Source: Pseudomonadota bacterium
GTDB lineage: Bacteria; Pseudomonadota; Alphaproteobacteria; Reyranellales; Reyranellaceae
Length of the DNA stretch: 64,000 nucleotides
NCBI GenBank assembly: GCA_018240745.1
Contig: JAFEFF010000191.1
Location: 1 to 64,000, forward strand
Direction of reading: 5' to 3'
The notes below the pieces were generated by a model that was given only the letters and a program-made list of their open reading frames with translations, did no database searches and had not been told where the DNA came from. Position numbers and translations under genes: made by a program. Each line of letters opens with the position of its first letter. Position 1 is the stretch's first letter. Positions 1 to 64,000 of this stretch are shown here, one piece after another.

Positions 1-424
1 CTGTCGTCCTTATATGAGCGATCAGGAGTCAAGAGGTTGGTTTGAATATTGTCATTCAGTGATCGGGCCAGCTGGGCGGTGGAGGGAAGCGCCGCGGGCA
101 AGCGGCGTCGAGACTGGCGGCGGGCTCCCGGCAGGCGGCGCAAAGCGGCCTTGACGGTGCACGCACGGCGCTGGGCTGGGACAGTCGAGAGGCGGCCTTT
201 GGCGTGTTGCGTCGGGAGGTCGGGCGTCTGGCCAATGCCCGTCGGCTTGACGGCATCACCTTATATCCGGTCGGACGTCGCAGCGTCCTGCACCCCAATC
301 CCTCATGCACGGTCGAGGTCTTGCCCGGGAAACGATGAGACCCTTCTGAGACAGCGGAACCGCAGGGTCCCTGGACGACAACGGTCATCATCAGCTCCTG
401 GCGCAACACAGTGGCCGCCGCGGC
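1..424 (-). other. Non-coding 3' flank of the IS110 element; possible bridge-RNA locus
   Basis: This is 424 bases downstream of the transposase stop with no convincing gene. The last 60 bases (1-60) are distinctly A+T richer than the rest, as expected of an insertion-sequence end or junction. IS110-family elements are known to encode a structured bridge RNA in one non-coding end. On the other side of the transposase only 98 bases separate it from the next gene, so if an RNA is present this side has the room (IS1111-like arrangement). That assignment is inference. The window starts inside the region, so the outer boundary cannot be seen. Confidence 0.35.
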
Positions 425-1600
425 TCAGCGGCCGGCCGGTGCGGCAGCCCGCACGATGGCCCCGTCGGGCACCAGACCGAGGGTGAGGAAGCGCCACAGC
501 GCCACCATCAGCTTGCGCGCCAGGGCGACGATGGCGATGCGCTTGACGCGGCCCTTTTGATCGCCGACGCGCTGCTTGAACCACAGGCTCAAGGCGCTGT
601 CGGGCTGATAGCGCAGCCACAGCCAGCTCAGCTCGATCGCCAGGGTGCGGGCGCGGGCGTTGCCCGACTTGCTGATGCCCTGCTCGCGCGAGCTCTGGCC
701 GCTGTCGAACGGCGTCCCGGTCAACCCGAAATAGCTCCCGACCTGGCGCCGGTTCTGGAAGTCGCGCCAGAACACCTCGCTGACCAGCGTCTCGCTGCCG
801 ATCGGCCCGAGACTCCTCAGGCCGATCAGATGATTGACCCGACTGGCCCGGCTGCCCGGCGCGGCCGCGGCCCGCTCCGCCGCCATCTGACCCTCGACTT
901 CGGCGAGCTGCTCGCCGACCTGCGTCAGCCGGGCATGCTGCCGCCTGATCTCGGCCACCAGGTTGGGCGGCAGGGCGCGGCCGTCGCCGGTGCGCGCCCC
1001 GGCAAGCTGCGCGAGGAAGTCCCTGCGGCGCGGCTGCAGATCGCGCACCCCCTGGCCGTGCAACAAGCCCTTGATCCGGTTGACATGGCCGGTCCGCTCG
1101 CCGATCAGCCGGTCCCGCTCGCGCGACAGCCGGCGCGCGTCCTCCTGCTCGGGCGACGGCGGACGGACCACGCTGCACACCCGCGGCTCGCCGCCCTCGT
1201 GACGGATCAGCACCCGCATCAGGCGCTCGAGGTCCAGGCGGTCCGTCTTGGCTTGCCGCGCACGACGCGGCATCTCGATGCTCGACGGGTCGAGCACCCG
1301 ATTGGCAACCCCTTGTTCGGCAAGCCAGCGGTCGAGCCAGAAGCCGTCGTAACCCGCCTCGTAACAGCTCACCACCCGCACCGGCCGGCCCAGCTTCTTC
1401 GCCGCACAGGCCCGCTTCTTCGAGATCACCTGCCACACCGCCGCCGTATCGCCGCCATCGGCCGTGTGCCGGCTCATCTTGCTCTCGCCCGATACCACGG
1501 TCCCGATCAGCCACTTCGACTTGCTCAGTTCAAACGCAACGTACAACGTGGCATCCTTGTCCCCGGCGGCGGGGGTGTCGTTGAGATGTGAAGGCATCAT
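425..1600 (-). CDS. IS110-family transposase (DEDD recombinase)
   Basis: Protein of 391 residues, full family length. The N-terminal RuvC-like domain shows the acidic set as E24 (in FELSKSKW, where many family members have Asp), E81 (CYEAGYDGFW) and D120/D123 (KTDRLDLERL). A helical linker covers about 150-245. The C-terminal Transposase_20 domain (about 255-345) includes LIGLRSLGPIG and SREQGISKSGNARAR, which carries the serine expected to act as nucleophile. The gene is intact, with ribosome-binding site AGAGGA just before the ATG at 1600. IS110 enzymes move circular intermediates without classical terminal inverted repeats, so element ends cannot be read from symmetry. Shares a 98-base divergent gap with the GIY-YIG gene. 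Confidence 0.93.
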   Translation of the reverse strand: MMPSHLNDTPAAGDKDATLYVAFELSKSKWLIGTVVSGESKMSRHTADGGDTAAVWQVISKKRACAAKKLGRPVRVVSCYEAGYDGFWLDRWLAEQGVANRVLDPSSIEMPRRARQAKTDRLDLERLMRVLIRHEGGEPRVCSVVRPPSPEQEDARRLSRERDRLIGERTGHVNRIKGLLHGQGVRDLQPRRRDFLAQLAGARTGDGRALPPNLVAEIRRQHARLTQVGEQLAEVEGQMAAERAAAAPGSRASRVNHLIGLRSLGPIGSETLVSEVFWRDFQNRRQVGSYFGLTGTPFDSGQSSREQGISKSGNARARTLAIELSWLWLRYQPDSALSLWFKQRVGDQKGRVKRIAIVALARKLMVALWRFLTLGLVPDGAIVRAAAPAGR

Positions 1601-1610
1601 GAGTTCCTCT

Positions 1611-1641
1611 GTAGGTTCGGTTCTTGCAACTCCAAACCTAC
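1611..1641. repeat. Short inverted repeat upstream of the transposase
   Basis: Arms GTAGGTTCGG (1611-1620) and CCAAACCTAC (1632-1641) pair with one mismatch around an 11-base loop. The repeat lies 11 bases before the IS110 start codon on the transposase strand. It could be part of the 5' element end, an mRNA leader hairpin or an operator; nothing in the sequence decides between these. Confidence 0.45.
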
Positions 1642-1669
1642 CTCTCGACCTCTCGTCGCCACATAGAAT

Positions 1670-1688
1670 CTGAGCGAAGCGAAGGACC
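1670..1688 (+). repeat. Left arm of inverted repeat bracketing the GIY-YIG gene
   Basis: The 19-base arm reads CTGAGCGAAGCGAAGGACC. Its reverse complement occurs with one mismatch at 2015-2033. The arms stand 10 bases outside the start and stop codons of the enclosed gene. The motif also resembles the repeats at 31566-31639 and 36657-36773, so it belongs to a dispersed palindrome family. Confidence 0.75.
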
Positions 1689-1698
1689 TCATCGCCCT

Positions 1699-2004
1699 AT
1701 GAAAGAGCACCACTATTGGGTTTACATACTCGTCAGCAGCTCACTGAGTACGATGTACATCGGGGTGACGAACGACCTTGGCCGTCGGGTCGCCGAACAT
1801 CGCGCTGGCATCGGCAGCGAATTCGCCAAGAAATACAAGGCAACGCGGCTGGTCTATGCGGAGGAGTTCGAGCAGATCGAGGAGGCAATTGCCCGCGAGA
1901 AGCAGCTCAAAGGGTGGAAACGAATCCGGAAGAACGAACTCGTCCGCGCCGCCAACCCGACGTGGGCAGATCTGATGGAGAGTGATCCCCTTTCCTCGCA
2001 CTGA
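1699..2004 (+). CDS. GIY-YIG single-domain nuclease (UPF0213/YhbQ-like)
   Basis: Protein of 101 residues made almost entirely of one GIY-YIG nuclease domain. It shows the paired Tyr motifs (WVYILVSS then MYIGVTNDL), the conserved Arg in GRRVAEH and the metal-binding Glu in EAIAREKQLKGW. The ATG at 1699 was chosen because the family starts with this strand; the open frame extends upstream to 1624 but those codons read into the flanking repeat. Family members cut DNA in vitro, but their cellular role is poorly defined. The gene is bracketed by inverted copies of a dispersed repeat, giving a compact repeat-gene-repeat unit of 364 bases. Confidence 0.88.
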   Translation: MKEHHYWVYILVSSSLSTMYIGVTNDLGRRVAEHRAGIGSEFAKKYKATRLVYAEEFEQIEEAIAREKQLKGWKRIRKNELVRAANPTWADLMESDPLSSH

Positions 2005-2014
2005 AGCGCAATGG

Positions 2015-2033
2015 GGTCCTTCGCTGCGCTCAG
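2015..2033 (-). repeat. Right arm of inverted repeat bracketing the GIY-YIG gene
   Basis: Matches the left arm at 1670-1688 in reverse complement at 18 of 19 positions. It continues into CAGGACGACA, the same end seen in the repeats at 31566-31639 (GGGATGACA) and 36657-36773 (GGGACGACGG). Confidence 0.72.
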
Positions 2034-2067
2034 GACGACAGGGCGGAGCATCATTCGCTCTGTCGCT

Positions 2068-2781
2068 CTATTTGAGCCACTTCCGCAGAATCGCATTCGT
2101 CTCGGCCGGCTTTTCCATCGTGATCAGGTGGCCGCACTGCTCGATCACGATCAGCTCGCTGCCGTCGATCGCGGCGGCGATCTCCTCCGACATGAAGAGC
2201 GGCGTTGCGGCGTCGTCGCGGCCGCAGACCACGATGGTGGGGCAGGTGATCTTCGGCAGGTCGGGGCGGCGGTCGACACGGACGGCGGCCAGCTCCTCCT
2301 GGCGCTTGTAGATCTCGACCCCGGTTTCGGTACACATCGCCATGACCTCGTCGACCAGCGCCTTGTCGGGCAGGCGGTAGGCCGGGATGAAGCGCGACAT
2401 CTGCAGGCCCAGCACCAGCTCGAAGCGGCCCTCGTTGGCGAGGCGGATGCGGCCGCGGCGGATCGCCTGCTCGGTCGGATTCTGGCCGCGCATGCCGGTG
2501 TCGAGCAGGGCGAGCTTCGTCACCCGATGGGCGGCGATCTGCATGATCTCGACCGAGATCATGCCGCCCAAGGAGAGGCCGGCGAGGGCGAACTTCTCGG
2601 CCGGCGCCTGGTCGAGCACCCAGCGGGCGGTCTTGTCCCAGCTATCGAAGATCGACAGAGGTGCCTGGCGCCAGTCGGGAACGACGACCTCGGCGATGTC
2701 GCGAAGGGCATCGACCTGCGGCGCGTACAGCCGTGGTGAGCACAGCAGGCCGGGCACCAGCAGCAACGGTGTCTTGGTCAA
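2068..2781 (-). CDS. Alpha/beta-fold hydrolase
   Basis: Protein of 237 residues. The nucleophile elbow is GLSLGG, the acid is probably the first Asp of GRDDAATP, and the base is His in QCGHLITMEKP: a complete catalytic triad of the alpha/beta hydrolase superfamily. It starts MTKTPLLLVPGLL, so it is cytoplasmic with no signal peptide. I chose a TTG start at 2781 because GGAGG lies 4 bases upstream; the open frame continues further but without a better site. The substrate cannot be told. The next gene is divergent, with a 70-base shared promoter region. Confidence 0.82.
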   Translation of the reverse strand: MTKTPLLLVPGLLCSPRLYAPQVDALRDIAEVVVPDWRQAPLSIFDSWDKTARWVLDQAPAEKFALAGLSLGGMISVEIMQIAAHRVTKLALLDTGMRGQNPTEQAIRRGRIRLANEGRFELVLGLQMSRFIPAYRLPDKALVDEVMAMCTETGVEIYKRQEELAAVRVDRRPDLPKITCPTIVVCGRDDAATPLFMSEEIAAAIDGSELIVIEQCGHLITMEKPAETNAILRKWLK

Positions 2782-2851
2782 GGTTCCTCCCTTTCGTTCC
2801 CGTTGCCCGAGCGTAGCCTGAGCGCCGGACCTGCGATACCAATGGCGCCGC

Positions 2852-3991
2852 ATGAAAGCCGCCGAGCCCGTGCCCCCCTATCTCGCGCCCGGACGCGATC
2901 TGCGTCTGGATTTCTTCCGGGGGCTGGCGCTGTGGTTCATCTATCTCGATCACGTGCCCCAGAACATCGTGAGCTGGATCACCGTCCGCAACTACGGCTT
3001 CAGCGACGCCACCGAGATCTTCGTCTTCATCTCCGGCTACACCGCGGTCATCGCCTACAGCCGCATGATGCTGAAGGACGGCTGGCCGCGCGCCGCGATC
3101 CGCATCTATCGCCGGGTCTGGCAGCTCTACGTGGCGCACATCCTGCTGTTCGTCGCCTTCACCGCGCAGATCGCCTACGTCTCGATCGCCCGCGATACGC
3201 CGCAGCTGATCGAGGAGATGCAGCTGATGGGCCTGGGCCAGAATCCCTACCGCGCGATCCTCGAGGCGGCGCTGCTCAAGTTCCGCCCGGTCAATCTCGA
3301 CGTGCTGCCGCTCTACATCGTGCTGCTGGCGGCCTTTCCATTCGCCCTGCCCGGGCTGTTGCGCTGGCCGTGGGCCGTCCTGCTGGCGTCGTTCGGGCTC
3401 TATGCCGCCACCAGCCGATTCAACTGGAACCTGCCCGGCTACCCGGACAACAAGGTCTGGTTCTTCAACCCCATGGCCTGGCAGGTGATCTTCTATTGCG
3501 GGGCGGCGTTGGCGGTGATCGCCCCGCGCCTGGCGGTGTTCGACCGCTGGCGGTGGAGCACGACGGCCGTGGCCGGGCTCTACCTCGCCTCGGCGGCCTT
3601 CGTGGCCATGTCGTGGCACTACAATGAGCTGGAGCGCCTCATTCCCGACTGGCTGGCGCGGCAAATCTACCCGATCGACAAGACCAATCTCGATATATTG
3701 AGATTATTGCACTTTCTGGCCTTGGCCTGGCTGACCCGGCTGGTGGTGCGGCGAGATGCCAGCTTCCTTGGGTGGCCGATCTTCCTGCCGATTCGCAGGT
3801 GCGGGGAGCAGTCCTTGCAGATATTCTGCCTGGGCACGTTCCTTGCGGTTACCGCTCAGATCATCGTCGTCCACTACGAAGAAACCATCTTGTCGCAGAT
3901 TTTCGTCAGCCTGGCCGGACTCGTCGTCATGTCGCTGTTCGCGTTCGCGGCCCATCGCATCAAGTCGCCGCCCGCCAAGGTGCGTGCATGA
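2852..3991 (+). CDS. opgC: OpgC-family membrane acyltransferase
   Basis: Polytopic membrane protein of 379 residues matching the OpgC family, which transfers succinyl or related groups onto periplasmic glucans. The family N-terminus is present (RDLRLDFFRGLALWFIYLDH, residues 15-34), with Arg/Asp and DH residues flanking the first membrane segment. About ten hydrophobic segments follow and the tail is basic. No opgG/opgH glucan synthase is in the window. The 3' end overlaps the start of the SGNH esterase by four bases (ATGA), so the two are translationally coupled and probably act on the same cell-surface acceptor. Confidence 0.85.
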   Translation: MKAAEPVPPYLAPGRDLRLDFFRGLALWFIYLDHVPQNIVSWITVRNYGFSDATEIFVFISGYTAVIAYSRMMLKDGWPRAAIRIYRRVWQLYVAHILLFVAFTAQIAYVSIARDTPQLIEEMQLMGLGQNPYRAILEAALLKFRPVNLDVLPLYIVLLAAFPFALPGLLRWPWAVLLASFGLYAATSRFNWNLPGYPDNKVWFFNPMAWQVIFYCGAALAVIAPRLAVFDRWRWSTTAVAGLYLASAAFVAMSWHYNELERLIPDWLARQIYPIDKTNLDILRLLHFLALAWLTRLVVRRDASFLGWPIFLPIRRCGEQSLQIFCLGTFLAVTAQIIVVHYEETILSQIFVSLAGLVVMSLFAFAAHRIKSPPAKVRA

Positions 3992-4752
3992 TGCGCTGGG
4001 CGTTCGCGGCCGGTCTGGCGGTGGTGGGCTTGTGGTCGACGGGAGCGGCGGCCGAATGGCAGTGCCGTGCGCCGCGCGAGCTGCTCGGTCTCGGCAACTC
4101 GCTGGAGATCGCCAAGACCGCGGTGGCCGAGGAGCGCGAGCTGCGTGTCGTCGCGCTGGGATCCTCCTCGACCCAGGGTTACGGCGCGAGCAACCCGCTG
4201 TTCGCCTATCCGGCCCAGCTCAAGATGCGCCTCGACAAGGCGCTGCCCGGCATCCACGTCCACGTCTGGAACAAGGGCGTCGGCGGCCAGGATGCGGCCG
4301 AGGAGGTCGAGCGCATGAACGCCGACGTGAAGCCCGAGCATGCGCACATCGTCGTCTGGCAGGTCGGCACCAACTCGGCGATCCGCCGCGATCCGCTCAC
4401 CAAGTTCGCGGGGAAGCTGCGCACCGGCATCGACATCGGCCATTCGCTGGGCGCCAATGTCATCATGATGAACCTGCAATACGTGCCGGCCGTCGTGGCG
4501 CTGCCCGATGAGGAGGAGTACGCGCAGGCGATGGCCGATGTCGCCAGGGAGAAGGGCGTCGCCCTGTTCCGCCGCTTCGAGATCATGCGGTCGTGGTACA
4601 ACGACGGCATGCCCTACGCGCAGTTCGTCATCAACGACGGCCTGCATCTCAACGATTTCGGGCAGAAGTGCGTCGCCAAGCTGCTGTCGCAGTCGATCCT
4701 CGACACGATCAACCCCAGGCAATTGACCGGCGCGTCAAAGTCCGCACACTGA
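3988..4752 (+). CDS. Secreted SGNH/GDSL-type hydrolase
   Basis: Protein of 254 residues with an N-terminal signal peptide ending near AAAEW. SGNH blocks are visible: GSSSTQGYG with the nucleophile Ser, the Gly block in NKGVGGQDAAEE, Asn in QVGTNSA, and the Asp/His pair in NDGLHLNDFG. It therefore acts outside the cytoplasm on an ester. The start overlaps the opgC stop; a second ATG follows immediately at 3991. Membrane acyltransferases are often paired with a periplasmic SGNH partner that completes or edits acyl transfer to a glycan, and this pairing is suggested here. Confidence 0.85.
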   Translation: MMRWAFAAGLAVVGLWSTGAAAEWQCRAPRELLGLGNSLEIAKTAVAEERELRVVALGSSSTQGYGASNPLFAYPAQLKMRLDKALPGIHVHVWNKGVGGQDAAEEVERMNADVKPEHAHIVVWQVGTNSAIRRDPLTKFAGKLRTGIDIGHSLGANVIMMNLQYVPAVVALPDEEEYAQAMADVAREKGVALFRRFEIMRSWYNDGMPYAQFVINDGLHLNDFGQKCVAKLLSQSILDTINPRQLTGASKSAH

Positions 4753-4776
4753 ACCTTCCGGAGTACGGGAGGGCCA

Positions 4777-5556
4777 ATGAAGAAGCGTCGCTTCGTCGAT
4801 TTGTCGATCTATCTCGAGAACGACGTGATCTCCGATCCGCCGCCGTTCGGGCCGAAGATCGAGTACCACAAGCACGAGAACACCGCGGGCCAGATCGCCG
4901 GATTCTTTCCCGGATTGAAGAAGGAAGACCTGCCCGACGGCGCCGGCTGGGCGGTCGAGAACGTCAATCTCTCGACCCACAACGGCACCCATCTCGATGC
5001 GCCCTATCACTTTCATCCGACGATGAACAAGGGCGAGCGCGCCATCACCATCGACGAGGTGCCGCTCGAATGGTGCTTCCAGCCCGGCGTGAAGCTCGAC
5101 TTCCGCGACAAGCCGGACGGCCACGTCATCACCGCCAAGGAAGTCGATGACGAGCTGAAGCGCATCGGCCACACCCTGCAGCCGCTCGAGATCGTCGTGG
5201 TCAACACCCGCGCGGGCTCGCGCTACGGCAACAACGACTACGTCAATGCCGGCTGCGGCATGGGTTACGACGCCACCATCTACCTGCTCGAGCGCGGCAT
5301 CCGCCTCACCGGCACCGACGCCTGGAGCTGGGACGCGCCGTTCTATTTCACCGCCCAGCGCTGGGCGAAGGACCACGATCCGTCGATCATCTGGGAAGGC
5401 CACAAGGCGGGCCGCGATATCGGCTACTGCCACCTCGAGAAGCTGCACAATCTCGAGGCGCTGCCGGCCGACGGGTTCACCATCTCCTGCTTCCCGCACA
5501 AGATCCGGGGCGCTTCGGCCGGCTGGACCCGCGCCGTGGCGATCTTCGAGGACTGA
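4777..5556 (+). CDS. Cyclase-family (kynurenine formamidase-like) metal hydrolase
   Basis: Protein of 259 residues with the family metal-binding signature HNGTHLDAPYHFHP (about residues 68-81). It is a member of the cyclase/kynurenine formamidase fold (PF04199), which hydrolyses formamides, lactones or related bonds with divalent metals. The ATG is preceded by a GGGAGG site. It is somewhat longer than KynB (about 210 residues), so a different substrate is likely. No tryptophan-catabolic genes are nearby. It follows the SGNH gene by 24 bases and may be co-transcribed with it. Confidence 0.83.
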   Translation: MKKRRFVDLSIYLENDVISDPPPFGPKIEYHKHENTAGQIAGFFPGLKKEDLPDGAGWAVENVNLSTHNGTHLDAPYHFHPTMNKGERAITIDEVPLEWCFQPGVKLDFRDKPDGHVITAKEVDDELKRIGHTLQPLEIVVVNTRAGSRYGNNDYVNAGCGMGYDATIYLLERGIRLTGTDAWSWDAPFYFTAQRWAKDHDPSIIWEGHKAGRDIGYCHLEKLHNLEALPADGFTISCFPHKIRGASAGWTRAVAIFED

Positions 5557-5574
5557 CGGCAAGCGCGGGTCTTG

Positions 5575-5697
5575 TCATGCTCTTCCGGACCGCGGGCCTC
5601 TGGCCCGCTCATGCGCGCGTACGAATGCTCGATCATGAGGCGAGCCGGAGCCTTCGGCTCCGCTCAGGCCAGGGGCTCGCGGCCCGGAAGAGCATGA
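5575..5697. repeat. Dispersed palindromic intergenic repeat, copy A
   Basis: A 123-base element whose 23-base ends (5575-5597 and 5675-5697) are inverted repeats with two mismatches, starting TCATGCTCTTCCGGACCGCG. Two inner hairpins lie within: GCGGGC/GCCCGC near 5592 and CGGAGCC-TTC-GGCTCCG near 5646. The 30 bases at 5647-5676 are identical to 33807-33836 in copy B. It lies between two convergent genes and may fold as a terminator for both. Confidence 0.8.
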
Positions 5698-5724
5698 TGC
5701 GCCACCGGTGTAGCGCATGCCCAG

Positions 5725-6729
5725 CTACAGCCAGCCATACCGCTTGAAGCGGAGATAGAGCCAGCCGCACAGCGCCGCGATCGCGCCGATCACGGCGTAG
5801 TAGCCGTAATGCCAGTGCAGCTCCGGCATGTTCTGGAAGTTCATGCCGTAAATGCCCGCGACCGCGGTCGGCACCGCGAGGATCGCCGCCCACGCCGCGA
5901 GCTTGCGGGTGACGGCGTTCTGTTGCGCCTGGCCGGCCATGAGGCTCGCCTCGAAGGCGAAGGCCAGCACCTCGCGCAGGGAATCGATCTCCTCCTGGAC
6001 GCGGCGGATGTGGTCGCTGACGTCACGAAAGAACGGTTGCATCCGCGGCTCGATCAGCGATTCGTCGGCATGCTCGAGGCGATGGCAGACATCGACCAGG
6101 GGCGCGACCGCCTTGCGCAGCCGCAGGAGCTCGCGCCGCAGGCTGTAAAGCCGGTCGACCGCCGACTCCGACAGCGTCTTGTTGAGCACGCCGTCTTCGA
6201 GCTCGTCGGCCTCGCGCTGCACCGTCTCGACCACCGGTGTGTAGTTGTCGACGATGAAGTCGAGGATCGAATAGAGGATGTAGTCCTCGCCCTGGGCCAG
6301 GCTGGTCGGGCAAGATTCGACCCGCTCGCGCACCGCGCCGTAGGACGTCGACGGACCGTGGCGAACCGACACCACATAGCCCTTGCCGACGAAGATATGT
6401 GTCTCGCCGAAGGCGATCTTGCCCTCGATCACCTGGGCAGTGCGGGCGACCACGAACAGCGCATCGCCATACCGCTCGACCTTGGGATACTGGTGGGCCT
6501 TGCCTGCATCCTCGATGGCAAGCTCATGCAGGTGCAGTTCCGCCTGTACGCGCCGCAGCAGGTCGGTCGAGGGTTCACGCAGGCCGATCCAGACGATGCC
6601 GCCGTTCTTGCCCGCCCAGGCCCCCGCCTCTTCGATCTCAATGTCCCGAACCCGGCGCCCGCCTGCATAGACGCTGGCGGCCACAATTCCTGGCTCGCGG
6701 TTCGGTGTGGGAGGGGCGACGGTGTCCAT
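5725..6729 (-). CDS. corA: CorA-family divalent cation channel
   Basis: Protein of 334 residues. It has the family architecture of a large cytoplasmic alpha/beta and coiled-helix domain (about 1-270), then two membrane helices near the C-terminus. The diagnostic GMN sequence is present (YGMNFQNMPE) at the end of the first helix. The tail is short and basic (RFKRYGWL). CorA pentamers conduct Mg2+ and also Co2+/Ni2+ across the inner membrane. It is the last gene of a minus-strand run after the cytochrome c gene, 111 bases away, and may have its own promoter. Confidence 0.93.
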   Translation of the reverse strand: MDTVAPPTPNREPGIVAASVYAGGRRVRDIEIEEAGAWAGKNGGIVWIGLREPSTDLLRRVQAELHLHELAIEDAGKAHQYPKVERYGDALFVVARTAQVIEGKIAFGETHIFVGKGYVVSVRHGPSTSYGAVRERVESCPTSLAQGEDYILYSILDFIVDNYTPVVETVQREADELEDGVLNKTLSESAVDRLYSLRRELLRLRKAVAPLVDVCHRLEHADESLIEPRMQPFFRDVSDHIRRVQEEIDSLREVLAFAFEASLMAGQAQQNAVTRKLAAWAAILAVPTAVAGIYGMNFQNMPELHWHYGYYAVIGAIAALCGWLYLRFKRYGWL

Positions 6730-6840
6730 CCTGCTCGAACGGAATGCTTTGGGGCGCAGTTCCAGAGCGAGAGAATAAGGCGCGATCGTGGTCTTGGGAA
6801 TACGGACGCGGGAGGCTTCACAGTTATGCCAGCGGAATCT

Positions 6841-7221
6841 CTAGTCGCAGATCTTGGGGTCGCTGGTCGCCTTCTTGAGATAGGCGATCAGGTCGGCCCG
6901 CTCCTGCGGATCCTTGACGCCGGCATAGCCCATCTTGGTGCCGGGCACCGTCTTCAGCGGATTCTCGATGAATTTGTCGAGCGTCTCCTCGTTCCAGGTG
7001 ACGCCGTACTTCTTCATCGCCGCCGAATACTGGTAGTTGGGCACGCTGCCGGCCTTGCGGCCGAACAGGCCGCAATGGCGCGGCCCGACACGGTTCTGCT
7101 CCAGCGCGTGGCAGGCCTTGCAACGCGTGTAGATCTCCTCGCCGCGTTCAGCATTGCCGTCGGCTGCCAGGACGGGGGCGCAGGTGAGCAGCCCAACGAG
7201 GAACGCGGCGAGGAGTCTCAT
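6841..7221 (-). CDS. Class I c-type cytochrome, periplasmic
   Basis: Protein of 126 residues with a signal peptide (MRLLAAFLVGLLTCAPVLA). It has one heme-attachment motif CKACH and the axial Met in GTKMGYAG, which is the layout of mitochondrial-like cytochrome c/c2. It carries electrons in the periplasm. The ATG at 7221 starts 7 bases after the stop of the ferritin-like gene, so the two are almost certainly co-transcribed. The donor and acceptor are not evident from the neighbours. Confidence 0.9.
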   Translation of the reverse strand: MRLLAAFLVGLLTCAPVLAADGNAERGEEIYTRCKACHALEQNRVGPRHCGLFGRKAGSVPNYQYSAAMKKYGVTWNEETLDKFIENPLKTVPGTKMGYAGVKDPQERADLIAYLKKATSDPKICD

Positions 7222-7228
7222 GGTTCGA

Positions 7229-7807
7229 TCAGGACACGAAGGCGTCGGGCACCGGGTTTTGGCCGAGCGCATTGCGCAGCACCGCCCAATGCATCGCCTC
7301 GTCGCCGAGGATCGAGGCCGCGGCCTTGGCGAGGTCCTTGTCGGTGAGGATCGGCACGGCGCCGAGATAGGCGCTGACCGCACCCTTCTCGAGCGAGGCG
7401 GCGAAGGTCAGCACGTCGTTCTGCGACTTCAGCTTTTCCTTCGGGAAGTGGTAGTCCTTCATCGGCACGACCGGCTTGCCGCCGAGTTTGGCCACCGCCT
7501 TGGCGAGCGCGTCGGCGTGTGCCTTGTGATGCCCCTGGAACTGGACCGCGAGGTCCTTCACCGGCTTCTGCAGCAGGCCGGACTCGGCACCAAGCTGGTA
7601 GGCGGCGATCGCCTGCTGCTCGGCGCCCAGCGCCGAGTTCAGGATGGTAACGTCGTTGTTGGCGGTCTGCGCCGAGGCGCTGCCGACCAGCCCCAGCTTT
7701 TCGTTGCCCGCCAGCAACGCGATGGCCGTTGCCGACAATGTGAAGCCCGACAGGAAGGTGCGACGCTTGCCGCAGGCCGGCAGAGGGTCGAGTTTGACGA
7801 TGGTCAT
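7229..7807 (-). CDS. Ferritin-like domain protein with Tat-type signal
   Basis: Protein of 192 residues. The N-terminus has a twin-arginine-like signal (KRRTFLSG, then a hydrophobic stretch ending GSASA), so the domain probably folds before export. The mature part is a four-helix ferritin-like bundle with candidate metal ligands in GAEQQAIAAY, FQGHHKAHAD, LEKGAVSAY and GDEAMHW. Similar exported ferritin-like proteins are often of unknown function. The ATG at 7807 follows GGGAGAAC. It is divergent from the sigma/anti-sigma fusion gene across 144 bases and is followed by the cytochrome c gene, suggesting an oxidative or metal stress unit. Confidence 0.8.
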   Translation of the reverse strand: MTIVKLDPLPACGKRRTFLSGFTLSATAIALLAGNEKLGLVGSASAQTANNDVTILNSALGAEQQAIAAYQLGAESGLLQKPVKDLAVQFQGHHKAHADALAKAVAKLGGKPVVPMKDYHFPKEKLKSQNDVLTFAASLEKGAVSAYLGAVPILTDKDLAKAAASILGDEAMHWAVLRNALGQNPVPDAFVS

Positions 7808-7830
7808 GATGTTCTCCCGTGCACGTTCGA

Positions 7831-7887
7831 CGAACCGCGGTCCGTCGCTTTGGGAACCCCGGGCGGCCGCGGGATGGATGCGGTTCG
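7831..7887. promoter_or_regulatory. Divergent promoter region with an 8-base inverted repeat
   Basis: Between the ferritin-like gene and the sigma-factor gene, CGAACCGC (7831-7838) and GCGGTTCG (7880-7887) form a perfect inverted repeat 41 bases apart. GGAACC at 7852 resembles an ECF-type -35 element, but no matching -10 was convincing. Offered as a candidate control region only. Confidence 0.3.
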
Positions 7888-7951
7888 GGGGGCGTTTCTT
7901 TTTTTGCCGCCGGCTGCATCCGATCGCGGCGGCGGCGGGTAACAGGCTTTG

Positions 7952-8896
7952 ATGGGCGAGCTTCTCAATCTTCGTCGCGGCATGGCGCAGCTCGGTATGG
8001 CCGGGCCGCCGGCGGCACCGGCCGCGGTCGACTCCGCGTCCTTCGACCCGCTGGCGCGGCTGCTGGCCGATGTGGCGATGGGCAACGAGCGGTCGTTCGC
8101 CCGGCTGTACGAGCTGACCGGCGGCCGGCTGCTGGCGATCGCCCGCTCGATCGTCGGCCGGACCGATGTGGCCGAGGACGTGCTGCAGGACTCCTTCCTG
8201 CGCGTCTGGCGCTGGGCGCACCGCTTCGATCCGGCCAAGGGCTCGGCCTACGGCTGGCTGGTGCGGGTGGTCCGCAATCGCGCGCTCACCGCCAAGGCGA
8301 CCCTGCAGCGGCGTGAGCTTGGCCAGCAGCCGCTCGACGCCGAGACGCTGGTGCTGGGAGAGCCCGATCCGGCCGATCGCGCGATGCGCAGCGAGGCGGC
8401 GCGGCGGGTCAATTCGTGCCTCGCCAACCTGCCGGCCAATCACCGCCGCTCGGTGTCGCTGGTCTATTTCGAAGGCCTGACCCATAGCGAACTGGCCGAC
8501 CGCCTGGGCGTCCAGCTCGGCACCGCCAAGAGCTGGGTGCGGCGTGGGCTCGCCCAGATGAACCGTTGCCTCACCGGCACCGAACCCGACGGCCGCGAGC
8601 TGGTGGCGGCCGAATATGCGGCGGGAGGGCTGGGCGGCGTGGTGCGCCGCGGCTTCGAACGTCGCCGTGAGCGCGACGCCCGTTACTGCCGCGCGGTCGA
8701 TGTCTGGGAGGATCGGCTGGCGTTGCTGACGGAATTCCTGCCCGACACCGGACCGGCGCCCAGCCATGTCTGGACCCGGATCGAGCAGGGGTTGGCCCGC
8801 GACCGGGTCGCGGTGCCGCGTCTGCTGCTCTGGAAGCTCGCGACCGCCGTCCTGGCGCTCGCCGTCGTCGCCTTGCTGGTCAAGTTGGCGGTTTAG
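7952..8896 (+). CDS. ECF sigma factor fused to an RskA-like anti-sigma segment and membrane anchor
   Basis: Protein of 314 residues. Sigma region 2 covers about 34-112 (FARLYELTGGRLLAIARSIV, then DVAEDVLQDSFLRVWRWA) and sigma region 4 about 148-205 (LANLPANHRRSVSLVYFEGL, then the helix-turn-helix SELADRLGVQLGTAKSWVRR). Residues 214-280 look like the start of a RskA-type anti-sigma factor (LVAAEYAAGGLGGVV, VDVWEDRLALLTEFLP, SHVWTRIEQGL). One membrane helix follows at about 291-310 and the protein ends there, without a periplasmic sensor domain. ECF factors are usually about 170-200 residues with a separate anti-sigma gene. The ATG at 7952 is preceded by an in-frame TTG; the exact start is uncertain. 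Confidence 0.85.
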   Translation: MGELLNLRRGMAQLGMAGPPAAPAAVDSASFDPLARLLADVAMGNERSFARLYELTGGRLLAIARSIVGRTDVAEDVLQDSFLRVWRWAHRFDPAKGSAYGWLVRVVRNRALTAKATLQRRELGQQPLDAETLVLGEPDPADRAMRSEAARRVNSCLANLPANHRRSVSLVYFEGLTHSELADRLGVQLGTAKSWVRRGLAQMNRCLTGTEPDGRELVAAEYAAGGLGGVVRRGFERRRERDARYCRAVDVWEDRLALLTEFLPDTGPAPSHVWTRIEQGLARDRVAVPRLLLWKLATAVLALAVVALLVKLAV

Positions 8897-8987
8897 TCAG
8901 CCAGGTAGGCAGTCAGGCGTCCAGGCGACAGCGCAATGAGCGGCCGCCAGGAAAAGATGTAAGGTCGCGTTGCCTAAGCGATCGGCC

Positions 8988-9536
8988 CTATGCCAGGGGT
9001 TCTGGCTCGCCCGGCGGCAGCGGCATCTCGAAGACGTTGAGCGTCATCGACACCAGCATGTAGTAGCCACAGACGCCCACCAGATCGACCACGCCCGACT
9101 CGCCGAACGCGTCGACCGCACGCTTGTAGTTGACCGACGAGACGCGGTTGGTCGCGAGATACTCCGTGACGAAATCGTGGACGATGCGCTCGACATCACG
9201 GGTGAAGGGCGGCGTCTGGCGGGTGCGGATCGCCTCGACGATCTCGGCCGAGAGGCCGGCCTCGCGGACAAGGCGGGCATGGGCATAGAACTCGTACTGC
9301 GCCTTGAGGTGGCGGCCGACCAGGCAGATCGCGAGCTCGCTGAGGTCGCGCGGCAGCGAGTTGTTGAAGCGGCAGTATTCGCCAAGCTTCTGTGCGCGGT
9401 CAGCGAGCTCGGGCCGGCGCAGCCAGGGCTCGAACGGGCCGCGCAGGCCGCCGCGTGGGCCGGCGACGATGGCATCGGCGGCCTTCTTCTGTTCGGGCGT
9501 GAGCTTCTCGAGGTCGAGCGGAGCCAGACGCGGCAT
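8988..9536 (-). CDS. Carboxymuconolactone decarboxylase (AhpD-like) family protein
   Basis: Protein of 182 residues with the all-helical AhpD/CMD fold pattern (RDLSELAICLVGRHLKAQYE, then FYAHARLVREAGLS). The redox CxxC of true AhpD is absent: the equivalent position reads AQYEFYAH, with a single Cys in ELAIC. It is thus unlikely to be a disulfide-cycling peroxidase partner. It is nearer the carboxymuconolactone decarboxylase-like branch often found in aromatic or solvent metabolism. No aromatic pathway genes adjoin it. The start follows GGAAG. Confidence 0.8.
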   Translation of the reverse strand: MPRLAPLDLEKLTPEQKKAADAIVAGPRGGLRGPFEPWLRRPELADRAQKLGEYCRFNNSLPRDLSELAICLVGRHLKAQYEFYAHARLVREAGLSAEIVEAIRTRQTPPFTRDVERIVHDFVTEYLATNRVSSVNYKRAVDAFGESGVVDLVGVCGYYMLVSMTLNVFEMPLPPGEPEPLA

Positions 9537-9569
9537 GGCGTTTCCTTCCTGATCGTTCGTGCCGGAAAA

Positions 9570-10184
9570 TCAGAGCGGGCAGCCGGCGTCGGCAGTGCGG
9601 TTCTTGTCGGCCGCCTGGAAGATCGTATCGATCATGGCGATACCCGTCGCTTCGGCGGTTCCGGCGTGGGTCGCGCAGGAGCTGGTCGCCGCCCACAGCA
9701 CCTTGCCGCCGTCCACCGAGTAGAGCGTGAGCACGATGCGCAGGGTCGGGGCACTGAGGTTCGGCCCCAGGCCGTTGCGCTGCTGGATCTTGTTGCTCGG
9801 CAGCTCGAGCCGCGGATTGGCGCCCGGACCCTCGTAGCCGGGGTTGCCGCCGATCGTGTTGCCGCTGTCGCCGCCGACCGAGAAGTCGAAGTAGCTCACG
9901 TCCATGCGCATGACATTGCCGCCGGAGAAGCCGACCTCGTTCCCGCGCCGCGACAGGCGGATCATCACCTCGCGCCGGAGATTGCGCGCCAGGGCGGTGT
10001 CGGAAGTGAGCTGCACCGCCGTCTTGGTCTTCGGGATCACCTGGTAGGCCTTGATCTCGAGTTGGCCGAGCTTCGGGCCGCCGGCGACGCCGGGCGTGCC
10101 GCCTGGAGATTGCAGCTGGGCATGGGCAGGCGCGGTGGCGGCCACTGCCATCAGCAGGGCCGTCAGGCTCGTCACGATACGCAT
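9570..10184 (-). CDS. Hypothetical exported protein
   Basis: Protein of 204 residues with a clear signal peptide (MRIVTSLTALLMAVAATAPAHAQ). The mature part begins with a Gly/Pro-rich stretch, then predicted beta-rich sequence (GQLEIKAYQVIPKTKTAVQL, RLSRRGNEVGFSGGNVMRMD). Two Cys, in SSCATHAG and at the C-terminal AGCPL, could pair. I do not recognise the family. The start at 10184 was preferred over the ATG two codons upstream because GGGAGAG then stands at a normal distance. It lies between two unrelated minus-strand genes. Confidence 0.65.
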   Translation of the reverse strand: MRIVTSLTALLMAVAATAPAHAQLQSPGGTPGVAGGPKLGQLEIKAYQVIPKTKTAVQLTSDTALARNLRREVMIRLSRRGNEVGFSGGNVMRMDVSYFDFSVGGDSGNTIGGNPGYEGPGANPRLELPSNKIQQRNGLGPNLSAPTLRIVLTLYSVDGGKVLWAATSSCATHAGTAEATGIAMIDTIFQAADKNRTADAGCPL

Positions 10185-10207
10185 TGTCATCTCTCCCGTG
10201 TCGTCCT

Positions 10208-10951
10208 TCAGGCCGCGAGGCGCCGCCAGCCCGGCTCGTCGCGGTCCAGCAGCCGCTTCAACGATTCGAAATGCAGGAAGGCCTGCTGTGCGTCGTTGGC
10301 GATCTGGCGCGCCGCATGCGCGACCGTCGCCTCGTCGATGGTGTGCAGCGGGCGGCCGGTCTGCATCGCCAGCACCTGCACCATCGCCGTGCGTTCGAGG
10401 TAGTAGAGATCGTCGTAGGCCTGCGCGACCGTGCGGCCGGTGACGATCACGCCATGGTTGCGCAGGAACAGGATGTCCTTGTCGCCGAGCGCCCGGCACA
10501 TGCGGTCGCCCTCGTCGTTGCTGAGGGCCACGCCGGAATACTGTTCGTCGTAGGCGATGCGGTTCCAGAAGCGGAAGGCGTTCTGGGTGCACATCTCGAT
10601 GCACCCGCCGGTGATCGAGGTGAGGGCGGTCGCGTACGGCATGTGGGTGTGCAGCACGACCTGCGCGCGCTCGTTGCCCTGGTGGATGCGCGCATGGATG
10701 AAGAAGGCGGTTGCCTCGACCGGATACCGGCCCTCGATGACGTTGCCTTCGCCGTCGGCCATCACCAGATCAGCCGGCGTGACCTCCGACCAGTGCAGCC
10801 CCTGCGGATTGACCAGGAACAGCTCCTCGCGTCCCGGCACGGCCATGCTGAAATGGTTGCACACGCCCTCGTTCAATCCGTGTCGGGCGGCCGTCCGCAG
10901 CGCCGTCGTCAGGTCGAGCCGCGCCTGCGTCACGGGGTCGTTGACCAACAT
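10208..10951 (-). CDS. Class II aldolase/adducin-family protein
   Basis: Protein of 247 residues carrying the class II aldolase fold. Zinc-binding His residues are visible in VLHTHMPYA and FLRNHGVIV, and an N-terminal NHFSM segment matches the substrate-loop region. Family members include fuculose- and ribulose-phosphate aldolases/epimerases and many uncharacterised relatives; a longer C-terminal part (HAARQIANDAQQAF) is typical of the latter. The substrate cannot be assigned. It begins at 10951, divergent from the frameshifted hydrolase at 11006. Confidence 0.82.
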   Translation of the reverse strand: MLVNDPVTQARLDLTTALRTAARHGLNEGVCNHFSMAVPGREELFLVNPQGLHWSEVTPADLVMADGEGNVIEGRYPVEATAFFIHARIHQGNERAQVVLHTHMPYATALTSITGGCIEMCTQNAFRFWNRIAYDEQYSGVALSNDEGDRMCRALGDKDILFLRNHGVIVTGRTVAQAYDDLYYLERTAMVQVLAMQTGRPLHTIDEATVAHAARQIANDAQQAFLHFESLKRLLDRDEPGWRRLAA

Positions 10952-11005
10952 CCTCTACGCTCCTCCAGAACGCGCCAATGATGCCGTGCTGCGCGAGGTC
11001 TGTCG

Positions 11006-12344
11006 ATGAATGTCCTGCTCGAGTCGCCGCTCGGCGGATTGCTGGCGCGGCCCTGGCTCGATGCAGCGGGACTGTTCGGGCTGCGTCGCTACATGCCGCT
11101 GTCGCGCCTGTGGGCTGCCGCCAATGCGGCCCACGGCGACGTGGCGGCGTTTCGCCACCAGGCGGTCAGCCTGCCGGCATTCTGGTCGACCTTCCCGCTG
11201 CGGCCGCTGCTGGCACATCACGACCGCCTGAAGCGTGCCGCCGACGAGGCCCGCGCGGTATGGGAAACGGCGATCTTCGATCCCGATCGATCGTCCGATC
11301 CCGGGCTGCTCGATGACAGCCGCCGCCGCGGCTTCGACCTTGCATCAGATGACGCGCAGCTACTTTGCGCCGCTGCTCTTTCCGCGCGGTCCTTCACTGG
11401 CGCGCTGGCAGATCGATCCGCCGGGCGCTGTCGATACCGATCCGTCGGCGCTCTATCGCGCGGCGGCCGATCCGAGGTCGGTCGAAGTCTCGCGCCGCTT
11501 CGTGCGCGCTGGCCTGGCCGAATACTGGCTGCGCGCGCCCACGCCGTCGCCGCGGCTCGCCGCACGGCCCGGCAGCGAGAGGCTCTACGCGCGAGTCATC
11601 GAGCCGGCCGACGGTGAAGCACGCGACACGCTGATCTTCGGCAGCGGCCTGTGCCTCGAGTTCGACCTGCTGGCCACGCAAAGTGATCCCGGCCGGCGGC
11701 TGGCCGGCATGGGCTGGCGGGTGCTCGAGCCGATCTCGCCCTATCACGGCCTGCGGGCGATGCCGGACTTCTATGGCGGCGAACCGTTCTTCGCACTGGC
11801 GCCGGCCGGAACGCTCGACCTGATCGCGGGCCAGGCCATCGAGACGGCGTTGCTGACGGCGTGGGCGCGCCTGCGGTTCGGCGGCACGGTGTCGGTGGCC
11901 GGCATTTCCATGACGTCGTTCGTGGCCCAGCAGGTCGCGAGCCGCTGCGGTCTCTGGGCGGTCGAAGCGCGTCCCGACGCGGTGCTGCTGATCAGCCATT
12001 CCGGCCGGCTGGAGGAGGTGACCTTCGGCGGCGAGCTCGCGTCGCTGCTTGGCATCGATCGCGCCTTGCACGAGGCCGGGTGGACGCGCGAGGCGCTGAC
12101 GTCGATCTCGGGTGCGATCGATCCAGCGGAGCGGCCAGCGCTGGCGTCCGGGCGGATCGTTTCGGTGCTGGGCGAGACCGACCGCTGGGTGCCCTACGAT
12201 CATGGTCTGGCGCTGGCGCGCCAATGGCGGCTGCCCGAGGAGAACGTGTTCCGCTACCGCCTCGGCCATCTCGGCATGCCGGTGCAGCTTGCGCGCGATC
12301 CGGCGCCGTTCGAGCGGCTCAGGCAGGTGTTGCGCGCGGGGTAG
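11006..12344 (+). pseudogene. Alpha/beta hydrolase gene with an apparent frameshift
   Basis: One hydrolase-like reading is split over two frames. The N-terminal part (MNVLLESPLGGLLARPWLDA...) runs in the frame of 11006 up to about 11340. The rest (MTRSYFAPLLFPRGPSL... to LRQVLRAG) runs in the frame of 11235 and ends at 12344, so about +1 base must be skipped near 11320-11350. The second half carries the nucleophile region SVAGISMTSFVAQQ, an acid in GETDRWVPYD and a terminal His in RLGHLGMP. This could be a sequencing error, a true pseudogene, or a second gene starting at the ATG at 11349. It ends overlapping the DUF1194 gene tail to tail by 26 bases. Confidence 0.6.
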
Positions 12345-13053
12345 GCAGCCCCGAGATCTCGCGGATCAGCTTGCTGCGCACGGCGCGGCCGAAATCGTCG
12401 AAGTTCGCCGCCGCGATCATGAAGGCGCCTGGGCCGCCGATCACGTTGTCCTCGTAGTACTTGTCGAGGCCGGTGTCGGGTGGACGGCCGAAGTTGCTGC
12501 GGTTCATCATCACCGGCAGGCCGTTGATCACGAAACCCTGCGCCACGAGCTTGTCGCGGACCACCTCGGCCGGCGGGCCATCGTTGGTGCGGCCGTCGCC
12601 CGAGATGTCGATCACGCGGCGCCTGGACTCGCAGCCCGAATTGTCGAAGCGCTGCGCGGCGAAGGCCAATGCGGCGCCGACCGCGGTCCAGCTCTGCGAG
12701 GTGCGCGACGCTTCGGCGAGCTTGTCGGCGAAGCGGCGCGCGGCGGCAGGGCTGTCGATCACCGTCCAGTCGATCACCACGGCCTGGTAGTGCGTGCCGG
12801 CCCATTCGGCGTAGCAGAGCGCGATGCGCTTGTGCTCGCCCGACAGGATCGCGTCGATCACCGTCTGGTTGGTGAGCGCTTCGATGTAGCCGCGGCGCTG
12901 CAATTCCGCTTCGACCTCGTCGATCGAGCGCGAGACGTCGACTGCCAGCACGAGCTGCAGATCGACCGGCGTGCCGGCGCGTACCGCCAGCGGACCGGCC
13001 AAAGTCGCCAGGGGAGTCGCGAGTGAGCCTACGAGTGCGGTGCGTCGCTTCAT
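12319..13053 (-). CDS. DUF1194 von Willebrand A-like exported protein
   Basis: Protein of 244 residues with a signal peptide (MKRRTALVGSLATPLATLAG to AVRAG). A VWA-like beta strand and MIDAS-type metal motif follow (LQLVLAVDVSRSIDEVE), with later metal-loop candidates SWTAVGAAL and DISGDGRTND. This is the DUF1194 family of periplasmic proteins, whose function is unknown. RBS GGCGGAGA precedes the ATG. Its 3' end overlaps the convergent hydrolase gene. Confidence 0.83.
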   Translation of the reverse strand: MKRRTALVGSLATPLATLAGPLAVRAGTPVDLQLVLAVDVSRSIDEVEAELQRRGYIEALTNQTVIDAILSGEHKRIALCYAEWAGTHYQAVVIDWTVIDSPAAARRFADKLAEASRTSQSWTAVGAALAFAAQRFDNSGCESRRRVIDISGDGRTNDGPPAEVVRDKLVAQGFVINGLPVMMNRSNFGRPPDTGLDKYYEDNVIGGPGAFMIAAANFDDFGRAVRSKLIREISGLPTPRATPA

Positions 13054-13109
13054 GTCCGTCTCCGCCAGCGCCCGGACAAGAATAGCACCGCCCAACAGCA
13101 AGAAAGAAA

Positions 13110-13135
13110 GACGCCGGAGGTTTCCCTCCGGCGTC
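13110..13135 (-). terminator. Intrinsic terminator of the RRM gene
   Basis: A perfect 11-base-pair stem (GACGCCGGAGG at 13110-13120 with CCTCCGGCGTC at 13125-13135) encloses a TTTC/GAAA loop. On the minus strand it is followed by CTTTCTTTCTTG. It lies 28 bases after the stop of the RNA-binding protein gene, and 57 bases before the DUF1194 start on the same strand. Confidence 0.85.
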
Positions 13136-13162
13136 CCGTCTCAGCTCTGCTGAGATCAAATC

Positions 13163-13810
13163 CTACTGGTCGTCGTCGAAGCCGCGCTTGCGCGGCTCGT
13201 AATCGCGCTCGCGACGATGCGGACCGCCGTCACGCCGACGCTGCGGACGACCTGCGTCGCCGCCGCCACCGGCAGCGGCGCCGGGATCGAACCCGCCGCC
13301 ACCGCCGCCGCCCGAGAAGTCGGCACGACGGTCGCGCATCGGGCCGCCATCGCCGGACGGCGCACCGCGGTATCCACCGCCGCCACCGCCGCCGTAGCCG
13401 CCGCCACCACCGCCGCCGCGATAGCCACCGCCGCCGCCGCCGCCGTAGCCGCCACCACCACCGCCGCCGCCATAGGGCGGACGCGGGCCGCGCGGGCGGA
13501 AGCCGCCGCCATCGCGGCCACCGCCGCCGCCGCCAAATCCGCCGCCGCCACCACCGCCGGGCTGACGCTCGACGGCTTCACGGACGGCGATCGAGCGGCC
13601 GTCGAGGAGAGATCCGTTCATGGCCTGCATCGCTGCAGAGCCCTGATCGTCGGTTTCCATCTCGAGGAAGGCGAAGCCACGGCTGCGGCCGGTCTCGCGA
13701 TCCACGATCACTTTCGAAGAGGTAACGGTGCCGAACTGGGAGAAGGCTTCTTGCAAACGCTCGGACGTGACCGAATAGGGCAGATTGCCCACAAACAATT
13801 TACGACTCAT
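13163..13810 (-). CDS. RRM RNA-binding protein with a glycine-rich tail
   Basis: Protein of 215 residues. One RRM domain covers about 1-80, with RNP2 as KLFVGNLPYS and RNP1 as RSRGFAFLEM. The rest is Gly/Arg/Tyr-rich (GGGGYGGGGG-type repeats), ending in a charged RRERDYEPRKRGFDDDQ tail. Such proteins resemble cyanobacterial Rbp and plant GRP proteins and are linked to cold adaptation and RNA chaperoning; the disordered tail could support condensation. A 400-base gap without genes lies upstream and a strong terminator downstream, so it is transcribed alone. Confidence 0.93.
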   Translation of the reverse strand: MSRKLFVGNLPYSVTSERLQEAFSQFGTVTSSKVIVDRETGRSRGFAFLEMETDDQGSAAMQAMNGSLLDGRSIAVREAVERQPGGGGGGGFGGGGGGRDGGGFRPRGPRPPYGGGGGGGGYGGGGGGGYRGGGGGGGYGGGGGGGYRGAPSGDGGPMRDRRADFSGGGGGGGFDPGAAAGGGGDAGRPQRRRDGGPHRRERDYEPRKRGFDDDQ

Positions 13811-14215
13811 TCAAGGCTCGGGGCTGGAGGAAGGAACGAGCGGAGTCCGGCGCGCGCTTGCTGAACAGTTTCAGTCCCAGCGTTTCGTAGACAATTGCCA
13901 AAGATGACCAAGAAGCTCACGGGGAAGACGTTGACCGGTATCGCGCTCTCACGTCTTTGCCGAAGACTCCTCTGGATACTCTTCGGCCAGTGTCGCTATG
14001 CCGCACTTATGCTCTGTTTCCGCGGCCGAGTCCACAAGGGTTGAGATCACCTTTGCCAAGTCACACAATCGTCGCCGACTGTGAATCAGGGAGGCCGGCG
14101 TCGTCGTCAATTCGTTCATCTCCGTTCGACGCCCCGATCCGGCGCCGGGCGCGAAAGCGTACGAGTCAAGATATGGTTGCCGGGTTCGAGTTCACCCACG
14201 AGCTAAGGGAAGAAG
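13811..14215. other. Intergenic region between RRM and ThDP-enzyme genes
   Basis: No gene could be supported in these 405 bases. They must hold divergent promoters for the RRM gene (probably with a long mRNA leader, as is common for cold-regulated RNA-binding protein genes) and for the thiamine-diphosphate enzyme gene. The right end has an AAGGGAAGAAG ribosome-binding site. No convincing hairpin or promoter pair stood out by eye. Confidence 0.5.
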
Positions 14216-15916
14216 ATGACTGCCACACATCCGCGCCGAAGCGGCGCGCAGGTCCTGATCGATCAGCTGCGCATCCACGGCACCGACACCATCTTCGGCG
14301 TGCCTGGGGAGAGCTACCTCGCGGCGCTCGATGCACTGTATGCCCAGCGCAATTCCATTCGCTACGTCATCTGCCGCCAGGAAGGCGGCGCGGCAAACAT
14401 GGCGGAGGCTTACGGCAAGCTCACCGGCAAGCCGGGCGTGGCTTTTGTCACGCGCGGCCCGGGTGCGACCAACGCCAGCATCGGTTTGCATACCGGGTTC
14501 CAGGATTCGACGCCGATGATCCTGCTGGTCGGCCAGGTGGCCCGCGAGACGACCGACCGCGAGGCCTTCCAGGAGATCGACTACCGGCACATGTTCGGCC
14601 CGATGGCCAAGTGGGTGACGCAGATCGAGGATGCGCGCCGAATTCCCGAGCTGATCAGCCAAGCCTTCCATCGCGCGCTGAATGGGCGGCCGGGCCCGGT
14701 CGTCGTGGCGTTGCCCGAAGACATGCTGATCGACGAGGTCGAGGTGGCCGACGCCGGCCCCTATAAGATCGCGCGCGGCGCGCCGTCGCCCGAGGACATG
14801 GCCAGGCTGCGCGAATTGCTCAAGCAGGCCGAGCGGCCGATGGTGATCGTCGGCGGCGGCGGCTGGAGCGCACAGGCCTGCAAGGACATCAAGGCATTCG
14901 CCGAGGCCAATTCGCTGCCGGTCTGCGCCTCGTTCCGCAACCAGGATCTCTTTGACAATCGTCATCCCAACTATGCCGGCGATCTCGGCGTCGGCGTCGG
15001 TCCCGCGCTCGGCAAGCGGCTGAAGGCGAGCGATCTCATCATCGCCATCGGCCCGCGGCTGGGCGAGGCGACGACGGGCGGCTACACGCTGTTCGACCTG
15101 CCGGTGCCTAGGCAGAAGCTGGTGCATGTCCATGCCAGCGCCGAGGAGCTCGGCCGCGTCTACCAGGCGACCTTGCCGATCAACTCGGGGATGCAGGCTT
15201 TCGCCGCAGCGGCCAAGGCGATGAAGCCGGTCGACGGCAAGAAGTGGGCGGCGACCGTGAAGGATGGCCACGCCGAGTATCTCGACAACATCAAGCCGGG
15301 GCCGCTGCCCGGCACGGTGAACATGGGCGAGGTCATCGCCTGGCTGAACAAGCGCCTGCCGGACGATGCGATCGTCACCAACGGCGCGGGCAATTACGCC
15401 GCCTTCCTGCACCGCTTCTTCCAGTATCGCGGCTTCAAGACCCAGCTCGCACCGACCAGCGGCGCGATGGGCTATGGCGTACCGGCGGCGGTGGCGGCCA
15501 AGATCGCCGAGCCCAACCGCATGGTGGTGTCGCTGGCGGGCGACGGCTGCTTCCTGATGAACGGCCAGGAGTTCGCGACAGCCGTGCAGCACGGCGCCAA
15601 CATCGTCATCGCAGTGATCGACAACGGCATGTTCGGCACCATCCGCATGCACCAGGAGCGCGAGTATCCGACGCGCGTGCATGGCACCGAGCTCAAGAAC
15701 CCCGACTTCGCCGCCTATGCCCGCGCGTTCGGCGGTCATGGTGAGACGGTCGAGAAGACGGAGGACTTCGGTCCGGCGTTCGAGCGCGCGCTCAATGCCG
15801 GCAAGCCCGCGATCATCCACGTGAAGACCGACGCCGAGGCGCTGACCTCGCGCATCACCCTGACGCAGCTGCGCGAGCAGTCGTTGGCCAGGCAGAAGCA
15901 GAAGGCTCAGGCGTAG
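14216..15916 (+). CDS. Thiamine-diphosphate-dependent enzyme, acetolactate synthase-like
   Basis: Protein of 566 residues with the three-domain layout of the acetolactate synthase/benzoylformate decarboxylase family. The N-terminal pyrimidine-binding domain has the catalytic Glu in CRQEGGAANMAEAYG. The central domain is near 190-330. The C-terminal diphosphate-binding domain has the metal motif GDGCFLMNGQEF followed by VIDNGMFGTIRMHQ. It is annotated in many alphaproteobacteria as a biosynthetic acetolactate synthase-like protein, but no regulatory subunit gene adjoins it. The exact 2-oxoacid substrate is open. It lies upstream of metZ with its own start region. Confidence 0.87.
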   Translation: MTATHPRRSGAQVLIDQLRIHGTDTIFGVPGESYLAALDALYAQRNSIRYVICRQEGGAANMAEAYGKLTGKPGVAFVTRGPGATNASIGLHTGFQDSTPMILLVGQVARETTDREAFQEIDYRHMFGPMAKWVTQIEDARRIPELISQAFHRALNGRPGPVVVALPEDMLIDEVEVADAGPYKIARGAPSPEDMARLRELLKQAERPMVIVGGGGWSAQACKDIKAFAEANSLPVCASFRNQDLFDNRHPNYAGDLGVGVGPALGKRLKASDLIIAIGPRLGEATTGGYTLFDLPVPRQKLVHVHASAEELGRVYQATLPINSGMQAFAAAAKAMKPVDGKKWAATVKDGHAEYLDNIKPGPLPGTVNMGEVIAWLNKRLPDDAIVTNGAGNYAAFLHRFFQYRGFKTQLAPTSGAMGYGVPAAVAAKIAEPNRMVVSLAGDGCFLMNGQEFATAVQHGANIVIAVIDNGMFGTIRMHQEREYPTRVHGTELKNPDFAAYARAFGGHGETVEKTEDFGPAFERALNAGKPAIIHVKTDAEALTSRITLTQLREQSLARQKQKAQA

Positions 15917-16009
15917 GTTTTCGAGCTCGGCGATGATGGCTTCCGCGCGGGCCGCATCGCCGATCCGCACCCGCCATGGTGACGATCAGGGGCCGCTTCA
16001 ATATGGCGC

Positions 16010-16038
16010 TTGCGGGTGGCGCGCCAGCGGCCTATAGA
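16010..16038 (+). promoter_or_regulatory. Candidate sigma-70 promoter for the metZ leader
   Basis: TTGCGG (16010-16015) and TATAGA (16033-16038) are separated by 17 bases. Transcription would start about 16044-16046, immediately before the SAM-II aptamer, which is the expected arrangement. Confidence 0.55.
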
Positions 16039-16044
16039 ACGCCC

Positions 16045-16104
16045 GACACCGTGGAATTTGAGCCGACCGGCTTGCGGCCACGTTAAACCCCGCTAAAAGG
16101 TCGG
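16045..16104 (+). ncRNA. SAM-II riboswitch
   Basis: The compact H-type pseudoknot of the SAM-II class is recognisable. Stem P1 is CGTGG (16050-16054) with CCACG (16078-16082). The pseudoknot stem is CCGACC (16063-16068) with GGTCGG (16099-16104). Conserved loop sequences GGAATTTGAG, GGCTTGCGGCCACGTTAAAC and GCTAAAAGG sit where expected. SAM-II elements bind S-adenosylmethionine and repress methionine-synthesis genes in alphaproteobacteria. It precedes metZ and is followed 10 bases later by an intrinsic terminator. Confidence 0.92.
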
Positions 16105-16114
16105 AGTGCTGACA

Positions 16115-16150
16115 AAAAAGCCCCCGTCCTTTCCCGGTCGGGGGCTTTTT
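16115..16150 (+). terminator. Intrinsic terminator in the metZ leader
   Basis: Arms at 16115-16126 (five A, then GCCCCCG) and 16139-16150 (CGGGGGC, then five T) form a 12-base-pair stem with a 12-base loop, ending in a T run. Its place between the SAM-II aptamer and metZ (34 bases before the ATG) suggests control by premature termination. No clear mutually exclusive antiterminator pairing with the aptamer was found by eye, so coupling is inferred from position. Confidence 0.85.
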
Positions 16151-16183
16151 GTTGCGCGTGGGAGCGCGCGGAGGAGAAGGACA

Positions 16184-17392
16184 ATGGACGGCACGATCCA
16201 GCGCAAGAAGGCGGCACCCGACATCAAGAGCTGGAAGCCGCAAACGCGTGCGGTGCGGGGTGGTCTGCGACGCAGCAGCTTCGACGAGACGTCGGAAGCG
16301 CTCTTCCTGACCTCGGGCTACGCCTACAACAGCGCCGAGGAGGCCGAGGCGACGTTCAAGGGCGAAAGTGCGCACTTCCAGTATTCGCGCTTCGGCAATC
16401 CGACGGTCGCGATGTTCCAGGACCGCCTCGCCGCGCTCGAGGGTGCCGAGGCGTGCATCGCCACCGCGACCGGCATGTCGGCGGTGTTCTACGCCCTGCT
16501 CGCGCTGCTCAAGGCCGGCGATCGCATCGTCGCGGCGCGGCAGCTTTTCGGCTCGTGCCACTACATCATCAACGAGCTGCTGCCGAGGTACGGCATCAAG
16601 GGCGAGTTCGTCGATGGCGGCGACCTCGGGCAGTGGGAGAAGGCGCTGTCGACGCCGGCCAATGCCGTGCTGTTCGAATCGCCGTCGAACCCGATGCTCG
16701 ACATCGTCGACGTCAAGGCGGTATGCGATCTCGCGCACAAGGCGGGCGCCAAGGTCGTGCTCGACAACGCGTTCGCCACGCCGATCCTGCAGCGGCCGCT
16801 CGAGCTCGGCGCCGACGTCGTGGTCCACTCGGCGACCAAGTACATCGACGGGCAGGGCCGCGCGCTCGGTGGAGCGATCCTGGGCAGCCGCGATTTCATC
16901 ATCGGCAAGCTGCAGCCGGTCACCCGCAACACCGGTCCTTCGATCAGCCCGTTCAATGCCTGGCTGTTCGTGAAGGGACTGGAGACGCTCGGCCTGCGCA
17001 TCGACCGCCACTGCGCGAGCGCCCGCAAGGTCGCCGACGCGCTGGCCGCCAATCCGAAGATCGGCCGCGTGCTCTATCCCGGCCGGCCCGACCATCCGCA
17101 GCACGCGCTGGCGGCCAGGCAGATGTCGAACTTCGGCGGCGTCGTCACCTTCGACATCAAGGGCGGCAAGCCCGCGACCTTCGAGGCGCTGAATCGCTTG
17201 CAACTGGTCGACATCTCGAACAATCTCGGCGACGCCAAGAGCATGGTCACCCATCCGGCGACGACCACCCACATGCGCATCGGCGCCGAGGAGCGGGCCA
17301 AGCTCGGCATCGGCGACGGCACCGTGCGCATCTCGGTCGGCCTCGAGGATGTCGACGACATCATCACCGACCTGACCCAGGCATTGGGTTGA
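16184..17392 (+). CDS. metZ: O-succinylhomoserine sulfhydrylase
   Basis: Protein of 402 residues of the Cys/Met-metabolism PLP family. The PLP lysine is K219 in HSATKYIDGQGR, with the conserved SRFGNPT, ATGMSAVFYALL and FESPSNPMLD segments. It makes homocysteine directly from O-succinylhomoserine and sulfide. The ATG at 16184 follows GAGGAGAAGG. The upstream SAM-II riboswitch matches the usual metZ/metA regulon and supports this function over other family members (cystathionine synthases, methionine gamma-lyase). The SAM synthetase gene converges on it from the right, 31 bases away. Confidence 0.92.
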   Translation: MDGTIQRKKAAPDIKSWKPQTRAVRGGLRRSSFDETSEALFLTSGYAYNSAEEAEATFKGESAHFQYSRFGNPTVAMFQDRLAALEGAEACIATATGMSAVFYALLALLKAGDRIVAARQLFGSCHYIINELLPRYGIKGEFVDGGDLGQWEKALSTPANAVLFESPSNPMLDIVDVKAVCDLAHKAGAKVVLDNAFATPILQRPLELGADVVVHSATKYIDGQGRALGGAILGSRDFIIGKLQPVTRNTGPSISPFNAWLFVKGLETLGLRIDRHCASARKVADALAANPKIGRVLYPGRPDHPQHALAARQMSNFGGVVTFDIKGGKPATFEALNRLQLVDISNNLGDAKSMVTHPATTTHMRIGAEERAKLGIGDGTVRISVGLEDVDDIITDLTQALG

Positions 17393-17423
17393 GGCCCTGG
17401 GGTTGAAGCTCTGGAGTTGAGGC

Positions 17424-18611
17424 CTAGAACAGGTCGAGCTCGCTTGTCGCGAGGCGCTTGGTGAGCTTCGGCAGGTCGCGCAATGCCGAGCGCAGGATTT
17501 CCTCGGCTTTGGCCTCGACCTCGGCGGGGGAGCCTTCATCGTGCGTTGCCAGCCGCAGGTGCGCGACCGCCGGCTCGTTGACGGGCCGACCGATCTCGCT
17601 CACCAGGTAGCACTCGGCGCGCGCGACTTCGGGGAGGCTGGCGACGATCTGTTCCGCGGCCTCCCGCGCCGCCACGTTGTAGAGCAGGCCGACGTGGCTC
17701 ACCGGGTTCTTGCCGGCGGCGGCCTCCAGGCTCATCGGTCGGTAGGGTGTGATGAGGCCATTGATCCGGTTGCCACGGCCGACCTCACCGTCGTCGCCGG
17801 CTTCGGCCGAAATGCCGGTGACCGTGAGATAGACCGATCCGGCGGCGGGGGCGTCGGCCGCGTTGACCCGGACAGTGGCTTCGGCGAAGTCGGCCTGGGC
17901 CGCAAGGCGCTCGACCTGCCGCTGCACCGCGGCTGTCTCCGTGAGATAGTGATCGAGGTTAACCAGATGCCTGCCGATCATGGCGCAGGCTATCGTGATC
18001 GAGACGGCTTCTCCGTGGCGGACAGCCATGACCTTGGTGTCCTCGCCCCAGGCCGGCCGGTTCGATCGGCTCTGCTCGTTCAGCGAGCGCTCGATGCGGA
18101 GCACCAGCCGCTCGAGGCGACTCATCGGGGCATAGCCGATGCCGATCGAGGTGTCGTTCGCCCGCGGGATGTCATGGCCTCCGCGGGTGAAGAGTTGCGT
18201 CAGGTCACGTGATCCGGGCCGGACCTTGCTATGGATCACGACATGGCGATCGACTTCGAGCGCATGCAGATGGTCACGCAACCACCGCCGTGAGCCTTCG
18301 ATCGCGAGTTCCTCCACCGGGATGGTCTGGCTGCCGGTCGACGTGGTGGCTCGGCCCGCGAGGTAGAGCTCCATCGGCATCAGCACCTCACCGCCGCCGA
18401 ATTGCGCGTGGGACCGGCCGCCGCACAGCAGCACCTTGTCAACGTTGTGGTGCAGGATCGTCCCGAACCGGTCGAGATAGTGCCGGCAGAGACTACGCGA
18501 CAGCGTCTGGGCCAGGGCATCGCAGATCGAATCCGGATGGCCCGAGCCTTTGCGCTCGACCATTTCCACCGGCTGCTCATCGAGCGCCATTCGGGAGACG
18601 ATCAGGTCCAT
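17424..18611 (-). CDS. S-adenosylmethionine synthetase, archaeal type
   Basis: Protein of 395 residues, the normal length for the archaeal-type methionine adenosyltransferase (PF01941), which is almost unrelated in sequence to bacterial MetK. It has VERKGSGHPDSICDALAQ near the N-terminus, GGRSHAQFGGGEVLMP, IGIGYAPMSRLERLVLRIER, GEDTKVMAVRHG and the tail GRGNRINGLITPYRPMSLEA. It forms SAM from methionine and ATP. I placed the start at the ATG at 18611 because family members begin close to this; the upstream extension is not conserved-looking. It adjoins SAM-regulated metZ. Whether the genome also has metK cannot be seen here. Confidence 0.9.
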   Translation of the reverse strand: MDLIVSRMALDEQPVEMVERKGSGHPDSICDALAQTLSRSLCRHYLDRFGTILHHNVDKVLLCGGRSHAQFGGGEVLMPMELYLAGRATTSTGSQTIPVEELAIEGSRRWLRDHLHALEVDRHVVIHSKVRPGSRDLTQLFTRGGHDIPRANDTSIGIGYAPMSRLERLVLRIERSLNEQSRSNRPAWGEDTKVMAVRHGEAVSITIACAMIGRHLVNLDHYLTETAAVQRQVERLAAQADFAEATVRVNAADAPAAGSVYLTVTGISAEAGDDGEVGRGNRINGLITPYRPMSLEAAAGKNPVSHVGLLYNVAAREAAEQIVASLPEVARAECYLVSEIGRPVNEPAVAHLRLATHDEGSPAEVEAKAEEILRSALRDLPKLTKRLATSELDLF

Positions 18612-18676
18612 TCGACTTGCTACTCTTAGGCCTGGAATCACCGGACGGGATTGACCTGCCTCAAACGGAGCATCGA

Positions 18677-19297
18677 ATGGACGACCCATCCCTGGCCCGC
18701 CGGCTGTGGCAGGCGAATGCCGATTGGGCGCAGAAGATTCTCGCCCATCCCTTCGTTCAGGGCCTCGGCGACGGTTCGCTGCCGCTCGGGCGCTTCAAAA
18801 GCTATGTCGCGCAGGACGCGTATTTCCTCGACGCCTTTGCGCGGGCCTATGCCTTCTGCCTGGCGCACGGCACGTCGCGCGACGATCTGTACGGTTTCTC
18901 CGAGCTGATCGCTGGCGTGCTGGAGGAGCTGAAGCTGCACGAGAGCTACACGGAGAAGCTGCAGATTTCGCTCGACGGCGTTACGCCGCTCGCGGCAACG
19001 CAGGCCTATGTCGATTTCCTGCTGGGCAACGCACGGCAGGGCGTTCTCGGCGAGACCATCGCCGGCATGACGCCCTGCATGCGGCTCTACGCCTATCTCG
19101 GCCAGACGCTGGCGAAGAAGGACGTGGCGCCGGCTTACGCCGACTGGGTCAGCACCTATTCCGATCCCGGATTCGAGGCCCTGGCGGTACGGCTGGAAGC
19201 GCTGCTCGACCGGCACGCTGTCGACAGTCCCGCCGTGCGCGCCAACTACCGCCGCGCGATGGAGCTGGAATACGGGTTCTTCGACGCCAACCGCTAG
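18677..19297 (+). CDS. tenA: TenA-family aminopyrimidine aminohydrolase
   Basis: Protein of 206 residues, full TenA length. Catalytic residues of the family are visible: Asp in SYVAQDAYFLDAF, Cys in MTPCMRLYAYLG, and Glu in the C-terminal AMELEYGFFD. TenA hydrolyses formylaminopyrimidine breakdown products of thiamine so the pyrimidine can be salvaged. The ATG at 18677 follows CGGAG. It is divergent from the SAM synthetase gene with a 65-base gap. No other thiamine salvage genes are in the window. Confidence 0.88.
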   Translation: MDDPSLARRLWQANADWAQKILAHPFVQGLGDGSLPLGRFKSYVAQDAYFLDAFARAYAFCLAHGTSRDDLYGFSELIAGVLEELKLHESYTEKLQISLDGVTPLAATQAYVDFLLGNARQGVLGETIAGMTPCMRLYAYLGQTLAKKDVAPAYADWVSTYSDPGFEALAVRLEALLDRHAVDSPAVRANYRRAMELEYGFFDANR

Positions 19298-19412
19298 TCA
19301 GAGAGTGACAGACCGCAGGGCGGTGGCGCCGCCTTGCGTGATTTGACCTTTTGTCCGGAAAATTCCATTTGTGAGGGCAGGTAAACTCCAGGAACGCGCC
19401 CCAGGGGAGCGC

Positions 19413-19805
19413 ATGTACACCGCCACGACCCGAGCCATACAAGTAACCGTCCAGCCGCGCTATCTGCCGGACCAGTCCGATCCGGCGAAGTCGCAATACG
19501 TCTGGGCCTACGAGGTGCGAATCGAGAACAAGGGCGCGATCGCCGTGCAGCTGCGCAGCCGTCACTGGAAGATTACCGACGGGCTTGGCCGCCGCCAGGA
19601 GGTCAAGGGCCGGGGCGTGGTCGGCGAGACGCCGCGGCTGGAGCCCGGCGGGGTCTTCGAGTACACCTCGGGCACGCCGCTCTCGACGCCCTCGGGTTTC
19701 ATGGGCGGCACCTATCAGATGGTGAGCGACACGGGCGAGAATTTCGACATCGAGATCCCGACCTTCTCGCTCGACGCGCCGGGTGGCGCGCGACAGCTCA
19801 ACTAG
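19413..19805 (+). CDS. apaG: ApaG-domain protein
   Basis: Protein of 130 residues made of one ApaG/F-box-associated beta-sandwich domain. It has VWAYEVRIENKG, LRSRHWKITDGLG and the Gly-rich VVGETPRLEPGGVFEYTSG, followed by PSGFMGGTYQMV. It is named for phenotypes in Co2+/Mg2+ tolerance, but its biochemical role is unsettled (pyrophosphate-binding and protein-interaction roles have been proposed). The start at 19413 follows AGGGGAGC. It precedes folE by 27 bases and is likely co-transcribed with it. Confidence 0.93.
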   Translation: MYTATTRAIQVTVQPRYLPDQSDPAKSQYVWAYEVRIENKGAIAVQLRSRHWKITDGLGRRQEVKGRGVVGETPRLEPGGVFEYTSGTPLSTPSGFMGGTYQMVSDTGENFDIEIPTFSLDAPGGARQLN

Positions 19806-19832
19806 GCCGTCATTGGTCGGCGGAGAGGCACG

Positions 19833-20456
19833 ATGAACCGGATGCTGAAGAAGGGCGAGGTTGCGCCGCAGGGCCCCGTGACGCGCCCGACGCGCGAGGA
19901 GGCCGAGGAAGCGGTCCGCGTCCTGCTCCGCTGGGCGGGCGACGATCCCGAGCGCGAGGGCCTGCTCGGCACGCCCGATCGCGTCGTGCGCTCCTACGAG
20001 GAGTTCTTCGCCGGCTACCAGGACGATCCGGCCGAGATCCTCAAGCGTACCTTCGAGGAGGTCGACGGCTACGACGAGGTCGTGATGCTGCGCGACATCC
20101 GCCTCGAATCCTATTGCGAGCACCACATGGTGCCGATCATCGGCAGGGTGCATATCGGCTACCTGCCGGACAAGCGCGTGGTCGGCATCAGCAAGCTCGC
20201 CCGCGTGGTCGATGCCTTCGCCAAGCGCCTGCAGATCCAGGAGAAGCTCACGGCGCAGATCGCCAACACCTTGCAGGACGTGTTGCAGCCGCGTGGCGTA
20301 GCCGTCGTGATCGAGGCGGCGCACCAGTGCATGACCACCCGCGGCGTGCACAAATCGGGCGTCGACATGGTGACCAGCCGCATGCTGGGCGCCTTCCGCG
20401 ACAATGGCGAGACGCGTCGCGAGTTCCTCTCTATGATCGGCCACAGGACCGCATAG
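19833..20456 (+). CDS. folE: GTP cyclohydrolase I
   Basis: Protein of 207 residues. Zinc ligands are seen in [11 protein letters not shown] and [12 protein letters not shown]; the GTP-site segments [14 protein letters not shown] and QLLT-like [13 protein letters not shown] are present. It catalyses GTP to dihydroneopterin triphosphate, the first step of folate synthesis (and of queuosine precursors). It is homodecameric and cytoplasmic. It lies between apaG and argE with short gaps (27 and 30 bases), consistent with one transcript of housekeeping genes. Confidence 0.95.
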
Positions 20457-20486
20457 AGCGCGGCAGCGCATAGTCAGGAGTTTTCG

Positions 20487-21659
20487 TTGGCCGGAGAAGT
20501 CGTCGACTCAGTCGAAATGCTGCGCCGTCTGGTGGCGTTCGACACCACCTCGCGCAACTCGAACCTCGCCCTGATCGAGTACGTCCAGGAGTACCTGAAG
20601 GGCCACGGCATCGACTCCAGGCTGGTGCCCAGCGAGGACGGCAAGAAGGCCAACATGTTCGCCACCGTCGGCCCGATGTCCGAAGGCGGCGTCGTCCTCT
20701 CGGGCCACACCGACGTGGTGCCGGTCGACGGCCAGCCGTGGGAGACCGATCCCTGGACGCTGACGCTCAAGAACGACGGCAAGTACTACGGCCGCGGCAC
20801 CTGCGACATGAAGGCGTTCTACGCCATCGCGCTCGCCATGCTGCCGCAGATCCTGAAGGCGCCGCTCAGGAAGCCGATCCACTTTGCGTTGAGCTATGAC
20901 GAGGAAGTCGGCTGCCTCGGCGCCCATTCGCTCGCCGCGGCGATGGCGCGCGAGGTGCCCCGGCCGCGCGCCATCATCATCGGCGAGCCGACCATGATGA
21001 CGGTGGTGCACGCCCACAAGGGCGCGCAGATGTACGTCACGAAGTTCACCGGCTTCGAGGCGCATTCCTCGATGACCCACCTCGGCGTCAGCGCCATCCA
21101 CTTCGCCGGCGAGTTCGTGCACTACCTCAACACGGTGCAGGACCGGCTCGACAGGGAGTTCCCGCCGACCAGCGAGTTCACGCCGCCGGCGCCGACCTTC
21201 AATGTCGGCACGATCGTCGGCGGCACCGCCGGCAACATCCTGGCGCGCGAGTGCGAGGTGCTGTGGGGCTATCGCGAGCTGCCGGACCGGCCGCTGACGA
21301 TGCTGGGCGAGCAGGCGCTGAAATGGCTCGAGGAAGAGCTGCTGCCGAAGATGAAGGCCAGGCATCCGGCGGCCCGAATAGAGACCGTGGTGCGCTCCTC
21401 GACCGTCGGCTTCTCGCCCGAGGGCAACGAGGAGGCCAAGGCGCTGGCGGCCAACTGGTCGGGTTCCAACACCGTCGGCAGCGTGGTCTACGGAACCGAA
21501 GCGGGCATCTTCAGGAAGACGCTCGGCGTGCCGACCGTGGTGTGCGGCCCGGGCGACATCGCGCAGGCTCACCAGCCCAACGAGTTCATCCTCGCCTCGC
21601 AGATCACCGCCTGCGAGGGCTTCATGCGCCGCATGACGGAGTGGTGCACCCGCGACTGA
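20487..21659 (+). CDS. argE: Acetylornithine deacetylase (M20 family)
   Basis: Protein of 390 residues with the M20 metallopeptidase layout. The metal ligands and catalytic Asp are in SGHTDVVPVDG, GRGTCDMKAFYA and LSYDEEVGCLGA. The lid/dimerisation domain is in the middle (HAHKGAQMYVTKFTGFEAHSS). It removes the acetyl group from N-acetylornithine to give ornithine. The TTG start at 20487 follows CAGGAG. The window also encodes argD and argF. It is followed after 10 bases by dgoK, an unusual neighbour. Confidence 0.88.
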   Translation: MAGEVVDSVEMLRRLVAFDTTSRNSNLALIEYVQEYLKGHGIDSRLVPSEDGKKANMFATVGPMSEGGVVLSGHTDVVPVDGQPWETDPWTLTLKNDGKYYGRGTCDMKAFYAIALAMLPQILKAPLRKPIHFALSYDEEVGCLGAHSLAAAMAREVPRPRAIIIGEPTMMTVVHAHKGAQMYVTKFTGFEAHSSMTHLGVSAIHFAGEFVHYLNTVQDRLDREFPPTSEFTPPAPTFNVGTIVGGTAGNILARECEVLWGYRELPDRPLTMLGEQALKWLEEELLPKMKARHPAARIETVVRSSTVGFSPEGNEEAKALAANWSGSNTVGSVVYGTEAGIFRKTLGVPTVVCGPGDIAQAHQPNEFILASQITACEGFMRRMTEWCTRD

Positions 21660-21669
21660 CGGAGCGAGC

Positions 21670-22551
21670 GTGGCCGAGCTGATCGCCGTCGACTGGGGCA
21701 CGAGCTCGCTGCGGGGCGCACGGCTCGACGACTCAGGCAAGGTGCTCGGGGAGAGGAGCGCGCCGCTCGGCATCCTCAATGTGCCGAACGGCGACTTCGC
21801 CGGCGTGTTCGAGGCGCAGTTCGCCGACTGGATGACGGGTGGCGCACGCTGCCTGATCTCCGGCATGGCCGGCAGCCGGCAGGGATGGGCCGAGGCGCCC
21901 TATGTCGCCTGTCCCGCCGGGCCGGACGAGCTTTCCAGCCAGCTCCATTGGATCGAGCGTGACCGGATCGCCCTCGTGCCCGGCCTCAGCGACACGCAGG
22001 GCGACGTGCCCGACGTGATGCGCGGCGAGGAGGTACAGATCTTCGGCGCGATGCGGCTGGCGGGGCTCGCCGACGGCCTGTTCGTCTTGCCCGGCACGCA
22101 CAGCAAATGGGCTGTCGTGCGCCGCGGCAAGATCACGGGCTTTCGCACCTTCATGACCGGCGAGGTCTATGGTCTGCTCGCCGGGCACTCGATCCTGGCC
22201 CGGACGCTCGACGCCGATGCGCCGCTCGACGAGGCCGCCTTTCGCCGTGGCGTCGCGCGGGCCGGCGAGGGCGAAGGCCTGCTGCACAACACGTTCGGCG
22301 TTCGGGCGCTCGGCCTGTTCGGACGGCTATCACCGGCCGAATCGGCCAGCTATCTCTCGGGCCTGCTGATCGGCGAGGAGCTTGGCGGGCAGGAGCTGCC
22401 GGCAAGCGGCGAGGTGATCGTGATTGGCGCGTCGGCGCTGGTCGCCCGCTATGCTCTCGCCCTGGGAGCGCGGGCGGCGAAGGTGCGCACGTTCGGAGCG
22501 GAAGCGACGTGGGCCGGCCTGATGAGTGTCGCCAGAGAGAGGAAGCCATGA
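21670..22551 (+). CDS. dgoK: 2-dehydro-3-deoxygalactonokinase
   Basis: Protein of 293 residues of the DgoK family (ASKHA kinase fold). It starts AVDWGTSSLRGARLDDSG with the phosphate-1 motif, followed by PDVMRGEEVQIFGA and FVLPGTHSKWAVV. It phosphorylates 2-keto-3-deoxygalactonate in D-galactonate breakdown. A GTG start at 21670 follows GGAGCGA. Its stop overlaps the next gene by four bases (ATGA). The aldolase DgoA is not in the window, so the pathway must be completed elsewhere. Confidence 0.88.
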   Translation: MAELIAVDWGTSSLRGARLDDSGKVLGERSAPLGILNVPNGDFAGVFEAQFADWMTGGARCLISGMAGSRQGWAEAPYVACPAGPDELSSQLHWIERDRIALVPGLSDTQGDVPDVMRGEEVQIFGAMRLAGLADGLFVLPGTHSKWAVVRRGKITGFRTFMTGEVYGLLAGHSILARTLDADAPLDEAAFRRGVARAGEGEGLLHNTFGVRALGLFGRLSPAESASYLSGLLIGEELGGQELPASGEVIVIGASALVARYALALGARAAKVRTFGAEATWAGLMSVARERKP

Positions 22552-23741
22552 AGGTCAAGAGCTACGAGACGTTCAAGTGCGACGCCGGCTGGCGCACCTT
22601 TTCGTTCCTGAAGCTGGTGACCGACGATGGCATCGTCGGCTGGTCGGAATACAACGAGAGCTTCGGCAGTCCGGGGCTCGGTGGCGTGATCGACGCGCTG
22701 ATGCCCAACGTCATCGGCAGCGATCCGATGGCGCTCGAATGGATCAACGCGGTGCTCGGCACGCGCTCGACCCAGTCGCGCGGGGGCGTGGTGCGGCAGG
22801 CGATCGCCGCGATCGAGAACGCGCTGCTCGATATCAAGGGCAAGGCGCTGGGCGTGCCGGTCTACCAGCTGTTCGGTGGAAAAATTCGCGACCGCATCCC
22901 CGTCTACTGGTCGCATTGCGGCTCCTATCGCATGCGCAACGCCGACCTGGTCGGCGAGCCGGCCGTGAAGACCTACGCCGATTTCACCAAGGTCGGCGCC
23001 GAGGTGAAGGCCAAGGGCTATCGCTGCCTCAAGACCAATATCGCGATCGAACGGGAGGACGGCACCGTCACCGCCTATCGGCCCGGCTTCGTGGTCGGAC
23101 GCGGCTTTCCCGAGCGCAACTGGGACGACTACATCGCGCGCAGCGCCGCCAGGACCGTCGAGGCCTTCCGCAAGGGCTGCGGTCCCGACGTCGGCATCAT
23201 GCTCGACACCAACTTCCACTTCCGCACCGAAGGCTTCCGCCGCATCGCCGAGGCGGTCGGCCCGACCAGGCTCACCTGGCTCGAGCTCGATGCGCACGAT
23301 CCGAAGTCGATCGCCTTGATCCGTCAAGGGTCGCCCGTGCCGATCGCCTCGGGCGAGACGCTGCTCGAGCGTCGCGATTTCCGGCCGTACTTCGAGTCGT
23401 ACGCCTTCGATACGGCGATCGTCGACGTGGTGTGGAACGGCTTCTACGAATCGTTGAAGATCGCGGCGATGGCCGACGTCTACGAGGTCAACGTCGCGCC
23501 ACACAATTTCTACGGACATCTTGCGAGCGCCATCAGCGCACACTTCTGCGCCGCCGTGCCGAACTTCCGCATCATGGAGATCGACATCGACAGCGTGAAG
23601 TGGCGCGACGAGTTCTTCACCGCTCCGCCGATCATCGAGAACGGCGACTACGTCCTGCCGACCGGCCCGGGATGGGGTGTCGAGGTGAACGAGGCAGCCG
23701 TCAAGGCGCGTCCGGCCAAGACCTACGTCACTTCCGTCTGA
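22548..23741 (+). CDS. Mandelate racemase/enolase-superfamily sugar-acid dehydratase
   Basis: Protein of 397 residues with an enolase-superfamily capping domain (about 1-125) and barrel. Candidate catalytic and metal residues lie in YRCLKTNIAI (Lys base), IMLDTNFHFRTEG, WLELDAHD, ASGETLLERRDF and NVAPHNFYGHL (His). This is the pattern of acid-sugar dehydratases. Coupling to dgoK points to galactonate or a close epimer as substrate, though it does not look like canonical DgoD. The long insertion ERNWDDYIARSA may shape the active site. Confidence 0.82.
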   Translation: MKVKSYETFKCDAGWRTFSFLKLVTDDGIVGWSEYNESFGSPGLGGVIDALMPNVIGSDPMALEWINAVLGTRSTQSRGGVVRQAIAAIENALLDIKGKALGVPVYQLFGGKIRDRIPVYWSHCGSYRMRNADLVGEPAVKTYADFTKVGAEVKAKGYRCLKTNIAIEREDGTVTAYRPGFVVGRGFPERNWDDYIARSAARTVEAFRKGCGPDVGIMLDTNFHFRTEGFRRIAEAVGPTRLTWLELDAHDPKSIALIRQGSPVPIASGETLLERRDFRPYFESYAFDTAIVDVVWNGFYESLKIAAMADVYEVNVAPHNFYGHLASAISAHFCAAVPNFRIMEIDIDSVKWRDEFFTAPPIIENGDYVLPTGPGWGVEVNEAAVKARPAKTYVTSV

Positions 23742-23765
23742 CGTGGCGCGCTTGCCAGCAACGAG

Positions 23766-24701
23766 CTACGCCGCCGAGGCGTAGATCCGGTCGAGATCGT
23801 TGTCGTCGTAGACGTATTCGGTCGAGCAGAACTCGCACTTCACCGACACGTTGCCGCTGGAATCGCGCAGGTCGTCGAGCTCTTCGCGCTTGATCGAGCG
23901 GAGCACGCGGTCGATGCGCTCGCGGCTGCAGCGGCAGCGCGCGACGAACGGCCGGCGCGCGAACTGGCGTGGCTTCTCCTGATGGAACAGCCGGTAGAGC
24001 AGGGTCTCGCTCGGCAGGTCGGCGTCGAGCATCTCGGCGATGGTCGCGGAGGCCATCAGGATGACGGCGCGGCGCCAGTCGTCCTCGCGTTGCTCGCGGT
24101 CGACGTGGATGCGGCCGGCCTCGAGCTCGGGCATCTGCTGCACCATCAGCGACGCCGCGCGCCAGTGCGCCGTGCCGTCGACCACCCTGCGCTCGGCCGC
24201 GATCTTGATGCCGGTCGGCAGCTGCTCGGACTGGCGGAAGTAGGTGTGGGCGCAGTCGGCCAGGGTCGGGCCTTCGAGCGGCACCACGCCCTGGTAGCGC
24301 TGGGTATGCTGGCCCTGGTCCACGGTGAAGCTGAGCCGTCCGCGTCCGAACAGCTTGGGCACATAGCCTTCGGGCGCCTCACTGTTGCCGGCGCCGAGCG
24401 CCACCGCCAGCTTCCAGCTGTCGAACTGGGCATAGCCGCGCAGCGCGCCATCGGTCGTGAGATCGGTGACGAGCAGGCGGATCGGCCCGTCGCCCGAGAT
24501 CTGCAACGTGAAGATGCCGTCGTATTTCAGCGACGTCGCCAGCGTGGCGCACAGCACCATCGCCTCGGCGAGCGGCCGCGCCACGGCCAGCGGATAGCCG
24601 TGGCGCTCGATGATCGCGTCGAGCGCCGGACCGAGCCGCACCAGGCGGCCGCGAACGCCCAGCGCATCGAGCTGGAAGGGAAGGGCTTCGTCGGCGTTCA
24701 T
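23766..24701 (-). CDS. hslO: Hsp33 redox-regulated chaperone
   Basis: Protein of 311 residues. The C-terminal zinc-binding redox switch is intact: CRCS near residue 250 and CEFC near 285, giving the CxC/CxxC pair that releases zinc on oxidation. The N-terminal chaperone fold includes EAMVLCATLATSLKYDG and LRGYAQFDSWK. It holds unfolding proteins during oxidative stress. It is the last gene of argD-argF-hslO on the minus strand, an order seen in many alphaproteobacteria, with a repeat-bearing 145-base gap after argF. Confidence 0.95.
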   Translation of the reverse strand: MNADEALPFQLDALGVRGRLVRLGPALDAIIERHGYPLAVARPLAEAMVLCATLATSLKYDGIFTLQISGDGPIRLLVTDLTTDGALRGYAQFDSWKLAVALGAGNSEAPEGYVPKLFGRGRLSFTVDQGQHTQRYQGVVPLEGPTLADCAHTYFRQSEQLPTGIKIAAERRVVDGTAHWRAASLMVQQMPELEAGRIHVDREQREDDWRRAVILMASATIAEMLDADLPSETLLYRLFHQEKPRQFARRPFVARCRCSRERIDRVLRSIKREELDDLRDSSGNVSVKCEFCSTEYVYDDNDLDRIYASAA

Positions 24702-24707
24702 GCTCTT

Positions 24708-24840
24708 ACTTCTCCCTCCCCCGAAGGGGGAGGGTTGGGGAGGGGGCAGGCAACGAAATCGATATCGACAAAGGGGGAGATCATTACCGGGGCTTTCCCC
24801 CAACCCTGGCCCTCCCCCGTCGGACGAGGGAGGGGAGTTT
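24708..24840. repeat. Purine/pyrimidine-rich palindromic repeats between argF and hslO
   Basis: CTCCCTCCCCCGAAGGGGGA at 24713 forms a hairpin with an AA-centred loop, followed by GGGTTGGGGAGGGGGC. A second, inverted block (CCCCCAACCCTGGCCCTCCC) lies near 24800. A related arrangement occurs at 55556-55662. They lie within a transcription unit and probably form stem-loops in the mRNA. Confidence 0.65.
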
Positions 24841-24846
24841 GAAAGA

Positions 24847-25773
24847 CTACGACAGACACCAGGCGAGGATGCTCTTCTGCGCGTGCAGACGGTTCTCGGC
24901 CTCGTCGAACACCACCGACTGCGGCCCGTCGATCACGTCGGCGGTGACTTCCTCGCCGCGATGGGCCGGCAGGCAGTGCATGAAGATGGCATCCTTCTTC
25001 GCCGTCTCCATCAGCCGCTTGTCGACCTGGTAGCCGCGCAGCAGGTTGTGCCGTCGCGCCGCGCTCGGGCTCTGCGGATCCTCATCGCCCATCGACACCC
25101 AGGTGTCGGTGACGACGCAGTCCGCATTCTTCACCATCGCCTCGGGATCGTGACCGATGGTGATCTGGCCTTTCGACTTCGAGGCCCAGTCGACCACGTC
25201 CTTGGGCGGCGTGAGCTCGGGCGGGCAGGCGATGCGCAATTCGAAGTCGAACTGCACGGCCGCGTGGATCCACGAGGTCGCCATGTTGTTGCCGTCGCCC
25301 GACCAGGCCACAGCCTTGCCCCGGATCGGCCCGCGATGCTCCTCGTAGGTCATCACGTCCGCCATGAGCTGGCAGGGGTGGGTCTTGTCGGTCAGGCCGT
25401 TGATCACCGGCACGGTGGCGTACTTGGCCATCTCCAGGAGTTTCTCCTCGACCGTCGTGCGCATCATGATGATGTCGACATAACGGCTGAGGACCCTTGC
25501 GGTGTCGGCGATCGTTTCGCCGCGGCCGAGCTGGGTATCGGTGCGGCCGAGCATGATCGTCTCGCCGCCGAGCTCGCGCATGCCGACCTCGAACGACACG
25601 CGGGTGCGGGTCGAGGGCTTCTCGAAGATCATCGCGAGCGTCTTGCCCGCCAACGGCTTTTCGTGGCCGCCGTTGGCGCGCTGCTTCTTCATCGCCTTGC
25701 CGTGATCGAGGATCTGGCGAAGCGTCCTGGGATCGACCTGGTCGAGGTCGAGGAAATGCTTCGGGATTGCCAT
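24847..25773 (-). CDS. argF: Ornithine carbamoyltransferase
   Basis: Protein of 308 residues. Carbamoyl-phosphate and ornithine signature segments are present: [38 protein letters not shown] and the C-terminal [13 protein letters not shown]. It forms citrulline from ornithine and carbamoyl phosphate in arginine synthesis. It starts 6 bases after the argD stop, so the two are translated from one mRNA. The ornithine it uses is also the substrate of the decarboxylase encoded at 35521. Confidence 0.96.
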
Positions 25774-25779
25774 GGCTGC

Positions 25780-26991
25780 CTACTCGGCTGCCCGGTCTGC
25801 ACCTTGGAGGGCCGCCGCCTCGAACGACTCCGCAGCCTTGCTCAGGATCTCGAGGCCCTCGTCGAGCGCCGCCTTGTCGGCGATCAGCGCCGGAAAGACG
25901 CGGATCACGTTCTCGCCGGCCGGCGGGACCAGCAGGCCGAGCGACTGGAGCTTGTTCACCATGTCGCCGGCCGGCACCTTCGGGCTGCACTGCAGGCCCT
26001 GCAGGAAGCCCATGCCACGCTGCTCGACATAGACCGCCGGGTGCTTCTTCACCAGGCCCTCGAGCCGCCCCTTGAGGTACTCGCCCTTCTCGCGCACCGC
26101 GTCGATGAAGCCGGGCTTCAAGAGCTCGTCGAGCACGGCGTTGGCGACCCCCGTGGCCAGCGGATTGCCCCCATAGGTCGAGCCGTGCGTGCCGGGCACC
26201 ATGCCGACCGCCGCCTTCTCGGTCGCCATGAAGGCGCCGATCGGGAAGCCGCCGCCCATGCCCTTGGCGATCGCCGCGACGTCGGGCTTCACGCCCGACC
26301 ATTCGTAGCCCCACATCTTGCCGGTCCGGCCGAAACCCGTGTGGATCTCGTCGTAGAACAGCAGCAGCCCGAACTCGTCGCAGATCGCGCGCAGGTCCTT
26401 GAGGAACTGGTTGGTCGTGGCGCGGATGCCGCCCTCACCCTGGATCGGCTCGACCAGGATGCCGGCGGTCTCGTCGTCGATCAGGTCGCGCACGACGTTG
26501 GTGTTGTTGAGCGGCGCGTGCTTGTAGCCGGGCGCGGGCGGGCCGAAGCCCTCGAGGTACTTCTCGTTGCCCGTGGCGGCGAGCGCATTCAGCAGCCGGC
26601 CATGGAACGCCGCCTGGAAGCAGATGATCTTGTAGCGCTTGGGCCTGCCGTTCATGAACTGATACTTGCGGATCAGCTTGATGCCGCCCTCGATGGCCTC
26701 CGCCCCCGAGTTGCAGAAGAACATCGTGTCCGCGAACGACACCTCGGTCAGCCGCTTGGCCAGCTTCTCGCCGTTGCCGATGCGGTAGAGATTGGAGGTG
26801 TGCCACAGCTTCTTGCCCTGTTCGGTCAGTGCGTTGACCAGGGTGGGGTGGCAGTGGCCCAGCGCGTTCACGGCGATGCCGGAGGTAAAGTCCAGGTAAC
26901 GTCGGCCGTCCGTCGCGTAGAGATAATTGCCCTCTCCGCGTTCGAACACGACGTCCTTGCGACCGTACGTCGGCATAACAGCCGTTATCAC
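25780..26991 (-). CDS. argD: Acetylornithine aminotransferase
   Basis: Protein of 403 residues of class III PLP aminotransferases. It has FFCNSGAEAIEGGIKLIRKY, LVEPIQGEGGI, LLLFYDEIHTGFGRTGK and the PLP lysine in AAIAKGMGGGFPIGA. It converts N-acetylglutamate semialdehyde to N-acetylornithine and may also serve in lysine synthesis. A GTG start at 26991 (MITAVMPTYG) is chosen because AGGAGG stands 6 bases upstream and family N-termini match. The 5' leader is very short and starts with a terminator-like hairpin. Confidence 0.94.
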   Translation of the reverse strand: MITAVMPTYGRKDVVFERGEGNYLYATDGRRYLDFTSGIAVNALGHCHPTLVNALTEQGKKLWHTSNLYRIGNGEKLAKRLTEVSFADTMFFCNSGAEAIEGGIKLIRKYQFMNGRPKRYKIICFQAAFHGRLLNALAATGNEKYLEGFGPPAPGYKHAPLNNTNVVRDLIDDETAGILVEPIQGEGGIRATTNQFLKDLRAICDEFGLLLFYDEIHTGFGRTGKMWGYEWSGVKPDVAAIAKGMGGGFPIGAFMATEKAAVGMVPGTHGSTYGGNPLATGVANAVLDELLKPGFIDAVREKGEYLKGRLEGLVKKHPAVYVEQRGMGFLQGLQCSPKVPAGDMVNKLQSLGLLVPPAGENVIRVFPALIADKAALDEGLEILSKAAESFEAAALQGADRAAE

Positions 26992-27012
26992 GATGGACCT
27001 CCTGTAAAGGAA

Positions 27013-27033
27013 AAAGCCCCGCTTTTGCGGGGG
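27013..27033 (-). terminator. Terminator-like hairpin at the 5' end of the argD leader
   Basis: On the minus strand CCCCGC-AAAA-GCGGGG is followed by CTTTTT, the form of an intrinsic terminator, only 5 bases before the AGGAGG site of argD. With the promoter proposed at 27040-27069, transcription would start at or just before this hairpin, so it may be a 5' stability hairpin or attenuator rather than an end-of-gene terminator. Confidence 0.6.
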
Positions 27034-27039
27034 TCGGGC

Positions 27040-27069
27040 ACTATCGGGCCGGGGGCAGGGGGGTGTCAA
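27040..27069 (-). promoter_or_regulatory. Candidate promoter of argD-argF-hslO
   Basis: On the minus strand TTGACA (27069-27064) is a perfect -35 hexamer, and GATAGT (27045-27040) is a four-of-six -10 with an 18-base spacer. Transcription would begin near 27033. The divergent acyl-AMP ligase gene starts at 27128, so the 136-base gap serves both directions. A further hairpin (GAGGGGCCGAAACCCCTC, 27078-27095) lies upstream of the -35. Confidence 0.5.
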
Positions 27070-27127
27070 CGCAACTTGAGGGGCCGAAACCCCTCTGCTA
27101 GAGACGCCCCTCCCTCCAGAAATTCTC

Positions 27128-28867
27128 ATGGATCCGCTGCCCACACGCCATTCGCTCGCCCTGCGCCGCGCCGCCTTCGGCTCGGTGCCCGAGATGCTGG
27201 ACTATGCCGCCCAGGGGCAGACCGGGGTCTCCTTCCATAGTGCACGCGGCGAGCGGCTATCGGCGCTGCCGTGGAAAGAAGTGCGCGAGCGCGCCCATGT
27301 CATGGCCCGCAAGCTGATCGGCGCGGGCTTCGCGCGCGGCGACCGGCTGCTGATCACCGCCGACACCTGGCCCGGCTTCTTCGACGCCTTCTTCGGCGCC
27401 CAGTATGCCGGCCTGCTGCCGGTACCGGTCTCGATCCCGGTCGGGATCGGCGGCAAGGAGGCTTACCTCGATCAACTGCGCCGCCAGTTCGCCGCCTCGG
27501 GTGCGGTCGCGGCGGTCGGGCTCGACGAGCTGGCCGGCTTCCTCGCCGAGGCGGCCGAGGAATTTCCGGCTCTCAGGCTGCACGGCGGCATGGACGTGCT
27601 CGAGTCGCTGCCGGAGAAGCCGGTGGACCTGCGGCCGCTCGGCCCGGCCGACACCTGCTACATCCAGTTCTCGTCCGGCAGTACGCGCCATCCGCACGGC
27701 GTGCAGATCACCCAGGCGGCGCTGATGGCCAACCTCGAGGGCATCACCGGTCCGGGCGGCCTCGACGTGGTCGAAGGCGATCGCGCGGCGAGCTGGCTGC
27801 CGCTCTATCACGACATGGGCCTGATCGGCTTTCTCTTCTCGCCGCTCGCCGCCCAGCTCTCGATCGACTACATCACGCCGCGCGACTTCGCGCGCCGGCC
27901 GATGCAGTGGCTGAACCTGATCTCGAAGTATCGCGGCACCATCGCCTACAGCCCGAGCTTCGGTTACGACCTCGCGGTGCGTCGCGGCGCGAGCCAGGTG
28001 CCGGCCGATCTCGATCTCTCGTCGTGGCGCCATGCCGGCATCGGCGGCGACATGGTGCGCGCCGATGTGCTGGACCGCTTCGCAGCGACCTTCGAGCCCA
28101 GGGGCTTCAACCGCTCGGCCTTCATCCCGAGCTACGGCATGGCCGAGGTCTGCCTCGCCATCACGTTCAGCCCGGGCGGCACGGGCGTTCACACCGACAC
28201 GGTCGACCGCACCGCGCTCGCCGAACAGCAGCGCGCCGTGCCGGCCGCGAACCCGGACGACGCGCACAGCGCCCGCCGCTTCGTCGTCTGCGGCAAGGTG
28301 CTGCCGCGCCATCAGCTCGAGGTGCGTGACGAGCAGGGCCATGTGCTGGGCGACCGCGCGGTCGGCCGCATCTTCGTCAGGGGCCCCAGCATCATGCCGG
28401 GTTATTTCCAGGAACCGGAAGCGAGCCGCGAGGTGCTGTCGCCCGACGGCTGGCTCGACACCGGCGATCTCGGCTACCTGCTGAACGGCGAGATCGTCGT
28501 CACCGGCCGCGCCAAGGACCTGATCATCGTCAACGGCCGCAATGTCTGGCCGCAGGACATCGAATGGGCGATCGAGGCGCAGAAGGTCGTGAAGAGCGGC
28601 GATTCGGCGGCCTTCTCGGTCGACACCGGCGAGGGCGAGCGGGTGGTGGTCGCGGTGCTCGCTCGCGTCTCGGGCGACGAGGCGAAGACGGAGCTGGCGC
28701 GCGACGTCGCCGGCGCGGTGCGCGAGGCGATCGCGGTCGATTGCGACGTGGTGCTGGTGCCGCCGACCATGGGCCTGCCGCACACCTCGTCGGGCAAGCT
28801 CTCGCGGTCGCGCACCAAGGCCAACTACCTGGCCGGCCACTACGCCGCCAAGCCCGCCGCGGCCTGA
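27128..28867 (+). CDS. Fatty acyl-AMP/acyl-ACP ligase of the sphingolipid cluster
   Basis: Protein of 579 residues with the adenylate-forming fold: P-loop-like YIQFSSGSTRHPHGV, then SWLPLYHDMGLIGF, PSYGMAEVCLA, GWLDTGDLGYLLNGE and GRAKDLIIVNGRN before a small C-terminal domain. These features fit fatty acyl-AMP ligases, which activate a fatty acid and hand it to an acyl carrier protein. In Caulobacter an acyl-ACP synthetase of this family neighbours the ceramide genes. Here it heads the same gene set, so loading the ACP at 30001 is the likely role. Confidence 0.85.
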   Translation: MDPLPTRHSLALRRAAFGSVPEMLDYAAQGQTGVSFHSARGERLSALPWKEVRERAHVMARKLIGAGFARGDRLLITADTWPGFFDAFFGAQYAGLLPVPVSIPVGIGGKEAYLDQLRRQFAASGAVAAVGLDELAGFLAEAAEEFPALRLHGGMDVLESLPEKPVDLRPLGPADTCYIQFSSGSTRHPHGVQITQAALMANLEGITGPGGLDVVEGDRAASWLPLYHDMGLIGFLFSPLAAQLSIDYITPRDFARRPMQWLNLISKYRGTIAYSPSFGYDLAVRRGASQVPADLDLSSWRHAGIGGDMVRADVLDRFAATFEPRGFNRSAFIPSYGMAEVCLAITFSPGGTGVHTDTVDRTALAEQQRAVPAANPDDAHSARRFVVCGKVLPRHQLEVRDEQGHVLGDRAVGRIFVRGPSIMPGYFQEPEASREVLSPDGWLDTGDLGYLLNGEIVVTGRAKDLIIVNGRNVWPQDIEWAIEAQKVVKSGDSAAFSVDTGEGERVVVAVLARVSGDEAKTELARDVAGAVREAIAVDCDVVLVPPTMGLPHTSSGKLSRSRTKANYLAGHYAAKPAAA

Positions 28868-28868
28868 C

Positions 28869-29798
28869 GTGCCCACGTCAGGGGGGCCGAAGGTCGCGGC
28901 GATCACGGGGGCGACCGGGTTTGTCGGTCCGCACCTCGTCGCCGCGCTCGCCCGTCACGGCTGGACGTTCCGATTGCTGATGCGGCGCTGGACGCCGTTG
29001 CCGTCGCTGCCGGGCGTCGAGGCGGAGATCGTCTGGGGCGATCTCGCCGACGAAGCGAGCCTGAAGCGCCTGGTGGCCGGCGCCGATGCCGTGGTCCATG
29101 CCGCCGGCCTGATCAAGGCGCGCCGCCCGATCGACTTCGGCCGCGTCAATCGCGACGGCACGGCCCGGCTGTCGGCGCTCGCGCCCGACGTGCCGTTCCT
29201 GCTCCTGTCGTCGCTGGCCGCGCGTGAGCCGCAGCTTTCGCCCTACGCCGAGAGCAAGCAGGCAGCGGAGGAGGCGGTCGCCCGGCGATCGGGTCCCTGG
29301 CTCGCCGTCCGGGCGCCGGCAGTCTACGGACCGGGCGATCGCGAGACGCTCGCCTACTTCAAGATGGCGGCGCGCGGGTTCGCCCTGCAGCCCGACCGGC
29401 CCGACGCCCGGCTGTCCCTGATCCATGTCGAGGATCTGGCCGAGGCGTTGGCACTCGCCCTCGATCGGCCGCCATTGCCGGGCGTGTACGAGATCGACGA
29501 CGGTCATCCCGGCGGTTACCGCCACGCCGACATGGCGGCTGCTGCCGCCGAAGCGCTGGGCCGGTCGGTAAGGCCGGTGAGGGTGGGCATGGGCCTGATG
29601 ATGGCGGCGGCCACGGTCAACAGCCTGCGGCCGGGAGCCCAGATCCTCTCCCCGGCAAAGGTCAGGGAGCTTTACCATTCGGACTGGACCGTGCACGAAA
29701 ACCGCCTCGCCGAGGCCACCGGCTTCGCCGCCCAATTCGGGTTGGTGGATGGATTTCGCCACACGATCTTGTGGTATCGTGACCGCCATTGGCTCTAG
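28869..29798 (+). CDS. cerR: NAD(P)-dependent epimerase/dehydratase, probable ceramide-pathway reductase
   Basis: Protein of 309 residues, extended short-chain dehydrogenase. It has Rossmann motif AITGATGFVGPHLVAAL, the YxxxK pair in SPYAESKQAAEEA, and DAVVHAAGLIKARRP. Its position between the acyl-AMP ligase and the ACP/serine palmitoyltransferase genes matches the Caulobacter CerR, thought to reduce the 3-keto group after acylation. A GTG start at 28869 lies one base after the previous stop, so the genes are coupled. The assignment rests on family plus order. Confidence 0.78.
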   Translation: MPTSGGPKVAAITGATGFVGPHLVAALARHGWTFRLLMRRWTPLPSLPGVEAEIVWGDLADEASLKRLVAGADAVVHAAGLIKARRPIDFGRVNRDGTARLSALAPDVPFLLLSSLAAREPQLSPYAESKQAAEEAVARRSGPWLAVRAPAVYGPGDRETLAYFKMAARGFALQPDRPDARLSLIHVEDLAEALALALDRPPLPGVYEIDDGHPGGYRHADMAAAAAEALGRSVRPVRVGMGLMMAAATVNSLRPGAQILSPAKVRELYHSDWTVHENRLAEATGFAAQFGLVDGFRHTILWYRDRHWL

Positions 29799-30000
29799 GA
29801 TTAGGTGACGGGGTCGCTGACGAAGTGACAAAACACGCCGGAAATGCATGCCGGCCTGCATTCTGGCACTGTCGCCCCGTGACAATCGCCTGACAATGAG
29901 GCCTGAAACGCCTGAAACACGGCGTAACAATTTGTTATTTCACATGGATTCCGGGCTTCGCCACATAGGAGCTGCCTAAAGCCCCCGCGGGAGATCCCTT
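29799..30000 (+). promoter_or_regulatory. Leader region of the ACP-serine palmitoyltransferase genes
   Basis: 202 bases without a gene. It contains a perfect palindrome TAACAA-T-TTGTTA at 29925-29937 and a tandem direct repeat GCCTGAAAC at 29901-29909 and 29910-29918. TGACAA occurs three times nearby. These suggest an operator-rich internal promoter dividing the acyl-AMP ligase/cerR pair from the acp-spt pair. No -10/-35 pair was convincing. Confidence 0.4.
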
Positions 30001-30315
30001 TTGCGTACTGCCCAGAACGTGATCGTCGAAAACGACGACGCTACCGCTATCCTGCTCCGTCGCGTTCCGACGCGCGGCGAGGTGATGGCGGAGATCGTGA
30101 CCCAGCTTGCCACCTTCCGTACCGATGACAGGCACGTCATCCGGGGCGAGACCGTGATCGCCAAGGACCTGGCCATCGACTCGCTCGCCGTCATGGACAT
30201 GGTCATGGAACTCGAGGACCGGTTCGACGTCTCGATCCCGATGAACGTCGTCGCCGAGATCCAGACCGTCGACGAACTCGCCAATACGATCCTGAAGCTC
30301 GCCGCCCGGCGTTAG
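30001..30315 (+). CDS. Acyl carrier protein dedicated to sphingolipid synthesis
   Basis: Protein of 104 residues. The phosphopantetheine attachment serine is S61 in AIDSLAVMDMVMELEDRF, and the four-helix ACP pattern follows. It is longer than housekeeping AcpP (about 78) because of an N-terminal extension of about 25 residues. The TTG start at 30001 has GGGAG upstream; an internal ATG at 30085 would remove the extension. It sits 6 bases before the serine palmitoyltransferase gene, as in Caulobacter where the ACP supplies the acyl thioester. Confidence 0.87.
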   Translation: MRTAQNVIVENDDATAILLRRVPTRGEVMAEIVTQLATFRTDDRHVIRGETVIAKDLAIDSLAVMDMVMELEDRFDVSIPMNVVAEIQTVDELANTILKLAARR

Positions 30316-30321
30316 TACGCC

Positions 30322-31563
30322 ATGGGCCTGTTCGACCGCCATGCCGGTCTGCTGGACGCCTATCGCGACGTCCGCACGACCGGCGCCGACCCGTTCCAGA
30401 TTCGCATGGAGCGGGTCCTGTCGCCGACCGAAGCGATCATCAACGGCAAGAAGTGCCTGCTGGTCGGCACCAACAACTACTTCGGCCTGACCTTCGATCC
30501 GTCGTGCATGGACGCGGCGATCGAGGCGATCAGGGCCGAGGGCACCGGCACGACCGGCTCGCGCATCGCCAACGGGTCGTACAGCGAGCACGTGGCGCTC
30601 GAGCGCGAGATCGCCGAGTTCTACGGCAAGAAGCACTGCATGGTGTTCACGACCGGCTACCAGGCCAATCTCGGGGTGATCTCCACCCTGGTCGGCCCGG
30701 AGGACTTCCTGCTGATCGACGCCGACAGCCACGCCTCGATCTACGACGCCTGCAAGCAGACCCAGGCCGAGGTGGTGCGCTTCAAGCACAACGACCCGGC
30801 GAGCCTCGATGCGCGCCTGCGCCGGCTCAAGGATCGCGATGAGGGCGACAAGCCGGGCAACCGGCTGGTGGTGCTCGAGGGCATCTACTCGATGCTGGGC
30901 GATTCGGCGCCGCTTGAGGAATTCATCGCGGTCTGCAAGAAGCATGGCGCCTACGTGCTGATCGACGAGGCGCACTCGCTGGGCGCGCTGGGCGAGCATG
31001 GCCGCGGCCTGTGCGAAGCGGCCGGCGTTCTGGACGATTGCCACTTCATCGTCGGCACCTTCTCGAAGACCCTGGGCGCGATCGGCGGCTACTGCGTCTC
31101 CAACGACCCCGACTTCGACATCCTGCGCGTGACCACGCGCGCCTACATGTTCACGGCCTCGCTGCCGCCCTCGATCGTCGCCTCGGTGCGGCAGTCGCTG
31201 CGGGTGGTCAAGGAACGGGGGCCCCAGCTCCGCAAGCAGCTCTGGGACAACGTGCACACGCTCTATGACGGTCTTGTCGAGCAGGGCTTCAAGCTCGGCC
31301 CCGAGTACGGCCCGGTGGTGGGCGTGCACCTGCCCGACCGGATGACGGCGATCGGCTTCTGGCGGGCCATGCTCGATGCCGGCATCTATGTGAACGTCGC
31401 CGTGCCGCCGGCGACGCCCAATGGCGTGTCGCTGCTGCGCTGCTCGCTGTGCGCCGTGCACACCAGGGAACAGCTCGATCACATGATCGAGGTGATGACC
31501 GGGATCGGCCGCCAGATGGGCGTGCTCGCGCCCAAGCTCAAGGTCGTCGGCAGCGGCCGCTGA
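30322..31563 (+). CDS. spt: Serine palmitoyltransferase
   Basis: Protein of 413 residues, alpha-oxoamine synthase family of PLP enzymes. It has NNYFGLTFDP, EGTGTTGSRIANGSYSEH, VLIDEAHSLGALGEHGRG (D215, H218) and the PLP lysine K249 in GTFSKTLGAIGG. It condenses L-serine with an acyl thioester to 3-ketosphinganine, the first sphingolipid step. Relatives in the family (KBL, AONS) have other substrates, but the neighbouring ACP, reductase and ceramide synthase genes favour serine palmitoyltransferase. The enzyme is soluble in bacteria, without the eukaryotic membrane anchor. Confidence 0.92.
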   Translation: MGLFDRHAGLLDAYRDVRTTGADPFQIRMERVLSPTEAIINGKKCLLVGTNNYFGLTFDPSCMDAAIEAIRAEGTGTTGSRIANGSYSEHVALEREIAEFYGKKHCMVFTTGYQANLGVISTLVGPEDFLLIDADSHASIYDACKQTQAEVVRFKHNDPASLDARLRRLKDRDEGDKPGNRLVVLEGIYSMLGDSAPLEEFIAVCKKHGAYVLIDEAHSLGALGEHGRGLCEAAGVLDDCHFIVGTFSKTLGAIGGYCVSNDPDFDILRVTTRAYMFTASLPPSIVASVRQSLRVVKERGPQLRKQLWDNVHTLYDGLVEQGFKLGPEYGPVVGVHLPDRMTAIGFWRAMLDAGIYVNVAVPPATPNGVSLLRCSLCAVHTREQLDHMIEVMTGIGRQMGVLAPKLKVVGSGR

Positions 31564-31565
31564 TC

Positions 31566-31639
31566 TGTCATCCCGAGGCCTCCGGCCGAGGGATCTTTCG
31601 GGTACCAGTAAGGATCCCCTCGCGACGCTCGGGATGACA
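31566..31639. repeat. Dispersed inverted repeat overlapping a start codon
   Basis: TGTCATCCCGAG (31566-31577) and CTCGGGATGACA (31628-31639) are perfect 12-base inverted ends of a 74-base unit with inner GAGGGATC/GGATCCCCTC symmetry. The right arm contains the ATG at 31634 used by the metallophosphoesterase gene. It is the same family as the arms flanking the GIY-YIG gene and the repeat at 36657-36773. Confidence 0.8.
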
Positions 31640-32563
31640 AAGGTGTTCACCCTCGCGCATCTCTCCGACCCGCACCTGCCGATGCCGCAGGCGGGGATGC
31701 TGCAGCTCCTGAACAAGCGCGCGACCGGTTACTACAACTGGTGGCGCAACCGCGTGCACCTGCATGTGCCCGGGGCGCTGGCCGGCATCGTTGCCGACAT
31801 CGAGGCGCAGCAGCCCGACCACATCGCCCTGACCGGCGACCTCGTGAACGTGGCCCTGCCGCAGGAATACCGCCGTGCCGCCGAGTGGCTGGCGGCGTTC
31901 GATTCGCCCGACCGCATCACCGTCATTCCCGGCAACCACGACGTCTACGTGCCGGTGCCGTGGTCCGAGAGCCTTGGCCTGTGGGGCGCCTACATGGCCG
32001 GCGACGGCCAGCCGCCGGCGACCGGCTTCGACGTCTTCCCGACGCTGCGCAGACGTGACGGCATCGCCCTGATCGGATTGTCGACCGGCGTGCCCAAGCC
32101 GCCGCTGCTGGCGACCGGCGATTTGGGATCCGGGCAGATCGCGCGCGCCGAGAAGCTGCTGGCCGAGACCGGCCGCGAAGGTCTGTGCCGGATCGTGCTG
32201 ATCCACCATCCGCCGCTCACCGACCAGTTGCGCTGGAAGCATCTCAACGATGCGTCATCTTTCCAGGCGATGATCCGCCGGGTCGGCTGCGAAGCGATCC
32301 TGCACGGCCACAACCACCGCAGCGAGTTCGCCCGCATCGCCGGACCCGACGGGCCGGTGCCGGTGCTGGGCGTCAGCTCGGCCTCGGCGGCACGCGAGAG
32401 CAAGTACGGCCGCGCGCGCTATCACCTGATTCATATCGACCGCGACGGCGCCGGCTGGCGGCTCGCCGTGCAGGTGCGGGCGCTCAAGTCGGACAACAGC
32501 GGCTGCGAGCCGGACGGCGACTTCGTGTTCCACAGTGCCGGCGGCCTCGCCATGGTAGCTTGA
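31634..32563 (+). CDS. Metallophosphoesterase in the sphingolipid cluster
   Basis: Protein of 309 residues of the calcineurin-like phosphoesterase fold. The metal-binding motifs are in order: LSDPHLP, LTGDLVN, PGNHDVY, LIHHPPL and LHGHNHRSE. It hydrolyses phosphomono- or diesters with two metal ions. There is no signal peptide. It sits between serine palmitoyltransferase and ceramide synthase genes, 4 bases before the latter, so an action on a phosphorylated lipid or head-group intermediate is plausible but unproven. The start codon lies in a repeat arm and has no good ribosome-binding site, so the true start may differ. Confidence 0.85.
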   Translation: MTKVFTLAHLSDPHLPMPQAGMLQLLNKRATGYYNWWRNRVHLHVPGALAGIVADIEAQQPDHIALTGDLVNVALPQEYRRAAEWLAAFDSPDRITVIPGNHDVYVPVPWSESLGLWGAYMAGDGQPPATGFDVFPTLRRRDGIALIGLSTGVPKPPLLATGDLGSGQIARAEKLLAETGREGLCRIVLIHHPPLTDQLRWKHLNDASSFQAMIRRVGCEAILHGHNHRSEFARIAGPDGPVPVLGVSSASAARESKYGRARYHLIHIDRDGAGWRLAVQVRALKSDNSGCEPDGDFVFHSAGGLAMVA

Positions 32564-32567
32564 GCCG

Positions 32568-33719
32568 ATGGCAGCTTCCGACATCGTCGTCACGCCGGTC
32601 GACGGCAAATCCGATCTCAAGGCCTTCATCCAGCTCCCGGTCCGCCTGTTCCGCGGTCACAAGGGCTACATCCCGCACCTCAACACCGAGCGGCAGGAGG
32701 CCTTCTCGCCGAGCAAGAACCCGCTGTTCAAGCATGTCGAGGTCCAGTTCTTCCTCGCCCGCCGCGCCGGCAGGGTGGTCGGCCGCATCACCGCGCAGAT
32801 CGACCATGCCTATCTCGATCGCTACCAGGACAGCACCGGCCATTTCGGCTGCCTGGTCGCCGAGGACGACCCGGCGATCTTCGCCGCCCTGTTCGAGGCG
32901 GCCGAGGACTGGCTGCGGGCCAAGGGCATGAAGCGCATCACCGGCCCGTTCAGCCTGTCGGTCAACGAGGAGGTCGGCCTGCTGGTCTGGGGCTTCGACA
33001 GCCCGTCGATCCTGATGGTGCCCTACGACCCGCCGTATTCGGGTCCGCGCGTCGAGGCGAGCGGCTACGCCAAGATCAAGGACGTCTTTTCCTACAACTA
33101 CGACGTCCAGAACGCCCCCGAGACGATCGGCAAGAAGCTGATGGCGCGCGCCGGCGTGACCGAGGGCCGAATCAAGGTCCGCAGCGCCAACATGAAGATG
33201 TTCGACGCCGAGGTCCGCACCATCGTCGGCATCTTCAACGACGCCTGGAGCGACAACTGGGGCTTCGTGCCCTTCACCCAGGCCGAGATCGACCATGCCG
33301 CCAAGGCGTTCGGGCCGGTGATCGTGCCGGAGCTGGCCGTGTTCGTGGAGGTCGACGACGAGGCGGTGGCCTTCATCGTGGCGCTCGCAAACCTCAACGA
33401 GGCGATCGCCGACTTCAACGGCCGGCTGGGGCCGATCAACCTCCTGAAGCTCCTGTGGCGGCTCAAGGTCGCCGGCCCCGAGAGCACCCGCGTGCCGCTG
33501 ATGGGCGTCAGGAAGAAGTACCGCAACCATCCGCTGATGGGCGCCGGCCTCGCCATGATGGCGATCGACCAGTTGCGCCAGAACGGCAAGCGGCTGGGCA
33601 AGAAGACCGCCGAGCTGGGCTGGATCCTCGAGGACAACAAGGCGACCAACAACATCATCCGGTCGGTCGGCGGGGTGCACTACAAGACCCACCGCCTCTA
33701 CGAGAAGGCGCTGGTATGA
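32568..33719 (+). CDS. bcerS: Bacterial ceramide synthase, GNAT-like
   Basis: Protein of 383 residues matching the family of large GNAT-fold proteins long annotated as hypothetical or dATP pyrophosphohydrolase. Its Caulobacter member was shown to be the bacterial ceramide synthase, which N-acylates the long-chain base. It has FIQLPVRLFRGHKGYIPHLN, VGRITAQIDHAYLDRYQDST and GPFSLSVNEEVGLLVWGFDSP. The tail carries a GNAT-like helix (NIIRSVGGVHYKTHRLYEK). The gene is coupled to the metallophosphoesterase and ends the cluster. Confidence 0.85.
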   Translation: MAASDIVVTPVDGKSDLKAFIQLPVRLFRGHKGYIPHLNTERQEAFSPSKNPLFKHVEVQFFLARRAGRVVGRITAQIDHAYLDRYQDSTGHFGCLVAEDDPAIFAALFEAAEDWLRAKGMKRITGPFSLSVNEEVGLLVWGFDSPSILMVPYDPPYSGPRVEASGYAKIKDVFSYNYDVQNAPETIGKKLMARAGVTEGRIKVRSANMKMFDAEVRTIVGIFNDAWSDNWGFVPFTQAEIDHAAKAFGPVIVPELAVFVEVDDEAVAFIVALANLNEAIADFNGRLGPINLLKLLWRLKVAGPESTRVPLMGVRKKYRNHPLMGAGLAMMAIDQLRQNGKRLGKKTAELGWILEDNKATNNIIRSVGGVHYKTHRLYEKALV

Positions 33720-33743
33720 CGGAGACCACGCTGGGGGTGCGTC

Positions 33744-33876
33744 ACTCCCGTGGCGCGTCATGCTCTTCTGGACCGCGGAGCTCCAGCTCCGCTCTTAAGC
33801 GGGCCTGGAGCCTTCGGCTCCGCTCAGGCCAGGGGCCCGCGGTCCGTGTGAGCATGAGAAGACGCGCCACGGGAGT
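33744..33876. repeat. Dispersed palindromic intergenic repeat, copy B
   Basis: Perfect 16-base outer inverted repeats (ACTCCCGTGGCGCGTC at 33744-33759, its complement at 33861-33876) enclose inner arms at 33758-33778 and 33837-33857 that match the ends of copy A at 5575-5697. Its core 33807-33836 is identical over 30 bases to copy A. It separates the ceramide synthase gene from the MFS gene. Confidence 0.8.
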
Positions 33877-33891
33877 GGCGCGCCCCCAGCA

Positions 33892-35121
33892 ATGAGCCAG
33901 CAGCATCCCTCCGCCCTCGCTCCGCTCGCCAGCCCGGCCTTCCGCGGCATCTGGATCGCCAACCTCCTGTCGAACGTCGGCGGCTGGATGCAGACCACGG
34001 GCGCGGCCTGGGAGATGACCAGCCTCACCCCCGAGCCGCTCTACGTGGCTCTGCTGTCGGTCGCCGGCACGCTGCCGATGTTCCTGTTCTGCTTCTTCGC
34101 CGGCATCCTGGCCGACCGCTTCGAGCGCAAGCGCTACATCATCGTCTGCCAGTTCTGGATGATGGGCGTCGCCGCCGCGTTGGCGGTGCTGGCGTTCCTC
34201 GGCCACCTGACCGCCTGGAACCTGCTGGCGCTCTCCTTCTGCATGGGGCTGGGCAACGCCATGAACGCCCCGGCCTGGCATGCGGTGGTGCCGGAGATCG
34301 TCTCGGGGCCGCAGCTTCGTCCCGCGATCGCCCTGAATTCCGCCGGGTTCAATCTGGCGCGCACGATCGGCCCGGTGGTCGGCCAGATTCTGCTGAGCCT
34401 GGTCGGCGTCTTCCTGCTCTTCACCATCAACGCCGTCACCTATATCGGTGTGATCGCGGCGATGCGGGCCTGGAAGCGCCCGCCCGAGGCCCATGCCAGC
34501 CAGCGCCGCGAGGGCTTCGCCGAGGCCGCGCGCACCGGCATCGCCTTTGTCCGCGGCTCGGCCGAGCTGAAGGCGATCTTCGCCCGCGGCCTGTGCTTCT
34601 TCGTGCCCGGCATCGCCATGGGGACCCTGCTGCCGGTGATCGGCCGCTTCGAGCTCGGGCTCGACGAGTTCTCCTTCGGCATCCTCTACGCGGTGTTCGG
34701 CGTCGGCGCGGTGGCCGGCGCGCTGTCGATGCCGACCGTCAACCGCCTGTTCGGTGCCAATCGCGCCAACATCTCAGCGATGCTCATCACGTCGGCGGCC
34801 TTCATGGCGGCCGCACTTGCCATGACGCCGGTCGTCGTCGGCATCGTGGTGGCGCTGACCGGCGGTTGTTGGATGACCGTGATCGCCAACAACGGCGCCT
34901 CGGTGCAGATGATACTGCCCAACTTCATGCGGGCGCGGGGCATGGCGGTACACCAGATGGTGTTTTTCGGCGCCCTGGTCCTGGGCGCGATGCTGTGGGG
35001 CAAGATCGCCAACCAGTGGAGCGCGCAAACGGCGCTGATCGTCGCGTCGCTGTCGCTGCTGCCCTTCACTGCGCTCGCCGCCTCGGTCCGCCTGCCGCGC
35101 TCGCCGACGCCACGCGCGTGA
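33892..35121 (+). CDS. MFS transporter (EntS-like MFS_3 family)
   Basis: Protein of 409 residues with about 12 membrane helices. It opens with FRGIWIANLLSNVGGWMQTTGAAW and carries the major-facilitator loop ADRFERKRYIIV after helix 2. This N-terminus is typical of the MFS_3 group that includes enterobactin and other small-molecule exporters. The substrate is unknown. It lies after repeat copy B, and the ornithine decarboxylase leader follows, so it is probably transcribed alone. Confidence 0.87.
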   Translation: MSQQHPSALAPLASPAFRGIWIANLLSNVGGWMQTTGAAWEMTSLTPEPLYVALLSVAGTLPMFLFCFFAGILADRFERKRYIIVCQFWMMGVAAALAVLAFLGHLTAWNLLALSFCMGLGNAMNAPAWHAVVPEIVSGPQLRPAIALNSAGFNLARTIGPVVGQILLSLVGVFLLFTINAVTYIGVIAAMRAWKRPPEAHASQRREGFAEAARTGIAFVRGSAELKAIFARGLCFFVPGIAMGTLLPVIGRFELGLDEFSFGILYAVFGVGAVAGALSMPTVNRLFGANRANISAMLITSAAFMAAALAMTPVVVGIVVALTGGCWMTVIANNGASVQMILPNFMRARGMAVHQMVFFGALVLGAMLWGKIANQWSAQTALIVASLSLLPFTALAASVRLPRSPTPRA

Positions 35122-35520
35122 GCCGAGGCAACCTCGGCGGCGGCGAATGTGTTCTCACCACCACAAGTCCCCCAAAAATTTTCGCGACGGGGAAGAATCT
35201 GCTTGTATCGGCGTACATTAGTTGTAGATAGCGAAAGAAGACGCCCACGCACGTGCCGCTGGCCCATAGTGGTTACGCAACGACGGAAAGCGTCCTTTTT
35301 GGCAGTGCCGGCGAAAGCCGGGTCCGGAAGGGAGCTTCTGATATGTTTGCTTGCCGCGCGGGGCGTGCTCCCCGCATCCGTGTCGTCAGCCCGGTCGTTG
35401 GCCGGGCCGTTTCGAAACACACTCCGTCGAGTATCGGCTGACGCGCGCTGCCGTTAGGCAACGCCGTCGCCTGCTCACCTTTTCGAACATCCGACAAGTT
35501 AGACGGGGAACCCCCCAGCA
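35122..35520 (+). ncRNA. Structured leader of the ornithine decarboxylase gene (speF-motif-like)
   Basis: About 400 bases without a large gene precede the decarboxylase. Visible structure includes a GAAA tetraloop hairpin (35308-35321), GCGGGG/CCCCGC (35358-35375) and GCCCGG/CCGGGC (35389-35407), the last two lying inside a 32-codon ORF. Alphaproteobacterial ornithine decarboxylase genes are known to carry a long conserved leader RNA (speF motif, Rfam). Position and size match, but I cannot align the consensus by eye, so identity is inference. Confidence 0.5.
35343..35441 (+). CDS. Candidate 32-residue arginine-rich leader peptide
   Basis: The ORF starts ATG at 35343 with GGGAG nine bases upstream (GAAGGGAGCTTCTGAT) and encodes MFACRAGRAPRIRVV then SPVVGRAVSKHTPSSIG, with five Arg and one Lys in 32 residues. 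It ends 79 bases before the decarboxylase start. Two GC-rich hairpins overlap its codons, so ribosome movement would change the RNA fold. Enterobacterial speF is controlled by an Arg-rich leader peptide sensing ornithine; a similar logic is proposed here without sequence homology. Confidence 0.45.
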   Translation: MFACRAGRAPRIRVVSPVVGRAVSKHTPSSIG

Positions 35521-36651
35521 ATGACCGAGCGTATTTCGCGTTATCTCCGAGAGCAGCAGCCCGAGACCCCCTGCCTGGTGATCGATCTCGATGTCGTCGA
35601 GCACAACTTCCGCCGCATGCGGGAGCTGCTTCCGGCCGCCCATATCTTCTACGCCGTCAAGGCCAACCCCGCCGACAAGATCCTCGGCCGCCTGGCCGGC
35701 CTCGGCTCCAAGTTCGACACCGCCTCGCGCGGCGAGATCGAGCTGGTGCAGGCCGCCGGCGTGTCGGTCGACCGCATCTCGTTCGGCAACACCATCAAGA
35801 AGGAGAAGGACATCGCCTGGGCCTACCAGCAGGGCGTGCGCCTGTTCGCCTTCGACAGCGAGGCCGAGCTGCAGAAGCTCGTCCGCGTCGCGCCGGGCGC
35901 CAAGGTGTTCTGCCGCGTGCTGGTCGATTGCGGCGGCGCCGAGTGGCCGCTCAGCAGGAAGTTCGGCTGCGCCCCGGAGATGGCCAAGGACCTGCTGCGC
36001 AAGGCCAAGGAGTGGGGGCTCGATCCCTACGGCATCTCCTTCCATGTCGGCAGCCAGCAGACCGACCTCGAGCAGTGGGATCGCGCCCTCGGCCAGGTCT
36101 CGCAGATGTTCTTCGCCCTCGCCGAAGACGGCGTGGACCTGCGCATGGTCAACCTGGGCGGCGGCTTCCCGGCGCGCTACCGGGCCGAGGTCAACGGCAT
36201 CGAGGCCTACTGCGAGGCGGTGACCCGCGCGCTGGTGCGCCACTTCGGCAATCGCATGCCGGAGGTGATCATCGAGCCGGGCCGCTCCATGGTCGGCGAC
36301 GCCGGCGTGATCCAGTCGGAGGTCGTGCTGGTCAGCCGCAAGGCCGCCAACGAGCGCAAGCGCTGGGTCTACCTCGACATCGGCAAGTTCTCGGGCCTGG
36401 CCGAGACGATGGGCGAGAGCATCAAGTACCGCCTGCGCACCGCGCGCGACGGCACCCGCGTCGGCCCGGTCGTTCTGGCCGGCCCGACCTGCGACTCGGC
36501 CGACATCCTGTACGAGAAGACCGAGTACAAGCTGCCGCTGTCGCTGAAGCCCGGCGACAAGGTCGAGATCCTGTCGACCGGCGCCTACACGACGACCTAC
36601 TCGTCGGTCGCCTTCAACGGCTTCCAGCCGCTCAAGGCGATCTGCATCTAA
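35521..36651 (+). CDS. Ornithine (lysine/ornithine) decarboxylase, fold-type III PLP
   Basis: Protein of 376 residues of the alanine-racemase-fold decarboxylases. PLP lysine K47 is in HIFYAVKANP; further signatures are GGGFPARYR, VIIEPGRSMVGDAG and the catalytic Cys in LAGPTCDSADIL. It produces putrescine (possibly also cadaverine). The short length is that of eukaryote-like bacterial ODCs rather than E. coli SpeC/SpeF. The homospermidine synthase gene downstream uses putrescine, supporting this function. The long structured leader implies polyamine or ornithine feedback. Confidence 0.92.
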   Translation: MTERISRYLREQQPETPCLVIDLDVVEHNFRRMRELLPAAHIFYAVKANPADKILGRLAGLGSKFDTASRGEIELVQAAGVSVDRISFGNTIKKEKDIAWAYQQGVRLFAFDSEAELQKLVRVAPGAKVFCRVLVDCGGAEWPLSRKFGCAPEMAKDLLRKAKEWGLDPYGISFHVGSQQTDLEQWDRALGQVSQMFFALAEDGVDLRMVNLGGGFPARYRAEVNGIEAYCEAVTRALVRHFGNRMPEVIIEPGRSMVGDAGVIQSEVVLVSRKAANERKRWVYLDIGKFSGLAETMGESIKYRLRTARDGTRVGPVVLAGPTCDSADILYEKTEYKLPLSLKPGDKVEILSTGAYTTTYSSVAFNGFQPLKAICI

Positions 36652-36656
36652 CTTTC

Positions 36657-36773
36657 CCGTCGTCCCGACCGAAGCGCCGAAGGCGCGGAGTGGAGGGACC
36701 TTCTCTCAGCAATCAGCCGTAAATGGTTGAGAGAAGGTCCCTCGACTACGCTTCGCTTCGCTCGGGACGACGG
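36657..36773. repeat. Long inverted repeat between decarboxylase and homospermidine synthase genes
   Basis: Outer arms CCGTCGTCCCGA (36657-36668) and TCGGGACGACGG (36762-36773) and inner 16-base perfect arms GAGGGACCTTCTCTCA (36693-36708) / 36728-36743 make a large hairpin with a 19-base loop. It is the same family as the repeats at 1670-2033 and 31566-31639. It could limit read-through from the decarboxylase gene into the next gene. Confidence 0.8.
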
Positions 36774-36808
36774 CATGTTTATCGTCCGTCAGGACCGAAG
36801 CCGGGGGC

Positions 36809-38251
36809 ATGATGGCCAAGAAGTCGAAGAGCAAAGCCTACAAGAAGCACGTCGCGTTCGGCGGCCGCATGGTGATGATCGGATTCGGCTCGATCGGCCA
36901 GGGCGTGCTGCCACTGATCTTCCGGCATATCGAGATCAAGCCCGAGCAGATCACCGTCATCTCGGCGGAGGACCGCGGCGGCCTCAAGGAGATGAAGAAG
37001 TACGGCGTCACCTTCATCAGGAAGCGGCTGACCCGGGACAACCTGCGCCAGACGCTCGACAAGCGGGTCGGCCCGGGCGACTTCGTGGTCAACCTGTCGG
37101 TCGAAGTCGCGTCGACGGCGCTGGTCGAGTTCTGCCAGGAGAAGGGCGCGCTCTACCTCGACACCTGCATCGAGCCGTGGCCCGGCGGCTACACCGATCC
37201 CAACCTGTCGGTCTCGCGGCGCTCCAACTACGCCCTGCGCGAGAGCATGCTGGCGCTCATGCCCAAGTACCAGGGCGGGCCGACGGCGGTGATCGCCCAC
37301 GGCGCCAACCCGGGCCTGGTCTCGCACTTCGTCAAGAAGGCGCTGGTCAACCTGGCCAAGGACACCGGCCTGGGCGCCGTGAAGCCCACCAACCGCGAGG
37401 GCTGGGCGGAGCTGGCGCGCGATCTCGGCGTCAAGGTGATCCACATCGCCGAGCGCGACACCCAGGTCTCCCGGAAGCCCAAGAAGGTCGGCGAGTTCGT
37501 CAACACCTGGTCGATCGACGGCTTCGTCTCGGAAGGCAGCCAGCCGGCCGAGATGGGCTGGGGCACGCACGAGAAGGCGCTGCCGCCGGACGGCGCTCGC
37601 CACGACTTCGGCTGCGGCGCGGCGATCTACCTGAACCGCCCGGGCCTGGTGACGCGCGTGCGCACCTGGACGCCGCTCGAGGGGCCGTTCCACGGCTTCA
37701 TCATCACCCACAACGAGTCGATCTCGATGGCCGACTACTACACCCTGCGCGACCGCGACAACGTCACGTACCGGCCGACCGTGCACTACGCCTATCACCC
37801 ATGCGACCAGGCGATCATGTCGATGCACGAATGCGCCGGCAAGAACCTGCAGCAGCAGAAGCAGCAGCGCCTGATCGTCGACGAGATCACCGACGGCCGC
37901 GACGAGCTGGGCGTGCTGCTGATGGGCCACCAGAAGGGCATCTACTGGTACGGCAGCCAGCTCGACATCCACGAGGCGCGCGAGGTCACGCCCTACAACA
38001 ACGCGACGTCGATCCAGGTCTGCGCGCCGGTGCTGTCGGGCATCGTCTGGGCGCTCGAGAACCCGGACCGCGGCATCGTCGAAGCCGACGAGATGGACTT
38101 CGAGCGCAATCTCGCGATCTGCATGCCCTATCTCGGCCCGGTGGTCGGCAAGTACGGCACCTGGACCCCGCTGCAGGACCGCGAACGGCTGTTTCCCGAG
38201 GACGTCGACCGCGACGACCCGTGGCAGTTCAAGAACTTCCGCGTGGTGTGA
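36809..38251 (+). CDS. Homospermidine synthase
   Basis: Protein of 480 residues, full length for bacterial homospermidine synthase. The NAD-binding motif is MIGFGSIGQGVLPLI, with conserved segments YLDTCIEPWPGGYTDP, VIAHGANPGLVSHFVKKA and FIITHNESISMADYYTLR. It couples two putrescines with NAD+ to sym-homospermidine, the main polyamine of many alphaproteobacteria. A second ATG follows directly at 36812. It forms a pathway unit with the preceding ornithine decarboxylase, separated by a palindromic repeat. Confidence 0.94.
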   Translation: MMAKKSKSKAYKKHVAFGGRMVMIGFGSIGQGVLPLIFRHIEIKPEQITVISAEDRGGLKEMKKYGVTFIRKRLTRDNLRQTLDKRVGPGDFVVNLSVEVASTALVEFCQEKGALYLDTCIEPWPGGYTDPNLSVSRRSNYALRESMLALMPKYQGGPTAVIAHGANPGLVSHFVKKALVNLAKDTGLGAVKPTNREGWAELARDLGVKVIHIAERDTQVSRKPKKVGEFVNTWSIDGFVSEGSQPAEMGWGTHEKALPPDGARHDFGCGAAIYLNRPGLVTRVRTWTPLEGPFHGFIITHNESISMADYYTLRDRDNVTYRPTVHYAYHPCDQAIMSMHECAGKNLQQQKQQRLIVDEITDGRDELGVLLMGHQKGIYWYGSQLDIHEAREVTPYNNATSIQVCAPVLSGIVWALENPDRGIVEADEMDFERNLAICMPYLGPVVGKYGTWTPLQDRERLFPEDVDRDDPWQFKNFRVV

Positions 38252-38376
38252 TCTACGGTGCGGAACGGAGACTCCAGCAGCGCGGGTTATGCTGGAGCGC
38301 GGGCATAGGCTGTCAGGCGGTGTGCAATCGGCCGCAGGGTGGCATAGCAGAAGATGCAGTAAGAGCCTGTCGCCCA

Positions 38377-38556
38377 ATGAACAAGGCGACAATGAAAATT
38401 GCAGCAACGGGAGAGCAGCGTCCGGAAGATTTGCGAGAGCTGGCGCGTCGCGCTCGCTTTCTTGCCTCCCACCTACCCGAGCCCGACAAGAGCCGTATCG
38501 AGGCCTACGCTCTCGAGTTGGAGAGAGCGGCTGAGCAGGCAGAGCAATCCGACTAG
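38377..38556 (+). CDS. Small helical hypothetical protein
   Basis: Protein of 59 residues (MNKATMKIAATGEQRPEDLR, then ELARRARFLASHLPEPDKSR, ending EQAEQSD). It is strongly charged and helical. The composition and LARRARFLAS...LELERAAEQAE heptads resemble short alphaproteobacterial proteins of unknown function. The start lacks a strong ribosome-binding site. Its 3' half overlaps the opposite-strand ORF ending at 38473, so at most one of the two is likely to be translated through this overlap. Confidence 0.45.
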   Translation: MNKATMKIAATGEQRPEDLRELARRARFLASHLPEPDKSRIEAYALELERAAEQAEQSD

Positions 38557-38928
38557 GCCTACTACAGCGCGCTTGCCACCGGCGCTGGCGGCCATTCTGT
38601 TGGCGATCGCGACCATGAAGCTCGTTCCATCCATGATCGCGAGATAGCCCACGACCTTCGTGGCAATGTCACAGGGTACGTCGAGCAACCGCGCCATCTG
38701 GTCAGCGCTGAGCTTCAGTTCGCCGGCGTTGGTCAGGTAAAGGACCTGCACCCACTTGCGCAGGGGCAAGAGAGTGGCCGGCAGCAGCGCAGGATCTTCC
38801 GATCCTAAATACTGTCGAGCGGCCTGATCATCTCTGAAGGCCTCGCCGATCGGTACGTCCCGCATTCCATTCCCCAGGCTGTTCGCTATCTTGCGGGCGC
38901 CGGGGCGACGAGCAAGTCGGTTTGTCAC
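38473..38928 (-). CDS. Hypothetical protein, possible IS1595-type transposase N-terminal fragment
   Basis: Open frame of 151 residues. The central LLPLRKWVQVLYLTNAG...LSADQMARLLDVPCDIATKVV resembles the helix-turn-helix segment after the zinc ribbon in IS1595-family transposases (PLRKW...S..L.R.LGV...TAW), but no zinc ribbon or catalytic domain is present. The last 40 residues look low in coding quality and lie antisense to the small ORF at 38377. An internal ATG at 38865 is another possible start. It is probably remnant mobile DNA in a scar region; confidence is low. Confidence 0.35.
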   Translation of the reverse strand: MTNRLARRPGARKIANSLGNGMRDVPIGEAFRDDQAARQYLGSEDPALLPATLLPLRKWVQVLYLTNAGELKLSADQMARLLDVPCDIATKVVGYLAIMDGTSFMVAIANRMAASAGGKRAVVGLVGLLCLLSRSLQLESVGLDTALVGLG

Positions 38929-38935
38929 ACTGGGG

Positions 38936-39035
38936 TCAGTTCGAAACGAAGGAGAACTTCCGGCGCCTGTAGCGCGCTGGAAAGGCTCGCGCAGTCGGCA
39001 GATGCCGCGCCGGCCAGGACATCATGGAATCGGCG
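38936..39035 (-). pseudogene. Decayed 3' fragment of a duplicate of the membrane-protein gene at 45545
   Basis: The DNA here closely matches the end of the gene at 45545-46564, sharing GAACTTCCGGCGC, TGTAG, CGCGCTGGAA and GGCTCGCGCA in order. Read on the minus strand it gives GI-RLREPFQR, then after a one-base shift YRRRKFSFVSN and a stop, against GIWRMREPFQRGYMRRKFYFVFER in the intact protein. The match stops just before the hydrolase gene. This is a pseudogene remnant of a second copy. Confidence 0.75.
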
Positions 39036-39096
39036 GATGGCGCTTCGATCGGTCCGCGCACTATCCTCTTCGTCCCGATAGACAAGCCGAGCCGTC

Positions 39097-40563
39097 ATGA
39101 CCGCGATGTTGTTCAGGTTCCTCAGGCGTACGCTCATCCTGGTGGTGGTGGTCGCCGGCGCCATCCTGGTGTTTCGCGCCTGGGACTCCCAGCGGGGGCC
39201 GCCGCTCGAGCTTTGGCACACTTACGTGCCCAACGATCTGCATGCGGCCGAGATCGACAAGTCCGACTGGCCGGCGTACCTCGCGCGCGAGGATGCGATC
39301 TTCCGGGACGTGCGCCGCGAGGTCGTCGACAAGGTCGATGTAGAGACAGCCGGTCCGGTCAATCGCTACTATGCCGGCAGCACCGTCTACCCCGGCCACT
39401 TCAAGCAGGATTTCAACCGTTCCTACGTTCTCGAGCCGGATGGCCAGCCGGCCGGGGCCGTCGTCCTGCTGCATGGGCTGACCGATTCGCCGTACAGCCT
39501 GCGGCACATCGCGCGCCTCTATCGCGACCATGGCTTTGTCGCCATCGCGATCCGATTGCCCGGCCACGGCACGGTGCCGGCCGCCCTGACCGACGTCGAA
39601 TGGGAGGATTGGGACGCCGCCACGCGGCTGGCGGTGCGCGAAGCCCGCCGGCGCATCGGACCCTCCAGGCCGCTGCACATCGTGGGCTTCTCCAACGGCG
39701 GTGCGCTGGCGATGAAATATGCGCTCGATGCGCTGGAGGACGAGCGGCTGTCGCGGCCCGACAGGTTGATCCTCATTTCGCCGATGATCGGCATTACCCG
39801 GTTCGCGCGCTTTGCCGGGCTGGCGGCCTTGCCCGCGCTGCTGCCCGCCTTCGCCAAGGCGGCCTGGCTCGGCATCCTGCCGGAATTCAACCCGTTCAAG
39901 TACAACTCCTTTCCGGTCAACGGCGCGCGCCAGTCGCATCGCGCGACCGTCGCCCTGCAGGACACCATTGCCCGGGCCAGCCGGGACGGGCGGTTTGCCC
40001 GCCTGCCGCCGATCCTGACCTTCCAGTCCGTCGTCGATTTCACGGTCAGTACGCCGGCCGTGATCTCCGGCCTCTATGCCCATCTGCCGGCGAATGGCAG
40101 CGAGCTCGTCCTGTTCGATCTCAATCGAGCCGCGGCCGTGAGCCCGCTGCTGCGCGATGCCGCCGAAAGCGTCCTGTCGCGCATCCTGCCGGCACCGCCG
40201 CGGCGCTATCGGACGGCGATCGTCACCAACGCAGCGGCGGATCGATACGACGTCGTCGAGGGGGTGACCGAGGCCGGTGCCGTCGACGAGCAAGTGCATC
40301 CCCTCGGCCTGGCGTTTCCGTCGGGCATCTTTTCCCTGTCGCATGTCGCCTTGCCCTTCCCGATGGGCGATTCCCTTTACGGCATGACACCCGAGTCGGG
40401 CGAGGATTTCGGCATCCATCTCGGCGCCCTGGCGCCGCGCGGCGAGCGTGGCGTGCTGATCGTCAATCTCGACGCCCTGCTGCGCGTATCGTCCAATCCG
40501 TTCTTCCCGTATGAGCTCGGCCGGATCGAGCAGACCATTCGCCCGAAGGGGGATGGGTCCTAG
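39097..40563 (+). CDS. Membrane-anchored alpha/beta hydrolase
   Basis: Protein of 488 residues. An N-terminal membrane anchor (FRFLRRTLILVVVVAGAILV) places the rest in the periplasm. The hydrolase core has the oxyanion HG motif VVLLHGLTDSPYSLRH, the nucleophile elbow VGFSNGGALAMKY, and a late His region. It is longer than simple lipases because of a C-terminal extension (about 380-488). It resembles carboxylesterase/monoglyceride lipase-like proteins; the substrate is unknown. It borders the pseudogene scar on its left. Confidence 0.8.
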   Translation: MTAMLFRFLRRTLILVVVVAGAILVFRAWDSQRGPPLELWHTYVPNDLHAAEIDKSDWPAYLAREDAIFRDVRREVVDKVDVETAGPVNRYYAGSTVYPGHFKQDFNRSYVLEPDGQPAGAVVLLHGLTDSPYSLRHIARLYRDHGFVAIAIRLPGHGTVPAALTDVEWEDWDAATRLAVREARRRIGPSRPLHIVGFSNGGALAMKYALDALEDERLSRPDRLILISPMIGITRFARFAGLAALPALLPAFAKAAWLGILPEFNPFKYNSFPVNGARQSHRATVALQDTIARASRDGRFARLPPILTFQSVVDFTVSTPAVISGLYAHLPANGSELVLFDLNRAAAVSPLLRDAAESVLSRILPAPPRRYRTAIVTNAAADRYDVVEGVTEAGAVDEQVHPLGLAFPSGIFSLSHVALPFPMGDSLYGMTPESGEDFGIHLGALAPRGERGVLIVNLDALLRVSSNPFFPYELGRIEQTIRPKGDGS

Positions 40564-40804
40564 ACTGGAAGCCGGGTACTCACCGAATTCGGACAATCGA
40601 AGATTTGCGGTCCCGGGCAATTCAGGCGGTCACACTGCTCGGACAGCACCCGAAGCCGAAGGCTGTGGATAAGTCGTCCCGCGTCCCGCCGTTCGACCAT
40701 CGTCCCAACAGCCCGGTGGCGCGGGATGCGGGACGAATCGCCTGAAATGCACGCCGGCCAACGTTTTAGGCGTCCCACGCCGGTGAGACGCGGAACGACC
40801 CCGT
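40564..40804. repeat. Intergenic gap with an inverted repeat between convergent genes
   Basis: No gene supported. Arms TCGTCCCGCGTCCCGCC (40674-40690) and its near complement (40720-40736, two mismatches) can form a hairpin. As the genes on both sides converge, it may terminate both transcripts. Confidence 0.55.
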
Positions 40805-41884
40805 CTAGGCTTCGGCGCGCCCGCCGAGCCAGTCCTCGACGTAGAAGCGCAGGACCGCTATGCGCGCGAGGCCGAGCACGGGCGCGGCCAGGGCAATCCC
40901 CAGGCCGCCGAACATCGCACCGAACACGATGATGGCGAACAGGGTCCAGGCGGGCGCGAGGTCCAGCGAGCCCTTCTGGATGAGGGGTGCGATCACAAAG
41001 CCGTCGATGGTCTGTATCGCGACGTAGAGGATCATCGCCCAGGCAAGCGTGGGCAAGCCGAGCGGCATGGCGACGAGGGCCACCGGGAAGGCCGCGATCA
41101 GGGGGCCGAGATAGGGGATGAAGTTCGCGGCGCCGGCCTGCAAGCCGAGCAGCCACGCACCGGGCAAGCCGAGCAGGTCGAACGATAGGGTGGCCACGAT
41201 GGCCACGATGACGATGCGCAGGAGCTGGCCCAGCAGCCAGCTCCGCATCACCTGGCCCATTTCATTCATCGCCATGCGGACGCGGGAGCGTGCGGCCGGC
41301 GGCATGAGGATCAGCGCGCCCTCGCGGTAGGCGGCGGGCTGGCCTGCGAAGAACAGGCCCAGGCACACTACGACGATGGTATTGATGATCACCACGTAGG
41401 CGCCCGAGACGGCGGAGTGAACGTGACCGAACAGGCGACCGGGATCGTTCAGGAACTGGGTAAGGCCTTGCCGCCCGCCGGGACCGAACAACTCGATGCC
41501 GAAGCCGGCCAGCTCGCGCTCCAGCACGGTGAGCTGTGCGTCCATGACGTCGATCAGGGCGTGCACCTGACCCGGCAGGCGAACGATGGCCCAGGCGGCG
41601 ACGACGACGGCGGCAGAACCGAGAATGAGGACGACCAGCGCATACCGGACCCGTCGCGGTAGCGGCAGGACGCTGCCGAGGCCGCGTGTGCAGGCGTCGA
41701 GCAGCGACGCGAACAGGATGCCGGCGAACAGCAGCAACAGGCTCGGTGCGCTGTACCAGACGAACGCCAGCCCCGCGGCGACCGCCAGGACGATCAGCGG
41801 CAGGGCAATGACCTGCCGCCATGCCGCCGTGGCGCCGGCTGGCGCTGGGATCGGTACAGCGGGGCGGTCTTCGACGGTCGTCAC
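40805..41884 (-). CDS. AI-2E family transporter/permease
   Basis: Protein of 359 residues with about eight membrane helices in the AI-2E (PerM/YdbO) arrangement. Two helices come first (LIVLAVAAGLAFVWYSAPSL), then an amphipathic stretch, and the conserved later part includes FIPYLGPLIAAFPVALVA and a GxxLxPL-like VIAPLIQKGS. Members have been linked to AI-2 export, Na+/H+ antiport or simply unknown roles. The C-terminus ends with a charged VEDWLGGRAEA. It shares the minus strand with the amidohydrolase gene 13 bases upstream. Confidence 0.87.
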   Translation of the reverse strand: MTTVEDRPAVPIPAPAGATAAWRQVIALPLIVLAVAAGLAFVWYSAPSLLLLFAGILFASLLDACTRGLGSVLPLPRRVRYALVVLILGSAAVVVAAWAIVRLPGQVHALIDVMDAQLTVLERELAGFGIELFGPGGRQGLTQFLNDPGRLFGHVHSAVSGAYVVIINTIVVVCLGLFFAGQPAAYREGALILMPPAARSRVRMAMNEMGQVMRSWLLGQLLRIVIVAIVATLSFDLLGLPGAWLLGLQAGAANFIPYLGPLIAAFPVALVAMPLGLPTLAWAMILYVAIQTIDGFVIAPLIQKGSLDLAPAWTLFAIIVFGAMFGGLGIALAAPVLGLARIAVLRFYVEDWLGGRAEA

Positions 41885-41897
41885 GCGGAGCGCCTAG

Positions 41898-43331
41898 CTA
41901 GGACTTCAGGGTATCCTTGTGAACCTTACCGTCCTTCATGACGACGAGGAGGTTTTTCTCGGGATTGCCGAGGAGCGCGAGGTCGTCCAGGGGATTGCCG
42001 TCGACCAGCAGCAGGTCGGCCAGCGCGCCCGGCTCGACCACGCCGAGCTTGCCGGCATAGGGATTGCGCGGGCCGGAGAGGCCGAGCAATTCGGCATTGT
42101 CGCTGGTTGCCTGGCGCAGGGCCTCGACCGGCGTGAACCAGCGCCGGAGGTGGCTGAGCATGATGCCCTGGCGGGTAGCCTGGACCGCCGAGAACAGAAG
42201 GTCCGAGCCGAACACCGTCTTGATTCGATACTTCTTGACGAGCCCGTACGCGGTGTCCGTGGCGGCAAAGATCTGACGCGCTTTGGCCATGCTCACCGGC
42301 GGCAGGGGCCCGGTATCCTCGTCGCTGACGAACGGCTGGATGCTGAGCCAGATGCCCTTGTCGGCCATCAGCTTGGCACTCGCGTCGTCCATCAGATGGC
42401 CGTGCTCGATGCAGGCGGCGCCGGCATCGATCGCCCGCCGGATGGTGAGCGGCGTATAGGCGTGCACCGCGACATAGGTCGACCAGTCGCGTGCCGCCTC
42501 CACGCCGGCGCGCAGCTCGGCCTCGGTGAGGGTCGCGGTGTCGAGCGGGCTGCGCGGGGTGGAGACGCCGCCGCTGCCGATCAACTTGATCTGCGAGGCG
42601 CCCTGCAGCAGCTGTTCGCGGACCCGCTTGCGGACGGCGTCTGGACCGTCTGCGATGATGCTCGACCCCATCTGCTCCATGACGGTGGGCTTGCCGTCGC
42701 TCGGGATGTCGCTGAGCGGCCTGAGATCGCCGTGGCCGCCACTCGCCGTGATCACCGCGCCGCTGGGATAGAGGCGCGGCCCCACCGCCATGCCGTCGTC
42801 GATCGCCTTCTTGAGGGCAAAGGCCGGTCCGCCGAGGTCGCGCACGGTGGTGAAGCCGCGCAGCAAGGTGCGCTCCGCCTCGGCGGCGGCGGCGAGGTGG
42901 ATGAAGGGCACCTCGGCTGTCAGCAGCACTTGCATCGGCAGGGCGGCAAACAGCGCATGCCAGTGCGCGTCGATCAGGCCGGGCATCAGCACACGCCCGC
43001 CGCCGTCGAGTACGCGCGCATTGTCGGGCGCGGGCTGGTTGCTGCCGTCGATCGCCTTGATGCGTGTGCCCTCGACGAGCACGTTCTGCCCGGCGCGCAA
43101 GGTGCTCGAGCGGCCGTCGAACACCCGCACGTTCTTGAACAGGATCGGTCGCGCATCCTGTGCCCGGGCGAGGCCGGGTGACGCCAGGGTGGCGGCAAGT
43201 GCCGCGACGAAACCGCGTCGCGACAGGCCGGCGCCCAATCGTCGGTTCAGCGCATCGATTTCCGGACGATGGCAGAGGCAGTTGCCGGCATGCCCTTGCG
43301 GGGATGGGTCGGCGGAGGTGCAGGAGAGCAT
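41898..43331 (-). CDS. Exported amidohydrolase
   Basis: Protein of 477 residues. A Tat-like signal (SRRGFVAALAATLASPGLARA) follows an unusual 35-residue leader containing CLCHRPE. The amidohydrolase core has the metal motif DAHWHALF, a Lys region QIKLIGSGG, and His motifs VHAYTP and IEHGHLMDD, ending with the usual GALADLLLVDGNP. Imidazolonepropionase/prolidase-like members of this type hydrolyse peptides or amides in the periplasm. The start has GGAGTTCC upstream. The PLDc_N/SHOCT gene precedes it by 11 bases. Confidence 0.85.
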   Translation of the reverse strand: MLSCTSADPSPQGHAGNCLCHRPEIDALNRRLGAGLSRRGFVAALAATLASPGLARAQDARPILFKNVRVFDGRSSTLRAGQNVLVEGTRIKAIDGSNQPAPDNARVLDGGGRVLMPGLIDAHWHALFAALPMQVLLTAEVPFIHLAAAAEAERTLLRGFTTVRDLGGPAFALKKAIDDGMAVGPRLYPSGAVITASGGHGDLRPLSDIPSDGKPTVMEQMGSSIIADGPDAVRKRVREQLLQGASQIKLIGSGGVSTPRSPLDTATLTEAELRAGVEAARDWSTYVAVHAYTPLTIRRAIDAGAACIEHGHLMDDASAKLMADKGIWLSIQPFVSDEDTGPLPPVSMAKARQIFAATDTAYGLVKKYRIKTVFGSDLLFSAVQATRQGIMLSHLRRWFTPVEALRQATSDNAELLGLSGPRNPYAGKLGVVEPGALADLLLVDGNPLDDLALLGNPEKNLLVVMKDGKVHKDTLKS

Positions 43332-43342
43332 TGGAACTCCGG

Positions 43343-43723
43343 TCAGGCGACGAGGCGGCCCCGCAGCCTCAGATATTCTTCGTCGGAGATGGTGTTCTTC
43401 GCTTTCAGCTGATCGAGCTTGGTGAGCTCGTCGGCAACGCTGAAGCCTATGGTCTCGCGCAGCTCGTCGCGGACCTGCCGGGCCTGGGCGCGGTTGCGCT
43501 CGGCCATGCCGCCGCCCTGGGTGAGGATGTAGGCGAAGATGCCGATGTACGGCAGCACGATGAGCAGGATGACCCAAAGGACCTTGCCGAAGCCCGAGAT
43601 GTCCTTGCGGCGAAACAGGTCGCTGGCCACCGTTATGAACAGCCAGAACCAGAGGAGGAACATGAACACCGCAAAGGCATCGGCCACGAAGTTGGCAAAC
43701 GCGGAATCTCCCAGGGAGAACAT
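43343..43723 (-). CDS. SHOCT-domain membrane protein
   Basis: Protein of 126 residues. Two membrane helices (FMFLLWFWLFITVASDL, VLWVILLIVLPYIGIFAYIL) form a PLD-nuclease N-terminal-like segment, followed by a hinge and a C-terminal SHOCT motif (ADELTKLDQLKAKNTISDEE, then YLRLRGRLVA). Such proteins are widespread and unassigned; SHOCT domains may mediate oligomerisation. The start at 43723 was chosen to begin just before the first helix. It probably forms an operon with the amidohydrolase gene. Confidence 0.83.
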   Translation of the reverse strand: MFSLGDSAFANFVADAFAVFMFLLWFWLFITVASDLFRRKDISGFGKVLWVILLIVLPYIGIFAYILTQGGGMAERNRAQARQVRDELRETIGFSVADELTKLDQLKAKNTISDEEYLRLRGRLVA

Positions 43724-43923
43724 GGTTCCACCGATGGTGTTGTTGAACGACGACCCATTGTAGGGAGGGCCGCCTCGAAGGCATGAGCGGGGCATCCCGA
43801 GACTGGTCCCGGCGTCCCAATCCGCTGCAGCGCTGCACGCAAACTATGCTACAATTTGCAGTGCCGCCGGGCGCCGCCCCCGCCCACGGCGCTGTTCTAT
43901 CGCGGGTTGAGCGGGAGAATGTC

Positions 43924-44931
43924 ATGGTCCCGCAGACATTTTCTACTCAGCCGTTGCCGGTATTCGAGCAGCTCGACGGCTGGCGTCGCTGGCATAGACC
44001 AACTTTCGAGGTCCGATCGTCCAGCCCTTCGTCTGGCGGATTCCTGGCGACGAACTCGAACTGGAATCTCGAGGGGCTGACGGTCAGCCGCGTCTGCTCG
44101 CCGGCGACGTCGGTGAGCCGGCCGAAGTCAGCCATCCGATGCAACTCGGTCGATCACCGGGTGATCAGCCTGAGCGGCCTGAGCGCAAGCGACGTCGAGG
44201 TGCATGACAGGTCGCTGGCCGTGCCGGCCCGCGTGCCGGTCGTGCTGTCGCTGGGCGAGGAAATCCGGGTCAGCCACCACGAATACGACGACCGCATCCA
44301 GCTCTTCCTGTCGCGCGACCGCTTCGACGGGATTGGCCACATCCTCGCGGCCGTGAAGGCCGCGAGCCTGCCGACGGCGCAAGGCGACTTCCTGGCCGAT
44401 TATATGCGCCTGCTGGAACGCAACCTGCCGACCCTGGCTGTCGCCGACGCGGACCGGCTGCCTGGCGCGGTCGAGGCCATGATCGCGGCGTGCCTCGCGC
44501 CGTCGGCCGATCGCGTGACGACCGCCCGGCACCAGATCGAGCTCACGCTCATGGAGAGAGTGCGCAAGACCGTGCGCGAGAATCTGTTCTCGCCCTCCCT
44601 GGGGCCGAAGAGGCTCTGCCGTGACGCGGCCATGTCGCGCTCGCAGCTCTACCGGGTGCTGGTCAGCGAGGGCGGCGTGGCGCACTACATCCGGCGCCAG
44701 CGGCTCTCCAAGAGCTTCGCGATCTTGTGCGACGCGTCGAACGCATACCCGATCGCCAGGATCGCGGAAATGCTATGCTTCGCCGACCCGTCGAGCTTCA
44801 GCCGCGCCTTTCGCCAGGAGTTCGGCCTCCCGCCGAGAGAGGTGCGGGCAGCCTCCCTCGCGGGCCAGACGATTGCCCCGTCGAAGGCAACCGGCGTTTC
44901 GAGCTTCAGCGATAGCCTGCACGGTTTTTGA
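43924..44931 (+). CDS. AraC-family transcriptional regulator
   Basis: Protein of 335 residues. The C-terminal 100 residues carry the double helix-turn-helix of AraC proteins (LGPKRLCRDAAMSRSQLYRVL and IARIAEMLCFADPSSFSRAFRQEFGLPPREVR). The N-terminal part is of the AraC-binding-like type seen in regulators such as FeaR and acts as sensor. The ATG at 43924 follows GGGAG. It is divergent from the SHOCT gene and precedes the HdeD-like gene by 15 bases, which it may regulate. Confidence 0.88.
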   Translation: MVPQTFSTQPLPVFEQLDGWRRWHRPTFEVRSSSPSSGGFLATNSNWNLEGLTVSRVCSPATSVSRPKSAIRCNSVDHRVISLSGLSASDVEVHDRSLAVPARVPVVLSLGEEIRVSHHEYDDRIQLFLSRDRFDGIGHILAAVKAASLPTAQGDFLADYMRLLERNLPTLAVADADRLPGAVEAMIAACLAPSADRVTTARHQIELTLMERVRKTVRENLFSPSLGPKRLCRDAAMSRSQLYRVLVSEGGVAHYIRRQRLSKSFAILCDASNAYPIARIAEMLCFADPSSFSRAFRQEFGLPPREVRAASLAGQTIAPSKATGVSSFSDSLHGF

Positions 44932-44946
44932 TCGAGAGGGCGGGAC

Positions 44947-45528
44947 ATGAGTATCGGATACACCGGCGGACGAGAGCGCCGCCATACAGCCGAGGTCTTC
45001 CGGGACAACTGGGTGTACCTCGTGCTCCTGGGTGTTGCCTTGGTCATTGCCGGGGCGGCGGCGATCCTGGTTCCCGCGGTGTCGGAGATCCCGGCGAGCC
45101 GGATCCTGGGCATCGTGCTGGTCGCCAGCGGTCTCCTCCAGGTCATCCAGTCGAGCAAGATGCTGAACTGGGCCGGCTTCATCTGGCACATGCTGCTGGC
45201 GAGCCTCGCCACGGTCGGCGGCGCGCTGATCTACATGGATCCGTTCGCCGGCGTGGTGGCGCTGACCGTGCTGATTGCCGCGATCTTCGCGGTCCATGGC
45301 CTGACACAGATCGCCTTCGCCATCCGCGTGCGGAGCCAGAAGGGATGGCACTGGTTCCTGCTGTCCGGGTGCATCGCCCTGGTCGTGAGCATCCTGCTCC
45401 TGCTGAAGCTGCCGTACAGCCACTCGTTCACACCCGCCACGATGGCCGGCGTCTCTCTGCTCTTCGCGGGGGGCGCCTATGTGGCCATGGCGCTGGCATC
45501 GCGCCGGGCCGACGGAAAGCGCGTGTGA
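44947..45528 (+). CDS. HdeD-family membrane protein
   Basis: Protein of 193 residues with six predicted membrane helices arranged as three repeated pairs (for example WVYLVLLGVALVIAGAAAIL and WHWFLLSGCIALVVSILLLL). This is the DUF308/HdeD layout, associated with acid resistance at high cell density in enterobacteria. The link to acid stress here is by family only. It is coupled to the AraC regulator upstream, and converges with the gene at 45545. Confidence 0.88.
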   Translation: MSIGYTGGRERRHTAEVFRDNWVYLVLLGVALVIAGAAAILVPAVSEIPASRILGIVLVASGLLQVIQSSKMLNWAGFIWHMLLASLATVGGALIYMDPFAGVVALTVLIAAIFAVHGLTQIAFAIRVRSQKGWHWFLLSGCIALVVSILLLLKLPYSHSFTPATMAGVSLLFAGGAYVAMALASRRADGKRV

Positions 45529-45544
45529 TCGGACTCCGGGCGGA

Positions 45545-46564
45545 TCAGCGTTCGAAGACGAAGTAGAACTTCCGGCGCATGTAGCCGCGCTGGAAGGGCT
45601 CGCGCATCCGCCAGATGCCGGCGTCGACGAGGAAGTGGGTCATCACGCCGCCGACGAACAGGCCCTTCAGGGCCGGTCCGAGCAGGCCCGGTGCCTCGGC
45701 GGCATGGTTCAAGGCGAATGCGCCGGCCGTCGCGATCGCGAGCATGACGAAGACGGGGCGGAGTGACTTCTGCCTGCTGCCGCTGACCGCGCCCATGAAT
45801 ACGAGGTATTGCAGCCCGTGCGCCGTGGCCGAACCGGTGATCGCCGAGACCGGGTCGGAGAAGATGAACACCGGGAGATAGAAGGCCGTGCCGACCAGGA
45901 AGAAGAACAGGCGCAGCCCGTTGGCGCGGAGACTCGGAGTCCTGACGACGGCGACGGCGACGATGACCGGCACCACGAGATAGAGCGCGGCGCCGGCGTC
46001 ATGAAGGAGGGCCGCTTCCTTCGCGAGATAGGCCGGCGCCACCTGGGCGACGCTGAAGACGCCGGCAATGCCCGCCACGCCGGTGAGGGCGAGGGCGCGC
46101 CGCTCCCAGACCGACAGCGGCACGCCGTCGGTGCCGGCGGCGACGAAGCTCAACAGGCCGAGATTCTGCTTCTGGTAATGCCAGAGCAGCCAGCCGACGA
46201 AGATCAGCACGATGCCGTCGCTCACCGGCGGCCCGATCAGCTGGAAACCGGCGACGCATGCGGCGATCACGGCCGCCGGGGCAACGGCGTAGCGCACCGG
46301 GTGCGCGGCCAGATGCGCACGCATCTCGCGATCGGTGAGGAACCAGCCCGTCGAGGCGACGTGGAAATTGGTGCTGATGAAGATCAGGAAGCCGTAGACG
46401 TAGAGCGTCGGATTGCCCTCGGGCACCGCGCGCGCAACCAGCGGGACGAATATGAAGGGCAGCACGGTCACGGCGCCCAACAGCGCGAGGAACACCTGCC
46501 AGGTGGCGGCGTGCTTGCGCAGCGCGAGGTTGCGGTTCGTGAAGACGGTGTCGGTCATCGGCAT
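45545..46564 (-). CDS. Polytopic membrane protein with conserved-looking His motifs
   Basis: Protein of 339 residues with about nine membrane helices and no family I can name. Histidines cluster near membrane borders: STNFHVASTGW, LLWHYQKQNLGLL, SATAHGLQYLVFM and VMTHFLVDAGIWRMREPFQR. That pattern, with HxxxQ/R signatures across several helices, is reminiscent of membrane metal enzymes such as desaturases or Brp/Blh-type oxygenases, but this is only a resemblance. A second start codon lies two codons in, at 46558. A decayed copy of its 3' end is at 38936-39035. Confidence 0.75.
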   Translation of the reverse strand: MPMTDTVFTNRNLALRKHAATWQVFLALLGAVTVLPFIFVPLVARAVPEGNPTLYVYGFLIFISTNFHVASTGWFLTDREMRAHLAAHPVRYAVAPAAVIAACVAGFQLIGPPVSDGIVLIFVGWLLWHYQKQNLGLLSFVAAGTDGVPLSVWERRALALTGVAGIAGVFSVAQVAPAYLAKEAALLHDAGAALYLVVPVIVAVAVVRTPSLRANGLRLFFFLVGTAFYLPVFIFSDPVSAITGSATAHGLQYLVFMGAVSGSRQKSLRPVFVMLAIATAGAFALNHAAEAPGLLGPALKGLFVGGVMTHFLVDAGIWRMREPFQRGYMRRKFYFVFER

Positions 46565-46693
46565 CCCGTGAAGCGCGGACAGAATGCTCCAACTCGATGA
46601 TCGAACCGAGAGGGTTGAGACAATTCATACAAATTCGAAACGCCCATCGGTCGATCGCCGTGCTTTCATGAGGCTCTCGAACCAGAATCCCGG

Positions 46694-48292
46694 ATGATGA
46701 CCGACAGCGTTGTCGACGACAGGCGCGGATGGGCCGGCATGCGCCCCGGCGCCGATCGGATGGTCGCCGTCGCCTGCTTCGGGCTGGCGTGCGCCATCGG
46801 TCTGGTATTCGCCTTCGTCGGCCTCGATACGCACAGCCTGTGGTTCGACGAACTGTTCACCGCCCGGTTGCTGGAGCCGAGCCCCGGCACGACGCTGTTC
46901 GCCCGCATCGCGACCGACGTCCATCCGCCGATCTACCTGTTCATGCTGTCGGGCGTCACGTGGCTGTTCGGCAACGGTGAGACGGGCCTGCGCCTGCTGA
47001 GTGCTGCCGCCGCCTGCGGCGCGATCGTGGTGTTCGTGCTGGGCAGCCGTGCGGTTTTCAGCCTGCCGGCCCGGCTGTTCGCGGCAGCCGTCGCCACCGG
47101 TTCGCTGTTCTGGTTCAACCAGGCCCAGAATGCGCGCTCCTATGCGCTGTGCCTGCTGGTCGTCTCCGGCCTGCTGGTCGTCGGCCTGGCGCTGCTGAAC
47201 GCCGACCGGCGACGCCGCCTGCTGCTGGCGGCGTTGGTCGGGCTCGCCGTCACGGGCTCGTTCACGCATTTCTACGCGCTCTACGTCAGCCTCTCCGTCC
47301 TGATCCTGCTGGGCTGGATCGGCCGGCGCGACAGGCTCGTGCTGGCGACTGCCACGATCGCGCTGGTCCTCGCCGCCGGGCTGTACGTGAAGCTGGTGAT
47401 CGAAGCCCACACACGAGTCTCCCTCGACGACAACTGGTACCAGAACAATCTCGCCTGGTACCTCGCCGTGCTGCGGTCGTGCCTCGACTACACCCTCGGC
47501 CCGCAGGGGCTGGCCGCCATCCTGCTGTGCCTGGCGGCGATGCTTCACGGACGACGGGGTTCGGCCGGCCGGACCACTCCGTTGCAGCCCGATCGCCTGA
47601 CGCTTTTCCTGGCCGGGGTGCCGCTGTTCGTCCTCGCCGGCGCGATCGTCGGCTCGACCCTGCTCGCGCCGAACTTCTGGGATCGCAATTTCCTGGTCGT
47701 CTCGCCGTTCTTCTGGGCGCTGGCTGCCCGCGCCTACGATGCGGCAATCGAGAAGGCGAAGCCGGCCCTTCGACTGGCGCTCGCATCCGCCCTGTCCCTG
47801 CTGGTGCTGTCGATGGCCGCTGTCGCAATGGCGCGCCTGCCGTCGGGCGAGCCGCGCGTGCTGTACGAGCCGTTTCGCCAATCGGCGCAGTGGATCCAGA
47901 CCCTGCCGGCCTGCCGCGGGCAGGTCTTGCCGGTCGTCACGACCGATCATCCTTCCTGGTACAAACCGGGCTATGCCGAAATGATCTATGAGAGCGCCTA
48001 TGGTCGCTATCTGGAGAGCTTCGCGCCGACGCAACTGGTCTTCTCTCGTGATCTGGCGCGAGGAACGTTGCCGTCTTCGTTGACGGAGGAGCTCGAGCGC
48101 CGGCTGGCCGGCGAGGGCTGCCCCGTTCTGGCCTGGAGCGTCCATAACATGACTCCGGAAACCTTCGGCTGGATCAGGGCGAAGCTCCTCGCCTCGCTCG
48201 GTCGCGCGGCCGATGATCCGCGTGTCATGACGCAGCCCTTCAGCGACGGCGCCCAGGGTTACGTGCTCTACATCCGACACTCCACGCCCTGA
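46694..48292 (+). CDS. GT39/ArnT-like membrane glycosyltransferase
   Basis: Protein of 532 residues with about 11 membrane helices. The first periplasmic loop carries the acidic motif SLWFDELFTARLLE and the following HPPIYLFM, typical of the PMT/ArnT (GT-C) glycosyltransferases that use polyprenyl-phosphate sugars. Later segments SFTHFYALYVSLSVLI and a soluble C-terminal domain (from about 400) complete it. Acceptor and sugar are unknown. Its stop overlaps the next start by one base, so the two membrane proteins are coupled. Confidence 0.85.
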   Translation: MMTDSVVDDRRGWAGMRPGADRMVAVACFGLACAIGLVFAFVGLDTHSLWFDELFTARLLEPSPGTTLFARIATDVHPPIYLFMLSGVTWLFGNGETGLRLLSAAAACGAIVVFVLGSRAVFSLPARLFAAAVATGSLFWFNQAQNARSYALCLLVVSGLLVVGLALLNADRRRRLLLAALVGLAVTGSFTHFYALYVSLSVLILLGWIGRRDRLVLATATIALVLAAGLYVKLVIEAHTRVSLDDNWYQNNLAWYLAVLRSCLDYTLGPQGLAAILLCLAAMLHGRRGSAGRTTPLQPDRLTLFLAGVPLFVLAGAIVGSTLLAPNFWDRNFLVVSPFFWALAARAYDAAIEKAKPALRLALASALSLLVLSMAAVAMARLPSGEPRVLYEPFRQSAQWIQTLPACRGQVLPVVTTDHPSWYKPGYAEMIYESAYGRYLESFAPTQLVFSRDLARGTLPSSLTEELERRLAGEGCPVLAWSVHNMTPETFGWIRAKLLASLGRAADDPRVMTQPFSDGAQGYVLYIRHSTP

Positions 48293-49686
48293 TGGAACGC
48301 TCGGACAAGGCCCTGCTGGCGGCGTTCCTCGTCGCGGCCGGCCTGGGCACTCTGGGGCACTGCCTGCTGGTAAACGACGGAGCGGTGTTCGTTGCGGCGA
48401 GTTGGCTGGGCGACGCCTGGGGGCTCTACTTCCGCCAGGTCGCGAGCCGCGCGGTCTCGACGTACCTGGAGTTCGGACCGGCGCAACTGGTCCTGCGGAT
48501 GGCGCCGCTGTCGGCAAGCGCGTTCGATCGCCTGGCGCACATCCTCTACTTCGCTGCTCCGCTGGCACTCTGGTTCTGCTTGCGGGCGATCGAGCCCCAT
48601 CGCGTGTTCTCGCGGCTCTATCTCGCGGTGGTGCTCGCGCTGCTGTATTTCCCCTCCGAGGGTATCGTCGCCATAGGCCTGTGGCTGATCTGGCTGGCGT
48701 TGGTCGCCGACCCGCGGCGCGGTCCGGGCCAGATAACGGCAGCCACCGCGATTCTCGGCGGCGCTCTCGTCTTCACGCATCCCGCGGTCGCGGTGATGAC
48801 CCTGCTTTACGCCGTCGTCGGCGCCGGTCTGGGCGCCGTGGGCCGGCCCGTGCCTCGCCGGAGCCTCTACGCGGCGTCGGGCCTTTTCGCGATTTTGTTG
48901 GCTGGCAACCTCATGGTCAGCCGGTTGCTGCCGCCGACGAACCCGCTGATCATCGCCGCTCTTGCCTCCGGCCGTTTGGCATACCTCGACCCGGTCGGCC
49001 TCGTGGCGGAGATCGGTCGCTTTCCGGCGATTGCCGTTCTGTGGCTGCTCTTGATCGGTCCGGGCCTGTTCGGTCGGTTCGGTCCGGGTTCCCTCGTGGT
49101 GCTCGCGATCGTCGGCCTGTGGTTCGCCGCGGCGGGAACGAACCTCCTGACCTATCTGGCGGTGCGGCACACCGCGCTGTACGTGCTGGCGGTGGCCGTC
49201 ACTCTGGCCCTGACCGCGCCCGACCAGTGGCTGAGGAACGCCGAACGCGGCTTCATGCTCTACGCTGCGATCGCGGCGACGGCAGCGGCCTCCTATGCAG
49301 CCGACCTGCTGCTGTTCGAACGCTATGTCGACGAGCGCTCGATGCCCGGCTTCGTCAATGTCGAGACCATGACGCCGGAGCGCTGGCCGGAGCCCGTGCT
49401 GAAGACGTCGCTCGCCCATATGCTGTTCAAGTGGTCTGCTGGACCCGACTACGTTCGCGATGTGGTCGTGCCGACGTACGATTGGTATCGCCTGACGCTC
49501 GGCTTCTACAGCTATTTTCGCTCGGATCGTGAGAGCGTCCTGTTTCACCCGACCGGCCGGCCCGGCGACTGGTTGCCTTTCGAGTGCCCGGATATCGACG
49601 TCGCGTTGGCTGCGGCGCGCGATGCGACTGATCGCGCGTTTCTGGCGTTCCTGAGAGCGAATTTGTGCGTGCCATCAGGGCGGTAG
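48292..49686 (+). CDS. Polytopic membrane protein coupled to the GT39-like enzyme
   Basis: Protein of 464 residues with about ten predicted membrane helices and a soluble C-terminal part (LLFKWSAGPDYVRDVVVPTY...). I do not recognise the family. The general layout (short N-terminal helix, large loops, GT-C-like length) would allow a second, divergent GT-C transferase or a flippase partner, but no catalytic motif stands out. One-base overlap with the upstream gene (TGATG) argues for joint function. Confidence 0.72.
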   Translation: MERSDKALLAAFLVAAGLGTLGHCLLVNDGAVFVAASWLGDAWGLYFRQVASRAVSTYLEFGPAQLVLRMAPLSASAFDRLAHILYFAAPLALWFCLRAIEPHRVFSRLYLAVVLALLYFPSEGIVAIGLWLIWLALVADPRRGPGQITAATAILGGALVFTHPAVAVMTLLYAVVGAGLGAVGRPVPRRSLYAASGLFAILLAGNLMVSRLLPPTNPLIIAALASGRLAYLDPVGLVAEIGRFPAIAVLWLLLIGPGLFGRFGPGSLVVLAIVGLWFAAAGTNLLTYLAVRHTALYVLAVAVTLALTAPDQWLRNAERGFMLYAAIAATAAASYAADLLLFERYVDERSMPGFVNVETMTPERWPEPVLKTSLAHMLFKWSAGPDYVRDVVVPTYDWYRLTLGFYSYFRSDRESVLFHPTGRPGDWLPFECPDIDVALAAARDATDRAFLAFLRANLCVPSGR

Positions 49687-49777
49687 CCTGCTTCGGCCGA
49701 TCTCACTCAGGCCGCGGAAGAGGCAACAAACCGACATTCGAGACGTTTTCCCAGCGGACTGTCCGACGGAAATCGCC

Positions 49778-50866
49778 ATGGCCCCCGACGAAGGGCGGCG
49801 CGCATTCGTTCGTGACGACGTTCATGACGAATCGTCGCCCCGCCACGAAAGCCGCCGTCGAGACGACGAAATCGAGCACGACGACGACCGGTCGGAAGAC
49901 GAGGCCGACGGCGGCGCAACGTCTTCGTTTTTCAGCAGCCGGTACTTCAAGATCGGTGCTGCGATCGCCGCCGTCGTCATCATCGTTGCCGGCGTCACGT
50001 GGTGGCTGCATGCGCGTCACTACGAAACCACCGACGATGCGTTTATCGATACGCACATCGTGCATCTTTCGCCGCAGGTGTCCGGCCGCGTAACGCGCAT
50101 CTATGTCGACGACAACCAGCAGGTGAGCAAGGGCCAGCCGCTGGTCGAGCTCGATCCGGCGGATGTCCAGGCCCGGCTGAAGCAGGCACAGGCGCAGGTG
50201 GCGCAGGCGGAAAGCGTTTACCAGCAGGATGTCGCCGCCGATGCCGGTCTGAAGGCGCAGGCGGAAAGAGCCCAGCGCGATGCCGAGCGCTATCGCACGC
50301 TACAGCAGGCGACGCCGCAGGCCGTATCCCAGCAGACGGTCGATCAGGCCATCACCACGTCGCAGAACGCAACCGCGCAGGCCGCGGCGTCGCAAGCCAA
50401 GATCGCCAGCGACGAGGCGCAGATCGCGGTCGCCAGGGCCGAGGTCGATGCGGCGCAGCTCAACGTCGGCTACACCCACATCGTCTCGCCGATCGACGGC
50501 CATGTGGCACAGCGCAGCGTCGCCGAGGGCAACTACGTGACCCCGGGCCAGGAGCTGATGGCGATCGTGCCGCTCGAGGTCTGGGTGACGGCGAACTTCA
50601 AGGAGACCCAGCTCGCCCATATGCGTGTCGGCCAGCCGGTCACCGTCACGGTCGATGCCTGTCCAGGGGCGAGGATCGAGGGCCGCGTCGATTCCCTGCA
50701 GCGCGGTGCCGGCCAGGCCTTCGGCATCCTTCCGCCCGAGAACGCCACCGGCAACTTCGTGAAGGTGGTCCAGCGCGTGCCGGTGAAGATCGTGCTGAAC
50801 AACGTCCCGAAGGACTGCCCGCTCGGTCCGGGCATGAGCGTCGAGCCGACGGTCGAGGTGCGCTGA
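49778..50866 (+). CDS. emrA: HlyD/EmrA-type periplasmic adaptor
   Basis: Protein of 362 residues. A charged cytoplasmic N-terminus of about 50 residues (many Asp, Glu and His) precedes one membrane anchor (FKIGAAIAAVVIIVAGVTWW). The periplasmic part has a biotinyl-lipoyl half (DDAFIDTHIVHLSPQVSGRV), a long coiled coil (about 120-210, Ala/Gln-rich) and a beta-barrel end. It is the membrane-fusion subunit of a tripartite efflux pump. Its stop overlaps the emrB-like start by one base. No outer-membrane factor gene is in the window. Confidence 0.9.
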   Translation: MAPDEGRRAFVRDDVHDESSPRHESRRRDDEIEHDDDRSEDEADGGATSSFFSSRYFKIGAAIAAVVIIVAGVTWWLHARHYETTDDAFIDTHIVHLSPQVSGRVTRIYVDDNQQVSKGQPLVELDPADVQARLKQAQAQVAQAESVYQQDVAADAGLKAQAERAQRDAERYRTLQQATPQAVSQQTVDQAITTSQNATAQAAASQAKIASDEAQIAVARAEVDAAQLNVGYTHIVSPIDGHVAQRSVAEGNYVTPGQELMAIVPLEVWVTANFKETQLAHMRVGQPVTVTVDACPGARIEGRVDSLQRGAGQAFGILPPENATGNFVKVVQRVPVKIVLNNVPKDCPLGPGMSVEPTVEVR

Positions 50867-52473
50867 TGGCGGCCGAAGCGGCGCACGGCGAGTGGAGTCC
50901 CGCGCGCTCAGTGGCCGGCAGGCGCAATCCATGGACAATCATCGCCGTCATCTCGATCGCCACCTTCATGGTGGTGCTCGACACTTCGATCGCCAACGTG
51001 GCGCTGCAGCACATCGCCGGCGGCCTGGCGGCGAGCTACGACGAGGCGACCTGGGTGATCACCAGCTTCCTGGTCGCCAATGCCGTCATCGTGCCGATCA
51101 GCGGCTGGCTGGCCGACGTGATCGGCCGGAAGCGCTACTACATGATCTCGGTCGCGCTGTTCACGCTCGCCTCGCTGCTGTGCGGGCTGGCGCCCAACCT
51201 CGCCTTCCTGGTGGCGGCACGCGTACTGCAGGGGATCGGCGGCGGCGGCCTGGCACCAGTCGAGCAGTCGATGATGGTCGACACCTTCCCGCCGGCCAAG
51301 CGGGGCGCCGCGTTCGCGGCCTATGGCGTGGTGGTGATCGTCGGACCGATCCTCGGGCCGACTTTGGGCGGCTGGATCACCGACAATCTCTCCTGGCACT
51401 GGGTGTTCCTGATCAATCTGCCGGTCGGGCTGCTGTCGCTCGCCCTGGTGACGATCTTCGTGCGAGAGTCGCCGGCGCTGCGCAAGGAGCGCCGAAAGCT
51501 CCTCTCCAAAGGCCTGCGGATCGACTGGCAGGGCTTCGCGCTGCTCGCGCTGTTCCTGGGATGCCTGGAGGTTACGCTCGACCGCGGCCAGCGCGAGGAC
51601 TGGTTCTCGAGCCCGATGATCACGACCTTCGCCATCGTCAGCGGTCTCGCGCTGGTCACCTTCATCCCGTGGGAGCTGACGCGGCGCGATCCGATCGTGC
51701 ACATCCGCCTGTTCGCCCGGCGCAATTTCATGATCTCCAACATCTTCATGCTGCTGATGGGCGTGATCATCTTCGGCACGACGCAGTTCATCCCGCAGCT
51801 TCTGCAGGAGGTGCTGGGCTACACCGCGACCAATGCCGGCCTCGCCCTGACGATGGGCGGGATAGCCACGCTGTTCGTCATGCCGATCAGCGGCTTCCTG
51901 AGCGGCCGGATCGATCCGCGCTACCTCATTGCCTTCGCGCTGCTGACCCAGGGCGTCGCCATGTGGAACATGGGTACGCTCGACACGCAGATGTCGTTCG
52001 ACGATGCGGCGATCGCGCGCCTGATCCAGTCGGTCGGCCTGCCATTCCTGTTCATTCCCATCACCGCCGCCGCCTATGTCGGCCTCGACCCGCGCTTCAA
52101 CAACCAGGCCTCGGCGCTGTTGAACGCCGCGCGCAATCTCGGGGGCACGTTCGGCATCTCGCTGGTGCAGACCCTGCTGGCGCGCGACAGCCAGATCCAT
52201 CAGGCGCGCTACGCCGAAACGCTCAATCCGTTGAACCCCAACTACGAGAAGGCGATCAGCCAGGCCATCCACGTGCTGATGGGCCAGGGCATGTCGCAGA
52301 TCGATGCCGCCCGCGCGGCGGTAGCCCAGCTCTATCGCACGCTCGGCCAGCAAGCGAGCATGTTGGCCTACATCGACGTGTTCCACACGCTGATGTTCAT
52401 GGTCTTCGCCTCCGTTCCGCTGGTGCTGCTGATGCACCGGCCGAGGAAGTCCGCAGGACCGGCGCCGGTCTAG
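50866..52473 (+). CDS. emrB: DHA2-family MFS efflux transporter (EmrB-like)
   Basis: Protein of 535 residues with 14 membrane helices, as in the DHA2 drug:H+ antiporters. It has FMVVLDTSIANVALQHIAGG at helix 1 (motif D1), GWLADVIGRKRYYMISVALF (motif A) and GPILGPTLGGWI (motif C of exporters). It pairs with the preceding adaptor to extrude amphipathic compounds. The start (ATG at 50866) is fixed by the one-base overlap TGATG. Confidence 0.93.
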   Translation: MAAEAAHGEWSPARSVAGRRNPWTIIAVISIATFMVVLDTSIANVALQHIAGGLAASYDEATWVITSFLVANAVIVPISGWLADVIGRKRYYMISVALFTLASLLCGLAPNLAFLVAARVLQGIGGGGLAPVEQSMMVDTFPPAKRGAAFAAYGVVVIVGPILGPTLGGWITDNLSWHWVFLINLPVGLLSLALVTIFVRESPALRKERRKLLSKGLRIDWQGFALLALFLGCLEVTLDRGQREDWFSSPMITTFAIVSGLALVTFIPWELTRRDPIVHIRLFARRNFMISNIFMLLMGVIIFGTTQFIPQLLQEVLGYTATNAGLALTMGGIATLFVMPISGFLSGRIDPRYLIAFALLTQGVAMWNMGTLDTQMSFDDAAIARLIQSVGLPFLFIPITAAAYVGLDPRFNNQASALLNAARNLGGTFGISLVQTLLARDSQIHQARYAETLNPLNPNYEKAISQAIHVLMGQGMSQIDAARAAVAQLYRTLGQQASMLAYIDVFHTLMFMVFASVPLVLLMHRPRKSAGPAPV

Positions 52474-52507
52474 GATGCGCGCCGAGCCTCCGGGCGAACA
52501 GTGCTCT

Positions 52508-53272
52508 TCAGGCCAGGTAAGTGGCCGACACCCCGCCGTCCACCACCAGCGTGTGGCCGTTGACGTAGGATGCCGCCGGGGAGGCGAGGAAAAGTGCCGC
52601 GCCGGCGATTTCCCGCGGCTCGGCCCAGCGCTTGGCCGGGCAGCGCTCGCGCTGGCGCTCGCCCATCGGCGAGGCCATCAGCCGGGCGTTGGTCTCGGTG
52701 GCGAAGAATCCCGGGGAGAGGGCGTTCACGGTGAGGCCCTTGGCGCCCAGTTCGGCGGCCAGTGCCCGGGCCAGCGCCGCCAGCCCGCCCTTGGCGGCGA
52801 TATAGGAGGAGGCGCCGGGCACGGCGAGTTGGCCGGCGATCGAGGACACCAGGATCAGCCGGCCCCAGCCGCGCTCGACCATACCGGGCACCACCAGTCG
52901 GACAAGCGCGTGGGCGGCGGAGAGGTCGACGTCGACCAGGCGCGCAAAGTCCTCCGGCTCGATCGCGTCGAACGGCCGGCGGTCGCGTTCGCCGACATTG
53001 TGGATCAGCACGTCGATCGGCCCGGTTCCGGCCAGCGCCTGGCGCATCGCCACCCGGTCGGCCATGTCGAATCCCACCGCGTCGGCCATCCGGCCGGCCC
53101 GGCGCAGCTCCTCGACTCGGGAGCCCAACCGCTCGGCCGAGCGGCCATGCAGCAGCACCCGGGCGCCCGCCTCGGCCAGCCCGCGCGCCATCTCCCAGCC
53201 CAGGCCGCGGCCCGAGCCGGTCACCAGCGCAGTGCGGCCGTCGAGGCGGAATTGATCGGGAAACGTCGACAT
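52508..53272 (-). CDS. Short-chain dehydrogenase/reductase
   Basis: Protein of 254 residues, classical SDR. The cofactor motif is TALVTGSGRGLGWEMARGL, with NVGERDRRPF, the catalytic Ser in ILVSSIAGQ, YIAAKGG (YxxxK) and the C-terminal VNGHTLVVDGG. The sequence is close to gluconate 5-dehydrogenase-like enzymes (IdnO), though substrate assignment is tentative. It is divergent from the glycerophosphodiesterase gene with 52 bases between. Confidence 0.88.
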   Translation of the reverse strand: MSTFPDQFRLDGRTALVTGSGRGLGWEMARGLAEAGARVLLHGRSAERLGSRVEELRRAGRMADAVGFDMADRVAMRQALAGTGPIDVLIHNVGERDRRPFDAIEPEDFARLVDVDLSAAHALVRLVVPGMVERGWGRLILVSSIAGQLAVPGASSYIAAKGGLAALARALAAELGAKGLTVNALSPGFFATETNARLMASPMGERQRERCPAKRWAEPREIAGAALFLASPAASYVNGHTLVVDGGVSATYLA

Positions 53273-53324
53273 CGGCAGGGCTACTCGTCTATTGCAGACG
53301 CTCGAGTAAGCGTTGGATTGGCGA

Positions 53325-54047
53325 ATGCTGCAACTGCCCCCCATCAAATTGCCCCCCATCAAGTTGCCTGCAGTGATCGGCCACCGCGGCGCGATGGCCT
53401 ACGCGCCCGAAAACACGCTGGCTTCGTTTCGTGAGGCCAGGAAACGCGGCGCGGCCTGGGTCGAGATCGACGTCAAGCTGACCGCCGACGGCGTGCCGAT
53501 CGTGATGCATGACGATTCGCTGAAGCGCACCATGGGCATCGATCGGCTGGTCGCGCAGACGCCGCGCGCCGAACTGCCGGCCGAGGTGCCGACGTTCGAG
53601 CAGGCGATCGCCTGCTTTCTCGAGCTGGGCCTCGGCTGCAACGTCGAGATCAAGCCGAGCGAGGGCCGCGAGGCGGAGACCGCGCGCGTCGCCGTCGAGA
53701 CGCTGCGCCGCTGCTGGCCGGCAGCGTTGCCGGCGCCGCTGCTGTCGAGCTTCAAGGACGAGTCGCTCGAGGCGGCGCAGAAGGCCGCACCGGAATTCGC
53801 GCGGGCGCTGCTGGTCAGCGAGCTCGGCGAGGACTGGCGTAGTCGCGCCGACGCGGTGGGCGCCACGGGCATGAATGTCGGCCGGCGCAAGCTGACGGCG
53901 GAAGGCGCCTTGGCGATCAAGCGCGCCGGCTATGTTCTGTCGGTCTGGACGGTCAACGATCCGGAGGAGGCGCGGGCGATCGTCGGCATGGGCGCGGACT
54001 GCATCATCACCGACGCGCCCGACGTGATCATCCGCGCGCTGCGCTAG
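53325..54047 (+). CDS. ugpQ: Glycerophosphodiester phosphodiesterase
   Basis: Protein of 240 residues. The catalytic GDPD motif is complete: VIGHRGAMAYAPENTLASF (HR and E), VEIDVKLTADGVPIVMHDD (E, D and H) and GCNVEIKPSE. It cleaves glycerophosphodiesters to glycerol-3-phosphate and an alcohol; no signal peptide is seen, so it acts in the cytoplasm like UgpQ. It precedes ugpBAEC and fits the pathway. The N-terminus contains a duplicated LPPIK pentapeptide produced by a 15-base tandem repeat. An upstream in-frame TTG at 53313 is another possible start. Confidence 0.92.
   Translation: MLQLPPIKLPPIKLPAVIGHRGAMAYAPENTLASFREARKRGAAWVEIDVKLTADGVPIVMHDDSLKRTMGIDRLVAQTPRAELPAEVPTFEQAIACFLELGLGCNVEIKPSEGREAETARVAVETLRRCWPAALPAPLLSSFKDESLEAAQKAAPEFARALLVSELGEDWRSRADAVGATGMNVGRRKLTAEGALAIKRAGYVLSVWTVNDPEEARAIVGMGADCIITDAPDVIIRALR
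53334..53363 (+). repeat. Two-copy 15-base tandem repeat in the ugpQ 5' end
   Basis: CTGCCCCCCATCAAA (53334-53348) and TTGCCCCCCATCAAG (53349-53363) differ at two positions and keep the reading frame, encoding LPPIK twice. A partial third copy starts at 53364. Slippage at the C6 run is the likely source. Confidence 0.85.
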
Positions 54048-54225
54048 CCCCGCCGCGTCGGCCCTTGCGATCGCGGCCACGCAACATGCTGCCTCGCTCG
54101 CGACAAAAAGGTTGCGCCGGGGGATAGTCTTGATGGACTGTAACCAGAATGAAATAAAACAGACACGGGTGGGTCGTTTCGCCCGCGGATATGTCGCCGG
54201 GCCGTCAATGGGAGGCATTCAAGTC

Positions 54226-55542
54226 ATGTCACGCATCATGCTGTCGTCCATCGCTGCTGTCGCCGTGCTGGCGAGCGCGCAAGGAGCCGCCGCTCAGACC
54301 GAGATCCAGTGGTGGCACGCCATGGGCGGTGCGCTCGGCGAGGCGGTCGCGAAGATGACCGACCAGTTCAACAAGTCGCAATCCGAATACAAGATCAACG
54401 CCGTCTACAAGGGCTCGTATCCCGAGACCCTGACAGCGGCGATCGCCGCCTTCCGCGCCAAGCAGGGCCCGGCGATCGTGCAGGTGTTCGAGGTCGGCAC
54501 GGCGACCATGATGGCCGCCAAGGGCGCGGTCTATCCGACCTATCAGCTGATGGCCGACGAGAAGGAGCCGTTCGATCCCAAGGGCTTCATCGGCCCGGTC
54601 TACGGCTACTACTCGACGACCGACGGCAAGCTGCTGTCGATGCCGTTCAACTCCTCGACGCCGGTGTTCTACTGGAACAAGGACCTCTTCAAGAAGGCGG
54701 GCCTCGATCCGGAGAAGCCGCCGCAGACCTGGCCGGAAGTGGGCGAGGCCGCCAAGAAGCTGGTCGCCTCGGGCGCAAAATGCGGCCTGACCTCCGAGTG
54801 GCAGACCTGGATCCTGCTCGAGAACTTCGGCGCCTGGCACGACCTGCCGTTCGCCACCAAGTCCAACGGCTTCGGTGGGCTCGACACCCAGCTCGTGTTC
54901 AACGACGCCCCGCGCATCAAGCTGATCTCGATGCTGCAGGAGTGGACCAAGGACAAGCGCTTCGTCTACGGCGGCCGCGAGGGCAAGCCGACCGCCATGA
55001 TGAACGCCGGCGACTGCGGCATGGAGCTCGCCTCGTCGGGCACCGCGTCGACGCTGCTCAAGACGCTGAAGCCCGAGAATGTCGGCATCGCCATGATGCC
55101 GTACGATCCGTCGGTTCGCGCCAAGCCGCAGAACTCGATCATCGGCGGCGCCACGCTGTGGACGCTGCAGGGCCGGCCGAAGGCCGAGTACAAGGGCGTC
55201 GCGAAGTTCCTGAGCTACGTCTCGAGCCCCGCGGTCGCCGCCAAGTGGCACCAGGATACCGGCTACGTGCCGATCACCTATGCCGCCGCCAAGCTCACCG
55301 AGGAATCGGGCTTCTACAAGAACAACCCCGGCCGTGACATCGCGGTCAAGGAGCTGACGCTCAACCCGCCGACCGCGAATACCAAGGGCCTGCGGCTCGG
55401 CAACTTCATCCAGATCCGCGACATCGAGGACAGCGAGCTCGAGGCCGTGTGGTCGGGCCAGAAGGACGCCAAGACCGCGCTCGACGAGGCGGTGAAGCGC
55501 GGCAACGAGCAGCTGCGCAAGTTCGAAGCGGCGAACAAGTAG
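54226..55542 (+). CDS. ugpB: Glycerol-3-phosphate ABC transporter, binding protein
   Basis: Protein of 438 residues with a signal peptide (SSIAAVAVLASAQGAAAQ) and the carbohydrate-uptake binding fold. Family cues include EIQWWHAMGGALGEAV, FNSSTPVFYWNKDLFKKAGL, TWPEV and MELASSGTASTLL. It delivers sn-glycerol-3-phosphate or glycerophosphodiesters from the periplasm to UgpAE. The start at 54226 follows GGGAGG. A 178-base gap after ugpQ, holding the promoter, separates them. A repeat-bearing 125-base gap precedes ugpA, consistent with higher expression of the binding protein. Confidence 0.93.
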   Translation: MSRIMLSSIAAVAVLASAQGAAAQTEIQWWHAMGGALGEAVAKMTDQFNKSQSEYKINAVYKGSYPETLTAAIAAFRAKQGPAIVQVFEVGTATMMAAKGAVYPTYQLMADEKEPFDPKGFIGPVYGYYSTTDGKLLSMPFNSSTPVFYWNKDLFKKAGLDPEKPPQTWPEVGEAAKKLVASGAKCGLTSEWQTWILLENFGAWHDLPFATKSNGFGGLDTQLVFNDAPRIKLISMLQEWTKDKRFVYGGREGKPTAMMNAGDCGMELASSGTASTLLKTLKPENVGIAMMPYDPSVRAKPQNSIIGGATLWTLQGRPKAEYKGVAKFLSYVSSPAVAAKWHQDTGYVPITYAAAKLTEESGFYKNNPGRDIAVKELTLNPPTANTKGLRLGNFIQIRDIEDSELEAVWSGQKDAKTALDEAVKRGNEQLRKFEAANK

Positions 55543-55555
55543 GGGAGTTTCGTCT

Positions 55556-55662
55556 CCTCCGATTCCTCTCTCCCGCCAGGGGGGAGAGGTTGGGTGAGGG
55601 GGCATCGAACGCCATGCGCAACCCCTTCACCCCACCTCTCTCCCCAGCGGGGGAGAGAAGTT
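55556..55662. repeat. Inverted repeats between ugpB and ugpA
   Basis: CTCTCTCCCGCCAGGGGGGA near 55564 forms a short hairpin, and CACCTCTCTCCCCAGCGGGG near 55632 forms another; AGAGGTTGGGTGAGGGG and CCCCTTCACCCCACCTCTCT are complementary across the unit. It is related to the repeats at 24708-24840. Such a stem-loop may protect the ugpB mRNA 3' end or reduce read-through to ugpA. Confidence 0.7.
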
Positions 55663-55667
55663 AGCGA

Positions 55668-56549
55668 ATGGAAAAGCGCGTCACCTTCAACGAGCGGTGG
55701 CTGCCCTACCTTCTGGTAGCGCCGCAGATGGTCATCACCCTGGTCTTCTTCTTCTGGCCCTCCGGCCAGATGGTGTGGCAGTCGGTGCTGATCGAGGACG
55801 CGTTCGGCGGCCACTCCAAGTTCGTCTGGTTCGAGAACTTCATCGCCCTGTTCGAGGACCCGGCCTACTTCGATTCGGTGCGCGTCACCGTGGTATTCAG
55901 CGCGCTCGTGGCGGCGGTGGGCCTCGCGTTGTCGTTGCTGCTGGCGGTGATGGCAGACCGCATCATCCGCGGTTCCTCGTTCTACAAGATGATTCTGGTC
56001 TGGCCGTATGCGGTGGCGCCGGCCGTTGCCGGCGTGCTGTGGGGCTTCCTGTTCAATCCGGCGGTCGGCATCGTGTCGTGGAGCCTCAAGGGCATCGGCA
56101 TCGACTTCAACTACGTGACCAACGCCAACCAGGCGCTGGCGCTCATCATCATCGCCGCGGTCTGGAACCAGGTGAGCTACAACTTCCTGTTCTTCCTCGC
56201 CGGCCTGCAGTCGATCCCCAGATCGCTGATCGAGGCGGCGGCGATCGACGGCGCGGGGCCGGGGCGACGCTTCTGGGACATCGTATTCCCGCTGCTCTCG
56301 CCGACCGGCTTCTTCCTGCTCGTGGTCAACATCATCTACGCCTTCTTCGGCACCTTCGGCGTGGTCGCCTCGCTGACCCAGGGCGGGCCGGGCCAGGCGA
56401 CCAACATCCTGGTCTACAAGGTCTGGAACGACGGCTTCCGTGGCCAGGATCTCGGCGGTTCCTCGGCGCAGTCGGCGGTCCTGATGACCGTCGTCATCCT
56501 GCTGACCGTCGTGCAGTTCCGTTTCATCGAGCGGCGGGTGCATTACTAG
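55668..56549 (+). CDS. ugpA: Glycerol-3-phosphate ABC transporter, permease A
   Basis: Protein of 293 residues with six membrane helices. The EAA loop that contacts the ATPase reads IPRSLIEAAAIDGAGPGRRFWDIVFPLL. It matches UgpA of the carbohydrate-uptake-1 family. It begins 5 bases after the inverted repeat and stops directly before a tiny ORF that leads into ugpE. Confidence 0.93.
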   Translation: MEKRVTFNERWLPYLLVAPQMVITLVFFFWPSGQMVWQSVLIEDAFGGHSKFVWFENFIALFEDPAYFDSVRVTVVFSALVAAVGLALSLLLAVMADRIIRGSSFYKMILVWPYAVAPAVAGVLWGFLFNPAVGIVSWSLKGIGIDFNYVTNANQALALIIIAAVWNQVSYNFLFFLAGLQSIPRSLIEAAAIDGAGPGRRFWDIVFPLLSPTGFFLLVVNIIYAFFGTFGVVASLTQGGPGQATNILVYKVWNDGFRGQDLGGSSAQSAVLMTVVILLTVVQFRFIERRVHY

Positions 56550-56570
56550 ATGCCCAAACTCATATGGTAG
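56550..56570 (+). other. Six-codon mini-ORF between ugpA and ugpE
   Basis: ATG follows the ugpA stop directly and encodes MPKLIW before a TAG that overlaps the proposed ugpE start (56564). If translated, it would pass ribosomes from ugpA to ugpE, which otherwise lacks a clear Shine-Dalgarno site. It may equally be chance. Confidence 0.25.
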
Positions 56571-57415
56571 AGAACCGGCCCTTCCTGACCTGGCTCAGCC
56601 ACGCCATCGTGATCCTCGGCCTGCTGGTCATCGCCTTCCCGATCTGGATGACCTTCGTCGCCTCGACGCACGACCAGGCGACCATGCTGCGCGCGCCGGT
56701 GCCGCTCTGGCCGGGCACGCACCTGTTCGAGAACTACAAGGAAGTGATCCTGAACGGCTACGCCGGGCGGCCGGGCACCGTGCCGTTCGCCACCACGCTG
56801 TTCAACAGCATGGTGATGGCGCTCGGCGTGGCGATCGGCAAGATCCTGATCTCGATCATCTCCGCCTTCGCGATCGTCTATTTCCGCTTCCCGCTGCGCA
56901 ATCTCTGCTTCTGGGCGATCTTCGTTACGCTGATGCTGCCGGTCGAGGTGCGCATCGTGCCGACCTACGGCGTGGTGGCGGGCCTCGGCATGATCGATTC
57001 CTACTCCGGCCTGATCATCCCGCTGATCGCCTCGGCAACCGCGACCTTCCTGTTCCGCCAGTTCTTCATGAGCGTGCCCGACGAGCTCGCCGAGGCGGCG
57101 CGGGTCGACGGCGCCTCGCCGATGCGGTTCTTCTGGGACATCCTGCTGCCGATGAGCCGCACCTCGATCGCGGCGCTGTTCGTGATCCAGTTCATCTACG
57201 GCTGGAACCAGTACCTGTGGCCGCTGCTGATCACGACCAAGCAGGACTTCTACACCGTGGTCATGACCGTCTCCCGCCAGGCCCAGGTGACCGATACGGT
57301 GCCGCACTGGAACCTGCTGATGGCGATGGCGATGCTCGCCATGCTGCCGCCGGTCCTGGTGGTGGTGTTCATGCAGCGCCAGTTCGTGCGCGGCCTCGTC
57401 GAGACGGAGAAGTAG
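56564..57415 (+). CDS. ugpE: Glycerol-3-phosphate ABC transporter, permease E
   Basis: Protein of 283 residues with six membrane helices and the EAA loop VPDELAEAARVDGASPMRFFWDILLP. It partners UgpA to form the membrane channel. The start at 56564 (MVENRPFLTWLSH) is chosen from family length; the open frame continues upstream because of the G+C-rich shadow frame. Three bases separate its stop from the ugpC ATG. Confidence 0.93.
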   Translation: MVENRPFLTWLSHAIVILGLLVIAFPIWMTFVASTHDQATMLRAPVPLWPGTHLFENYKEVILNGYAGRPGTVPFATTLFNSMVMALGVAIGKILISIISAFAIVYFRFPLRNLCFWAIFVTLMLPVEVRIVPTYGVVAGLGMIDSYSGLIIPLIASATATFLFRQFFMSVPDELAEAARVDGASPMRFFWDILLPMSRTSIAALFVIQFIYGWNQYLWPLLITTKQDFYTVVMTVSRQAQVTDTVPHWNLLMAMAMLAMLPPVLVVVFMQRQFVRGLVETEK

Positions 57416-57418
57416 ACC

Positions 57419-58510
<1,092 letters not shown>

Positions 58511-58558
58511 GGCGGCCGCGGGCTGCCGGACAGCCAGGCTACAGGGTAAACCACCGAC

Positions 58559-59233
58559 ATGACCCACGACGACGAGATCCTGCAGCGGATGATGGCCAAC
58601 AACCGCGCCTGGAAAGCCGGCGTCGACAGGGACGATCCCGGCTTCTTCGAGCGCATGGCCAGGCATCACGCGCCGCGCGTGCTGTGGATCGGCTGTTCCG
58701 ACAGCCGCGTCCCGGGCAACGAGAGCATCGGCCTGATGCCCGGTGAGATCTTCTATCACCGCAGCGTCGCCAATCAGCTGCAGATGGTCGATTTCAACGG
58801 CCTGTCGGCGCTGCAGTACGCCGTCGAACGGTTGCGCGTGCGCCACATCATCGTGTGCGGCCACTATGGCTGCGGCGGCGTCAAGACCGCGCTCAAGCGG
58901 AACGAGCTCGGCCTGCTGAACAACTGGCTCCATGGCGTGGCCGAGCTCAGCCGCAAGCACAAGGCGCGGCTCGACGAGCTGGCCGACCGCCAGCACCGCA
59001 TCGACGCGCTGTGCGAGCTCAACGTCCTCGAGCAGGTGCGCAACGTCTGCCGCAGCCCGATCGTGCTGCAGGCCTGGCGGCGGGGCCAGGAGATCTCGGT
59101 GCACGCGTGGATCTACGATATCGCCAGCGGCCTGCTGCACGACCTCGAGGCGACGGTCGACGGCGATCGCCATGCCGAATCGACCATCGACACCGCGATC
59201 GCCGGACCGCGCCTCTTCTCGACCAGGGCGTGA
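58559..59233 (+). CDS. can: Beta-class carbonic anhydrase
   Basis: Protein of 224 residues. The zinc ligands and Asp-Arg pair of beta-carbonic anhydrases are clear: WIGCSDSRVPGNE and IIVCGHYGCGGVKTAL. It interconverts CO2 and bicarbonate in the cytoplasm. Further family segments are RSVANQLQMVDFNGLSALQY and GWIYDI-like HAWIYDIASGLL. The ATG follows ACCACCGAC without an obvious SD site. The EEP-family gene starts 3 bases after its stop. Confidence 0.94.
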   Translation: MTHDDEILQRMMANNRAWKAGVDRDDPGFFERMARHHAPRVLWIGCSDSRVPGNESIGLMPGEIFYHRSVANQLQMVDFNGLSALQYAVERLRVRHIIVCGHYGCGGVKTALKRNELGLLNNWLHGVAELSRKHKARLDELADRQHRIDALCELNVLEQVRNVCRSPIVLQAWRRGQEISVHAWIYDIASGLLHDLEATVDGDRHAESTIDTAIAGPRLFSTRA

Positions 59234-59236
59234 CCG

Positions 59237-60040
59237 GTGCTGTTCGCCACCTACAACATCCACTACGGCGTGGGTGCGGACGGCCGCTATGACGTCGCGC
59301 GCGTCGCCGACGTGCTGGGCGAGGCCGACATCGCCTGCCTGCAGGAGGCGGTGCGCGGCTGGCCGCAGAACGGCTACGCCGACCAGACCGCCGAGATCGG
59401 CCGCACGCTCAACCGCTACTACCGCTTCCACGGGCCGATGGAGGCCGATGCCAGCACGGTCGATGGCGAGGGCCGCATCACCAGCCGCCGGCGCAGCTTC
59501 GGCAATGCGATCGTCTCACGCTGGCCGATCGCCTGGTCGCGCGGCGTGATGCTGCCCAAGACGCGCCTTGCCGAGGGCTTCGACCTGCAGCGCGGCTACA
59601 TCGAGGCGGTGGTGACGGCGCCCTCGGGACCGATCCGCATCTACTGCACGCACTTCAGTCACGTCGGCCCGGCGCAGCGCCTGCCGCAGGTCGAGGCGCT
59701 TCTGACTGCGGTGCGCGACGCCGCCGCCAGGGGCGCGACCTGGGACGGCGGCGGCCCGGCGGAATTCGTGTTCCAGGAGACCGCACCGGCGATGCCCGAG
59801 CCAGCGATCGTCGCCGGCGATTTCAACTTCACGCCCGACCATGTCGAATATCCGAAAATCGTCGCTGCGGGTCTCGTCGATGCCTGCGGCCGGATGGGCG
59901 GCGAGACCTTTCCCGGCGAGGGCCGCATCGATCACGTGTTCGTCACGCCCGACCTTGCGCCCAAGGTGATGCGTGCCTGGTCCGACACCGGCGTGCCGGC
60001 GTCGGACCACTGGCCGGTGTTCGTCGAACTCGCGCTGTAG
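59237..60040 (+). CDS. Endonuclease/exonuclease/phosphatase-family protein
   Basis: Protein of 267 residues with the EEP fold. Metal and catalytic residues are in FATYNIHYGVG (N), CLQEAVRGW (E), IVAGDFNFTPD (D and N), IDHVFVTPD (D) and the terminal ASDHWPVFVEL (DH). It may be a DNA repair nuclease, a lipid phosphodiesterase or a phosphatase; nothing near it decides. A GTG start at 59237 places it 3 bases after the carbonic anhydrase stop. Confidence 0.85.
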   Translation: MLFATYNIHYGVGADGRYDVARVADVLGEADIACLQEAVRGWPQNGYADQTAEIGRTLNRYYRFHGPMEADASTVDGEGRITSRRRSFGNAIVSRWPIAWSRGVMLPKTRLAEGFDLQRGYIEAVVTAPSGPIRIYCTHFSHVGPAQRLPQVEALLTAVRDAAARGATWDGGGPAEFVFQETAPAMPEPAIVAGDFNFTPDHVEYPKIVAAGLVDACGRMGGETFPGEGRIDHVFVTPDLAPKVMRAWSDTGVPASDHWPVFVELAL

Positions 60041-60095
60041 CTCGAATCCCGAGCGGTTACCCACAGAGCGCCGTGGGCAACGGCCTCACGCACGG

Positions 60096-60785
60096 TCAGG
60101 TGTTGTTGCCGTACTTCAGCGTGCAGCCGTAGGGCCGGGTCGAGGCGTCGGTTACCGGCTTGCCGGCCAGCACCTCGTCGAGCGCGACGCGGACGTATTG
60201 CCTGGCCCTGGGGATGTCGTTGACGTCCGACGACGGGATCGAATCGATGCCGCCCTTGTAGACCAGCATACCCGCGGCATCGATGACGTACATGTGCGGC
60301 GTCACCGTCGCGCCATAGGCGCGCGCGATGCGGCTTTGCGGATCGAGCAGCACGGCGGCCGGCGCGGCATTGTTCTTGTTCACCGTGTCGTTGGCTTCGG
60401 CGGCGGTGACAAAGCCCTGCTCACCCGGCGCGGAGGCGGCGACGGTCAGCCAGACCACGCCCTTGGCGGCGGCCTCGCGCTGCTGCGCCTGCATGTTGCC
60501 GGCACGGTAGTGCTTGCCGACATAGGGGCAGTCGCGGTTCGTCGTCTCCAGCACCACGACCTTGCCCTTGAGTTCGGCGAGCGACCATGCCTTGCCGTTG
60601 GAATCGGCGGCGCTGAAGGCGGGCGCGGGCTTGCCGAGATCGCCGGCGGCGAATGTGCTGGCCGGCGCCAGGGCGAGCGCGGCGCCGCCAAGCAGGAGCA
60701 AACGGCGTGGGACGATGATCGTCGTGGCTGGGATCGTCGTGGCTGGGATCGTCGTGACTGGGATCGACATGGCCGGGATCGACAT
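60096..60785 (-). CDS. Redoxin-family protein with repeat-bearing N-terminus
   Basis: Protein of 229 residues. After an N-terminal repeat region (IPVTTIPATTIPATTII) a Tat-like/Sec signal follows (PRRLLLLGGAALALAPASTFAAG), then an AhpC/TSA-like thioredoxin fold. A single redox Cys lies in NRDCPYVGKHY, followed by VTPHMYVIDAAG. The mature domain acts in the periplasm. It is next to a DsbD-like reductase, 9 bases downstream of that gene's neighbour position, suggesting that DsbD supplies electrons. The four N-terminal 15-base tandem units make the true start uncertain. Confidence 0.8.
   Translation of the reverse strand: MSIPAMSIPVTTIPATTIPATTIIVPRRLLLLGGAALALAPASTFAAGDLGKPAPAFSAADSNGKAWSLAELKGKVVVLETTNRDCPYVGKHYRAGNMQAQQREAAAKGVVWLTVAASAPGEQGFVTAAEANDTVNKNNAAPAAVLLDPQSRIARAYGATVTPHMYVIDAAGMLVYKGGIDSIPSSDVNDIPRARQYVRVALDEVLAGKPVTDASTRPYGCTLKYGNNT
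60724..60783 (-). repeat. Four-copy 15-base tandem repeat in a coding N-terminus
   Basis: Units at 60724-60738 and 60739-60753 are identical (GTGGCTGGGATCGTC); 60754-60768 and 60769-60783 differ at a few positions. Read on the minus strand they encode TTIPA-type pentapeptides and keep the frame. A degenerate extra unit may lie at 60711-60723. Confidence 0.9.
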
Positions 60786-60794
60786 GCGGACCTC

Positions 60795-62909
60795 CTATCG
60801 CTTGGTTTGCAATTCGGCGATGACGGACGCTTCGGTCAGGACCTGCGGCAGGATCTTGGGGCGCTCAGCCTGCGGCGCCCAGTAAAGATACAGCGGCACG
60901 CCGGCGCGGCCCAGTTCCTTCAGCAACCCGGTGATCTCGGGATCGCGGTTGGTCCAGTCGCCCTTGAGCTTCACCGTGCCGGTCTGCTCGAACGCCTTGC
61001 GGGTGGCCGGCGTCTCCAGCGCCACGCGCTCGTTGACCAGGCAGGTGATGCACCAGGCGGCGGTGAAATCGACGAACACCGGCTTGCCGGCCGCGACGGC
61101 CTGGGTCATGCGATCGCGCGAGAAGCGCTCCCAACCCTCGAAGTTCACGCCCGGCGCCGGCCCGCCGGCGCTCGACGCGGCTGCCGGCCCGTCCTCGAGC
61201 TTGACCACGGCGGCGAAGGCGACCAGCACGGCGATGGCCGCCACGCCCCGGCGCAGCCAGCCGCCGATCGTGCCGGAGCTGCCGATGCGCATCAGCCAGA
61301 TCGCGAAGGCGATCAGCACCATGCCGCCCAGCGCGTAGATCACACCGTCCGGTCCGGTCTGCTGCGTCAGCACCCAGATCATCCAGACCGCCGAGGCGAA
61401 CATCGGAAACGCCAGGAACTGGCGCAGCCGCTCCATCCATAGGCCCGGCCGCGGCATCAGCCGCTGCAGGGCCGGCACCGTCGACAGCGCGAGGAAGGGC
61501 AGGGCGAGGCCGAGCCCCATCGCCAGCAGCACCGCCACGGTCTGGGGCGCGGGCTGGCTGAGCGCGAAGCCCAGTGCCGCCGCCATGAACGGCGCGGTGC
61601 AGGGCGTCGCCACCACGACCGCCAGCACGCCGGTGAAGAAGGCGCCGACCGGCCCGCCCTTCGCGGTCAGGCTCTGGCCGACGCCCGTGAAGCTGCCCTC
61701 GACCTCGAACATGCCGGCGAGGTTGAGCCCGATCACGAAGAACAGGTAGGCGACCAGCAGCGAGAAGATCGGCGACTGGAACTGGAAGCCCCAGCTCACG
61801 TCGCCGACGCTGGCGCGGATCGCCACCACGACGGCGGCCATCGCACCGAACGCCACCAGCACGCCGGCGGTGTAGGCGATGCCGTCGCGTCGCATCGCGC
61901 TGCGCGCGTGGCCGCCCAGCCGCGCGAGGGCGGCGGCCTTCATCGCCAGCACCGGGAACACGCACGGCATCAGGTTCAGGATCAACCCGCCCAGCAGCGC
62001 GAACAGCAGCGCCTGCGCGAGCGAGAGGGTTTCGCCGCCCAGCGCGGTGATCGGCGAGGCGGCCGCCACGGCCGGGTCGTTCCTGGCGACGAGATCGAAC
62101 GCCTGGCGCTGCTCGCCGCCGTCGGTCTTCTCGGTCAGCACCAGGGTGCCGGCGATCTGCTGCGGCGCCGCGGCCTTCGCGTCGCCCTTCTTGAGCGGGA
62201 TGCGGATGCCGTCGGCAGTCACGCTCACGCTCTGCTTGGCCATGTTGGCGACCGGGCCCCATTCGGCCGGGAAGAAATACGCCTCGCGGATGGTGTCGGC
62301 CTTCAGCCCCCTGGCATCGACGACCAGAGTCGGATCGCCGGCCTGCGACAGGCCGAAGCGGGCCGGCCACGGGCTCTCCGTCGGCACCGTGCGCCGCGCC
62401 TTGTCGAACAGTGCGCGCGTATCGGCATCGGAGGGCTTGGCGGCGGGGCCGACCGGCAGGCTGAGGCTGAACTTGCCTTCCTCCGGAATGCATACATCCT
62501 CGCATACCAGCCAGTTGGCATCGGCGCTGAGCACCAGCGGCCCCGAGGTATCGGCCGGCGGCGTGATCTTGGTCAGCAGCACGACGTCGTCGTGGTAGCC
62601 GTAGTTGATGACGCCGCCAATGTCGAAGACGGTCGGGGCCGGCCATACGATCGGATCGGCCTTGGCGCCGGCGGGCAGCTTCCAGTTGATCTCGGTGGGC
62701 AGGCCCGAATCGCCCGGATTCTTCCAATAGGTGTGCCACTTTGGCCGGATGGTGAAGTGCAGGCCGACCCAGAACGGCTCGCCGGCCTTCACCTCGGACA
62801 CCTCGGACACCAGCTCGGCGCGGATGTTCTCCGTCTTCACCACGGATGGCTGCGCGAGCGCAGGTCCGGCGACGAGGATGGCGAGGAGAAAGGCGAGAAA
62901 ACGGGCCAT
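60795..62909 (-). CDS. DsbD/ScsB-like thiol:disulfide interchange protein
   Basis: Protein of 704 residues in three parts. A signal peptide (RFLAFLLAILVAGPALA) and a periplasmic alpha-like domain with VCEDVCIPEEG come first (to about 280). Eight membrane helices follow with the key cysteines in NLMPCVFPVLAMK and VVATPCTAPFMA. The C-terminal thioredoxin domain has FTAAWCITCLVNE. Electrons pass from cytoplasmic thioredoxin to periplasmic partners. The N-terminal domain is the ScsB/DsbD type with a large insertion. The start at 62909 is set by the signal peptide. It precedes the redoxin gene by 9 bases. Confidence 0.9.
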   Translation of the reverse strand: MARFLAFLLAILVAGPALAQPSVVKTENIRAELVSEVSEVKAGEPFWVGLHFTIRPKWHTYWKNPGDSGLPTEINWKLPAGAKADPIVWPAPTVFDIGGVINYGYHDDVVLLTKITPPADTSGPLVLSADANWLVCEDVCIPEEGKFSLSLPVGPAAKPSDADTRALFDKARRTVPTESPWPARFGLSQAGDPTLVVDARGLKADTIREAYFFPAEWGPVANMAKQSVSVTADGIRIPLKKGDAKAAAPQQIAGTLVLTEKTDGGEQRQAFDLVARNDPAVAAASPITALGGETLSLAQALLFALLGGLILNLMPCVFPVLAMKAAALARLGGHARSAMRRDGIAYTAGVLVAFGAMAAVVVAIRASVGDVSWGFQFQSPIFSLLVAYLFFVIGLNLAGMFEVEGSFTGVGQSLTAKGGPVGAFFTGVLAVVVATPCTAPFMAAALGFALSQPAPQTVAVLLAMGLGLALPFLALSTVPALQRLMPRPGLWMERLRQFLAFPMFASAVWMIWVLTQQTGPDGVIYALGGMVLIAFAIWLMRIGSSGTIGGWLRRGVAAIAVLVAFAAVVKLEDGPAAASSAGGPAPGVNFEGWERFSRDRMTQAVAAGKPVFVDFTAAWCITCLVNERVALETPATRKAFEQTGTVKLKGDWTNRDPEITGLLKELGRAGVPLYLYWAPQAERPKILPQVLTEASVIAELQTKR

Positions 62910-62979
62910 GGTCACCGCCTTAAGTGACCCCGCGGGTACGTTCTGGCAAGCCAAACCGGATCACAAGCAGCTTCACCCG

Positions 62980-63016
62980 TTGGTGAGGTGAGGGGGTGAG
63001 GTGAGGGGCGTGATAG
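62980..63016. repeat. Short direct repeats upstream of the carbamoylase gene
   Basis: GGTGAGGTGAGGGGGTGAGG and GTGAGGGGCG form a degenerate GTGAGG repeat of about 40 bases. It is reminiscent of the purine-rich intergenic elements at 24708 and 55556. It lies between two divergent genes. It may be a truncated member of that family. Confidence 0.4.
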
Positions 63017-63028
63017 GGTGGCGCGGCC

Positions 63029-64000
63029 ATGACACCCAAGCTTTCCGACCGCCATCTTTTGGACACGCTGGACGAGCTCGCCCGGATCGGCGCGATCGAG
63101 GGGGGCGGCTGCGCGCGTCTGGCCCTCACCGACGAGGACAAGGCGGGCCGCGACCTGGTGGTCGGCTGGATGAAGGCGCTCGGCCTCGAGGTGCGCATCG
63201 ACGCCATCGGCAACGTAGTCGGTTTGCGCGCCGGCCGCGAAAACCTCGCCCCGGTCATGACCGGCAGCCACATCGACACCGTCCGCACCGGCGGCCGCTA
63301 CGACGGCAATTACGGCGTGCTCGCCGGCCTCGAGGTGGTCCGCGCGCTGAACGCGGCGAACGTCACGACCCGCCGGCCGATCGCCGTCGCCTTCTTCACC
63401 AACGAGGAGGGTGCGCGCTTCCAGCCCGACATGATGGGCAGCCTGGTCTATGCCGGGGGCATCGGTCTCAACGAAGCCTACGCCGCGGCCGACAAGGACG
63501 GCGTGGCGGTCGGCGACGAGTTGCGCCGCATCGGCTATCTCGGCCCGGCGAAGCCCGGCACGCTGAAGCCGCATGCCTTCCTCGAGCTGCACATCGAGCA
63601 GGGGCCGATCCTCGACGAGGAGAAGGTGCGGATCGGCGTGGTCGAGAGCGTGCAGGGTATCTCGTGGACCGAGTACACCGTGACCGGCGTCTCCAACCAC
63701 GCCGGCACGACGCCGATGCGCCTGCGCCGCGACGCGGGTTATCTCGCCGCCTCGGTCAACCTGTTCGCGCGCAAGCTCGCATGGGAGATGGGCGGCCATC
63801 AGGTCGCGACCGTCGGCGCCCTGTCGCTCAGGCCGAACCTGATCAACGTCGTGCCCAACCGTGCGGTCTTCACCGTCGATCTGCGCAATACCGACGAGGC
63901 CAAGCTCAAGGAGGCCGAGGCCAGGGTCGCCGCGCACATCGCCGAGGTCGCCGCGGCCGAACGTGTCGAGGTCGAGGCCAAGGTGCTGGCGCGCTTCGAG
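63029..64000 (+). CDS. M20 Zn-dependent hydrolase (allantoate amidohydrolase/carbamoylase), partial
   Basis: The first 324 residues are present and the gene runs off the window end. It belongs to the hydantoinase/carbamoylase branch of M20: GSHIDTVRTGGRYDGNYGVLA supplies metal ligands, FTNEEGARFQPDMMGS and LELHIEQGPILDEE the catalytic residues, and TGVSNHAGTTPMRLRRDA begins the lid domain. Typical length is about 410 residues, so about 85 are missing. It removes carbamoyl groups from N-carbamoyl amino acids or allantoate. The ATG at 63029 is divergent from the DsbD-like gene. Substrate is not decided. Confidence 0.9.
   Translation, partial: MTPKLSDRHLLDTLDELARIGAIEGGGCARLALTDEDKAGRDLVVGWMKALGLEVRIDAIGNVVGLRAGRENLAPVMTGSHIDTVRTGGRYDGNYGVLAGLEVVRALNAANVTTRRPIAVAFFTNEEGARFQPDMMGSLVYAGGIGLNEAYAAADKDGVAVGDELRRIGYLGPAKPGTLKPHAFLELHIEQGPILDEEKVRIGVVESVQGISWTEYTVTGVSNHAGTTPMRLRRDAGYLAASVNLFARKLAWEMGGHQVATVGALSLRPNLINVVPNRAVFTVDLRNTDEAKLKEAEARVAAHIAEVAAAERVEVEAKVLARFE

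Follow-up and report, generated by a model that had tools for sequence, protein, structure and literature searches.

A SigK-like ECF sigma factor fused to an RskA-type anti-sigma domain and a putative C-terminal tail anchor in Reyranella and other Alphaproteobacteria

The window (the whole stretch of 64,000 nucleotides analysed here) contains a gene that encodes, in one uninterrupted chain, a SigK-like ECF sigma factor, an RskA-type anti-sigma domain and a terminal hydrophobic helix. We propose that the product is a cis-inhibited, tail-anchored sigma factor that has lost sensing of the outside and is probably gated from the cytosol, perhaps by thiol chemistry, a reading that we regard as about evenly balanced between right and wrong. 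At the level of sequence comparison, the order of the domains, their conservation throughout the clade, purifying selection, a conserved pair of promoter-like motifs, the small number of motif sites and the conserved cysteines are established. The features of the locus, together with other genes of the window, are shown in Table 1.

Table 1. Coordinates of the fused gene, its parts, its neighbours and other genes of the window.
Feature	Position	Strand	Basis or remark
Fused ECF sigma factor / RskA-type anti-sigma / tail anchor	7952..8896	+	Intact ORF, 314 aa plus stop; coding part 7952-8893, stop up to 8896
Sigma-70 region 2, residues 52-120	8105..8311	+	Pfam PF04542 (Sigma70_r2), 2.1e-16
Sigma-70 region 4, residues 152-203	8405..8560	+	Pfam PF08281 (Sigma70_r4_2), 9.5e-11
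Cys156, aligned to SigK Cys133	8417..8419	+	HMM alignment to 4nqw_A
Cys206, aligned to SigK Cys183	8567..8569	+	HMM alignment to 4nqw_A
RskA-type anti-sigma domain, residues 214-290	8591..8821	+	NCBIfam, hhalign, model
Cys246 in anti-sigma domain	8687..8689	+	17/17 fused proteins, 0/16 separate anti-sigmas
Putative C-terminal membrane helix, about residues 291-314, essentially tail-less	8822..8893	+	Hydropathy; model helix
Promoter-like motif GCATCC-N-GGGTA upstream of fused gene	7916..7941	+	Conserved motif
Inverted copy of promoter-like motif, toward ferritin-like gene	7855..7881	-	Conserved motif
Twin-arginine-signal ferritin-like protein (Ferritin_2), inferred target	7229..7807	-	Pfam PF13668, 1e-36
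Cytochrome c with signal peptide, inferred target downstream of ferritin-like gene	6841..7221	-	Pfam PF00034, 1.4e-8
Carboxymuconolactone-decarboxylase-like gene, adjoining fused gene	8988-9536	-	
IS110-family transposase	425-1600	-	Transposase_20, 2.5e-10
Small GIY-YIG domain protein	1624-2004	+	6e-16
RNA-recognition-motif protein with long glycine-rich tail	13163-13810	-	RRM_1, 1e-21

Domain architecture

Pfam finds σ2 and σ4 but neither σ1 nor σ3 in the protein, the composition of an ECF sigma factor, and the TIGR02937 model scores 81.6 bits on the fused chain against a cut-off of 42.9. The best solved match is SigK (4nqw_A, 8.4e-33), and the NCBIfam SigK model PRK09646 gives 126 bits, which is below its cut-off of 226; judged by these alignments the protein is SigK-like and not SigK.

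A sequence-only reading of this DNA had recognised the start of an RskA-type anti-sigma factor in the segment that follows σ4, and profile comparison bears this out. The NCBIfam 'antisigma' model NF052375 matches the C-terminal part (3e-6, profile positions 2-99 of 217) as well as the homologous C-termini of all nine proteins tested, and hhalign aligns the fused segment with eight separate RskA proteins (E=1.1e-17, probability 98.9%) over RskA columns 1-117 of 243, the RskA_C half being absent from it. By both comparisons the segment is an N-terminal anti-sigma domain of class I (RskA/ASDI-type). This homology is visible only through NCBIfam and profile-profile comparison, the Pfam search of the C-terminal part having returned no anti-sigma match. 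Pfam likewise returned no zinc-finger (ZAS) match in the C-terminal extension, and the segment has a single conserved cysteine. A sequence search of the PDB with the C-terminal alignment gave nothing, even at E 10, so that the RskA chain of 4NQW is unmatched by sequence; the VIA/Foldseek rows span mainly residues 31-211.

The chain ends in a hydrophobic helix (Kyte-Doolittle mean of 2.63 over residues 296-314), as had been supposed, and this helix, which runs unbroken from residue 271 to 313 in the AlphaFold model, would presumably be inserted in the membrane. It is present in 15 of 17 fused homologues, with 0-5 residues past the best 19-residue hydrophobic stretch, and its retention in so many suggests that it usually matters. 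The two that have lost it (G035 and G421) nevertheless keep the fusion, the promoters and the targets. A frameshift was considered as the source of the missing helix in these two genomes and rejected, since their other frames show no membrane helix. The claim that a periplasmic domain is absent also stands: RskA_C (PF10099) was sought in 15 fused proteins without a match and was detected in one separate relative, and there is no FecR-like periplasmic region and no residue beyond the helix of the window protein.

Distribution, origin and selection

Whether homologues keep the fusion had been left as a check, and close homologues do: it is intact in 17 genomes, with neither a stop codon nor a frameshift between the two parts in any of them. 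It occurs in 14 of 65 Reyranella species genomes, in one other member of the same order (G037), and in two other alphaproteobacterial lineages (G046 and the Rhodobiaceae UBA4490). When five candidates of each genome were scored, a sample of 385 genomes from the class yielded fused proteins only in G000, G015 and G046, all known already, and a sample of 398 genomes from the phylum yielded no further fusion; scoring to this depth may have overlooked distant fusions in other groups.

In a tree of 47 sigma domains (17 fused and 30 unfused) the fused ones fall on one side of a single branch (80/92), which is moderate support with the bootstrap value not settled. Relatives outside this group carry the sigma and anti-sigma factors as two genes, the latter being in some cases a complete RskA that includes the helix and the periplasmic domain and in the others an RskA-like N-terminal domain joined to a ChrR-type cupin. 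The two-gene state of the more distant relatives indicates that the fusion is derived and not an error. In two more distant genomes (L096 and L097) the anti-sigma gene lies 3' of the sigma stop codon, TGA, in the same frame and thus one codon from fusion, a layout that shows how the loss of one stop could make such a protein.

Measured against five relatives, the ASDI part has a dN/dS of 0.10-0.39, and this fused part is therefore under purifying selection. Values for the sigma part are similar (0.14-0.30), and the helix is looser than either (0.49-0.88), as expected where hydrophobicity alone matters. A sequencing or frameshift artefact is ruled out by the open fusion in 17 genomes together with the low dN/dS of the ASDI part.

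Predicted structure and conserved cysteines

The AlphaFold model of the full-length protein, built on 15 related sequences, has a pLDDT of 77 and a pTM of 0.72, and places the helices of the anti-sigma domain at residues 214-224, 229-241, 243-262 and from 271 onward. Its best match is SigK of the SigK-RskA complex (4nqw_A; Z 15.0, rmsd 3.7 Å over 148 aa), whereas a control model of σ2-σ4 alone (pTM 0.46) has an rmsd of 12.6 Å to 4nqw_A over the same 148 aa. The difference indicates that, in prediction, the C-terminal part moves σ2 and σ4 into the inhibited arrangement of SigK-RskA, and a cis-inhibited arrangement is what the model predicts for the fused protein.

The two σ4 cysteines, C156 and C206, are invariant in all 47 sigma domains of the tree, and since they are equally conserved in unfused relatives they are no special mark of the fused design. 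Their spacing of 50 residues is kept in 17 of 17 fused proteins, and in 11 of these C156, C206 and C246 are the sole cysteines. The redox state of the SigK counterparts, C133 and C183, affects the SigK-RskA interaction, and activation requires these cysteines (PMC7509140). C246 could, as an alternative to a redox role, have a structural one.

Neighbouring genes, promoter-like motifs and the inferred regulon

Genes for the ferritin-like protein and cytochrome c adjoin the fused gene in 16 of 17 loci, divergently in 14 and as downstream co-directional genes in G046 and UBA4490. A ferritin-like gene is also found at seven unfused relatives (G008, G196, G066, G220, G244, G267 and G402), several of them with the cytochrome as well. 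In one of these, the Reyranella G008 (L032, 4236-6580, minus strand), the genes for the sigma factor, an RskA_N-cupin anti-sigma, the ferritin-like protein and cytochrome c are co-directional, and the locus has the same targets as the fused loci with another type of sensor. At G437 (L041, 3230-4315 and upstream) the fused sigma factor and its own promoter are kept, dioxygenase-like genes have taken the place of the ferritin-like and cytochrome genes, and the ferritin-facing -10 has decayed. The carboxymuconolactone-decarboxylase-like neighbour is kept at many Reyranella loci and is absent beside the fused gene in G037, G021, G035 and G046.

A motif GCATCC-N15-GGGTA stands 5' of the fused gene at all 17 loci, with the variant GAGGTA in G037, and an inverted GCATCC-N15/16-GGGTT or close variant points toward the ferritin side in 15 of 15 divergent layouts, a count that includes G437 despite its loss of the ferritin gene. 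The co-directional G046 and UBA4490 have a single motif, at the fused gene only, and in G196 and G066 (L050, L051) the same motif lies between the anti-sigma and ferritin genes. The -35 of SigK is of the CATCC type and similar to the motif of the window. We infer from this conservation that the pair acts as two promoters, and a motif so shared argues for the ferritin-like/cytochrome pair as targets, as the sequence-only reading had suggested.

Strict matches to GCATCC-N15-GGGTW number two in the window, against 0.06 expected, and three in the 5.9 Mb genome, of which two are at the fused locus and the third lies within a glycogen-branching-enzyme-like ORF; in G032 there are two, both at the fused locus. 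No wider regulon was found with the strict motif across the whole genome, and with strict sites almost confined to the locus, the inferred regulon is the fused locus itself.

An ECF29-type motif, in which GCATCC would be the -10 (PMC6180224), was also considered and ruled out; the conserved second block is found close to the start codon, 3' of GCATCC, and a conserved GGGAAC is absent 5' of GCATCC. In the window and in G023 the -10 of the fused-gene promoter ends 10 nt 5' of the ATG, a distance that suggests an mRNA without a leader. In most other species 22-25 nt separate the -10 from the ATG, with an AGGAG-type ribosome site.

Comparison with known systems

The closest system by sequence and fold is SigK-RskA (ECF18/19, class I anti-sigma domain, PDB 4NQW), which shares with the window protein two redox cysteines 50 residues apart and the helices of the anti-sigma domain. 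It consists of two proteins, of which RskA carries a periplasmic RskA_C, whereas the window protein is one chain without RskA_C. Cys246 has no equivalent in 16 separate anti-sigma relatives, and oxidation of SigK reportedly stabilises or tightens its complex with RskA and does not release it.

That anti-sigma factors are normally separate proteins, as the sequence-only reading had it, is true as the norm, but a fusion is not unprecedented: IutY, released by Prc and RseP, is documented, and the ECF48, ECF52 and ECF53 groups are predicted (PMC8999054). Like the window protein, IutY of Pseudomonas putida (ECF243) holds a sigma factor and a membrane-bound anti-sigma in one chain; it differs in that it serves cell-surface signalling of the FecR type, which involves a periplasmic part, a receptor, an iron-carrier signal and activation by RIP. 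Members of ECF48, ECF52 and ECF53 (SCO4117, for example) also have a C-terminal anti-sigma-like segment and a membrane helix, but these are actinobacterial proteins with a zinc-finger (ZAS) domain, long extensions and extracytoplasmic domains. The RskA_N-Cupin_7 anti-sigma at related ferritin-linked loci resembles ChrR of the SigE-ChrR system (Rhodobacter sphaeroides); ChrR is a soluble, separate protein with zinc and a cupin, whereas the window protein has no cupin. What sets the window protein apart from the known fusions is the RskA-type domain, a sensor half that is lost entirely, a tail anchor replacing the receptor, and the extra cysteine. In the open full-text literature, outside which most subscription papers lie, we found neither a description of an RskA-type fusion nor a paper on sigma factors of Reyranella.

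Proposed mechanism and alternatives

In the mechanism that we favour, the protein joins a SigK-like ECF sigma factor in one chain with two parts of an RskA-type anti-sigma factor, its cytosolic half and its membrane helix. The inhibitor domain would fold back between σ2 and σ4 of its own chain and so keep RNA polymerase off, and the last ~20 residues would form a C-terminal tail anchor that holds the complex in the membrane. With the outside sensor lost, sensing probably takes place in the cytosol. The likeliest sensor would be the conserved cysteines, C156 and C206 in σ4 together with the clade-specific C246 in the anti-sigma domain, and their thiol state would make the cis complex looser or tighter; once freed, the sigma factor would use the two matching promoters to transcribe the gene that encodes it and, divergently, the ferritin-like/cytochrome c pair. 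Thiol gating, in whichever direction it would act, is the best candidate for the switch. Its most specific form, in which C156/C206 would form a thiol link or exchange with C246 and so switch the inhibitor in cis, placing sensor, inhibitor and activator in 314 residues that act on two promoters, we advance as a tentative possibility.

Under thiol gating anchoring is the sole role of the helix, and this sits ill with its retention in 15 of 17 fused proteins. That retention speaks for proteolytic release, which the sequence-only reading had named as a way of freeing the sigma factor and which, by analogy with IutY, would proceed by an RseP- or site-2-type cut in or near the membrane and subsequent trimming, site-1 cleavage being bypassed because the periplasmic domain is missing. 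IutY is freed by Prc and RseP, and the same route is expected for ECF48, ECF52 and ECF53 (PMC8999054); RskA itself is cleaved by Rip1 (PMC7509140). However, G035 and G421 dispense with the helix and keep the fusion, the promoters and the targets, the 0-5 residues past the helix offer nothing for sensing on the outside, site-1 cleavage has lost its gating domain, and ferritin-linked relatives have a soluble cupin anti-sigma. The missing outside domain, the loss of the helix in two species and the soluble cupin anti-sigmas at related loci make a cytosolic signal likelier than proteolysis started from the outside, and we consider proteolytic release, now the less supported route, to be rather unlikely.

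It is also conceivable, if improbable, that the protein is a constitutive sigma factor of low activity, truncated, permanently damped and without a signal, in which the fused domain would do no more than limit sigma activity and tie the sigma level to autoregulation. The absence of a sensor domain and the few motif sites would agree with this, as would the nearest RskA truncations made in the laboratory, 1-86 and 1-121 (M. tuberculosis) and 1-85 (Yersinia), which gave no activated state (PMC7509140), but the preservation of the fusion, the promoter pair and the third cysteine across several lineages, with the low dN/dS of the ASDI part, exceeds what a passive remnant would be expected to keep. 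Very improbable is a C-terminal domain that gates the sigma factor through a partner protein or ligand, such as an iron-status reporter, and not through thiols or proteolysis; in its favour are the nature of the targets, a ferritin-like protein and cytochrome c, and the cupin of related anti-sigmas at such loci, to which metal or a ligand could bind, but the fused form has no added ligand-binding domain and, besides the targets, no partner gene is conserved across all 17 loci.

Significance

Cis inhibition of a tail-anchored, SigK-like sigma factor would make this locus a natural minimal test of anti-sigma action, in which evolution has removed the sensor half and locked the partners at 1:1, and in which the inferred regulon has shrunk to two promoters sharing a single intergenic region. 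It could show whether an RskA-type domain gates its sigma factor without proteolysis from the outside, a question that arises from work on the dual function of RskA, and it would offer a compact switch encoded by one gene.
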